Assembly (NCBI GenBank): GCA_014238205.1
Contig: JABABM010000024.1
Span: 1 to 38,894, forward strand
Reading direction: 5' to 3'
Source of the DNA: Phycisphaerales bacterium
GTDB lineage: Bacteria; Planctomycetota; Phycisphaerae; Phycisphaerales; SM1A02
DNA length: 38,894 nt
Position 1 is the stretch's first letter. Every line of letters begins with the position of its first letter. The position numbers were made by a program, and so were the translations under genes. Under the pieces are notes generated by a model. It was not told where the DNA came from and did not search any database. It saw nothing but the letters and a program-made list of their open reading frames with translations. Shown here in pieces: positions 1 to 38,894 of this stretch.

Positions 1-277
1 TTGCTCCGCCGGTACCGATGCCTGCCGCAGCATTCTTGAGAGTCTGCGTTCGAGCAAGCATCCGCAGTTCGTCGAGGCTCATGTCCGCATGAATGCGAGT
101 ACCACCCTTGCCGACTCGCCCGAGTGGACTGTCCTTGCAATTGAGCGTACTCCAGACCACTACCCAGCCCTTGACGCCAAGTTCCGGATCACGGACCGTA
201 AGTTCCATTTCCGGCTGCATCGCGTTGAAACGGTCCTCGTAGTCCTTGAGCATGTCTTCGAATTCGACGCGATCCAT
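1..277 (-). CDS. Glu/Leu/Phe/Val dehydrogenase family protein, N-terminal part (truncated by window edge)
   Basis: Reading the minus strand from an ATG at 275-277 gives 92 residues open to the window edge. The segment has the dimerisation-domain signature of amino-acid dehydrogenases: KGWVVVWSTLNC, then GKGGTRIHADMSLDELRMLA, then QTLKNAAAGIGTGGA. This resembles the conserved GGxR..., LA...TxKNA, GGxKGG stretch of glutamate and leucine dehydrogenases. Such enzymes deaminate the amino acid with NAD(P)+ in the cytosol. The catalytic lysine region and Rossmann domain lie outside the window, so substrate and cofactor cannot be assigned. The start lies 10 nt after the stop of the upstream methyltransferase gene, which suggests co-transcription. 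The family call is fairly secure; the specific enzyme is not. Confidence 0.7.
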   Translation of the reverse strand, partial: MDRVEFEDMLKDYEDRFNAMQPEMELTVRDPELGVKGWVVVWSTLNCKDSPLGRVGKGGTRIHADMSLDELRMLARTQTLKNAAAGIGTGGA

Positions 278-287
278 CAGTTCATCC

Positions 288-917
288 TCATCCAGTCGCC
301 ATTGCCTGCAGGTGTACCGACCACGCCGGTGGAATATTCCCGATGATCAGGCGTCTCTGTCCATTGAGTTGTCCTTCAAGTTCCCCAAGATAGCTGCCAT
401 GTGCCTGGAGAACAGACCGTCCGCTTCTTCCCACGAAAGGTGACTTCAGTGGTCGCATTGCGAGGTATTCAAAGTAGGACAACCACCCTCCCGGCGCCAT
501 GGAACCGAGCATGATCGAAAAGATCCGCCTTGTCATCTCAAGTGGGAAGTTGTTGAAGGGAAGCCCGCAGACCACCACGTGGTACGGACCTTCCAATGCA
601 GCATCTTCGATAGCGCAAGCATGGACACGAACTACCTGTTCGGGATTCGCCACGAGATGCGGTTCAATGATCGTCGACTCGAGAGTGTCTGCAAAGGGAG
701 CATTGATCTCGACTGCATCGAGTCGGTCGCCAGGTCCCATCTGCTCAAGTATGCAACGAGTGAACGCTCCGGTACCGGATCCCACTTCGAGAATGCGACG
801 AGGGCCCTTGAACTGGGACAGTTTGGACACCATCGAACATGCAAGCGCACGGGAAGAAGGTGCTACAGCACCTGTCTGCCTGTAATTCCTGATTGCCTCA
901 CCGAGAAAGCCGAGCAT
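288..917 (-). CDS. Class I SAM-dependent methyltransferase, phospholipid N-methyltransferase (PmtA)-like
   Basis: About 209 residues. SAM motif I is clear (ILEVGSGTGAFTRCIL near residue 46), preceded by GAVAPSSRALA, an arrangement typical of bacterial PmtA-type phosphatidylethanolamine N-methyltransferases (GAI-PSS-LA followed by LELGPGTG). An acidic motif II (LDAVEIN) and a motif IV-like VVVCGLPFNNFP follow; in PmtA-type enzymes this position holds a similar GLP-N stretch. The likely role is methylation of a phospholipid head group at the membrane surface, inferred from family resemblance only. I chose the ATG at 917 because GGAG lies 8 nt upstream; a GTG at 929 is the alternative. It follows rplT by 25 nt and precedes the dehydrogenase fragment by 10 nt, all on the same strand. 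Confidence 0.72.
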   Translation of the reverse strand: MLGFLGEAIRNYRQTGAVAPSSRALACSMVSKLSQFKGPRRILEVGSGTGAFTRCILEQMGPGDRLDAVEINAPFADTLESTIIEPHLVANPEQVVRVHACAIEDAALEGPYHVVVCGLPFNNFPLEMTRRIFSIMLGSMAPGGWLSYFEYLAMRPLKSPFVGRSGRSVLQAHGSYLGELEGQLNGQRRLIIGNIPPAWSVHLQAMATG

Positions 918-942
918 GGGTATCTCCACTGGAGACGCTCTG

Positions 943-1314
943 TCATTTGGCAGCAGGTGCGGTTGTCGTGGTCTCGGACTTCTCTACAAGCGCATCAAAG
1001 GTTGCAGGATCCTCGATCGCAATCTGGCTGAGCATCTTCCTGTTGAGGCTGACACCGGCTTGCGAAAGACCGTTCATGAAACGACTGTATCGCGTACCAC
1101 GCATGCGGCAGGCTGCCGAGATACGAACGATCCAGAGACGCCGAAAATCACGGCGACGAGCCCGACGATCACGATAGGCGAACTGACCGGCCCTGAGGAG
1201 AGCGACCTTGGCTTGCTGCTTGTGACGACTCTTGGTGCCCCAGTAGCCTCGTGCGGCCCTGAGAATACGGCGTCTCGCCTTGGTCCTGGCTGCGCCCTTG
1301 CGTACGCGTGGCAT
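943..1314 (-). CDS. rplT: 50S ribosomal protein L20
   Basis: A 123-residue protein starting MPRVRKGAARTKARRRIL, with the conserved GYWGTKS and FRRLWIVRISAACR segments of L20. L20 binds 23S rRNA early in 50S assembly. In many bacteria it represses its own rpmI-rplT message. The ATG at 1312-1314 fits the family N-terminus exactly; a longer in-frame opening upstream lacks L20 similarity. The C-terminal tail (about 15 residues rich in Thr and Ala) is a small extension. It lies 76 nt downstream of rpmI on the same strand, the usual order, but infC, which often precedes rpmI, is not here. Confidence 0.97.
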   Translation of the reverse strand: MPRVRKGAARTKARRRILRAARGYWGTKSRHKQQAKVALLRAGQFAYRDRRARRRDFRRLWIVRISAACRMRGTRYSRFMNGLSQAGVSLNRKMLSQIAIEDPATFDALVEKSETTTTAPAAK

Positions 1315-1390
1315 TGGTCCACTCCGTTCTCTTGTCCTGATCGGGGCCCCGGTGCAGCCGAGGACTTGTGCCCGCCAGAAACATCCGTGT

Positions 1391-1636
1391 TCAGTCTTCC
1401 GAGCCCGCCGGAGCAGAGCCAGCAGCACCTGCGCCTGTAACGCGGGTGTGCAGCATGCGTGCGATTTTTTTCAGGTCACTTGCATGGGCATAGGTGGGGG
1501 CACGATAGGAACGAAGCAGGTCACCACTCTTGTGGCTCCTGCGATGACGTCCACAAGCACGGCCCATCTTGACCTTGCCGGACTTGGTCATCCTGATCCG
1601 CTTGAGCAGTCCCTTGTTGGGCTTGTTCTTCGGCAT
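1391..1636 (-). CDS. rpmI: 50S ribosomal protein L35
   Basis: An 81-residue protein starting MPKNKPNKGLLKRIRMTKSG, followed by KVKMGRACGRHRRSHKSGD, which matches L35 closely. It is longer than the usual 64-67 residues because of a C-terminal Ala/Gly/Ser-rich tail (TGAGAAGSAPAGSED). The start at 1634-1636 is set by the conserved N-terminus; the ORF opens further upstream without family similarity. It is the first gene of an rpmI-rplT unit with its own predicted promoter at 1705-1733. A short GC hairpin (CCCGC-aca-GCGGG, 1681-1693) sits in the leader, but I see no clear L20 autoregulatory pseudoknot. Confidence 0.95.
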   Translation of the reverse strand: MPKNKPNKGLLKRIRMTKSGKVKMGRACGRHRRSHKSGDLLRSYRAPTYAHASDLKKIARMLHTRVTGAGAAGSAPAGSED

Positions 1637-1704
1637 GACGCTTGTTCCTGCCCCATGGGCGTAGAAATCAACTGACGAGACCCGCACAGCGGGCCAAGTT
1701 TCGA

Positions 1705-1733
1705 AGGGTAACAGGAAGTGAATGGGCTGTCGA
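1705..1733 (-). promoter_or_regulatory. Predicted sigma-70-type promoter for rpmI-rplT
   Basis: On the minus strand, TCGACA (1728-1733) is followed after exactly 17 bp by TACCCT (1705-1710). These match the housekeeping -35 and -10 consensus at 5/6 and 4/6 positions. Transcription would start near 1698 and give a leader of about 60 nt before rpmI. A small CCCGC/GCGGG hairpin (1681-1693) lies at the start of that leader. Confidence 0.5.
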
Positions 1734-1755
1734 GATTAAAGCACTCGATGGTGCC

Positions 1756-2667
1756 TCAGCGTGCAATGGGATGCGTCAGGAAGAGGTCAGCCTGCTCCAG
1801 GAGGCGGCACTTGGGATTGGGAATACGCATGTCATCCCCCTCGTAGGCGTGCCCGCTGATGTCTTCGACCGAGTTGTCACTCATGAGGACACTTGGAGAC
1901 CAGACATGGCTCTCGATGAGTACTACTGAGAAGTTGACCTCATCCTGCTGGTACGAAAACTGGCTCACGACCTCGCTGGTCATGTAGGGATTTCGATTAC
2001 CCATGAGGACGGTCCTGACAGGCACACTGCTCTGGAAGGCGTGGGTTCTGGGCTGGGTCTGATAGGACCAGAGTGATTCACCCTGCAAGCCGGGAACCTC
2101 CGGGTTCATGTAGTTCTGCTCGACGAGGGGCTGCATGTCGAGGCGATTCGTGGATTCACCGAACAGGGTTTTCCACTCCGGGGCATCCGTATTGGCGAGG
2201 ACTCCATCATTGTCTCCCGCATGGTTGAAGAATGCTCCGCCGATCTGTGCAAGGTTGTTTCTGTGAACCGAACGAGTGGAGGTTTCGCGAGTTGCGTTCA
2301 ACATCGGGAAGATGATGCTGAGGCCGAGAATGATGATCGCAGCGACAGCAATCAATTCCGGGACACCCATCCTGGATACAGGGCTGCTGCCTGGTTCAAA
2401 ATGCATCCGATCGGCCTGTTCGCTCTCAGCACGATCTATCCGGGCAAGTGTCGCGTTTACGAGCGTGGTGCGATCCTCGCCGGTCAGTTCAGCCACGGGG
2501 TAGGAATCAAGCAGGCCGAGAATCGAAATGATCCGCTCGAGCCTGGCCTGATCGCCGCCATCGAGTCCGGTGATCTTCGATGGATCGAACTCCGCATCGA
2601 CGAGTCGGTCGAGCATGTTCGCATCCGCATCGGTCAACATCGGCATGTCTTCATGTTCCTTCGTCAT
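1756..2667 (-). CDS. Putative anti-sigma factor with embedded pseudopilin-like membrane segment
   Basis: About 303 residues. Residues 1-100 are hydrophilic and helical, with LTDADANMLDRLVDAEFDP and LTGEDRTTLVNATLARI, and look like a cytoplasmic sigma-binding region without zinc ligands. A single membrane helix follows at about 103-123 (PELIAVAAIIILGLSIIFPM). After it, LNATRE...RNNLAQIGGAFFNHAGDN resembles Planctomycete type II pseudopilin-like proteins (IELLVVIAIIA...LNKARE...NLRQIG...YANDN), and the C-terminus has GNRNPYMTSE and further pseudopilin-like stretches. Its ATG overlaps the sigma-factor stop (ATGA at 2664-2667), indicating translational coupling. Inference: a membrane anti-sigma protein whose external part derives from a pseudopilin. 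The start is chosen from the overlap; a longer opening exists upstream. There is no conserved prepilin peptidase site at the N-terminus. Confidence 0.6.
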   Translation of the reverse strand: MTKEHEDMPMLTDADANMLDRLVDAEFDPSKITGLDGGDQARLERIISILGLLDSYPVAELTGEDRTTLVNATLARIDRAESEQADRMHFEPGSSPVSRMGVPELIAVAAIIILGLSIIFPMLNATRETSTRSVHRNNLAQIGGAFFNHAGDNDGVLANTDAPEWKTLFGESTNRLDMQPLVEQNYMNPEVPGLQGESLWSYQTQPRTHAFQSSVPVRTVLMGNRNPYMTSEVVSQFSYQQDEVNFSVVLIESHVWSPSVLMSDNSVEDISGHAYEGDDMRIPNPKCRLLEQADLFLTHPIAR

Positions 2668-3278
2668 TCTTCTCTCTCCTCGGTATCGGTTTCGTCCTGG
2701 TTCCACCCCGTACCGAAGGCAGCAACCGCTGAATGCAGTCTGCTCTTGACTGTCCCAAGTGGTATCTCGAGGGTCTCGGCTATCTGGGTATAACTCATCT
2801 TCTGGAAATAACTCAGGAGGAGTATCTCCCTGTAATGGTTCGGGAGGCTGTCCACGACGTGCTTGACTCGCTGTCGCATCTCGCTCTCCTGCATCCCTTC
2901 GGAAGGCCCCGGCATGTCTGCTGCCATCAGATCGGCGAATGACTGACCATCACCGTCCTTGCCTACATTCGCCGACAGCGACACCGCCTTGCGTCGTGCG
3001 TTGCGACGATGCCAGTCCCGGCCCTTGTTGACGGCGATGGTGTAAAGCCAGGGCTTGAACCGTCGGTCAAGGTCGAACGTGGATGCGGAATTGTGAATCT
3101 GCAGGAAGGTCTCCTGGAACACATCTTCAGCAGCAGCCCGTGAACCGGTCTGCTTTGTCAGGAACAGGACCAGTTCATTGGAATAGCGTTCCACGAGCAC
3201 GCTGAATGCTTCGCGATCACCCTCCCTGTAGGCCCCGAGAAGAGCTTCATCCGTCTGATGATCCAACATGCCCTCCAT
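2664..3278 (-). CDS. ECF-family RNA polymerase sigma factor (sigma-70 family)
   Basis: About 204 residues. Region 2 is seen in DREAFSVLVERYSNELVLFL, AAEDVFQETFLQIH and FKPWLYTIAVNKGRDWHRRN (regions 2.1-2.4). Region 4 is seen in LPNHYREILLLSYFQKMSY and TQIAETLEIPLGTVKSRLH, the DNA-binding helix-turn-helix for the -35 element. The linker between them carries about 30 extra residues. I chose the ATG at 3278 because AGGAAG lies 5 nt upstream; ATG at 3269 is possible. A longer in-frame opening to 3461 lacks sigma similarity. The downstream gene, overlapped by four bases, is probably its regulator, as is usual for ECF pairs. Which stress it senses is unknown. Confidence 0.9.
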   Translation of the reverse strand: MEGMLDHQTDEALLGAYREGDREAFSVLVERYSNELVLFLTKQTGSRAAAEDVFQETFLQIHNSASTFDLDRRFKPWLYTIAVNKGRDWHRRNARRKAVSLSANVGKDGDGQSFADLMAADMPGPSEGMQESEMRQRVKHVVDSLPNHYREILLLSYFQKMSYTQIAETLEIPLGTVKSRLHSAVAAFGTGWNQDETDTEEREE

Positions 3279-3600
3279 CAACGCTTCCTGGTGGTGAATT
3301 TCCGAACGGCCTGGGGCCATCGCCTTTTGGCCATGAAACCACGGTCGGCGGATGATACCCGAGGGCTTCAGCAGTGGATGCCGGTGCAAGGGGATCGCCA
3401 AGGATGCATCAAGAGTACTCACAGCACTCCATACAGTCCCCCCACCTGTCAGGTTCGGCAAGGTGCAGGAGTCTGTGAATTTTTTCGCAGCCGTCTCTCA
3501 CCCTTCCACATTTCCGGACCCTCAGCAGCGTTTTTAATGCCAACCCTGATAGGATGTGCCCCTCGTATTCGACCTCTGAAAGAGGTTTGGAGAGGATCCA
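3279..3600. promoter_or_regulatory. Divergent intergenic region between ECF sigma factor and hpnH
   Basis: About 320 bp without a convincing gene. It must carry the promoters of both the sigma factor (minus) and hpnH (plus), but I find no strong -35/-10 pair. An 11-bp perfect inverted repeat, ACCTG-t-CAGGT, lies at 3444-3454 and could be an operator. The hpnH ribosome-binding site GGAGAGGA (3589-3596) sits just before its ATG. Large ORFs that cross this region are antisense shadows. Confidence 0.35.
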
Positions 3601-4740
3601 ATGGGCGTACCCATCTCTCAAATGTGGACCGTAGCCAGCTATGTCATTGGGCAGAAATTGCGTCGCCGCAAGCGGTACCCACTCGTCCTGATGCTGGAGC
3701 CACTCTTCCGATGCAACCTTGCCTGTGCCGGCTGTGGCAAGATCCAGTACCCGGCCCATATTCTCAAGCGGGACCTCTCCCTTGAGGATGCACTCCGAGC
3801 GGTTGACGAATGCGGCGCCCCGATGGTTTCGATTCCAGGCGGCGAGCCCCTTCTCTACCCGCATATCCGTGAACTCGTCGATGAGCTCGTCAAGCGACGA
3901 AAGTACATCTACCTGTGTACGAATGCGATTCTTCTCGATGAGAAACTCAAGGAAGGGTGGTTCACACCGAGCAAGTACCTCTCCTTCTCCGTGCACATGG
4001 ATGGACGACGCGATGAGCATGACTTCGCTGTCTGCCGCGAGGGCACGTATGACAAGGCCATCGTTGGTATTCGCAGGGCCGTCGACATGGGATTCCGCGT
4101 CACGACGAACACGACGCTGTTCGAAGGAACTGATCCAAATGCAGTGCGTGGATTCTTCGATGAGATGATGGATGTCGGGGTCGAGGGAATGATGGTCAGC
4201 CCCGGCTATGCCTATGACAAGGCGCCGGACCAGTCCAACTTCCTGCACCGCAAGACAACGAACAACCTTTTCGAGATGATCCTGTCCAACAGGAAGAAAC
4301 GCTGGAAGTTCAACCAGTCGCCTCTCTTCCTCGAGTTCCTCATGGGTGACCGGGAGTACGAGTGCACCCCATGGGGCAACCCGACGTACAACATCTTCGG
4401 CTGGCAACGACCCTGCTATCTGCTCCAGGAAGGATACGTCGACACGTTCCAGGAACTGATTGATACGGTCGACTGGGACGAATACGGACGAGCTTCAGGA
4501 AACCCGCAATGCCAGGACTGCATGGTGCACTGTGGATATGAGCCAACCGCCGTCGATCACACCTTCAGTTCGTTCGGAGGGATCATGGGAAACATCAAGG
4601 CACTCCTCTTCAATCGGTACGCAAACCCCTCTGCACGGAGTCGATTGACGGAAGAAGAAGGAAAGCCCCATGGCCCGATGGCCCATCTCGTGCAACTGGG
4701 GTACGGATCGGAATTGAAGGACAAGGCTGGGGCGGCATGA
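3601..4740 (+). CDS. hpnH: Adenosyl-hopene transferase HpnH (radical SAM)
   Basis: A 379-residue radical-SAM protein. The cluster motif CNLACAGC (CX3CX2C, about residues 38-45) binds the 4Fe-4S cluster, followed by SIPGGEPLLYP, the SAM-contacting GGEP motif. The C-terminal third carries the HpnH hallmarks ECTPWGNPTYNIFGWQRPCYL and CQDCMVHCGYEPTAV. HpnH joins the 5'-deoxyadenosyl group to diploptene to form adenosylhopane, the first step of hopanoid side-chain extension, at the inner membrane. The ATG at 3601 follows GGAGAGGA by 4 nt. It overlaps the next gene by four bases (ATGA at 4737). No squalene-hopene cyclase or other hpn gene is in the window, so the rest of the pathway must be elsewhere. 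Confidence 0.95.
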   Translation: MGVPISQMWTVASYVIGQKLRRRKRYPLVLMLEPLFRCNLACAGCGKIQYPAHILKRDLSLEDALRAVDECGAPMVSIPGGEPLLYPHIRELVDELVKRRKYIYLCTNAILLDEKLKEGWFTPSKYLSFSVHMDGRRDEHDFAVCREGTYDKAIVGIRRAVDMGFRVTTNTTLFEGTDPNAVRGFFDEMMDVGVEGMMVSPGYAYDKAPDQSNFLHRKTTNNLFEMILSNRKKRWKFNQSPLFLEFLMGDREYECTPWGNPTYNIFGWQRPCYLLQEGYVDTFQELIDTVDWDEYGRASGNPQCQDCMVHCGYEPTAVDHTFSSFGGIMGNIKALLFNRYANPSARSRLTEEEGKPHGPMAHLVQLGYGSELKDKAGAA

Positions 4741-5132
4741 GTTCCGGGCTGAAGCCCTTCGCAGCAGCACTGACTGCACTGTTCACTGTGTCCTCCTGTT
4801 CGAGCAGTTCGATGCACCAGACTGATGAAAGCCCCACACTCGTACTGCTGTACTTCAACGGATGTCCAATGAGCAATGATGTCCGCATGAACCTCAAGGC
4901 GGCGATCGAGGCGGCTGGTCTTTCCTCGTTCACGTATTCCGAGGTTGACATGGGTGATCTCGACCCGATGGATGATCGATTGCGATGGGGATCACCGACA
5001 GTGCTTGTTGACCGTCGTGATCTCTTCGACATGCCCCCCGCTGATGCACCCGGTTTCTCATGCCGCGTCTACGATCACGTTCCATCAAGCAGTGAACTCC
5101 AGGCCGCACTGGCACAGAGGTTGAATCGATGA
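4737..5132 (+). CDS. Thioredoxin-fold lipoprotein with single conserved cysteine
   Basis: 131 residues. The N-terminus is a short lipoprotein-type signal (AALTALFTVSS-Cys21). The mature part has LVLLYFNGCPMSNDVRMNL and later RWGSPTVLVDRRDLF. The combination of a YF-GCP start and GSPT-hydrophobic-x-RDLF matches small thioredoxin-fold proteins often found beside alkylmercury lyase-like genes. The usual CxxC is reduced to one cysteine (Cys43, CPMS), so classic disulfide exchange is unlikely. It is translationally coupled on both sides (ATGA overlaps at 4737 and 5129) with hpnH and a site-2-type protease. Function unknown; a periplasmic or membrane-attached redox or binding role is only a guess. 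Confidence 0.7.
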   Translation: MSSGLKPFAAALTALFTVSSCSSSSMHQTDESPTLVLLYFNGCPMSNDVRMNLKAAIEAAGLSSFTYSEVDMGDLDPMDDRLRWGSPTVLVDRRDLFDMPPADAPGFSCRVYDHVPSSSELQAALAQRLNR

Positions 5133-5803
5133 ACTGGTGGGTACATGCAGCCTGGGAGCAGGGTGGAGCAATCTACCTTGTCAGTTGGATCTTCTGGGTC
5201 CTGTTCTCGATCACCCTGCACGAACTTGCCCATGGCTGGGCGGCCCTCTGGGAAGGTGATACCACCCCACGGGACCTGAACCGCTTGACTGCAAACCCCC
5301 TGGTGCAGATGGGGCAGACTTCCCTGATTGTCTTCGCACTGGTCGGCATCGCCTGGGGCATGATGCCGGTCCGCCCGGATCGATTCCGGCATGGTCGGCT
5401 CGGTGATGCGATCGTCGCCTTCGCAGGACCAATGATGAACCTGGTACTTGCCTTCATCACGCTCACCCTGCTGGGAGTTCTGTCCGCCATGGGCGACATG
5501 TCCATCCAGTGGATGAAGTCCGTCAGCCTGTTCCTCTTCGTAGGCGGATTCCTGAACGTGATCCTGTTCGTACTGAACCTGCTTCCAATTCCACCCCTGG
5601 ACGGCTCCCGCATCCTTGCCGCCGCCTCTCCCCACGCCCGCGATTTCTACAGGCAGCAATTATCCCAGATGATGGCATTCGCCCTCCTGATCATGATCTT
5701 CTTCTTCGGGGCCGCGGACTTCCTCTTCGCCGGGTCCCAGGATGCCGCGATCTGGTGGTCAGGCCTTGTCGCACGGCTTGTCGGGGCAGCTCCAGTTTCC
5801 TGA
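5129..5803 (+). CDS. Site-2 protease family (M50) membrane metalloprotease
   Basis: 224 residues with four to six hydrophobic segments. The zinc site HELAH (His31, Glu32, His35) lies in the first membrane region (FSITLHELAHGWAAL). The third ligand motif NLLPIPPLDGSRIL (Asp158) follows GGFLNVILFVLN. The spacing is that of the short bacterial M50B proteases that lack PDZ domains. These cut membrane-embedded substrates, often anti-sigma factors or signal peptides. Start ATG overlaps the preceding stop (ATGA, 5129-5132). The substrate is unknown; the thioredoxin-fold lipoprotein or the anti-sigma protein 2.5 kb away are possibilities but nothing in the sequence shows it. The gene ends just before a GC hairpin. 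Confidence 0.88.
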   Translation: MNWWVHAAWEQGGAIYLVSWIFWVLFSITLHELAHGWAALWEGDTTPRDLNRLTANPLVQMGQTSLIVFALVGIAWGMMPVRPDRFRHGRLGDAIVAFAGPMMNLVLAFITLTLLGVLSAMGDMSIQWMKSVSLFLFVGGFLNVILFVLNLLPIPPLDGSRILAAASPHARDFYRQQLSQMMAFALLIMIFFFGAADFLFAGSQDAAIWWSGLVARLVGAAPVS

Positions 5804-5804
5804 T

Positions 5805-5820
5805 GGGGCCTGATGGCCCC
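5805..5820 (+). terminator. GC-rich hairpin after M50 protease gene
   Basis: GGGGCC-TGAT-GGCCCC forms a perfect 6-bp stem with a 4-nt loop, 2 nt after the protease stop. There is no U-run after it, so it may be an imperfect terminator or a message-stabilising hairpin. The rpsP promoter begins 26 bp further on. Confidence 0.4.
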
Positions 5821-5845
5821 CTGCAGCCCTCATTGACAACTTCTC

Positions 5846-5874
5846 TTGAGCCCCCCGGTGGTCTTCACTACAAT
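5846..5874 (+). promoter_or_regulatory. Predicted sigma-70-type promoter for rpsP-trmD-rplS
   Basis: TTGAGC (5846-5851) and TACAAT (5869-5874) are separated by exactly 17 bp, matching the -35 and -10 consensus at 4/6 and 5/6. The predicted start near 5881 gives a leader of about 137 nt before rpsP. A second TTGACA at 5833-5838 is 30 bp from the same -10, too far to pair with it. Confidence 0.6.
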
Positions 5875-6017
5875 CTTCGATTCGTCCACCCGACGAAGCA
5901 TCATCCCCACCGGTCGCTCCTCCTCATCGGCTTGCGAGCTACTTCCCGGGGTGCCGTGGAGCATTCGACACGCGTCGAAACTTCTCGAATCGGGTGCCAG
6001 CAAGGAGCAGGCCGAAC

Positions 6018-6300
6018 AATGGTCGTATTGCGCCTCAAGCGTATGGGACGGCGACACAGTCCCTTCTACCGTGTGAATGCCATGGACAAGCGCTCCCCGC
6101 GCGATGGCCGAGTCATCGAAGAACTCGGCTGGTTCGATCCCAAGGCACCAGAAGACCGGCAGCACAGTCTCAACAATGATCGAATCGACTACTGGTTGAG
6201 TGTCGGTGCCCAACCGTCCGACACTGTTCGGTCACTCCTGAAGCGAGCCGGGATCGATCCCACTCCAGGCAAGAAACTCGAATCAACGACGGGTACATGA
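6018..6300 (+). CDS. rpsP: 30S ribosomal protein S16
   Basis: 93 residues. MVVLRLKRMGRRHSPFYRVN, then SPRDGRVIEELGWFDP and SVGAQPSDTVRSLLKRAGI, are the S16 signatures. S16 stabilises the 16S rRNA 5' domain in 30S assembly. The ATG at 6018 is set by the conserved N-terminus; AAGGAG lies 11 nt upstream. A long in-frame opening upstream to 5509 is not coding. In many bacteria rpsP is followed by rimM; here trmD follows directly, with a possible ATGA overlap at 6297-6300. Confidence 0.97.
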
Positions 6301-6320
6301 TCCCGACAGGCACTCATACC

Positions 6321-7028
6321 ATGCGAATCGATGTCCTCACCCTGTTTCCCGACATGTTCCCGGGCGTACTCGACGCGAGCATTCAAGCTCGCGCCGCTGC
6401 GAGCGGTCACGTGGAGTGTCATGTTCACGACATCAGGGACTGGGCGGACAACAAGCATGAGAAGGTCGATGACCGACCATTCGGTGGAGGCCCGGGCATG
6501 GTCATCATGTGCCAGCCCCTCTGGGATGCCGTCCAGGATGTCGAGGCAATCATGCCGACCCCATGTCGCAGGATTCTCTTTACTCCACAGGGCAGACGAC
6601 TTGACCAGGAACTGGTCGAGGAACTTTCCAGCGAAGAACGATTGATGCTTATCGCCGGACATTACGAAGGAATAGACGAACGGGTCGTTACGGAACTTGA
6701 TCCCCTTGAGATCAGCGTTGGAGACTACGTGCTCACGGGCGGCGAGCTTCCATCGATGCTGTTGATCGATGCGGTTACAAGACTTCAGGAAGGAGTCCTC
6801 GGTCATGAGGATTCGGCTTCCGAGGATTCATTCTGTGCACTTGGGGAGAATCAGGAACGACTGCTTGAGGCACCCCATTACACCCGCCCACGCACCTGGC
6901 GGAACCAGCCCGTTCCAGAGGTGCTCCTGAGTGGAAACCACGAAGCCGTCGCGGCATGGCGGCAAGACCAGATGATGAAAAGAACTCGATCAAGACGCCC
7001 TGATCTGCTGGAACAGTGCAACAACTGA
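6321..7028 (+). CDS. trmD: tRNA (guanine(37)-N1)-methyltransferase
   Basis: 235 residues from [20 protein letters not shown], the family N-terminus. The SPOUT knot region is visible in [36 protein letters not shown] and TRLQEGVLG, with HYTRPRTW nearer the C-terminus. TrmD methylates G37 next to the anticodon of tRNAs reading CNN codons and prevents +1 frameshifting. An alternative ATG at 6297 overlaps the rpsP stop (ATGA) and would add 8 residues; coupling from that start is plausible, but the family usually begins at MRI. It sits between rpsP and rplS; rimM, the gene that usually separates rpsP and trmD in proteobacteria, is absent. Confidence 0.96.
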
Positions 7029-7078
7029 CCATCGGAGCAAGGCTTGTACCAGAGGGGCACACGCCCCGGAGAAGAAGC

Positions 7079-7456
7079 ATGAGCAGGCAAGAGACAATCG
7101 AATCCGTGACCGCAGAACAGGTCAAGAACGACGACCAGTACCCGGTCTTCAGCATCGGTGACACGATCGATGTCCACGTGAGGATCATCGAAGGTGAAAA
7201 AGAACGCATCCAGGTCTACCAGGGTGTTTTCATCGCCAGGAACGGTCGGGGCGTCAACGAAACCTTCACTGTCCGTCGCATCGTTGCCAACGAAGGTGTT
7301 GAACGCATCTTCCCGTTGAACTCGCCTCGCATCGCCAAGATCGAAGTCGTGCGGCGAGGCGATGCACGTCGTGCGAAGCTCTACTTCCTCCGCAAGCGCG
7401 TTGGCAAGAGTCGCAGGCTTCGTGATCAGCGACGCGGCATGAAGCACGTTTCCTGA
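7079..7456 (+). CDS. rplS: 50S ribosomal protein L19
   Basis: 125 residues. The central [40 protein letters not shown] and [20 protein letters not shown] are L19 signatures, and the C-terminus [16 protein letters not shown] is typical. L19 sits at the 30S-50S interface. The ATG at 7079 has GGAGAAG 4 nt upstream; a longer opening from 7016 overlaps trmD and lacks similarity. It is the last gene before a strong bidirectional terminator at 7476-7515. Confidence 0.97.
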
Positions 7457-7475
7457 TCGACGACATATCAAAACT

Positions 7476-7515
7476 CATGAAACAGGCGTCCGCTCGTGCG
7501 GACGCCTGTTTCATG
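7476..7515. terminator. Strong bidirectional Rho-independent terminator
   Basis: An 18-bp perfect inverted repeat (7476-7493 with 7498-7515) encloses the 4-nt loop TCGT. The outer part of the stem is AT-rich (TGAAAC/GTTTCA) and serves as the U-tract on either strand. It separates rplS (plus) from the converging minus-strand gene ending at 7549. Confidence 0.85.
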
Positions 7516-7548
7516 TTCGTCTGCAGGAAGCCTGCTTGATCGACTGTT

Positions 7549-7830
7549 TCAGCCCACTCGGCGATCCCAGATATTTCTGGTCGGCATCGGAGACGTAAAA
7601 CTGCTTGCCGACTTTCGCTTCGCCTTCAATGGGGAGTTGGGATCAACTGCGGCAGGTTCAGTTCCCGCCTGCACGTTATCGGTTGCAGCATTCTGCCTCG
7701 GTGGGGCAAACAACGGCATGCCCTGCAACTTCTTCTCGCCCGTTCGACGATCTCTGGCATCCTGGATTCGGGCCTCGATGGCCCGAAGCATTGGTCGTAT
7801 TTCATCAGAATTGCTGGTGTGGTACTTCAT
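7549..7830 (-). CDS. Small hypothetical protein
   Basis: 93 residues from an ATG at 7830 preceded by a good ribosome-binding site (AGGGGGA, 10 nt upstream). The N-terminal half reads MKYHTSNSDEIRPMLRAIEA and is followed by a charged helix ending in DRRTGEKKLQGMPLFAPP. The C-terminal half is low-complexity and polar. No signal peptide, membrane segment or recognised domain. The ORF is open further upstream to 8004, without coding character. It is the last gene on the minus strand before the shared terminator with rplS. Coding status rests on the ribosome-binding site and composition; function unknown. Confidence 0.5.
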   Translation of the reverse strand: MKYHTSNSDEIRPMLRAIEARIQDARDRRTGEKKLQGMPLFAPPRQNAATDNVQAGTEPAAVDPNSPLKAKRKSASSFTSPMPTRNIWDRRVG

Positions 7831-8004
7831 GGCTTGGTAATCCCCCTGTCTGAATCCTGTTTCGTGTCCACGAACCGTATCGGACTGGTTGAGAGACCAG
7901 TTTGGTCGAATCCACTGTTCCCAGACGCCGGGGGCTCTCCCTGAGACGGAACAACCCGCACAGGTGGACCAGGTGGAATTGCATTGCACACCTGAACCAG
8001 GCAA

Positions 8005-8901
8005 TCAGCCTGTGCCTTCGTCCAGCATGGCACGGGACTGCTCGCTGACGTGGTCATAGATCGTCGCAAGCAGGCCGGAAAGCGGGAACTTGCCCTCCAT
8101 CGTGCTTGGACCGAGCCGACGCAGGAGGGCATGTGGAATGTGCTGAGCGGGTGATTGCGTCAGCGACTGGTTGAACTCGAACCTCGATCGCCAGAAATGA
8201 TCGACGGAGTCGTTCAACGACTCTTTCAAATCCGCATCAAACGGGATGGGTGGATCCGGGTGTGCGTTTGCCCCACCGGAAAGATCCAGCGCCCGATGTC
8301 GGCGTATTCGCTCGACGATGTGCGCCACTGATCGTCCACGCACTTCAAGCATGGACAACGGCTCGATCGTGAATCGTTCTGCTGCCAACCAGGCGACTGC
8401 ACCGGCTCGACGCTGACCTGAATCGGCCGGTCCGTTCATCCTGCAACTCAGTGATTCTTCCGGCGAGGGAGCAAAAGTGACACCACAGTCGATGAACAAC
8501 TGGGTCAGGTTGTCTGGGCATTCCCCTTCACTGAGCCTTGCGGTCCAGACCGCTTCATTCGCCATCCGTTCCTCAAGCCTGTTCCATGCCATCTCGGTCA
8601 GCATCGGAACGGTGATGATGACACGTTTGCCACCCCCACCTTCTTCGCTGACATTGGCTGAAACAAGCCCCGGGCCTATCTCGAGAACCCGCACCCGGCC
8701 CGATCTCGCCGTTTTCAGGCCCCACTCGAAGTTGGCATCCCCGATGGAGGACCGTACCGACTCCAGCCATGCGCCTGCGACCGGATGTGATTGCATGACC
8801 TCCGGCTCAAGGCGAAGCTTCCCCCCTCGACCTGTACGCCGCTGTGGACGGGTGGCGTCCTTCGAGTCATGCCCAGGTGTCTTTCGATCCATGCGTGTCA
8901 T
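8005..8901 (-). CDS. SWIM-domain-like protein with lost zinc ligands, partner of Snf2 ATPase
   Basis: 298 residues. The layout is that of SWIM zinc-finger proteins encoded beside bacterial HelZ-type Snf2 ATPases: an AGAWLESVRSSIGDANFEWG segment, a beta-rich GRVRVLEIGPGLVSANV repeat, then the finger region followed by AVAWLAAERFTIEPLSMLEV and RGRSVAHIVERIRRHRA. In the family the finger reads C-x-C...C-x-H just before the AAV-LLAE helix; here it is SLSCRMNGPADSGQRRAGAV, so only one cysteine remains and the C-x-H is QRR. A basic, disordered tail occupies the first 35 residues. Its ATG overlaps the Snf2 stop (ATGA, 8898-8901), so the two are made together. Role unknown; probably DNA- or partner-binding. 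Confidence 0.65.
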   Translation of the reverse strand: MTRMDRKTPGHDSKDATRPQRRTGRGGKLRLEPEVMQSHPVAGAWLESVRSSIGDANFEWGLKTARSGRVRVLEIGPGLVSANVSEEGGGGKRVIITVPMLTEMAWNRLEERMANEAVWTARLSEGECPDNLTQLFIDCGVTFAPSPEESLSCRMNGPADSGQRRAGAVAWLAAERFTIEPLSMLEVRGRSVAHIVERIRRHRALDLSGGANAHPDPPIPFDADLKESLNDSVDHFWRSRFEFNQSLTQSPAQHIPHALLRRLGPSTMEGKFPLSGLLATIYDHVSEQSRAMLDEGTG

Positions 8902-10685
8902 GCTTCGATCTCCACGGCAGAGTTCTGCAAGGTAAGTATCTCACGCAACTGCGTAGTCGACATCTCTGTCAGCCATGCATCACCTGCACCGATGATGTTC
9001 TCAGCAAGAGCGGTCTTCTCCTCGATCATTTCGTCGATCCGCTCTTCGAGGGTGCCAAGGCAGACGAACTTGTGAACATGGACCGCTCGCGACTGGCCGA
9101 TTCGATACGCCCTGTCCGTTGCCTGCCTCTCAACCGCGGGATTCCACCAACGATCGAAGTGGAAGACGTGGTTCGCTGCAGTCAGGTTCAAGCCGAGGCC
9201 GCCAGCCTTCAACGAAAGTACGAAGACCGGCGCGGACCCGTCGCCCTCCTGGAATTGATCAATCATCTTCTGGCGACGTGGAACCGGAGTGCCCCCATGC
9301 AGAAAGAGAGTCTTGCAATCCAGATCATGTTCGATCATGCCTGAAAGAAGCTGCCCCATTCGTCGATACTGCGTGAAGACAAGAGCCTGCTCACCCGACG
9401 CAACGACCTCCTCAAGCAGCCTCATGAGTCGCCGCGCCTTTCCAGAACGACTTGAAAGCTGTCGGACATCCGACCCGTCTGGGGCGACAAGCCGATTCAA
9501 CTCCTCTTTTTCACTCATCTGTGCCGGATGATTGCAGATCTGCTTCAGTTGACCAAGGAGCGAAAGGATGATGCCACGACGTTGAATCCCGCTGCTGCGA
9601 TCAACATCCCCCATCATCGAATTCACGACTTCCTCGTAGAGCGTGGCCTGCTCGCTTGTCAGAGTCGCATATTCCTTCGTTTCAAAGCAATCCGGGAGAT
9701 CGGAGATCACGTCCCTGTCGGTCTTCAGCCTGCGAAGGATGAAGGGCTGTACGAGCCTCCGCAGTTGATCGGCCTGTCGACTGTCTCGATGACGCTCGAT
9801 CGGGCGTGCATACCGCCTCCGGAAATCACTCGATTCTCCCAGGTACCCTGGATTGCAGAACTCCATGATGGACCAGAGTTCCGTCAACCGGTTCTCGACC
9901 GGTGTACCAGTGAGGGCAATCCGCCTTGAAGTCTTGATGGAACGGATGGCTGCCGTCTGCTTCGTGGGCGGGTTCTTGATGTACTGGGCTTCATCGAGAA
10001 CGACCCTGTGCCATGCCACTTTCTGGATCGATTCAAGATCACGCACAACAAGGGCATAGGTCGTGATGACAACATCGTTCTCAACGGCAATTTCAGCGAA
10101 CTCACTCCCGGATGTACGCAACGGGCCGTGGTGAATATGCGACTTCAACTCCGGGGAGAACCTTTTCAACTCGCGAGACCAGTTCTCCATTACGGAAGTC
10201 GGCACCACCAACAGCGTTGGTGGAAGCGCAGATCCCTCTTCCAGATTCTCCCGTTCCGACTGAAGGAGGGCGATGAGTTGCACCGTCTTCCCGAGACCCA
10301 TGTCATCTGCAAGGCAGGCGCCCAGGCCGAAACGGTCAAGGAACCGAAGCCAACTGAGGCCCGTAACCTGGTATGGACGGAGCGTACCGCTGAATCTGGA
10401 AGGCTGGGCAATCTCCTCGAAACTCGATTCGCCTTCAAGGGGAGACAGCAGTTGCGACGCCCAGCCTGTTGCCTCAAGTCCCCAGATAGGCAGCCCGGTT
10501 TCATGATCGGAATCACCAGCGGCAAGTCGCATTGCTTCAACCAGGGACATCGAGTCGTCTTCATGGCTTGCGAAGAACTCCAGTGCCTTCCTGACCTGTG
10601 CCTGGTCGACCTGCACCCATTTGCCGTCCAGGGACACGATGGATGAATCCTGTTTCGCAAGCATCTGCAACTGCTCGATCGACAA
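8898..10685 (-). CDS. Snf2/Rad54-family ATPase, ATPase part (downstream half of an interrupted gene)
   Basis: 595 residues counted from a TTG at 10685. Both RecA-like lobes are present. Motif I is DDMGLGKT (127-134), motif II is DEAQ (231-234), motif III is ALTGTPVENR, motif V is SLKAGGLGLNLTAANHV and motif VI is QATDRAYRIGQ. This is the bacterial HelZ-like subgroup (compare M. tuberculosis Rv2101), which uses ATP to translocate on duplex DNA. The same frame continues upstream without a gap for 28 codons to a TAG at 10770-10772 and then into the N-terminal half, so this is one gene split by one stop. TTG 10685 has no ribosome-binding site; the first in-frame ATG is at 10664. It overlaps the downstream SWIM-like gene by 4 bp. 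Confidence 0.9.
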   Translation of the reverse strand: MSIEQLQMLAKQDSSIVSLDGKWVQVDQAQVRKALEFFASHEDDSMSLVEAMRLAAGDSDHETGLPIWGLEATGWASQLLSPLEGESSFEEIAQPSRFSGTLRPYQVTGLSWLRFLDRFGLGACLADDMGLGKTVQLIALLQSERENLEEGSALPPTLLVVPTSVMENWSRELKRFSPELKSHIHHGPLRTSGSEFAEIAVENDVVITTYALVVRDLESIQKVAWHRVVLDEAQYIKNPPTKQTAAIRSIKTSRRIALTGTPVENRLTELWSIMEFCNPGYLGESSDFRRRYARPIERHRDSRQADQLRRLVQPFILRRLKTDRDVISDLPDCFETKEYATLTSEQATLYEEVVNSMMGDVDRSSGIQRRGIILSLLGQLKQICNHPAQMSEKEELNRLVAPDGSDVRQLSSRSGKARRLMRLLEEVVASGEQALVFTQYRRMGQLLSGMIEHDLDCKTLFLHGGTPVPRRQKMIDQFQEGDGSAPVFVLSLKAGGLGLNLTAANHVFHFDRWWNPAVERQATDRAYRIGQSRAVHVHKFVCLGTLEERIDEMIEEKTALAENIIGAGDAWLTEMSTTQLREILTLQNSAVEIEA

Positions 10686-10769
10686 TGGTGTCCGACCAAC
10701 AGTAACCTGCCACCTGTACTGGACCTGGCTGTCCAGGCCGGCGATGCCGCTGCCCGGACCATCCAGTTC

Positions 10770-12116
10770 CTAGAGTTCCGGAGTATCAATCAGCAGTCGC
10801 AGTCCGACTCGGTGATCTTCAGAGCCCCACCATTCTGGAACGTCGACTCCAAACCCGGATTCCTCGAGCAGCGAATGTATTTCGCCCAGGAATGCGCTCG
10901 CCTCCTGAGTCGTCAACTCCAGGCGACTTGGTGTTCGTTCATTGAGAAGCGGTTCGAGTTTCGGATAGATCCTTGCGGCACGACCCAGTTCGGCAATCAG
11001 TGTTTCCTGCGGGTCGAGATCATCCGAGCCGCTGAATCGCTTGGCGTCACGCGTCTGCTGCCAGATTTCCTCGGCGAGGATATGGTCTGGGGGGGATTCG
11101 TTCGTTTCAAGTCCAAGCAGAAGATGCCAGATCTTCGGAACGTCCGGGTCTTCTGCGGGTGGATCTTGCAGGGACAGGTATCCACGCAGCGCCCTGTTGC
11201 GATCAACTTCATCCAGCCGACCAATCCAACGTCGCACATCAAGGAACAGGGAGTGACCGAACTCCCCGTTGACTGAAAGATCGTTTTCGTTCTTGAGGAG
11301 TCCATGCAACCATGCAACGTGTGGATCATCCAGTTGCCGGTCGTCAAGTGAGTCGGCAAAGTCGTCTTCAACGAGCAGTTGACGAATCGTCAGTTCGGCG
11401 AGGGTCCCTGTCACCGACTCGAGCAGCGACCAGGGTTCATCTTCTCCCCCGACAACGGCCCTGAGAACCGGCGGCATGCCTCTCATGAATCCTGACAGGT
11501 GATCGGCGATCTCCTCGTCAAGCAGCCATGGTCGCCAGAGTCCCTGGAGCGCCCCATCGTCATGCCTGTGCATCGATGGAATGAAACGCTGATCCGCCAT
11601 CAGTTCAAGTACGAATCGAGCAACCGAGTTGAACCAGTTGATCGAATGGCCATGATCCAAGCCCTTGCCGGAAATGACATCGCTGAATTCAAGAAGGTTT
11701 CCAAGCAGATCTTTGGGTGCGAGTTGAATGGTCGGGACGGCGAATGGGCCAAGCCACGTATCCTGGCGTGCCTCGATGCCACCAACTGCACTGGCAAGCC
11801 GATCACTTGGCCAGGGGCCAAGGAGATCGCGAGGCAGGCGAAGTTCGATCGTACCGACATCCCCGAGCATTCCATCACTGATACCGCACTCTCCGCGGAG
11901 AAGGCCGTCCAGTTCGATTCCCGTAGTTGCATAGGGGTGAACCGACAGGTCAGTGATGCGATCAATGGCTTCTGCCCGGGTTGGTCTTTCGGATGCGACA
12001 CTCTTCGATGCACGAACAGGCGTATCCCGATCCGGAAGAAGAACAAACTTCCGGGCAGATTCCCCCCAGAGATGCAGCGACCCTTGGTACCAGTTGGCAT
12101 GCAGGACAACGAGCAT
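10770..12116 (-). CDS. Snf2-family ATPase, N-terminal helicase-associated part (ends at in-frame TAG)
   Basis: 448 residues. It starts MLVVLHANWYQGSLHLWGES, like the H-x-W...LWGE start of HelZ-type Snf2 proteins, and ends with TTQEASAFLGEIHSLLEESG followed by FGVDVPEWW, the helicase-associated segment (EA-FL...L-GF-V-LP-WW) that in the family leads straight into the ATPase. The stop is TAG (10770-10772). The same frame is open on the other side through GLDSQVQYRWQVTVGRTPLS into the Snf2 core. Full length would be about 1,072 residues, normal for the family. Start ATG 12116 has GAGGG 10 nt upstream and avoids overlap with tRNA-Lys. Either a nonsense mutation, an assembly error or readthrough; see findings. 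Confidence 0.85.
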   Translation of the reverse strand: MLVVLHANWYQGSLHLWGESARKFVLLPDRDTPVRASKSVASERPTRAEAIDRITDLSVHPYATTGIELDGLLRGECGISDGMLGDVGTIELRLPRDLLGPWPSDRLASAVGGIEARQDTWLGPFAVPTIQLAPKDLLGNLLEFSDVISGKGLDHGHSINWFNSVARFVLELMADQRFIPSMHRHDDGALQGLWRPWLLDEEIADHLSGFMRGMPPVLRAVVGGEDEPWSLLESVTGTLAELTIRQLLVEDDFADSLDDRQLDDPHVAWLHGLLKNENDLSVNGEFGHSLFLDVRRWIGRLDEVDRNRALRGYLSLQDPPAEDPDVPKIWHLLLGLETNESPPDHILAEEIWQQTRDAKRFSGSDDLDPQETLIAELGRAARIYPKLEPLLNERTPSRLELTTQEASAFLGEIHSLLEESGFGVDVPEWWGSEDHRVGLRLLIDTPEL

Positions 12117-12160
12117 GAATTGTCGACCCTCTCCCTTCAATGCCGACCCCGGCCAATGAC

Positions 12161-12233
12161 TGATCACGCTGGGGCTCGAACCCAGGACCTACCGCTTAAA
12201 AGGCGGTTGCTCTACCAACTGAGCTACGCGATC
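12161..12233 (-). tRNA. tRNA-Lys (anticodon UUU)
   Basis: A complete 73-nt cloverleaf on the minus strand. The acceptor stem GATCGCG/CGTGATC pairs over 7 bp with one G-U. The D arm is GCTC...GAGC, the anticodon stem ACCGC/GCGGT, and the loop CTTTTAA gives anticodon UUU. The T arm is CTGGG-TTCGAGC-CCCAG and the discriminator base is A. No CCA is encoded. The Snf2 gene begins 45 nt downstream on the same strand. Confidence 0.97.
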
Positions 12234-12478
12234 TCGAACGGAACAGTGTACCCCGCCTCTGTGTGACTTTGCTGCCCACAATCGATCCCCGAAGCGTTGA
12301 AAACGCGGTTTCATGTTCCATGAACCCCTTACTCCCTAATGAGTCACAGATCTGGATATCAGGTGAAAACCAGGGCCTCGCTGGTTGATTGTCGACTCTG
12401 AGGCAAACCCTCAACCCCTCAAGGGTGGGCGGCAGTTCGTCCGATAAGGGCCTTGGATGCGGGTTTTTCCGCCTCCAG

Positions 12479-12499
12479 CAACTGACTGGAAGTCAGTTG
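12479..12499. repeat. Perfect 9-bp inverted repeat
   Basis: CAACTGACT-gga-AGTCAGTTG, with a 3-bp centre. It lies in the gene-free region and is not followed by a T-tract, so it is more like a protein-binding palindrome or structured RNA than a terminator. It is preceded by another short stem at 12459-12472. Confidence 0.5.
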
Positions 12500-12815
12500 A
12501 CAGTAGGGATTTACGTGTTTCCAGGCGGAGCCGGAAACTCGTTCAGGACCCCTCGTATTGATCAATATCAGGACTGTGCCTGCCACCCTGTTGGTTTGCT
12601 GAGTGTGCCTCACGGCAGCGTCAAGCATGAAACACAGGAGAAATGGGCCACTGATCAGGCGAGTGGGAAGGTGCAGGGATAGGCTTCCCCGCTTGTTTTC
12701 ATGGTGGATACCAGGAAATATCACGAGGCAGGATGCCGGAACACATGCATGGATCGGGCCGAGTACCCGCATTGAAAGAGCCGAAAAGCCGATCCAGGCA
12801 GAACAACCATGCAAA

Positions 12816-12839
12816 CGGAGGTCATTCTCGGAACCTCCG
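12816..12839 (+). promoter_or_regulatory. Leader hairpin before small hypothetical gene
   Basis: CGGAGGT (12816-12822) and ACCTCCG (12833-12839) form a perfect 7-bp stem with a 10-nt loop, ending 18 nt before the ATG at 12858. The first arm contains a GGAGG Shine-Dalgarno-like core. The gene's own likely ribosome-binding site GAGGA (12847-12851) lies outside the stem. Could be an upstream terminator stem or a translation-control element. Confidence 0.35.
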
Positions 12840-12857
12840 CTTCAGTGAGGATCCAGG

Positions 12858-13103
12858 ATGACCGACGTCGGTTCAGGAACAGACCCCAGTGCACTGCAAG
12901 ATCAGTCCCAGCACCAGTTGAAGTTGATGAAGGGGGACCACTGCTGGCAGTTCCGCTGGAAAGATGGTGATGAGCATGGGCTCATTTCCATTCTCTCGGA
13001 CCTCGCCGCAGACCAATGCGTCGAGTTTGACTGGTTCGACGCCGCAATGGTGCGGCACCACCTGGCTCTCTGCCGGAATGAAACTGCCGGTTACGACAGT
13101 TGA
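12858..13103 (+). CDS. Small hypothetical protein
   Basis: 81 residues, start ATG with GAGGA about 6 nt upstream. The middle reads HCWQFRWKDGDEHGLISILS, then DLAADQCVEFDWFDAAMVRH. This alternation of aromatic and charged residues looks like a compact folded domain. No signal peptide, membrane segment or known motif. It ends 34 nt before xerC on the same strand and could share a transcript with it. I do not recognise the family. Confidence 0.6.
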   Translation: MTDVGSGTDPSALQDQSQHQLKLMKGDHCWQFRWKDGDEHGLISILSDLAADQCVEFDWFDAAMVRHHLALCRNETAGYDS

Positions 13104-13137
13104 CAATGACCTACTACTCCTTCCCGGGGACAACTAC

Positions 13138-14154
13138 ATGAATACAAAAAAAACAACACTCCCGATCGTCAATGACTTCCTGACCTATCTCCTCGATGAA
13201 CGGCATTTCAGTCCGTACACCGCAAAATGCTACGGTGTCGACCTTCGTCAATTCGTCGAATTCCTTTCCGAGGAACTTGGTGAAGAAGTGAACCATGCCA
13301 CTGAAGCCGCCTGCTGGACCGCCGCATCGAATGGGCAACGTCCGGACATCGTTGGTTCAATCGGAACTACGACTATCACGAGTACGATCCTCCAGGTGAA
13401 TGTCGGCCGCATTCGCGGCTTTCTTGCGCACCTGAGTGAATCGAACTTCTCTCCCGCAACAATGGCTCGAAAGATTGCGACCCTTCGCTCATTCCACAAG
13501 TGGCTTGAGACCAGGAATGTCATTGAAAACAACCCCATGACCCTGATCCGGACTCCGAAGCAGGCAAAGCGACTGCCCAAGGCCATCAGTGTCGAAGACG
13601 TCGAAAAACTCCTTTCAGCTCCTGATACGAACACCCATCTGGGAGCTCGCGATCGGGCAATGCTGGAAACGCTCTATTCGACGGGGATCCGCGTCAGCGA
13701 ACTGGTCGGCATCAACATCGGTGATATTGATGAAGCCGGGCAGGCACTGGTCGTCCGAGGCAAGGGACGGAAGGAGCGGATCGTACCGCTGGGTTCCCAT
13801 GCGATTGCAGCCACCGGGCACTGCCTCTCCATGCGGAGAACTGCCGCGGGCAATCCGCTCGATCCCGCCGGACCTCTCTTCGTAAACAAACAAGGCACCC
13901 GCATTTCCACGAGGTCTATTCGCCGAAAGGTCAGCAAGTACCTCGAAGAGGTCGGCCTCGATCCGAGCATAAGTCCTCACACACTCAGGCATTCATTCGC
14001 AACCCACCTGCTGGACAATGGCGCAGATCTTCGTGCAGTCCAGGAACTGCTCGGGCACCAGTCCCTGTCGACGACCCAGGTCTATACCCACCTGACGACT
14101 CAACGAATGCGTGATGCATATGACCACGCCCATCCAAGAGCCGAAGCCGGCTGA
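13138..14154 (+). CDS. xerC: Tyrosine recombinase XerC/XerD
   Basis: 338 residues. The full catalytic set is present: Arg185 (GIRVSEL), Lys209 (VRGKGRKER), His281 and Arg284 (HTLRHSFATHLL), His307 (LLGHQSLS) and nucleophile Tyr316 (QVYTHL). The N-terminal SAM-like core-binding domain (residues 8-45 and 85-130) contains an unusual insertion of about 35 residues at 50-85. XerC and XerD resolve chromosome dimers at dif; which of the two this is cannot be decided here. Start ATG 13138 has GGGGA 8 nt upstream; a longer opening from 12964 overlaps the preceding gene. No integrase-specific att sites or phage genes are nearby, so a housekeeping role is more likely than a mobile one. A hairpin terminator follows. 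Confidence 0.9.
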   Translation: MNTKKTTLPIVNDFLTYLLDERHFSPYTAKCYGVDLRQFVEFLSEELGEEVNHATEAACWTAASNGQRPDIVGSIGTTTITSTILQVNVGRIRGFLAHLSESNFSPATMARKIATLRSFHKWLETRNVIENNPMTLIRTPKQAKRLPKAISVEDVEKLLSAPDTNTHLGARDRAMLETLYSTGIRVSELVGINIGDIDEAGQALVVRGKGRKERIVPLGSHAIAATGHCLSMRRTAAGNPLDPAGPLFVNKQGTRISTRSIRRKVSKYLEEVGLDPSISPHTLRHSFATHLLDNGADLRAVQELLGHQSLSTTQVYTHLTTQRMRDAYDHAHPRAEAG

Positions 14155-14183
14155 TACGACCAGTACGCACCTGTTGAATCATG

Positions 14184-14209
14184 CAGCCCCGGGCAACTGC
14201 CCGGGGCTG
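14184..14209. terminator. Bidirectional terminator between xerC and glycosyltransferase
   Basis: CAGCCCCGGGC (14184-14194), loop AACT, GCCCGGGGCTG (14199-14209): an 11-bp perfect stem followed by TTTCATT on the plus strand. Serves xerC and, from the other side, the convergent glycosyltransferase gene ending at 14212. Confidence 0.75.
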
Positions 14210-14211
14210 TT

Positions 14212-15414
14212 TCATTCGCCCTTTGGTCCAAAGCGATCTGCATGGAACTTGACACGTTCTCCCGCCCGAAGATCCTTCACCTTGTATCGAGTGCCTCGCC
14301 AGTTGATCGAACCATCACGTCCGCCTTTCATGATGCAACGAATGGCTGCATACAGACCGAGCGATACTCCTGCAGGAACTGCCACGCCTGCTGCAAGTGG
14401 CAGTCCGAAGTATCTCGCCAGGGTGACTGAAAGAAGTACGACAACCGTCGATACGACCACCCCGATCCACCCCAGTGCCGAGGACCACGGCCAGGCAAGC
14501 AGGAAGATGAATGGTGAAATTTCGAACAGGAAGAGGATCATGCACATGATGACCAGCGCCATCCTGGGAATCCCCGTGGGCAGGTGCGCCGTACCACGTT
14601 CGATTCCTCGAAGAAACTCGTCGAAGCGGTCATACCACGAGATGTGTATGCCCTTGCGACCCGCGGCAATGAGTGAAGCCCCTCCATGCTGCTTGATGAT
14701 CGTTCCAACCCCGATGTCATCAATGACTTCCATCCTCAGGGATTCCAGACCACCTGCATGTTCCAATGTTCCGCGGCGAACCAGGTTGAACGCCCCCACG
14801 CCCATCGCAGCCGTCGAGGCGGGGTCGTGAACGGACCAGAGTCGAACCATGAATGAAAGGGTTCTGAGCAATGGAACAAGGCAGAACCTGAGACCAATGG
14901 ATGGGGACTTGATGCTCGGTATCAACGCAAGGTGATCAACTTCCCTTGCAGTGGCGAGATCGACTGCACTGCGAATCGTTCCCACCTTGAAATGCACATC
15001 GGCATCACTGAGCAGCAGCCATTTGGAGGTGGATTTCTCGACGCCGCACTGCATTGCATGCACCTTGCCCAGCCAGCCATCCGGCAGGTGCTCAACGTGC
15101 AGGACCTCGACTCGCGTATCGTCCGAAGCGACACGCTCCATGATGGCTCCAGTCGAATCACTGGAACGATCGTTCACGAAGATGAAGTGAAGGCGTGGGT
15201 CCCCATCAAGAAGACGAGAACGAAGCGCGGATTCGAGTACGGATTCCTCATCCCGGGCTGGAACAACAACCGTTACGGTTTCGTCATTCTCCCGATGCGG
15301 ACGCGATTCGACTTCCAGTACAGGAACGACACACATGCATCGAATAAGCAACGAAACCTGCACCACCCAGTAGAGCAGTACCAGGGCAACCAGGAAGGCC
15401 CCTGCGATCATCAT
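14212..15414 (-). CDS. Membrane-anchored family 2 glycosyltransferase
   Basis: About 400 residues. An N-terminal membrane helix (about residues 2-24, AGAFLVALVLLYWVVQVSLL) precedes a GT-A catalytic domain: VTVVVPARDEESVLESALRS, FIFVNDRSSDSTGAIM, then the metal-binding LLLSDADVHF, and an acidic catalytic region in MEVIDDIGVG. Two to three C-terminal helices follow, then a TRYKVKDLRAGERVKF tail. The layout resembles HpnB-type hopene-associated and carotenoid-associated GT2 enzymes, which add sugars at the inner face of the membrane, but the substrate cannot be read from sequence. Start at ATG 15414 or the adjacent 15411; ribosome-binding site weak. It lies 19 nt downstream of icd and is probably co-transcribed. 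Confidence 0.82.
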   Translation of the reverse strand: MMIAGAFLVALVLLYWVVQVSLLIRCMCVVPVLEVESRPHRENDETVTVVVPARDEESVLESALRSRLLDGDPRLHFIFVNDRSSDSTGAIMERVASDDTRVEVLHVEHLPDGWLGKVHAMQCGVEKSTSKWLLLSDADVHFKVGTIRSAVDLATAREVDHLALIPSIKSPSIGLRFCLVPLLRTLSFMVRLWSVHDPASTAAMGVGAFNLVRRGTLEHAGGLESLRMEVIDDIGVGTIIKQHGGASLIAAGRKGIHISWYDRFDEFLRGIERGTAHLPTGIPRMALVIMCMILFLFEISPFIFLLAWPWSSALGWIGVVVSTVVVLLSVTLARYFGLPLAAGVAVPAGVSLGLYAAIRCIMKGGRDGSINWRGTRYKVKDLRAGERVKFHADRFGPKGE

Positions 15415-15433
15415 GACCGCCCGGCAGGAATGG

Positions 15434-16681
<1,248 letters not shown>

Positions 16682-16725
16682 CGTACAGAGGCTCCAACTG
16701 GTTCTGGTTTGCGTGGAAACGATCC

Positions 16726-16731
16726 AGTATA
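16726..16731 (-). promoter_or_regulatory. Predicted -10 box for icd
   Basis: TATACT on the minus strand (5/6 to consensus), 44 nt upstream of the icd ATG. The -35 region overlaps the end of the lipoprotein gene; TGATTG at a 17-bp distance is the best but weak candidate. It suggests icd is transcribed separately from the nusA-yebC unit. Confidence 0.4.
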
Positions 16732-16747
16732 GCGACAAGCGTTGAAT

Positions 16748-17230
16748 TCAATCAGCGGAAGGATTCTGCGCATCCTTGAGGTGTGCAGGACGCGGATATC
16801 CAGACAGGATCAGTCGGACCTCTGCCAAGTACCGATCGCCTTCGTATTGCACCTTCGTCGGCAAGGCAGGGTCGACGGAACTGAACTGAACCCGTGGGGG
16901 ATCTTCGTGAAGAAGCTGAATTTCGAATCGCCAATGCAGATCCTCGTAGAGTGGTTTCGCTCCCGGACGCCGAAGAAGCCGCTTCAGATGCCTGGTAATG
17001 TCGATACGCCAATCCACGTTGTCAACCACGACGATGTTCTCGACAACAGTCCATCGTTTCGTATGGTCACCCCTGTCATAGTCCGGTGATTCTGCGGCTG
17101 CCTGCATGGCACGCCAGAGTTGCGCAGTGTCCTCTCCCGTAAATGTTGTTTGAACACCGCAGGCTCCCAGCAGTACAGGGAGCAGGAGCAGGACGCAGCG
17201 AATTCCGGGAATGGAAAGGCGTACGCTCAC
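16748..17230 (-). CDS. Small lipoprotein of unknown function
   Basis: 160 residues. The signal segment [15 protein letters not shown] carries a lipobox (LGAC, Cys24). The mature part is mixed alpha/beta: LWRAMQAAAESPDYDRGDHT, then KRWTVVENIVVVDNVDWRID, then WRFEIQLLHEDPP and VQYEGDRYLAEVRLILSGYP. No known domain is recognised. Its GTG start overlaps the yebC stop (GTGA, 17227-17230), so the two are translationally coupled. Probably anchored in the cell envelope. Confidence 0.75.
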   Translation of the reverse strand: MSVRLSIPGIRCVLLLLPVLLGACGVQTTFTGEDTAQLWRAMQAAAESPDYDRGDHTKRWTVVENIVVVDNVDWRIDITRHLKRLLRRPGAKPLYEDLHWRFEIQLLHEDPPRVQFSSVDPALPTKVQYEGDRYLAEVRLILSGYPRPAHLKDAQNPSAD

Positions 17231-17970
17231 TCGTTCATCGATTCTTCTGGAATGTCGGCATTGGTATAGACCTTCTGGACATCATCGGATTCCTCCAGGT
17301 CATCAATCAACCGGAGCACCTTTCGTCCTGCCACAACGTCGCACACCACCATCGAACCGGGAATCATTGTTACTTCGGCAGAATCGACTTCGAGCCCCGC
17401 ATGCTCGAAACCTTCCTTCAACGTGATGAAATCAGCAGGATCGCCCGTCACTTCCCAGGCACCATCCTCGTTCCTGATGTCTTCTGCCCCGGCTTCCATC
17501 GCCAGTTCCATGATCGAATCCTCATCGATCTTGGAATATTCGATGAGGATGACGGACTTCGAGTTGAATCCGAACGAAACCGCGCCCTGCTTGGCCAGGT
17601 TCCCTCCATGCTTCTCAAAGGAGCGGCGAAGCTCTGGTGCTGTTCTCTGCACATTGTCGGTAAGGCAATCAACGATGACGGCAACACCGCCGGGACCATA
17701 GCCCTCGTACCGTATCTCTTCATAGTTGGCTGCGTCACTCCCCTCACCGCTTGCCTTCTTGATGGCCTTGCTGATCGTGTCCTTGGGCATGTTGACCGAC
17801 TTCGCATCCTCGATCGAGTATCGAAGTTTCAGGTTCGTCTCGGGATCGGGCCCTCCCTGCCTGACAGCTGCCATGATGGCGCGACTGCATTTCGACCAGG
17901 CCTTGCCTTTTACGGCATCCTGGCGTGCCTTTCGGTGCTTGATGTTCGCCCATTTGCTGTGACCGGCCAT
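17227..17970 (-). CDS. yebC: YebC/PmpR-family transcription/translation regulator
   Basis: 247 residues beginning MAGHSKWANIKHRKARQD, the family signature. RYEGYGPGGVAVIVDCLTDN and FEKHGGNLAKQGAVSF mark domains II and III. YebC proteins were long called transcriptional regulators; recent work assigns some of them to relieving ribosome stalling at polyproline. In many genomes yebC sits with ruvC; here it ends the nusA-infB-rbfA operon, 20 nt after a TPR gene, which fits a translation role. The next gene overlaps its stop by four bases. Confidence 0.96.
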   Translation of the reverse strand: MAGHSKWANIKHRKARQDAVKGKAWSKCSRAIMAAVRQGGPDPETNLKLRYSIEDAKSVNMPKDTISKAIKKASGEGSDAANYEEIRYEGYGPGGVAVIVDCLTDNVQRTAPELRRSFEKHGGNLAKQGAVSFGFNSKSVILIEYSKIDEDSIMELAMEAGAEDIRNEDGAWEVTGDPADFITLKEGFEHAGLEVDSAEVTMIPGSMVVCDVVAGRKVLRLIDDLEESDDVQKVYTNADIPEESMNE

Positions 17971-17991
17971 GTAATTGTTCTCTCCCTGTGC

Positions 17992-19566
17992 TCAGTCGGT
18001 GAAGGCATGCCGGATGGCTACCAGGGGAGGCAGCCCTTCGCGGACTGCCGAAAGCTTGGCAGCCAGTTTCTCGATGAGTACCCCGTACTCCTGATCATAC
18101 AACGACTCCGAGTCAACAACGTGAAACTGCCAGAGCCCTCCTTGGAGCAGATTGTAATTCCGCAACTGTTGACCACGAAAGGCCGGGTCGGTGAGTCTCG
18201 CATGTGCCGTCGACCAGGCATTGACCGCCTTTTCACGTCTGCCAGCTTTCCACGCTGCATCCCCGAAGTGATCCAGCACGATTGGATCGCCCATCTCCTG
18301 CAAGCTGATCGATTCAGACAGAAGACTGAGTGCACCCGGGCCTCGTTCATCGGTCTCCAGACGGCCCTGCATGTACCGAAGCCATCCGACCGTATCAAGT
18401 ACCTCGGGCAGGGATGCACCGGATCTGCGCGCATCCACTTCCACCGACTCGATCATCTGGATGTCCCGGGGAGAAATCGGGCCGTCTTCAAGTGCGGAGT
18501 ATCCCAGGTTGTTCCGAGCGAGGACATGTGACGGATCATGAACAAGAGCCTCGGAGAACAGCCTGGCTGCCCCTTCCTTGTTGTTGAGCGTCGCGAAATC
18601 GGACCCCGCCTCATACAAGGCCTCGGCAAGGCCGATCGGCTTGTGCCAGTCCGGTGGCATTCCACGAAGCAGATCCCGTTCCTGGAGCGAGTTGACCAGT
18701 TCGATGACATCATCACCCCCACCTCCAGTCAGTGCAGACAGGAGAACGAACCGCATCTTGAGGTTGGCCGCCAAGTAGCCGGCATGCTGTCCTTCCGGTG
18801 TTTGACGCATGAGCAGCATCTTCGAGGCATCACGAGCAGTCTCAAGATCACCGATTGCAAAGAGTTCTTCGACCAGGGACATCCGTTGACGGCCTGATTC
18901 CAAGTCGCCCAGGCCCATTGACGATACATCCTCGAGCAGGCTGGCCCGCTCGTGTTCCAGCGAATCCGCAAGCTCTACATTGCCCAACTGCCGGAGAACA
19001 TGGATCAAGGCAACATCCTGGATGAGCACGTCCCGTGATGCAGGCATGGGATCTGGTTGGAGCATGCGACACCTCATGAGATGACCGGCCGCATCGACAT
19101 GTTTCTCAAGCATGAGTTCCAGCAAGCCGCACTTCAACAGCAACTCAGCATTCTTCACGGAAGGATCTGCAAGGGCATTGCTCCAGGCCTTGACCGCTGA
19201 TCGGTGTCGCCTGGTCTCAACCAGCAGATCGCCCAACTCTTCCCAGGCCGCCCTGTTGGACGGATCCAGTTGAGCTGCTTCTCGCCAGAACTGCTCTGCC
19301 GCTCGATACTGTTCGATGGCTGCCGCTTCACGGCCAAGAATGTAGGCCGTCGCACTGCGACGGCGAAGACCTCCTGGAACTGGATCATCCATTCCAGGTT
19401 CCTGCTCGTGGAGTTCCTTGAAGACCTCCCATGTCTCGGCAAGCAACTCAGCAGAGACTCGGTAGGGTTCTTCAAGCGAGGCGGTTGCAGTTTGACAACA
19501 GGCAGCCGCAATGACAGTGGCACTCACTGACAGAACCAGGTGCCTTGTCATCATGATCTTCATCAC
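17992..19566 (-). CDS. Secreted or periplasmic TPR-repeat protein
   Basis: About 524 residues. The N-terminus is a signal peptide (HLVLSVSATVIAAACC...ATAS). TPR-like helical pairs are seen in AIEQYRAAEQFWREAAQLDP followed by SNRAAWEELGDLLVETRRHR (about residues 80-120), and again near 340-375 (LFSEALVHDPSHVLARNNLG) and 430-460 (VLDHFGDAAWKAGRREKAVN). These form scaffolds for protein binding. GTG at 19566 overlaps the upstream stop (GTGA); an ATG at 19563 immediately follows and could be the real start. The neighbours are the HhH-GPD/histone-tail gene and yebC. Function unknown. Confidence 0.8.
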   Translation of the reverse strand: MMKIMMTRHLVLSVSATVIAAACCQTATASLEEPYRVSAELLAETWEVFKELHEQEPGMDDPVPGGLRRRSATAYILGREAAAIEQYRAAEQFWREAAQLDPSNRAAWEELGDLLVETRRHRSAVKAWSNALADPSVKNAELLLKCGLLELMLEKHVDAAGHLMRCRMLQPDPMPASRDVLIQDVALIHVLRQLGNVELADSLEHERASLLEDVSSMGLGDLESGRQRMSLVEELFAIGDLETARDASKMLLMRQTPEGQHAGYLAANLKMRFVLLSALTGGGGDDVIELVNSLQERDLLRGMPPDWHKPIGLAEALYEAGSDFATLNNKEGAARLFSEALVHDPSHVLARNNLGYSALEDGPISPRDIQMIESVEVDARRSGASLPEVLDTVGWLRYMQGRLETDERGPGALSLLSESISLQEMGDPIVLDHFGDAAWKAGRREKAVNAWSTAHARLTDPAFRGQQLRNYNLLQGGLWQFHVVDSESLYDQEYGVLIEKLAAKLSAVREGLPPLVAIRHAFTD

Positions 19567-20627
19567 TTCCTGCGTTTTTTTCCGGATGATTTCTTCTTTG
19601 AAGTAGCCTTCTTCTTCGCAGCAGGCTTCTTCTTCACAGCAGCCTTCTTCTTCTTCGCAGCTGCCTTCTTCTTCGGGGCTGCCTTCTTCTTCGGGGCTGC
19701 CTTCTTCTTCGGGGCTGTCTTCTTCTTCACAGCAGCCTTCTTCTTCGCAGCTGCCTTCTTCTTCGGGGCTGCCTTCTTCGCAGCAGCCTTGCTTGATTTG
19801 GATGCGACTGCCTTCGCTGCCGCAATTGCTGCGGATTCCTCACGAGCCTCGCTGCGTCGAGCGGATGCTTCGGCCTTTGCAAGCCTTCGAGCAGCTGCTT
19901 CCTCTCGATCGATGCGGCGAGCTTTTGCGGCAGAGGTCCTCTCGTTCCGTCGCATCTTGATCCGTTCATCGCGTTCACGGACATCCGAGATGCTTCGACG
20001 CTCAGCAGCCTGCTTGAGTCGACGTGACTCCTGGTCTACCCACGCCTGGAATGAGCGATGTGCTCCAACGCCATCATCAGACTTGATGTTCCGGCTCAGC
20101 CAGCCGGAGATCTCATCCACTGCTGCGGCAGGATCAATGGCATCCGATTCCACCAGCAACTGCTTCAGCTGTTCATCGACCGGCACGCCATGAATATCAA
20201 AGCAGCAACTGAGCAGGCGGGCGGCGGCGAAGGGAACGATGCCGTCAAGCGATTCCACGTACATTCGTATCTCGGAACGCTTCATGTCCTTCAGGCTGTC
20301 AAGAGAAATACCATGCTCACGGTTGTAGATGTCCCGCATCGTCGCACGCAGTCGCGTCGCTCGATCATGGGCCTCGTCACTGGTGTCTTCGGAGAGAACC
20401 ATGAGTTCATCCGGCGTGCAGACTCGAAGCTCGTTGTAATCGACGAGCTCCCCCTGAAGCTTCGTCCAGGCTGAGGAAGCCTTCACGCTTGTTGATTCCC
20501 AGAGCATGAAGGAATAGACAAGGACTCCGATTGGATCTTCCCGCTCCGGTTCCCTGCGGGGCTTTCCGGGAGAAAGCTTTCGAAGGATGGTGGTCATCTT
20601 CTTCGCATACTGCGTCGAGTTCTTCAC
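19563..20627 (-). CDS. HhH-GPD-fold protein with histone H1-like lysine-rich tail
   Basis: 354 residues. Residues 30-195 look like an endonuclease III-type helical fold: DPIGVLVYSFMLWESTSVKA, DELMVLSED..., LDGIVPFAAARLLSCCFD and VPVDEQLKQLLVES. The helix-hairpin-helix at 127-138 corresponds to the LPGVGxKTA of Nth, but the catalytic lysine position is Phe133. An aspartate (Asp151) is at the usual place. No Fe-S cysteines. Residues 200-265 are a charged coiled helix, and 280-354 a tail of AAPKKK/AAAKKK/AAVKKK repeats as in bacterial histone H1-like proteins. Probably binds DNA; glycosylase activity is doubtful. GTG start overlaps the rbfA stop (GTGA at 20624-20627); it overlaps the TPR gene likewise. 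Confidence 0.75.
   Translation of the reverse strand: MKNSTQYAKKMTTILRKLSPGKPRREPEREDPIGVLVYSFMLWESTSVKASSAWTKLQGELVDYNELRVCTPDELMVLSEDTSDEAHDRATRLRATMRDIYNREHGISLDSLKDMKRSEIRMYVESLDGIVPFAAARLLSCCFDIHGVPVDEQLKQLLVESDAIDPAAAVDEISGWLSRNIKSDDGVGAHRSFQAWVDQESRRLKQAAERRSISDVRERDERIKMRRNERTSAAKARRIDREEAAARRLAKAEASARRSEAREESAAIAAAKAVASKSSKAAAKKAAPKKKAAAKKKAAVKKKTAPKKKAAPKKKAAPKKKAAAKKKKAAVKKKPAAKKKATSKKKSSGKKRRK
19663..19770 (-). repeat. 18-bp coding repeat for the lysine-rich tail
   Basis: Units of GCCTTCTTCTTCGGGGCT (plus-strand sequence) occur at 19663-19680, 19681-19698, 19699-19716 and 19753-19770, with variant copies between and around them. Each encodes one (A)(P)KKKA-type hexapeptide. The near-identical DNA shows recent slippage-type expansion and makes tail length likely to vary between strains. 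Confidence 0.8.
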
Positions 20628-21046
20628 GTCGTCTGCTCCTGGGCACCCTGGTGTTCATCCGGGCCTGTTCCATGTGTCGAATTCGAGGCACGCTGCGCTT
20701 CATCACGGCGACGACCCTCGCTGATGGCACTCAGTACCTCGGCTTGCTTCTTCAATGTTCCATCGAGTTTGAATCGAAGGCGGGGCATCCGACGAAGATT
20801 CACCTTCGAGGAAACCTCCCGACGAATCCAGGCGCCCGCATGCTCGATCCCCTTGATCGACAGCTCAGCGTGCTTTTCCGGCAGGACCGAGCACCAGATC
20901 GTCGCATCGGAGTAATCAGGAGTTACTTCGACGCGGGTGACTGAAACCAGCCCACGCACACGTGGGTCATTCAGTCCACGTACGAGAACATCCTGTACTG
21001 CGCGGAGCAGGACCGACTCGATCTGGCTGGCGTGCTGGTTGGTCAT
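20624..21046 (-). CDS. rbfA: Ribosome-binding factor A
   Basis: About 140 residues from MTNQHASQIESVLLRAVQDV. The KH-like fold is seen in LNDPRVRGLVSVTRVEVTPD, YSDATIWCSVLPEK and a RMPRLRFKLDGTLKK segment, all RbfA signatures. It helps mature 16S rRNA and the 30S subunit. The ATG at 21046 is 14 nt after the infB stop. The C-terminal 25 residues are a polar extension. Order nusA-infB-rbfA is classical. Confidence 0.93.
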   Translation of the reverse strand: MTNQHASQIESVLLRAVQDVLVRGLNDPRVRGLVSVTRVEVTPDYSDATIWCSVLPEKHAELSIKGIEHAGAWIRREVSSKVNLRRMPRLRFKLDGTLKKQAEVLSAISEGRRRDEAQRASNSTHGTGPDEHQGAQEQTT

Positions 21047-21060
21047 GGTGTTGATGTCGT

Positions 21061-23769
21061 TCAGGTTCCTGGCTGGATGTGGTGCACCTTGTAGCACTCC
21101 AGCACATCTCCGACCTTGATGTCGTCATATCCATCGATCTTCATGCCGCATTCCTGCCCGGACTTCACTTCCTTCGCGTCATCCTTGAACCGCTTCAACT
21201 GTGAAAGCTTCCGATCGCTTTCGGTCACGATCTCGTCACGAGTAACGCGAACCATGGCATTCCTCTCAATCGTGCCTTCGGTCACGTAACACCCGGCAAT
21301 CATGCCGACCTTCGAGATCTTGAAGACTTCCCGAACCTCGGCATGACCGAGAATCTCAAGTCGCTTGATGGGATCAAGCAGGCCGAGGATCGCCTTTTCA
21401 ACATCGTTGGTGATGTCGTAGATGACATCGTAGAACCTGACATCGACTCCATGGTTCTCGGCTCCCTTGCGGACACTTCCGGATGCCGTGACATTGAAGC
21501 CGACGATGATGGCGCCCGAAGCCTCGGCGAGAGCGATATCGGAATCATTCACACCACCGACGGCAGTGTGCTTCACGACGACCGTGACGTCATCAGTCGT
21601 GCACTTCTCAAGAGAAGCCTTGAGCGTTTCCACCGAACCCTGGCAATCAGCCTTGACGATGATGGGCAGTTCCTTCTTCGATGCGCCTTCGAGTTTCTCG
21701 AAGATGTTGTCAAGCGTCACCTTCTCGGTTGCAAGGTCACGTTCCCGCTCAGTCTGGATTCGTTCCTGCGCAGCTGATTCAGCCTTGCGAAGGTTCTTGA
21801 CTACATAGAACTTGTCACCAGCATCGGGGACGACGTTCATTCCAGAAACCGTCACCGGCGTCGATGGAAGGCTGGCATCATTGCGATCACCGCGATCATT
21901 CACGATGTCACGAACTCTGCCATACCCACGACCGACGACGATGCAGTCACCCTTGTTGAGCCTGCCCTGCTGTACAAGGAGATTCGCAACAGGTCCGCGA
22001 CCATCCTCGATGCGTGATTCAATGACAACACCCTCCGCAGGACCATCGAAATCAGCTTTCAGGTCGAGCAACTGGGCCTGGTAATCAAGAACCTCAAGCA
22101 GATCCGTAATGCCTGTCTCCTCGGCGGCACTTGTCCGGACAATCTCAATATCACCGCCCCACTCCGTCGGGTTCAACTCGTGTTCCGCCAACTGTCCAAG
22201 AATGCGTTGAATATTGGGATCGGTCGCCTCGGCCTTGTCGATCTTGTTGAGCGCCACGACGATCGGCACCTCGGCAGCCTTGGCATGGTTGATGGATTCG
22301 ATCGTCTGTGGCATGACGCCGTCATCGGCAGCCACGACGAGCACGACAATGTCCGTCGCCTTGGCCCCGCGGGACCGCATCTCCGTAAAGGCTTCGTGCC
22401 CCGGCGTATCGATGAACGTGATTTCCCTTGATTCCTCACCTATCTCGACAGGAACTCGGAAGGCACTGGTTGCCTGGGTGATTCCGCCAGCCTCCCCATC
22501 AGCAACCTTGGCCTTTCGAATGCAATCCAGGAGCGAAGTCTTGCCATGATCGACGTGACCGAGAATCGTGACCACGGGGGAACGTGACTGTTCATCGTGC
22601 ATTTCCCGATCTTGGAACCCCTTGGCGATCTCGTCCTCGGCACTGACCTGTTCCACGATGGTCAGCTCGATACCCAGGATCTCCATCATCTCGACTGCCA
22701 TGTCCAATTCGAGCACGCTGTTGATGTCGACCGTGTGACCCTCCAGGAGAAACTGCTTGAGGATCAAGTTGGCCTTGATGCCACTCTCACCCGAAATAGC
22801 CTTGATCGTGATTGGTTCAGGAAGCGTGATAGGCCCACCACGTTCGAATGCCGATTGCGCTCGCCTTCCCCCCGTTCCTGAAACTCGCTTCTGGCTGTCT
22901 CGGCGGGCCGCCTTGAAGAAACCTCCGGCACGTGAAAGTCGACGTTCCCGCTCAAGAAGATCCTGCTTGCGCCAATTGGATTGCCCCTTGTCCTGCTGCT
23001 GTGGACGAGTGCTGCCACCTGCACGACCTGTCTCCTGCTTGGCACTGGCGCTTCGACGTTTGTTCCGACGACTTGTCCGTCGCCCTTCACCGGCCGGAGG
23101 CTCACCGGGAGCCCGTGGTACGGGGGGACCACCGGGAGCGGGAGCAGACCTGCCCGTATCGGGCTTGGGACCTCGCGCCGTACGTGGCTTGGGCACCACG
23201 TCAGGTGTTTCCACACGAATGACCTTCGGACCAGCCAACTTGGTCTTGACAGGCTTGTTGAGTGTTCGGCCCCGCTGGGGAGAATCATTCTCTGCCGCTG
23301 GAGGTTCAGCAGACGGTTCAGGCTTCACTTTTTCGGCCGGTGCTTCTTCTTCTCCCGGTTCTTCAACAGGAAGCTCTGAAACCTGCTCCTCGGGAACAGG
23401 AACAGGATCGGGAGCGGGTGGGTCTGCGGGAAGTTCCTCCTGGAGATCCGGGGCCTTGTCCTCCTCTGCCTGCTCGGCCTGCTCGGCCTGCTCGGCCTTG
23501 GAGGGAGCCTTCTTTCGCACCTTCTTCTTTGCCTTGGCACGTGCCTTCGACACATCAACCGGCGCAGCAACCTGCACGGTAGACGCGGACGTCCCACCCT
23601 CGTTGAACCATTCGCGAATAGTTGCAGCAAGACCTGCCGACAAAGTCGACATGTGATTCGAAACGGAGGGAATACCTTCCGATATGCACTTGTTCACGAC
23701 GTCCTTCGACGTAACACCAAGTTCCTTGGCGATCTGGTGAACTCGTTTTGTGCCTGCCTTCTTTGCCAC
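21061..23769 (-). CDS. infB: Translation initiation factor IF-2
   Basis: 902 residues. IF2N-type N-terminus ([20 protein letters not shown]), then a long acidic, proline-rich linker (about 75-310). The G domain has GHVDHGKT (404-411), [13 protein letters not shown] (454-461), NKID (508-511) and TSAAEETG, followed by domains II-IV. IF-2 brings fMet-tRNA to the 30S and drives subunit joining by GTP hydrolysis. Start is GTG at 23769 with AAGGAG 7 nt upstream. Three tandem 9-bp copies (23471-23497) encode an AEQAEQAEQ stretch of the linker. It lies 27 nt downstream of nusA. Confidence 0.98.
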
Positions 23770-23796
23770 GAACGGCTCCTTGAATCGGGGAGTTGA

Positions 23797-25395
23797 TCAA
23801 CTCTCCTGGCTTGGTTCCTCTGCCGACTCCTCAGGTACGGTTGCAGTCTCAGACGACTGATCCCCTGCAGGCGATTCGCCGCCGGCTTCCTCGGCTGGCT
23901 CCTCGTCGACAACTTCCACATCGTCTGCCGATACTGGAACATCATTGTCGCCAGGCTCAGTTGCATCGAGAGCAGTCTCTTCGACAGCAGGCGAGGGCTG
24001 CTCTTCTGCTTCCGTTGCTTCATTGCCAGCTGGTTGCTCTTCCTGGTCCTGTGATGCAGCCGTCGTCGATTCATCAGCATTGACCTTCGGTGCAGAAGAA
24101 CCTCCTCCGAGTATCGAATCGGCAACCGCGTCACCTTCAAGATCCTGCTCTGTTCCAAGCAGGGCCTCCGCCGCCTTGGCTTCCTCGGCGCGACGCCGTT
24201 CCTCCTCTTCCTTTTCCTTCTGCTGTTCCTCGGCAACGACCTTGGCCCGCGAACTGCAATGCGCAATGACCTTGTCGGATATTTCCACCGGCATGCCGAC
24301 CTCGTTGACAAGGATGTCACTGCCGACTTCCTCGATATCGAAGACGCTGATCATGCCCAGAGCACCCATGCGATCGAGCATCTCATCCTCGACACCCTCG
24401 ATTGATCGGACCGACTGTTCAAGCAGTTCAAGGCTCTTGGCGAACTCCGCGGGAGTGAGAATGTCGATATCCCATCCCGTCAGGCGTGCTGCAAGGCGGA
24501 CATTCTGCCCACGTCGGCCGATGGCCAGCGACAGTTGATCATCGCGGACGATGATGGTGGCCCGTCCAAGTTCGAAACAGAGACTGACTTCCTCGACTTC
24601 AGCTGGTTTCAACGAGTTGGAAATGAGGATCTGGCTCGATTCATTCCAACGGACGATGTCGATCTTCTCACCACCCAGTTCGTCGACGATGTTGCGAATC
24701 CGGCTGCCTCGAACGCCAACACAGGCACCGACAGCATCCACCTTCGAATCAATCGATGAAACGGCGATCTTCGTTCGGAAACCCGGTTCCCTTGCCATCG
24801 CCTTGATCTCGATGATGTGCTCAGCGACCTCGGGTACTTCGGCCTCGAAGAGTCGCCGAATGAAGTCCTGATGGCTGCGGGACAGAACAACCTTGACTCG
24901 GCTTCCATCCTCGCGAACATCGCGAATGAGGCAACGAACACGGTCACCTGGATGAAAGACCTCTCCCGGAATCTGCTCGCTGCGAGGCATGAATCCTTCA
25001 GCGCGATCAACCTGGACGATGAGTGCACCACCCTCGTATCGATGCGCCGTACCAGTCACGACATCGCCAAGTCTCTTTGAGAACTCCTCGAGAATGCTTG
25101 CTCGCTCATCCTCCCGGAATCGCTGGATCATGACCTGCTTCGCGGTCTGTGCGGGAATTCGACCCAGGTCCTCGATCGGGATTTCTTCCTGTTCACCAAA
25201 TTCGTCGTGTCGCCACAGCCGGATCTCTCCCGAGATCGGCTCGATGCTGCAGGTGAACTCCTCGGTATCGAGCGAGTTGAAGTGCTTGCGAGCCGCACTG
25301 ACCATCGCCTGCTCCAGGTCATTGATCAGGATTTCCCGATCTATGTTCCTGTCTCGAGCGATGGAATCGATGATTCGAATGGTCTCTGGATTCAT
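23797..25395 (-). CDS. nusA: Transcription termination/antitermination factor NusA
   Basis: 532 residues. The N-terminal RNA polymerase-binding domain (about 1-110) is followed by an S1 domain (GDVVTGTAHRYEGGALIVQV...GFMPRSEQIPGE), then KH1 (EPGFRTKIAVSSIDSKVDAV, GACVGVRGSRIRNIVDELGG) and KH2 (SLAIGRRGQNVRLAARLTGW). A helix-hairpin-helix repeat follows, then a long acidic tail of about 130 residues rich in Glu, Ala and Ser, longer than usual. NusA controls pausing, termination and antitermination. ATG at 25395; rimP, usually upstream, is missing here. A structured RNA with a terminator-like hairpin lies in its leader, suggesting attenuation. Confidence 0.97.
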   Translation of the reverse strand: MNPETIRIIDSIARDRNIDREILINDLEQAMVSAARKHFNSLDTEEFTCSIEPISGEIRLWRHDEFGEQEEIPIEDLGRIPAQTAKQVMIQRFREDERASILEEFSKRLGDVVTGTAHRYEGGALIVQVDRAEGFMPRSEQIPGEVFHPGDRVRCLIRDVREDGSRVKVVLSRSHQDFIRRLFEAEVPEVAEHIIEIKAMAREPGFRTKIAVSSIDSKVDAVGACVGVRGSRIRNIVDELGGEKIDIVRWNESSQILISNSLKPAEVEEVSLCFELGRATIIVRDDQLSLAIGRRGQNVRLAARLTGWDIDILTPAEFAKSLELLEQSVRSIEGVEDEMLDRMGALGMISVFDIEEVGSDILVNEVGMPVEISDKVIAHCSSRAKVVAEEQQKEKEEEERRRAEEAKAAEALLGTEQDLEGDAVADSILGGGSSAPKVNADESTTAASQDQEEQPAGNEATEAEEQPSPAVEETALDATEPGDNDVPVSADDVEVVDEEPAEEAGGESPAGDQSSETATVPEESAEEPSQES

Positions 25396-25495
25396 TGTCT
25401 TCTCTGCATCTTTTTCTGGATGTCAAGTTGTTGAGTTGCCTGATTGTCGAGACGAACGTCCCACTCCTGGAATGACCGGATGCCCCAGCCCTACG

Positions 25496-25533
25496 AAAGA
25501 AACCACGGCGCCTCCCTGGTGGAGACCCCGTGG
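25496..25533 (-). terminator. Terminator-like hairpin in the nusA leader
   Basis: On the minus strand, CCACGG (25533-25528) pairs with CCGTGG (25508-25503), with an inner CTCC/GGAG stem around an ACCAG-type loop, and the stem is followed by TTTCTTT (25502-25496). It ends about 100 nt before the nusA ATG. Its first two bases overlap the closing helix of the structured RNA upstream. Confidence 0.6.
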
Positions 25534-25647
25534 TCCGTGTCGCCTGGACGATACCCCTCACAGTGAGGGGCGCGGCCCTGAGCGGTCCCGAGTTGGGATC
25601 ATGCTCAGAACAAGGCCGCAACCTCGCCCTTGCGCAATGCACGGACC
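25532..25647 (-). ncRNA. Predicted structured leader RNA upstream of nusA (unassigned)
   Basis: No ORF here looks like protein, but the minus-strand RNA folds well by eye. An 8-bp closing helix GGTCCGTG/CACGGACC (25647-25640 with 25539-25532) encloses two arms. Arm 1: GCGGCC (25619-25614) with GGCCGC (25577-25572), a 5-nt bulge on one side, continuing into CTGAGC/GCTCAG (25608-25603 with 25583-25578), capped by TCCC/GGGA. Arm 2: a perfect 7-bp hairpin CCCCTCA-CTG-TGAGGGG (25570-25554). A terminator-like hairpin abuts the 3' side. An alternative stem GCACG/CGTGC would compete with the closing helix. Inference: an attenuator or small RNA; I recognise no known family. Confidence 0.5.
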
Positions 25648-25650
25648 TCG

Positions 25651-26037
25651 TGCCAGGACCACTCTTCTCCGGCCCAGCACAGTGGACAAAACAGCATGGC
25701 GGCATTAACCGTCATGCGTGTTTAGCCACGTTTGATGGAACTCGCCCATCCGGCATCACTCCGTTTCTCTGAAAAACCGGACCCGAGGGCCCGGCAACCT
25801 ATGTACCAAGTTGTGCAGGGTATCCACCACCCCCCTGAACTTCAAGGCAGGCTCGCCGTGAAGCCCCGTTTTCAGGCCTCCAGGACGGTTCCATGTGAAC
25901 AAGCAACTGCTTCAAGGACAAATGCAACTCCATCTCCATGACACCCCGGTACTTGGGTCAGGAAAGTCCTCTACCTGCATGCATGCACACAGGCTTGCAT
26001 GGGCATGAAACGGGGTGCCCCGGAAGGCGATATCGAC
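25651..26037. other. Non-coding stretch between nusA leader and dsbD control region
   Basis: I see no supported gene; the ORFs here on either strand lack protein-like composition. The nusA/leader-RNA promoter should lie near 25690-25760 on the minus strand, but I find no confident -35/-10. Noted features: a GCATGC-rich palindromic stretch (TGCATGCATGCA, 25977-25988) and a GGGCCCGGCAACC run near 25788-25799 that only superficially resembles a SAM-riboswitch core. Confidence 0.4.
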
Positions 26038-26055
26038 TTCCGGAAACTTCCGGAA
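26038..26055 (+). promoter_or_regulatory. Twin palindromic sites upstream of dsbD (candidate operator)
   Basis: The 8-bp palindrome TTCCGGAA occurs twice, at 26038-26045 and 26048-26055, separated by AC. The centres are 10 bp apart, one helical turn, as expected for two dimers of a regulator on the same DNA face. It lies about 100 bp before the dsbD ATG. A GCACTG-catggt-CAGTGC hairpin (26105-26122) lies between the sites and the gene. Confidence 0.45.
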
Positions 26056-26156
26056 TAGTTGGCAGTGAAGGCCGCCCAGCCTGCGTTCTCCTGCAGGACC
26101 CGGGGCACTGCATGGTCAGTGCAGGCTATCCTGCCCACTTCCCTGGTGCAGTACGA

Positions 26157-26384
26157 ATGAAGCGAATCAAGAACATCATTCCGATCATGGTCCTTCTCCT
26201 TGCTGGAGCAGCCGTTGCCGCGGACCTGCCTGGTCGACCCGGCATCCTGCCCCTCCCCCTGCCTGCAGCCGAATCGGATGGGCCGAGGTTCAACGATTCA
26301 AGAGACTCGGTTCGTGTCACGGCCGTTGCCAACTCCAACGTCGTGGTCCCCGGGGAAGACATGGTCATCGCGGTGATCTTTTAA
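26157..26384 (+). CDS. dsbD: DsbD-like protein, N-terminal part (ends at in-frame TAA)
   Basis: 75 residues before a TAA at 26382-26384. Signal peptide at the start (MKRIKNIIPIMVLLLAGAAV, with AADLP after it), then DSRDSVRVTAVANSNVVVPG and EDMVIAVIF, the first strands of the DsbD alpha (nDsbD) domain. After the stop the same frame continues HDAGWHIHTDEPEIPPALGD, exactly what normally follows in this family. So this is the first part of one gene split at codon 76. The natural codon was probably an Asp, Glu, Gln or Lys codon. Confidence 0.75.
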   Translation: MKRIKNIIPIMVLLLAGAAVAADLPGRPGILPLPLPAAESDGPRFNDSRDSVRVTAVANSNVVVPGEDMVIAVIF

Positions 26385-26582
26385 CATGATGCGGGATGGC
26401 ATATCCATACGGATGAGCCTGAGATTCCCCCGGCGCTTGGAGATCCAGAGGACTACATAGACACTGAAATCTACTTTGAACTCGAGACTTCCGGCGGCGT
26501 CGAGGTTCATGAACCATTCATCCAGTGGCCCGAGGAACACGTCGTCAAGGTCGCCTTCGGGGGAACCCCGGTCGACTACGCC

Positions 26583-28130
26583 GTGTACGAAGGTCGCGCA
26601 ATCGCATACCTGCCGGTGACCATCGCCGACGACGCTCCGATTGGAACCGTGCAACTCAGGATACGGCCGGTCTACCAGGCATGTGATGAGACAAGTTGCC
26701 TTGCTCCAAGCCCGACACCCAGCGAACCGGGTTGGGACGAATATGGAATTGATATCGAGTTCAACGTCGTTCCACTTTCTGAAAAGTCGACATCAGCGAA
26801 TCCCGATGCTTCACTCTTCAGCGGATTCGATCCAACCGTCTTCGGTCGCATCCATGGTGGTGAAGCACCTCCGGAGAATGTCACCTTCGATGCATTCGGA
26901 CTGAACTTCACCCTTGATGCCAGCGGATGGGGTCTCCTGCTCCTGCTGGTCGTCGCGGCCTTCGGCGGATTTCTTCTGAACCTGACACCCTGCGTACTTC
27001 CCGTGATTCCAATCAAGATCATGGCGCTCAGCGCCGGCGGCGAGCACCGAGGTCGAACGCTACTCCTTGGCCTGAGCATGATGCTCGGCATCATCTGCTT
27101 CTGGCTTGTAATAGGTGGACTGATTGCGGGCGCGGCAATCACCGCCATCAACCAGCTCTTCCAGTACCCGGCGTTCACCATCGCCGTGGGCCTGTTCATC
27201 GGGTTGATGGCCATCGGCATGTGCGGGCTGTTCACGATCCGGCTGCCGGGCAAGCTGTACATGGTCAATCCCAAGCACGACACGATTCATGGGTCGTTTC
27301 TCTTCGGGGTCATGACCGCAGTACTTTCGACACCATGCACGGCTCCCTTCATGGGCGCCGCGGCCGCCTGGGCGACGACGGAACCACCCTCCACGACGCT
27401 GCTGGTCTTCACCTGCATCGGGTTTGGAATGGCCCTGCCTTACCTTGTGCTCGCAGCCTTCCCCGGGCTTACGAATCGCATGCCCAAGGCCGGGCCTGCC
27501 AGTGAACTCATCAAGCAGGTCATGGGCATTCTCATGCTTGCCGCAGCGGCCTATTTCGTCGGTGTCGGACTCAGTGGACTCATGGTCACACCACCTGAGC
27601 CACCAGGCCGAAGCTATCTCTGGATCGTCAGTTTCGTGGTAGTTGCCGGTGGTGCGTGGCTGGTGATCCGCACGGGGATGATCTGTCGTTCAATTGCCCA
27701 ATATCTCCTCTTCGGTGGCATCGGCTGCCTGATGATGGCGACCGCGGTCGTTGGTGGAATCAAGTTGACCGACAAGGGGCCCATCGACTGGGTGTACTAC
27801 CAGCCGGATCGGTACGAAGAGGCCCTCGAGGAAGGAAACGTCGTCGTCCTCGAGTTCACCGCCGAATGGTGCCTCAACTGCAAGGCGTTGGAACAGACGG
27901 TCCTGTCCGACCCGACTGTCGTTGCGCTCTTCGAAGATGGAGCCGCCGTCCCCATGAAGGTCGACCTCACCGGCAACAATACGTCCGGCAACGAGAAACT
28001 CGCTGAAGTAGGCGGATTGCGCATCCCCCTGCTCATCGTGATTGCACCTGACGGCCGAGAGGTGTTCCGTGGCGACTTCTACACGGTCGAACAGGTCATC
28101 AATGCCGTGCGAACTGCTGGAGGATCCTGA
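26583..28130 (+). CDS. dsbD: Thiol:disulfide interchange protein DsbD, main part (interrupted gene)
   Basis: 515 residues from a GTG at 26583; the frame is actually open from 26385, directly after the TAA that splits the gene, with no ATG between. Full length would be about 657 residues. nDsbD end (RIRPVYQACDETSCLAP, both active cysteines), then eight membrane helices with the redox cysteines LNLTPCVLPVIPIKIMA and VLSTPCTAPFMGAAAAW, and a C-terminal thioredoxin domain with EFTAEWCLNCKALEQTVL. DsbD moves electrons from cytosolic thioredoxin to the periplasm for disulfide reduction and cytochrome c maturation. GTG 26583 has no ribosome-binding site, so expression of this part depends on readthrough or on the stop being an error. 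A gene of the LOG family starts 5 nt after the stop. Confidence 0.9.
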   Translation: MYEGRAIAYLPVTIADDAPIGTVQLRIRPVYQACDETSCLAPSPTPSEPGWDEYGIDIEFNVVPLSEKSTSANPDASLFSGFDPTVFGRIHGGEAPPENVTFDAFGLNFTLDASGWGLLLLLVVAAFGGFLLNLTPCVLPVIPIKIMALSAGGEHRGRTLLLGLSMMLGIICFWLVIGGLIAGAAITAINQLFQYPAFTIAVGLFIGLMAIGMCGLFTIRLPGKLYMVNPKHDTIHGSFLFGVMTAVLSTPCTAPFMGAAAAWATTEPPSTTLLVFTCIGFGMALPYLVLAAFPGLTNRMPKAGPASELIKQVMGILMLAAAAYFVGVGLSGLMVTPPEPPGRSYLWIVSFVVVAGGAWLVIRTGMICRSIAQYLLFGGIGCLMMATAVVGGIKLTDKGPIDWVYYQPDRYEEALEEGNVVVLEFTAEWCLNCKALEQTVLSDPTVVALFEDGAAVPMKVDLTGNNTSGNEKLAEVGGLRIPLLIVIAPDGREVFRGDFYTVEQVINAVRTAGGS

Positions 28131-28135
28131 ACACG

Positions 28136-28735
28136 ATGCCCGCCGACCTGAAGAACATCGCCGTCTACTGCTCTTCCTCCGACCGGATCGACCCCGTGCA
28201 CAAGGAAGCCGCTCGAGCACTCGGCGTACGCATGGCTGCCGAGCAACTCGATCTGATCTATGGCGGAGGTGGAGTCGGATTGATGGGCGAGGTGGCTCGA
28301 GCCGTTCGAGCAGGAGGAGGACGGACCATCGGAATCACGACACGGTTCCTGAAGGAGAAGGAACAGGCCGACCCCCACGCATGCGAGTTGATCGCAGTGG
28401 AAACAATGCTCGACCGCCGCGCACTCCTCATGGAACACAGCGAGTCCACCATCGTGCTTGCCGGTGGACTCGGGACGCTCGTTGAACTGCTTGTCGTACT
28501 TGAACAGCGTGTCCTGGGGAATGTCGATGGGCCCATCGCGATCGTCAATACGGCTGGCTGGTTCGATTCCATGGCCAGCCAACTCGAAGAGAGCATTGGC
28601 CACGGCTTCCTCCGTGCCGCTGCATGCGAACTCTACGAAGTTCTGCCGGATGTCCAGGCGGCCGTCGATCATGTCATGAACACGGAGCGGATTCGAGGTG
28701 GCGAGGATCGTTTCCTGCCATCCGGCCGCGACTGA
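28136..28735 (+). CDS. LOG-family (TIGR00730) nucleotide phosphoribohydrolase-like protein
   Basis: 199 residues. Rossmann-type start (LKNIAVYCSSSDRIDPVHKE), then LDLIYGGGGVGLMGEVARAV, TMLDRRALLMEHSESTIVLA, and GGLGTLVELLVVLEQRVLG. LOG enzymes release the base from cytokinin-type or purine nucleoside monophosphates; the family is often misnamed lysine decarboxylase. The catalytic motif PGGxGTxxE is AGGLGTLVE here: the glutamate is kept but the proline is changed to alanine. The arginine region MLDRR is also kept. It begins 5 nt after dsbD; GGAGG lies about 12 nt upstream of the ATG. Probably co-transcribed with lpxI. Confidence 0.85.
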   Translation: MPADLKNIAVYCSSSDRIDPVHKEAARALGVRMAAEQLDLIYGGGGVGLMGEVARAVRAGGGRTIGITTRFLKEKEQADPHACELIAVETMLDRRALLMEHSESTIVLAGGLGTLVELLVVLEQRVLGNVDGPIAIVNTAGWFDSMASQLEESIGHGFLRAAACELYEVLPDVQAAVDHVMNTERIRGGEDRFLPSGRD

Positions 28736-28749
28736 GTACCCTGTCCACC

Positions 28750-29583
28750 ATGCAGACCATCGGTCTCATCGCAGGCGAAGGGCGACTGCCAGTCATAGTG
28801 GCACGGGGCATGCGCGCCCACGGACACAGGGTCTGCTGCGTTGCATTCCGTGGGCACTATGACCCGGAATTGATCGAGTGCTGTGACGAGTTCAAACCCG
28901 TCGGGGTCTATCGCATCGGGTCCTGGTCCAGGCGACTTCGACGCTGGGGTGCCTCCGATGCCGTGATGGTCGGACGGGTGGCCAAGACACGCATGCATGA
29001 CCCCTTCAGGCTCGTACGGGAGTTGCCGGACTGGCGTGCCATCATGCTGTGGTATCGTCGTCTCCGTCATGACCGCCGCGACCAGGCCGTACTTGCCGCC
29101 GTCATCGACGAACTCGATCGAGGTGGAATCAGACTCATGGACTCGACAAGCTTCATTCCTGAACAACTTGCCACCACTGGCAGGATGGGGAGTGTTGATC
29201 CCACTGCCAGGCAGCAGGCGGATATCGAGTTCGGATGGCCCCTGGTCTCACGAGCGGCGGAACTGGACATCGGCCAGTCGATGGCTGTACGTGAGGGGGA
29301 TGTCATCGCGGTCGAAGCCGTCGAAGGAACCGACTTGATGATCGAGCGGGCAGGCTCACTGTGCCCAGCGCGGGGGTGGACCATGCTGAAGACCGCGGCC
29401 ACGGATCACGATCGACGGGCGGATGTCCCTTCCATCGGTGTTCCCACCATCGAGGCCCTTTCAAGGGCAGGCGGTGGTTGCATTGCGCTCGGCGCAGATC
29501 GCGTCATCCTCATCGACAAGGATGCCGTCCTCAAGGCGGCGGACAAGGCCGGCATCGCCGTTGTCGGCGTCGAATCTGCATGA
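28750..29583 (+). CDS. lpxI: UDP-2,3-diacylglucosamine pyrophosphatase LpxI
   Basis: 277 residues beginning MQTIGLIAGEGRLPVIVARG, the LpxI signature. Further matches: WGASDAVMVGRVAKTRMHDP, GGIRLMDSTSFIPEQLA, VREGDVIAVEAVEGTD and PSIGVPTIEALSRAGGGCIA. LpxI hydrolyses UDP-2,3-diacylglucosamine to lipid X in lipid A synthesis at the inner face of the membrane. Presence supports a Gram-negative-type outer membrane. ATG 28750 is 14 nt after the LOG gene; it overlaps the next gene by four bases (ATGA, 29580-29583). Confidence 0.94.
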   Translation: MQTIGLIAGEGRLPVIVARGMRAHGHRVCCVAFRGHYDPELIECCDEFKPVGVYRIGSWSRRLRRWGASDAVMVGRVAKTRMHDPFRLVRELPDWRAIMLWYRRLRHDRRDQAVLAAVIDELDRGGIRLMDSTSFIPEQLATTGRMGSVDPTARQQADIEFGWPLVSRAAELDIGQSMAVREGDVIAVEAVEGTDLMIERAGSLCPARGWTMLKTAATDHDRRADVPSIGVPTIEALSRAGGGCIALGADRVILIDKDAVLKAADKAGIAVVGVESA

Positions 29584-30197
29584 GCGAAGTTCCGTCATTC
29601 GTCTCGCGAGCGGGCATGAAACTTGCTCATGCACTTGATGCGTTTGAACTCGACCCGACCGGATTCCGCTGCGCAGACTTCGGCTGCAATGTCGGCGGCT
29701 TCACCGACTGCCTCCTGCAACGTGGAGCACGGCATGTGATCGCGATCGATACCGGGTACGGAGTCCTCGATTGGAAACTGCGGAATGATGAACGGGTTGA
29801 GGTATGTGAACGGACGAATGTCCTGCATGCAGAACTTCCGGAGGAGCGTGTCGACCTTCTTGTCTCCGACGTGGGTTGGACACCGCAGTCTCGTGTGATT
29901 CCAGCGGCGCTTCCGTGGCTCGTTGCAGGCGGGAAAATCCTGACCCTCGTCAAGCCTCACTACGAGCGAAGTGCACGATCAAACACACAGGGCGGAACCG
30001 ATGGACTCATCGATGACGCTTCCGCACGAGCCGTACTGGAGGAGGTCATCGATGCCATGCCGGAACTGGGAGCCCGTGTCATCGACGCAGTGGATTCGCC
30101 CCTTCGAGGGGCGAAAAGCAGTCGCAGGAAACAAGGCGGAAACATCGAATTTCTCCTCCTCCTGGAAGCTCTTCAACCCCCTGTTCCCGGTGGCTGA
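29580..30197 (+). CDS. TlyA/FtsJ-type rRNA methyltransferase without S4 domain
   Basis: 205 residues. FVSRAGMKLAHALDAFELDP and the SAM motif DFGCNVGGFTDCLLQRGARH match TlyA-family enzymes (FVSRGG-KL-ALDAF, DVGASTGGFTDCLLQRGA). LLVSDVGWTPQSRVIP and ILTLVKPHYE carry the catalytic Asp and Lys of the K-D-K-E set. TlyA 2'-O-methylates 16S and 23S rRNA. The roughly 60-residue S4 RNA-binding domain that normally precedes is absent, and the start ATG overlaps the lpxI stop, so nothing is missing from the assembly. It probably needs another way to bind RNA. Function on rRNA is likely but not certain. Confidence 0.85.
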   Translation: MSEVPSFVSRAGMKLAHALDAFELDPTGFRCADFGCNVGGFTDCLLQRGARHVIAIDTGYGVLDWKLRNDERVEVCERTNVLHAELPEERVDLLVSDVGWTPQSRVIPAALPWLVAGGKILTLVKPHYERSARSNTQGGTDGLIDDASARAVLEEVIDAMPELGARVIDAVDSPLRGAKSSRRKQGGNIEFLLLLEALQPPVPGG

Positions 30198-30236
30198 AGA
30201 ACCGAGGTCTGCGCGTCGAACACGACCGATTTCAGG

Positions 30237-30242
30237 TACAAT
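30237..30242 (+). promoter_or_regulatory. Possible -10 box for gyrA
   Basis: TACAAT (5/6 to consensus), about 57 nt before the gyrA ATG. The best upstream match, TCGAAC at a 15-bp distance, is weak, so the promoter is uncertain. Confidence 0.3.
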
Positions 30243-30298
30243 AATCGGCCCTGAACAGGTGAACTGGAACCGGTTTCCATGCCGGTACGGACAGCGAC

Positions 30299-32908
30299 AT
30301 GAGCGACGCGGACACACCGAAAAACGGACCCACTCCGGCAGATGACGAGGCTGTCGATGCGCCGATGATCGGTACCGTTGTCGAACAACCCATCGATGAC
30401 GAGCTGCATACCAGCTACCTCACCTATGCCATGTCAACCATTACTGACAGGGCGCTGCCTGACGTTCGTGATGGGTTGAAGCCGTCCCAGCGACGCATTC
30501 TCGTTGCAATGAACGACCTGAATCTCTCTCCCGGCCGAAAGCATCGAAAGTGTGCGAAGATCGCCGGTGACACTTCGGGCAACTACCACCCCCATGGTGA
30601 ATCGGTCATCTACCCGACCCTCGTCAATCTTGGACAGGACTGGAAGGCGCGAGTCCCCCTGATAGACAAGCAGGGGAACTTCGGTTCGATCGATGGCGAC
30701 CCGCCCGCTGCAATGAGATACACCGAGGCGCGCATGACGCGAGCCGCCGTCGAACTCCTTGACGACCTCAAGTTGGACACCGTCGACTTCATTTCGAACT
30801 ACGACGACACCCGAACGGAACCAACCGTTCTTCCCGGTCGGTTTCCCTACCTGCTCATCAATGGTTCCAGTGGCATCGCCGTCGGGATGGCAAGTTCGAT
30901 TCCCCCGCACAACGTGGGCGAGATCTGCGACGCGATCATCGCTGTCATCAATACCCCCGAACTGCCCTTCGAAGAACTTCTTCAACTGGTCCCGGGACCC
31001 GATTTCCCCACCGGAGGCATGATCATCGGGCAGCGTGGCATCGCGGAGGCCTATGCAACCGGCCGCGGACGAATCATCCTTCGAGGCACCGTCTCCCAGG
31101 AAGCCATTGGCAAGAAAGACGCCCTTGTCATCGATTCGATCCCATACCAGGTCGTGCAGAACGCCTTGATCGAGAAGATCGTCGATGCAGCCAGGAACGG
31201 TCGCATCGACGGGATCTCCGACATCAAGAACTTCTCCGGCAAGAGTCACCGGACGCGGATCGTCATCTACCTGAAACGGGATGCTGATCCAGATGTCGTG
31301 GAGCGCCAGCTCTACAGGTTCACTCCCCTGCAGTCGACCTACTCGATCATCAACATCGCGCTTGATCATGGGCGACCACGCACGATGCCGCTCAAGCAGA
31401 TGATCCAATGCTGGATCGACCATCGAGTCGAGGTCATCCGGCGACGAACCGAATACCTGATGCGGGAAGCCAAGAAGCAGGCACATCGGCTTGAAGGACT
31501 CATCTTCGCAGTCTGCGACATCGACGAAGTCATCGCATTGATCCGTGGATCACAAACACGTGAAGAGGCCATTGAGAAACTCATGGAACGGGCATTCCGA
31601 ATTGCCGGTGATCATGAACACGCCGCCCACGTGCCGACATCACTGATCGAACGATCGAACCAGGATGACGGCGTCACGCTGACCCGCGTGCAGGCTGACG
31701 CAATCGGTGCCATGCGCCTCATTCAGCTGGTCGGGCTTGAGATTGAAAAACTCACCGCGGAATATGCACAGCTCCTGGAACAGATCGCGGGATTCGAATC
31801 GATCCTCGGCGATCACGAGCAGGTCCTGGAGATCATCCGCGAAGACTGCCTCCAGATGAAGGAACTCTTCTCGACACCAAGGCTCACCGGGTTCGAGGAT
31901 TCCGAGGTGGAGGAATACGACCTCGGCGAACTCATCACGGAACACGATGTTGTCGTAACCATTTCCCACCTTGGCTACGTCAAGCGACTTCCGCTGGCCA
32001 CCTACCGGGAGCAGGGACGGGGCGGCCGCGGCATTCGAAGTGGCACGACACGTGACGAGGATTTCATTGAGCACGTCATCACGGGATCGACCCATGATGA
32101 CATCCTCTGCTTCACGAATACCGGGCGGGTCTTCAAGCAGAAGATCTACCAGATCCCGGAAATGAGTCGAAGCAGTCGAGGTCGACCAATCGTCAATCTC
32201 CTGAAACTCAAGGAAAACGAAAGCATTGTCGCCTTTCTCAATGTGGGTGATTTCGAGAAGGGAGAGGACTTCCTCTTCTTCGCCACATCGAACGGGCGTG
32301 TCAAACGCACCGCACTGGCCGACTACAGAAATGTCCGGAGCAGTGGCATCAATGCCATCAATCTCAAGGAGGATGACAACCTCGTCGGGATCATTCAGAC
32401 CAATGGCACAGACCAAGTACTGCTCGCAACAGCCGGGGGCATGTCGATCCGGTTCGACGAGAATGATGCACGCGTGATGGGCCGTACCGCTGCAGGAGTC
32501 AAGGGAATCGAGCTTGGCAAGGATGACCAGGTCGTCGGTTGCGTGGTCGCAACCGATGAAGTCGACCTTCTCACGGTCACCTCCAACGGATATGGCAAGC
32601 GAACAAGCATGAATGAATACCTTGTGCATTCCGTCGATGGCACGACACGCTGCCAGAGCAGGGGTGGCAAGGGACGGCGTGACATTCGCACGGGCAGTCG
32701 AAACGGTGACGTCGTCGCCATTCGAAGCGTCACCGATGAGAACAGCATCATGTTCATAAGTGCCGGTGGAATGCTTGTCCGGATTCCGGCTGACACGATC
32801 AGTCGCATTGGACGCAATACGATGGGTGTCCGCCTCGTCAACGTGAAGGATGGCGATCGAGTGATGACCGCGGCACGCGTCTTCGAGTCAAATGACGAAG
32901 AAGAATGA
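30299..32908 (+). CDS. gyrA: DNA gyrase subunit A
   Basis: 869 residues. The breakage-reunion domain has the catalytic Tyr141 ([12 protein letters not shown]) and the DNA-gate segment [20 protein letters not shown]. The C-terminal beta-pinwheel has a GyrA-box-like QSRGGKG (canonical QRRGGKG) and an earlier QGRGGRG. GyrA and GyrB introduce negative supercoils. In the quinolone pocket, Ser102 equals E. coli Ser83 but the Asp87 position is Pro106. ATG 30299 is chosen as first in frame; the first 30 residues are a poorly conserved extension. gyrB is not adjacent. The gene ends 84 nt before a STAS-domain gene. Confidence 0.95.
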
Positions 32909-32992
32909 CCCCGGGACATCTTTCGGGTGGTGTGGGCTCATGGAGAGTAGACTGTGGCACACGACATGTGCTGTCGACGTGGAGAAACTTGA

Positions 32993-33343
32993 ATGCCATT
33001 GAATGCATGGAACGAGGACATCCTCATCGCCGAGCTCGACAACGAGCCACTGTTCTCGGAGGACATGGACAATCTCCACCAGAAGCTGGAGGAAGTTGCA
33101 CGCGACGAAGCACCCCTGCCATCCATCATCGTCGATCTGAAATCTGTCACCACCGTCAACTCCTCGAATCTGGGAGCACTCCTCAAGTTGAGAACCACCC
33201 TCAACCAGGCCGACAAGCGACTTGTCGTCTGCTCCGTAACGGATGGAGTGTGGACAGCACTCCTGGCAACTGGGCTCGACAGGGTATTCACGTTCAATGA
33301 CGACGTCACCACTGCCCTTGCACGACTCCAGATGGAGTGTTGA
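32993..33343 (+). CDS. STAS-domain protein (anti-anti-sigma type)
   Basis: 116 residues. The STAS fold is seen in LPSIIVDLKSVTTVNSSNLG followed by ALLKLRTTLNQADKRLVVCS and LLATGLDRVFTFNDDVTTAL. The loop NSSN lies where phosphorylatable Asp-Ser-Ser-Gly-type serines sit in SpoIIAA and RsbV. These proteins bind anti-sigma kinases when dephosphorylated. GGAG lies 10 nt upstream of the ATG. It is followed by exbD and a TonB-like gene; no anti-sigma kinase is nearby. Whether it controls the downstream genes is unknown. Confidence 0.85.
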   Translation: MPLNAWNEDILIAELDNEPLFSEDMDNLHQKLEEVARDEAPLPSIIVDLKSVTTVNSSNLGALLKLRTTLNQADKRLVVCSVTDGVWTALLATGLDRVFTFNDDVTTALARLQMEC

Positions 33344-33364
33344 GTACGAGTTCGACGGAAGGAC

Positions 33365-33814
33365 ATGGCGATGCTCTCAATCAGGCGCAGTGAACCTGAA
33401 GCAAGAATCGAGTTGATGCCCCTCATCGACGTGATCTTCCTGATTCTCACCTTCTTCATCTACGCCATGGTCCTGATGGTTCAGGTGGATGTTCTTCCGG
33501 TTCCGATGGAATCGTACATCTCCGGCGAAGCAGCTGATCCTGTCCCGGCAACGAGCATCACCCTGGATCTCGATGGAAGCATCTACGTCGGGCAGAATCC
33601 CATACAACTGGAGCAGGTTCTGCCTGAGGTAAAGAGCCTCCTCGAGACCAGCCCCGATACCGTGATCTACATCGTCATGGCAGCCGGCGAAGCGGATGTC
33701 GACCGTGGGCCGATTCTTACTTCACTCTGGGACCATCTTCGTGAATCCGGTATCGAGATCAAACTGGTAGGTGCTCCTGCTCCCATTGATCCCGCGCCCG
33801 CAACAGCACCATGA
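33365..33814 (+). CDS. exbD: ExbD/TolR-family biopolymer transport protein
   Basis: 149 residues. Short cytosolic N-terminus, then one membrane helix with the key aspartate (ELMPLIDVIFLILTFFIYAM), then a periplasmic domain (ATSITLDLDGSIYVGQNPIQ; a DRGPILTSLWDHLRESGIEI helix). ExbD pairs with an ExbB-type proton channel to energise TonB or Tol proteins. No exbB is next to it, unlike the usual exbB-exbD order. GGAAGGAC precedes the ATG. Its stop overlaps the TonB-like gene by four bases (ATGA, 33811-33814). Confidence 0.9.
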   Translation: MAMLSIRRSEPEARIELMPLIDVIFLILTFFIYAMVLMVQVDVLPVPMESYISGEAADPVPATSITLDLDGSIYVGQNPIQLEQVLPEVKSLLETSPDTVIYIVMAAGEADVDRGPILTSLWDHLRESGIEIKLVGAPAPIDPAPATAP

Positions 33815-34812
33815 CTGGTGCTTCGCATCGCCTCGTGATGGTCCTCTCGGTTGTTGTTTCGATCCTGATTCATGCAATAGTTCTGCTCCCGGCACTTGTC
33901 GCTGCAGCAACAGCGGAAGCAGGCTATACGGAACTTGAACACGAACTTGCAGATGAAACGCAGGAGCGACTGCCCGAGGATGAACCGGAACGACTCGGCC
34001 TTGAGGAATCAGACCAGTCAACCATGACATGGATCGGGTACGACACCTACAAGGAACATCTTGCCCAACTTGCCGAATTCGATCAGGCCGAGTTCGTCGA
34101 TGCATCGTCACCAGTGAATGCAACGACCGAAGGAGAAACACCCGCTCCCCAGCCTGGTCCTCCGGCACCCGCCGGTGCAAGTCCAAGGCCTGCTGCAGAG
34201 CAACAGGAAACTCCAGCAGGAGGAGGGCCCATAGACGGGATTGGAGAACAAGGTGGCGGACTTCCCTCGCAGGGTCAGGGCCCACTGTCTCCAACTGAAC
34301 CAGGTCCGGCAGAGGATGAGGGAACCACCCCCGATTCCGGGGACAGCCCTGAACCGACGCCCCCAGCCAAACCGGAGAAGCCCGGGGAAGCCCCTGCAAG
34401 CGGTGGCGGTGCACCACCCTCCAATCCATCGGACGAACCCACCCCCCCGGAACCAAATGCTTCCGACAGGGAATCCGATGCAACATCGACCATCAAGGTT
34501 CCCCGATCGAACTGGATGTCGGGCAAACCACTTGCTTCCCAGGGCCTTGAACTGGTGCCCAGGAAGCCCCTCTTTACGACACTCCAGACACTCAGCGGCG
34601 CAGCGAACATGGTGGTCGTCATAGCGTTCGAGAGCAATGGAAAACCAGAGAATGCCGCCATCCTCTCTTCCAGCGGCAGCCAGAGCATTGACACCGCCGT
34701 GCTTGCAAGTCTCTACAGATGGAGAGCCCGTGGGGAGCGGCTGAAGGGACTCGATGAGGACGAAACGGTCGATGTCCGCCTGGAACTGATCATGACGCGG
34801 AAGCGTCGCTAG
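33811..34812 (+). CDS. TonB-like protein with proline-rich periplasmic linker
   Basis: 333 residues. One N-terminal membrane helix (LVMVLSVVVSILIHAIVLL), an acidic stretch (about 40-110), a linker rich in Pro, Gly and Glu (about 110-235), and a C-terminal TonB-like domain (AANMVVVIAFESNGKPENAA, then ILSSSGSQSIDTAVLASLYR and WRARGERLKGL...VDVRLELIM). It would span the periplasm to an outer-membrane partner. Stop is TAG, one of only two TAG gene ends in the window. The last 23 bp overlap the end of surE on the other strand. Coupled to exbD by ATGA. Confidence 0.78.
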   Translation: MTGASHRLVMVLSVVVSILIHAIVLLPALVAAATAEAGYTELEHELADETQERLPEDEPERLGLEESDQSTMTWIGYDTYKEHLAQLAEFDQAEFVDASSPVNATTEGETPAPQPGPPAPAGASPRPAAEQQETPAGGGPIDGIGEQGGGLPSQGQGPLSPTEPGPAEDEGTTPDSGDSPEPTPPAKPEKPGEAPASGGGAPPSNPSDEPTPPEPNASDRESDATSTIKVPRSNWMSGKPLASQGLELVPRKPLFTTLQTLSGAANMVVVIAFESNGKPENAAILSSSGSQSIDTAVLASLYRWRARGERLKGLDEDETVDVRLELIMTRKRR

Positions 34813-35596
34813 GTTCCAACTGCTTCTTCATTGATTCGAGGCGATCAGGGTCGGTCATGTTGAATGACAGGGGCGTGATGGTGGCGGCTCCCTCGAAGAT
34901 TGCCTCCACATCAGACCCGACTGAAGTGTGCTCGAAGTTCAGGCCCGTTCCCGCCGCCCAGAAGTAGTTCTGCCCTGCTGGACTGCTGCGGTGCTCGTAG
35001 TGTTCAGCAAGCGGCGCCGTATTCATGGGAACGATGCGAAGATCCGGCACGGGCAACCGGGGTGACTCGGTCCGGGGAAGGTTGAGATTCACGACATCGT
35101 ATGGCTGGAGACCCATGGAGAGAACTCGATCGATGAACTCCCTGGCTATTTCAGCCGCCCTGTCCCATTGAGTTGCCGACTTGTCCGCAATGAGCAGGCT
35201 GACTGCAATCGAGGGTACGCCCAGGAACGCGGACTCCATGGCCGCCGCAACGGTGCCGGAGTACAGCACGTTGATGCCGATGTTGGCTCCAGAGTTCATG
35301 CCCGAGATGGTCAGGTCGGGTCGCTCGCCTTCACCAAATCGCTCTTCCCAGAGAGTCGTGATGGCGAGTTTCACACAGTCTGCAGGGCGACCGTCGACTG
35401 CCGTTCCTACGAACTGGCCCGCAATGTCCATCTCCTCCACGAAGAGCGGGTCGTGATACGTGATCCCATGGCTTGTTGCAGACTGCACGGTCAGTGGAGC
35501 AATCGGAACAAGTTCACCCAGGCCGGCGAGTGCCGCATGGAGTGCTCTGAATCCGACTGCCTGGATCCCATCGTCATTGGTCAGGAGAATACGCAT
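34790..35596 (-). CDS. surE: 5'-nucleotidase SurE
   Basis: 268 residues starting MRILLTNDDGIQAVGFRAL, which holds the metal-binding NDDG. APLTVQSATSHGITYH, the metal-binding DLTISGMNSGANIGINVLYS, and SGTVAAAMESAFLGVPSIAV are all family motifs. SurE is a divalent-metal phosphatase acting on nucleoside monophosphates in the cytosol, linked to survival in stationary phase. It starts 9 nt after the glycosyltransferase gene, in the same frame, separated by a TAG and three codons, so the two form an operon. The 3' end overlaps the convergent TonB-like gene by 23 bp. Confidence 0.94.
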   Translation of the reverse strand: MRILLTNDDGIQAVGFRALHAALAGLGELVPIAPLTVQSATSHGITYHDPLFVEEMDIAGQFVGTAVDGRPADCVKLAITTLWEERFGEGERPDLTISGMNSGANIGINVLYSGTVAAAMESAFLGVPSIAVSLLIADKSATQWDRAAEIAREFIDRVLSMGLQPYDVVNLNLPRTESPRLPVPDLRIVPMNTAPLAEHYEHRSSPAGQNYFWAAGTGLNFEHTSVGSDVEAIFEGAATITPLSFNMTDPDRLESMKKQLEPSDASAS

Positions 35597-35605
35597 GGCA
35601 CCTTT

Positions 35606-36814
35606 CTACCTCGGCTCGAGAATGTACGTCTTGCCTGCCCAGACAACTGGTGTACCGGAAGATATGACTTCCGCAGCACGCCTGAGAATACCCGAAACGA
35701 CAACGGCCCCGAGTGGATGCCTCCAGACCGAGGTCATCGGCTGACGACCCATGCGATGAATCTCGGCAAGCGTGCCGAACTGCATCAGCAGGCAGAAAAA
35801 CCCCGCAGACATGGCCATGAGCCCGACCAGGTGATTCGAAAGCATGTACGTGGCAACGCCTGTCCCGACTGCAAGCACCATGGCGAGTGGAAGAATGCAA
35901 CCAGTGAAAAGGACACGAAATGCGATCTTGCGCATTCTCGCCGGCTTTCGACGACACCCCTCCAGGAAGATTCGCATCCATCCGTTTCGAAATGCCTCCG
36001 GAGTGGAATACATGGAACAGTTGAACATTCCATCGGCATTGAGGATGTGTATCCGACCTCCTGCACGATTTACACAGCGGGCAAAGGCGATGTCCTCCAG
36101 GAGAACCTCCTTGACCGCATCATGCCCTCCGATCGATTCATACTGTTTACGTTCAAAGAGCATGAACTGGCCGTTTGCAAAGGATCGCTTCTGGGATGGC
36201 CTGTTGATGATGTCCATCGGGTAGAGGCTCATGAGCGTCATCGATGCAACCGGCTGCGAGTTGCGTTCAAAGGTGGAGTTGCAGGTCAGTGTGCTGAGAA
36301 GGCTCAGGAGGTCAAGGCCCCGTTCCCGTGCCAGGCCGACAGCTGCGCGAATGACATCTCGATGGGCATCGGTATCTGCATCGACGAAGAGAAGCATGTC
36401 CCCGCTTGCCCGGGAAGATCCGATCTTCGCTGCATTGCACTTGCCTGCCCAGTCTGGTGGACAGTCATCGTTCTCGATCAGGAGCAGGCGATCATCATCG
36501 GATGCGATCGACTGGAGAATCTCCAGTGTTCGATCCGTGCATCGATCGAGAACCACGATGACTTCAAGACGGGGATAGTCCTGGTCGAGGATCGACCGGA
36601 CACAACGATCGATCACCCGTTCCTCGTTGTGTGCCGGAATGACGACACTGACACTGGGCCAACCGCCTTCAGGCTCGGGTGAATCGAGTCCGCACCGGAC
36701 CGTGGGCCGCGTGGACGCAATGCGACGGACACGGAGCAGGACGATCGCCCAGTAGACCGTTGCCAGGACGGCTATCACCAGCAGGAACCATGCAAGAACA
36801 GGAAGAACGCTCAT
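35606..36814 (-). CDS. Membrane-anchored family 2 glycosyltransferase
   Basis: 402 residues. An N-terminal helix (MSVLPVLAWFLLVIAVLATV) is followed by a GT-A domain: SVSVVIPAHNEERVIDRCVR, EVIVVLDRCTDRTLEIL, metal-binding GDMLLFVDADTDAHRD, and LLEDIAFARCVNRAGGRIHI. The C-terminus has two to three helices and ends VVWAGKTYILEPR. Similar in layout to the other GT2 gene at 14.2 kb, and both end in a WxGxxY-type tail. Likely acts on a membrane lipid; substrate not readable. ATG 36814 is set by the helix start; an opening to 37105 overlaps nnrE antisense. Stop is TAG; surE follows at 9 nt. Confidence 0.83.
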   Translation of the reverse strand: MSVLPVLAWFLLVIAVLATVYWAIVLLRVRRIASTRPTVRCGLDSPEPEGGWPSVSVVIPAHNEERVIDRCVRSILDQDYPRLEVIVVLDRCTDRTLEILQSIASDDDRLLLIENDDCPPDWAGKCNAAKIGSSRASGDMLLFVDADTDAHRDVIRAAVGLARERGLDLLSLLSTLTCNSTFERNSQPVASMTLMSLYPMDIINRPSQKRSFANGQFMLFERKQYESIGGHDAVKEVLLEDIAFARCVNRAGGRIHILNADGMFNCSMYSTPEAFRNGWMRIFLEGCRRKPARMRKIAFRVLFTGCILPLAMVLAVGTGVATYMLSNHLVGLMAMSAGFFCLLMQFGTLAEIHRMGRQPMTSVWRHPLGAVVVSGILRRAAEVISSGTPVVWAGKTYILEPR

Positions 36815-36823
36815 TGATCGCGC

Positions 36824-36850
36824 AGTGTACGCGGGCTTCGACCCCCGCGT
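36824..36850. promoter_or_regulatory. Divergent promoter region with inverted repeat (glycosyltransferase/nnrE)
   Basis: For the minus-strand glycosyltransferase, TACACT (36824-36829) is an acceptable -10, with GTGACG 18 bp upstream as -35. Between them is a 7-bp perfect inverted repeat, ACGCGGG (36829-36835) and CCCGCGT (36844-36850), with an 8-bp centre. It may be an operator controlling either gene. The nnrE promoter on the plus strand is not clear. Confidence 0.4.
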
Positions 36851-36871
36851 CACACGCTGTACCCTGTCCGC

Positions 36872-37552
36872 ATGAGCCTTGTCTTCACCCGCACAGCCAT
36901 GCGACGCATCGATTCTGAAGCCATTCAGCGGCATGGGATGACAGGGCTGGAACTGATGGAGAATGCAGCTCGGGGCGCGGCACGACTGGCGTGCTCCATG
37001 CTTGCAGACTCGCAGCAGCCTGCCCAGGTCCTCATTGCATGTGGGCGCGGAAACAATGGCGGCGACGGCTGGGCCATGTCCCGGCTCCTGATGGAAGATG
37101 GACATCAGCCATACGTCGTGTATCTCGGAGCGCCTCCGCCTGGATCAGACGCCTCGATCAACATGGAACGTGCACAACAGACGGGGGTTCCCTCCTGTGA
37201 ATTCAGACCGGGCGAGGGTCTCCCACTGCCCGAAGAGCCGGCACTGGTGATTGATGCCCTGTTCGGAACCGGGCTGGATCGGGCGATGAAAGGCTCTCCG
37301 CTTGAACTTGCCAGGTACATCAATGACCATTCCGCACCCATCCTGGCCATAGATCTGCCCTCCGGCCTTGATGCCGATACCGGCCAGCCCCTCGGCGAGG
37401 CCGTCCAGGCGTCTGCCACCGCAACCTTCGTAGGGCCGAAACTCGGGTTCTCGGCGGCCGGGGCCACTGCATGGACCGGCGAGATCCACGTGATCGACAT
37501 CGGTATTCCCCCCACCCTCCTTGAGCAGTACGGAACGCCCACCGGCGACTGA
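36872..37552 (+). CDS. nnrE: NAD(P)H-hydrate epimerase (YjeF N-terminal type)
   Basis: 226 residues. MTGLELMENAARGAARLACS, ACGRGNNGGDGWAMSRLLME, ALFGTGLDRAMKG and LAIDLPSGLDADTGQPLG are the conserved YjeF_N motifs, including the nucleotide-binding GNNGGDG. NnrE epimerises R- to S-NAD(P)HX so that the dehydratase NnrD can repair it. The C-terminal NnrD kinase-like domain that is often fused is absent here. It starts 57 bp from the divergent glycosyltransferase and ends 48 bp before the permease gene. Confidence 0.93.
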   Translation: MSLVFTRTAMRRIDSEAIQRHGMTGLELMENAARGAARLACSMLADSQQPAQVLIACGRGNNGGDGWAMSRLLMEDGHQPYVVYLGAPPPGSDASINMERAQQTGVPSCEFRPGEGLPLPEEPALVIDALFGTGLDRAMKGSPLELARYINDHSAPILAIDLPSGLDADTGQPLGEAVQASATATFVGPKLGFSAAGATAWTGEIHVIDIGIPPTLLEQYGTPTGD

Positions 37553-37600
37553 GACATCCCAAGCGGCATATCATCTCCGGGGACAACACTGTCAACTTCC

Positions 37601-38894
37601 ATGTATCAACTCCTCCTCACGAATCGTTACCTGACCTCCCGTGTCATTCCGCTCCTGGCCGTTGCGGCTGTTGCATTGTGCGTGGCGCTGGTCATCGTGG
37701 TGGTCTCCGTCATGACCGGCTTTCTGGACATGGTCAAGGAATCAGGAAGGACCCTGATGGGTGACGTGGTAGTTGGCTACCCGGTCGCGGGAATCCCCTA
37801 TTACGAGGATCTCATGGCGGCAATCGAAGCCCAGCCGAATGCAGCAGTGGCAACCGCTGCAATCGATACCTGGGGCATACTGCGAATGCCATATCCGGAT
37901 GGCAACGCCAAGGAAACCGAAGCCGTCCAGATCTGGGGGATCGAACCAGGCCGTTTCAACGAAGTCACCGGCTTTGAAGACAACCTCCACTGGCGAACGA
38001 CTCCAGAGGAAACTCGTCGATGGTTGGTCCAGGATGCCGTGAATCGTATTGCGATTGATCTTGCAGGCACACTGACATCGGAGCAGAAGATCAACATCCT
38101 CGAGGAGTTCGCCGAGAGTGGCACCACGGTACGCGAAGACCTGGTTGCTGAATCTGAAACGATGAGCAGCGAAGAATGGTCTCGACGCCTGAGAACACTT
38201 GGACGCTTTCCGAGCATCCTTGAACATGTGCTTTCAACTGAACAGATGGCAATGATCCAGGCGGAGGAGCCACGCCTTGATGATGAGGGGCTTGTTCTTG
38301 AAGACGGTGTGAACCTGACACGAGGAGGACGGCCTGCCATTGTTCCAGGGATCCATGTTTCCCAGGGAAACTCCAGGACCCATGAAGGCGACTACGCCAT
38401 TGCACGGGATGGCTACTGGTGGATGCCCAGGTATGAGGGGGTGCTTACCACGATCCCCATTGATGCCGGCGGAGGCATGACGGAACCCGAGAGTGTCATT
38501 CTCCCCTTTGCCAACGAATTCTCGAGCGGGATCTTCCTGATCGATGAGAAACGCGTGCTTGTTCCACTTGCCACTGCCCAGGAGTTGACCCATCTCGATG
38601 AAGCGTTGCTCGTGGACGAAGATGATCCCACCCGGATCATCGGCAAGGACCCGGCGCGTGCGACCATGATCCTCGTTCGTGCGGAAGAGGGAACGACCCC
38701 GGACGAATTGCTGGTCGAAGTGGAAGCTGCATACCAGGTATTCCTCAATACGCTCGATCGCGATGATCCCCAACACGTACCGATCCCGACCCCTGGCATC
38801 AACCCGGGTCTCTACATGCAGACCTGGGAACAGCACCAGGCGAGTTTCATCGGTCCCGTCGAGAAGGAACGCGAACTGATGCGGGTACTTTTCT
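37601..38894 (+). CDS. LolC/LolE-like ABC transporter permease, N-terminal part (truncated by window edge)
   Basis: 431 residues open to the window edge. It starts MYQLLLTNRYLTSRVIPLLA, then VVVSVMTGFLDMVKESGRTL, matching the first helix and following loop of LolC/LolE/MacB-FtsX permeases. The segment QTWEQQHASFIGPVEKEREL near 410-430 corresponds to the TW...LF-A-K-EK region just before the second membrane helix. The external domain between them is about 370 residues, longer than the roughly 220 typical of LolC. Such permeases extract lipoproteins from the inner membrane with a LolD ATPase. The extra region (about residues 125-250) is acidic and helical. Start ATG 37601; no strong Shine-Dalgarno. 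Confidence 0.8.
   Translation, partial: MYQLLLTNRYLTSRVIPLLAVAAVALCVALVIVVVSVMTGFLDMVKESGRTLMGDVVVGYPVAGIPYYEDLMAAIEAQPNAAVATAAIDTWGILRMPYPDGNAKETEAVQIWGIEPGRFNEVTGFEDNLHWRTTPEETRRWLVQDAVNRIAIDLAGTLTSEQKINILEEFAESGTTVREDLVAESETMSSEEWSRRLRTLGRFPSILEHVLSTEQMAMIQAEEPRLDDEGLVLEDGVNLTRGGRPAIVPGIHVSQGNSRTHEGDYAIARDGYWWMPRYEGVLTTIPIDAGGGMTEPESVILPFANEFSSGIFLIDEKRVLVPLATAQELTHLDEALLVDEDDPTRIIGKDPARATMILVRAEEGTTPDELLVEVEAAYQVFLNTLDRDDPQHVPIPTPGINPGLYMQTWEQHQASFIGPVEKERELMRVLF

Follow-up and report, generated by a model that had tools for sequence, protein, structure and literature searches.

The leader of nusA in this Phycisphaerales bacterium contains an ORF of two codons, a start and one sense codon followed directly by a stop, that we call the mini-ORF. 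Together with its Shine-Dalgarno sequence (SD), it lies between the two strands of an antiterminator helix that covaries among relatives. From these sequence comparisons we favor, with moderate confidence, the view that the leader is a cis-acting attenuator of nusA-infB-rbfA that senses translation initiation through this minimal ORF. The new part would be the two-codon ORF as a sensor; the direction and the input of the control are predictions.

The operon and the fold of its leader

The window, the whole 38,894-nucleotide stretch that was analyzed, carries nusA, infB and rbfA (Table 1). The leader is on the minus strand, and coordinates therefore decrease along its RNA from 5' to 3'. The genome yielded no rimP, in line with the initial annotation that this gene is missing from its usual place. 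A consensus scan found no promoter for the leader; one weak match, TTGAAG...GATACC at 25845-25819, can be made out by eye. Downstream of rbfA is an ORF (19563-20627, minus strand) with a weak DNA-glycosylase-like N-terminus that scores below the family cut-off and a long, repetitive tail rich in lysine and alanine. A divergent DsbD-like gene (26157-28130, plus strand) can be read as one frame from the ATG at 26157 apart from a single in-frame TAA at 26382-26384 (VIAVIF*HDAGWHIHTDEP), which reflects either a nonsense mutation or an error in the assembly.

Table 1. Features of the nusA leader and operon, in the direction of transcription
Feature	Coordinates	Strand	Sequence	Basis and remarks
uORF1	25705..25749	minus	14 codons, ATG ... 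CAT GAC GGT TAA (MGEFHQTWLNTHDG)	Position and length test
Hairpin h1	25694..25717	minus	GCATGACGGTTAATGCCGCCATGC	Loop holds the uORF1 stop codon
Competing stem	25653-25639	minus	GCACG-AGGUC-CGUGC (GCACG/CGTGC)	Takes half of the P1 5' strand
P1 antiterminator, 5' strand	25647-25640	minus	GGUCCGUG	Located in the window; kept or covarying in relatives
SD of the mini-ORF	25622..25625	minus	GAGG	Sequence; 8 nt before the start
Mini-ORF	25605..25613	minus	TTG-TTC-TGA (start, one sense codon, stop)	86/108 order leaders; codon-level controls
Hairpin h2	25608-25578	minus	CUGAGC...GCUCAG	Fold and near-relative alignment; 5' arm starts within the mini-ORF
Hairpin h3	25570-25554	minus	CCCCUCACUGUGAGGGG (CCCCTCACTGTGAGGGG)	Fold
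P1 antiterminator, 3' strand	25539-25532	minus	CACGGACC	Overlaps the terminator 5' arm
Intrinsic terminator	25536-25496	minus	GGACCACGG...CCGUGGUUUCUUU, U-rich tail	About 100 nt upstream of nusA
nusA	23797..25395	minus		NCBIfam TIGR01953, 346 bits, above cut-off; operon gene 1, leader-controlled
infB (IF2)	21061..23769	minus		TIGR00487, 675 bits, above cut-off; operon gene 2
rbfA	20624..21097	minus		TIGR00082, 67 bits, above cut-off; operon gene 3

Folding of the minus strand from 25490 to 25665 gave -94 kcal/mol compared to -72.9 +/- 4.1 for shuffled sequences (z -5.1, with no shuffle as good). We located every part of the fold described in the initial annotation, namely its closing helix (P1), competing stem, two arms and terminator. 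In the window, P1 has 8 bp and pairs perfectly. Short stems like GCACG/CGTGC can be read by eye at the same place in aligned relatives. P1 and the 5' arm of the terminator have GGACC in common. Counting the outer G-U and A-U pairs of the terminator, the overlap is five bases; leaving them out, it is about two, as originally proposed. Since they share these bases, the antiterminator and the terminator are mutually exclusive. An RNA ending before the 3' arm of the terminator has a minimum free energy (MFE) fold (-79.0) that contains P1. For the full-length RNA, the terminator state (-96.2) is preferred over the P1 state (-94.0) by 2.2 kcal/mol and, within the folding model, a gap of this size is the balance that an attenuator would need. 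The MFE fold of the window has an alternative closing helix between GAGUGGUCC (25664-25656) and GGGACCGCUC (25589-25580). This helix is not conserved in a genome of the same genus (G001) and was therefore set aside.

The initial annotation had found that no known class fits this RNA, and our searches agree. At gathering score, neither the window nor 20 loci matched Rfam, and 17 loci with a nusA leader had no match even when hits up to E=1 were admitted. There was no 6S RNA match anywhere in the genome and the best tmRNA match was on another contig, outside the nusA leader. With no family match at the locus, we rejected 6S RNA, tmRNA and other Rfam RNAs as the identity of the leader.

Conservation of the leader and of P1

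We compared nusA leaders at increasing distance: within the family, in six families of the order, in other orders of the same class and in the wider phylum. Terminators were identified as a hairpin followed by a U-rich tail, blind to ORFs, and approximately 20 were placed by hand. Across the six families, and beyond the order in the class, nusA is preceded by a leader with a terminator. In the order, the terminator stem has RGGYCACG as its 5' arm and CGTGRCCY as its 3' arm. Most leaders sampled from other orders and classes of the phylum (L118-L177) have an AGTGGG...CCCACT stem and then a U-run before nusA. By its sequence, this hairpin is a wide rimP-leader-like terminator that is unmatched by Rfam.

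The initial annotation had proposed a covariation search in the regions upstream of nusA in relatives, and P1 withstood it. All P1 cells are paired in five close relatives, with one two-sided (doubly compensatory) and two one-sided changes in these five sequences only; slid controls were 33-48% paired. All eight pairs form in 30 of 85 order loci, compared to 12.7 when 3' strands were swapped between genera, and 8/8 pairing occurs in only about 40% of genera. Over 52 genera, the fit between a leader's own two strands was better than after permutation (z -5.3 and -6.0); taken by itself, the strand beyond the conserved GGYC core gave a weak signal (z -1.9, p=0.03). The fit also beats shuffled upstream sequence (p=1e-4), and freeing the terminator arm costs 7.1 kcal/mol versus 5.4 in shuffled leaders (p=3e-4).

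These observations bear on the suggestion, made initially as one of two possibilities, that the RNA is a free-standing small RNA that ends at the terminator, with trans targets of its own and an incidental position next to nusA. It is a strongly folded RNA with a terminator at its end, as such an RNA would be. However, the element stays beside nusA across the order and the class, competition between an antiterminator and a terminator is the design of a leader, and there is no Rfam match, with no 6S RNA in the genome and tmRNA elsewhere. We regard a free-standing small RNA as highly improbable. The other possibility, an attenuator layout that might respond to translation, gains from the conservation upstream of nusA, the covariation of P1 and the mini-ORF. 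The attenuator reading of the leader is thus supported.

A two-codon ORF between the antiterminator strands

We searched the 107 nt before each terminator for an SD followed by NTG, a set number of sense codons and a stop, using dinucleotide shuffles as the null. ORFs with one sense codon were present in 86 of the 108 order leaders compared to 2.5 expected; the strict pattern is missing from the other 22. Related genomes are not independent, so counts were also weighted by genus, which gave 45.5 of 58 versus 1.3 expected. SD-led ORFs with 0, 2, 3, 4 or 5 sense codons were near background (2, 7, 2, 4 and 3 leaders, with about 2 expected for each), as was the one-codon pattern farther upstream in the same leaders (8 versus 6.5). 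The SD is 6-10 nt from the start across the order and the start is a median of 63 nt before the terminator. In the clade of the window, the P1 5' strand starts 34 nt before the start of the mini-ORF.

Near-miss codons were found in 0-8 loci overall. When the third codon was varied, a stop was found in 86 order loci, TGG in 0, TGC/TGT in 2 and CGA/AGA/GGA in 4. Likewise, the first codon was NTG in 86, CTG in 3 and ATT in 0. Among the mini-ORFs there are 31 distinct 9-mers, which use three start codons, all three stops and 23 sense codons. Therefore, it is the reading as start, one codon and stop that is conserved; the bases themselves are not fixed. We rejected an antiterminator made by the mini-ORF pairing directly with the 5' arm of the terminator, since nascent-RNA folding gave this pairing at 3% of loci.

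Leaders from other orders of the class (37 in all) had 4 ATG ORFs with no sense codon, 9 with one and 6 with two (0.7, 0.4 and 0.5 expected), for a total of 19 matches versus 1.6 expected, and ORFs with 3-7 sense codons were at background. Elsewhere in the phylum, ATG-TAG was found in 2 leaders compared to 0.2 expected. Some genera of the order depart from the standard form. In the nusA leaders of genus g61 (L083, L105, L106 and L073), the mini-ORF consists of just a start and a stop (TTG-TAG or CTG-TAG), with L073 keeping the SD and stop and missing the start codon. In genus g60 (L094, L095, L099, L100 and L102), the standard mini-ORF is mostly missing and several leaders have GGAGGCGCC...GGCGCC hairpins that would mask the SD.

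The stop codon is constrained as strongly as the start and start-stop ATG-TAG forms are present in the class. This could mean that the same switch has a different input, with the ribosome on the mini-ORF reporting the capacity of release factor, ribosome recycling or peptidyl-tRNA hydrolase; drop-off is caused by minigenes according to a review (PMC8012679). Against this, all three stops are used, so that no single release factor is favored, and the operon encodes IF2 and RbfA and no release or recycling factors. A sensor of release or drop-off capacity is, in our estimate, quite unlikely.

An upstream ORF that ends in a hairpin

A second short ORF, uORF1, is located farther upstream and has its stop in hairpin h1. 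A hairpin resembling h1 (CATGACG...CGTCATG) is found in many relatives, often with the stop of uORF1 at it. In a length test of SD-led upstream ORFs, only one length stood out sharply, 13 codons following the start, which is the length of uORF1. ORFs of this length occurred at 31 loci compared to 3.6 expected, or 17.0 genera versus 1.9. We relied on this length test because anchoring uORF1 to h1 automatically proved too crude (18 versus 8.0). Arrest by a nascent uORF1 peptide was rejected as the peptides vary and have little in common beyond the end encoded by h1.

The initial annotation had named a conserved protein frame through the region as evidence against a structured RNA. We noticed no conserved long frame, but the region is crossed or adjoined by two short ORFs that are conserved. 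The mini-ORF and uORF1, which were missed at first, are by sequence comparison the most conserved part of the leader, and they change what the leader most likely senses. Their SD, start and stop give a strong comparative signature for predicted translation.

Comparison with known attenuators

In leader-peptide attenuators such as trp, his, erm and tnaC, a ribosome on a short leader ORF determines whether the antiterminator or the terminator forms. These ORFs are several to dozens of codons long and stalling on them senses amino acids or drugs. By contrast, the mini-ORF has one sense codon and its identity varies (23 codons), which makes sensing of a specific codon or peptide unlikely.

Naville and Gautheret (2010, PMC2965389) describe the rimP-leader as an attenuator of rimP-nusA-infB. 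The leader studied here is alike in belonging to the same operon and in having a terminator shortly before the first gene (nusA here, with infB downstream). In addition, the GGGc...gCCC stem of the rimP-leader, as given there, resembles AGTGGG...CCCACT of other orders and classes in the phylum. It is unlike the rimP-leader in that rimP is missing, no Rfam covariance model matches and the conserved GGGc(...)gCCC terminator stem is absent, the stem being GGACCACGG...CCGUGGUUU in the window and RGGYCACG...CGTGRCCY in the order. In the accessible portion of that paper, no antiterminator was seen in the general form of the rimP-leader and an ORF is not reported (PMC2965389). We searched the E. coli rimP leader for an SD-led mini-ORF and found none. 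The leader of this bacterium is best read as a variant of the nusA-infB attenuators that has a proposed new sensor part, the two-codon ORF.

In B. subtilis, termination in the nusA leader is stimulated by NusA and thereby autoregulates NusA (cited in PMC12288461), and the E. coli operon is repressed by NusA (cited in PMC2965389). By analogy with these two species, NusA-responsive control of the leader is plausible. There, as here, a leader terminator governs transcription into nusA, and other classes of the phylum have terminators before nusA with no mini-ORF. In its full form, this explanation would have NusA stimulate termination in negative feedback on nusA, with the short ORFs just tuning folding or coupling and not sensing initiation. 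However, the B. subtilis terminator is sensed by a protein, whereas a covarying antiterminator flanks an SD and a two-codon ORF in the present leader. Negative feedback by NusA leaves unexplained this antiterminator, the constraint on NTG and stop, and the fixed length of the ORF (one sense codon in the order, 0-2 in the class). We consider it an unlikely full account, albeit one with some weight.

Start-stop and minigene elements have been described in other contexts. These include the AUGUAA of Arabidopsis NIP5;1 (PMC11915504) and sites of the start-stop type in E. coli and C. jejuni (PMC11955535). The mini-ORF would resemble such elements, including the lambda bar minigenes, in having initiation beside a stop, a short peptidyl-tRNA and a ribosome held at the start. 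In the literature searched, coverage of which was partial so that a prior description is possible, we found no conserved start-stop element inside a bacterial transcription attenuator.

A predicted switch that senses initiation

Based on this arrangement, we infer that a ribosome on the mini-ORF biases P1. A ribosome that initiates there would linger owing to slow release or drop-off after one peptide bond. Sitting in the loop of P1, it would open h2 and block closure of P1, the terminator would form, and the output of NusA, IF2 and RbfA would fall. Under weak initiation, with IF2 or free 30S subunits scarce or in the cold, the mini-ORF would be empty, P1 would close first and transcription would enter the operon. 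When the ribosome footprint on the mini-ORF was blocked in a base-pairing model, there was a small effect on P1 (6.7 versus 7.1 kcal/mol). Blocking the footprint hardly weakens P1, and the link from the mini-ORF to P1 thus rests on steric reasoning.

In work from 1998 attributed to Karimi (cited as reference 47 of PMC10192219), IF2 with IF1 reportedly removes short peptidyl-tRNAs from the P site. Because IF2 both drives initiation and, with IF1, removes these, it would be a direct input of the switch. NusA may act on the same leader terminator. Since other classes have nusA terminators without a mini-ORF, NusA feedback may be the older layer. More tentatively, it is possible that a start, zero to two codons and a stop form a class-wide sensor in Planctomycetota of initiation and early drop-off, through which IF2 would feed back on the synthesis of IF2, NusA and RbfA.

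The mini-ORF provides strong comparative evidence for minimal ORFs of the start-stop type as selected regulatory parts in bacteria. Such ORFs escape notice through ORF finders and length cut-offs. The nusA-infB attenuator has been called the most ubiquitous of transcription attenuators, and NusA was its suspected sensor. A two-codon ORF beside a covarying antiterminator would be a second, testable sensor, and it would tie the levels of IF2 and NusA to initiation.
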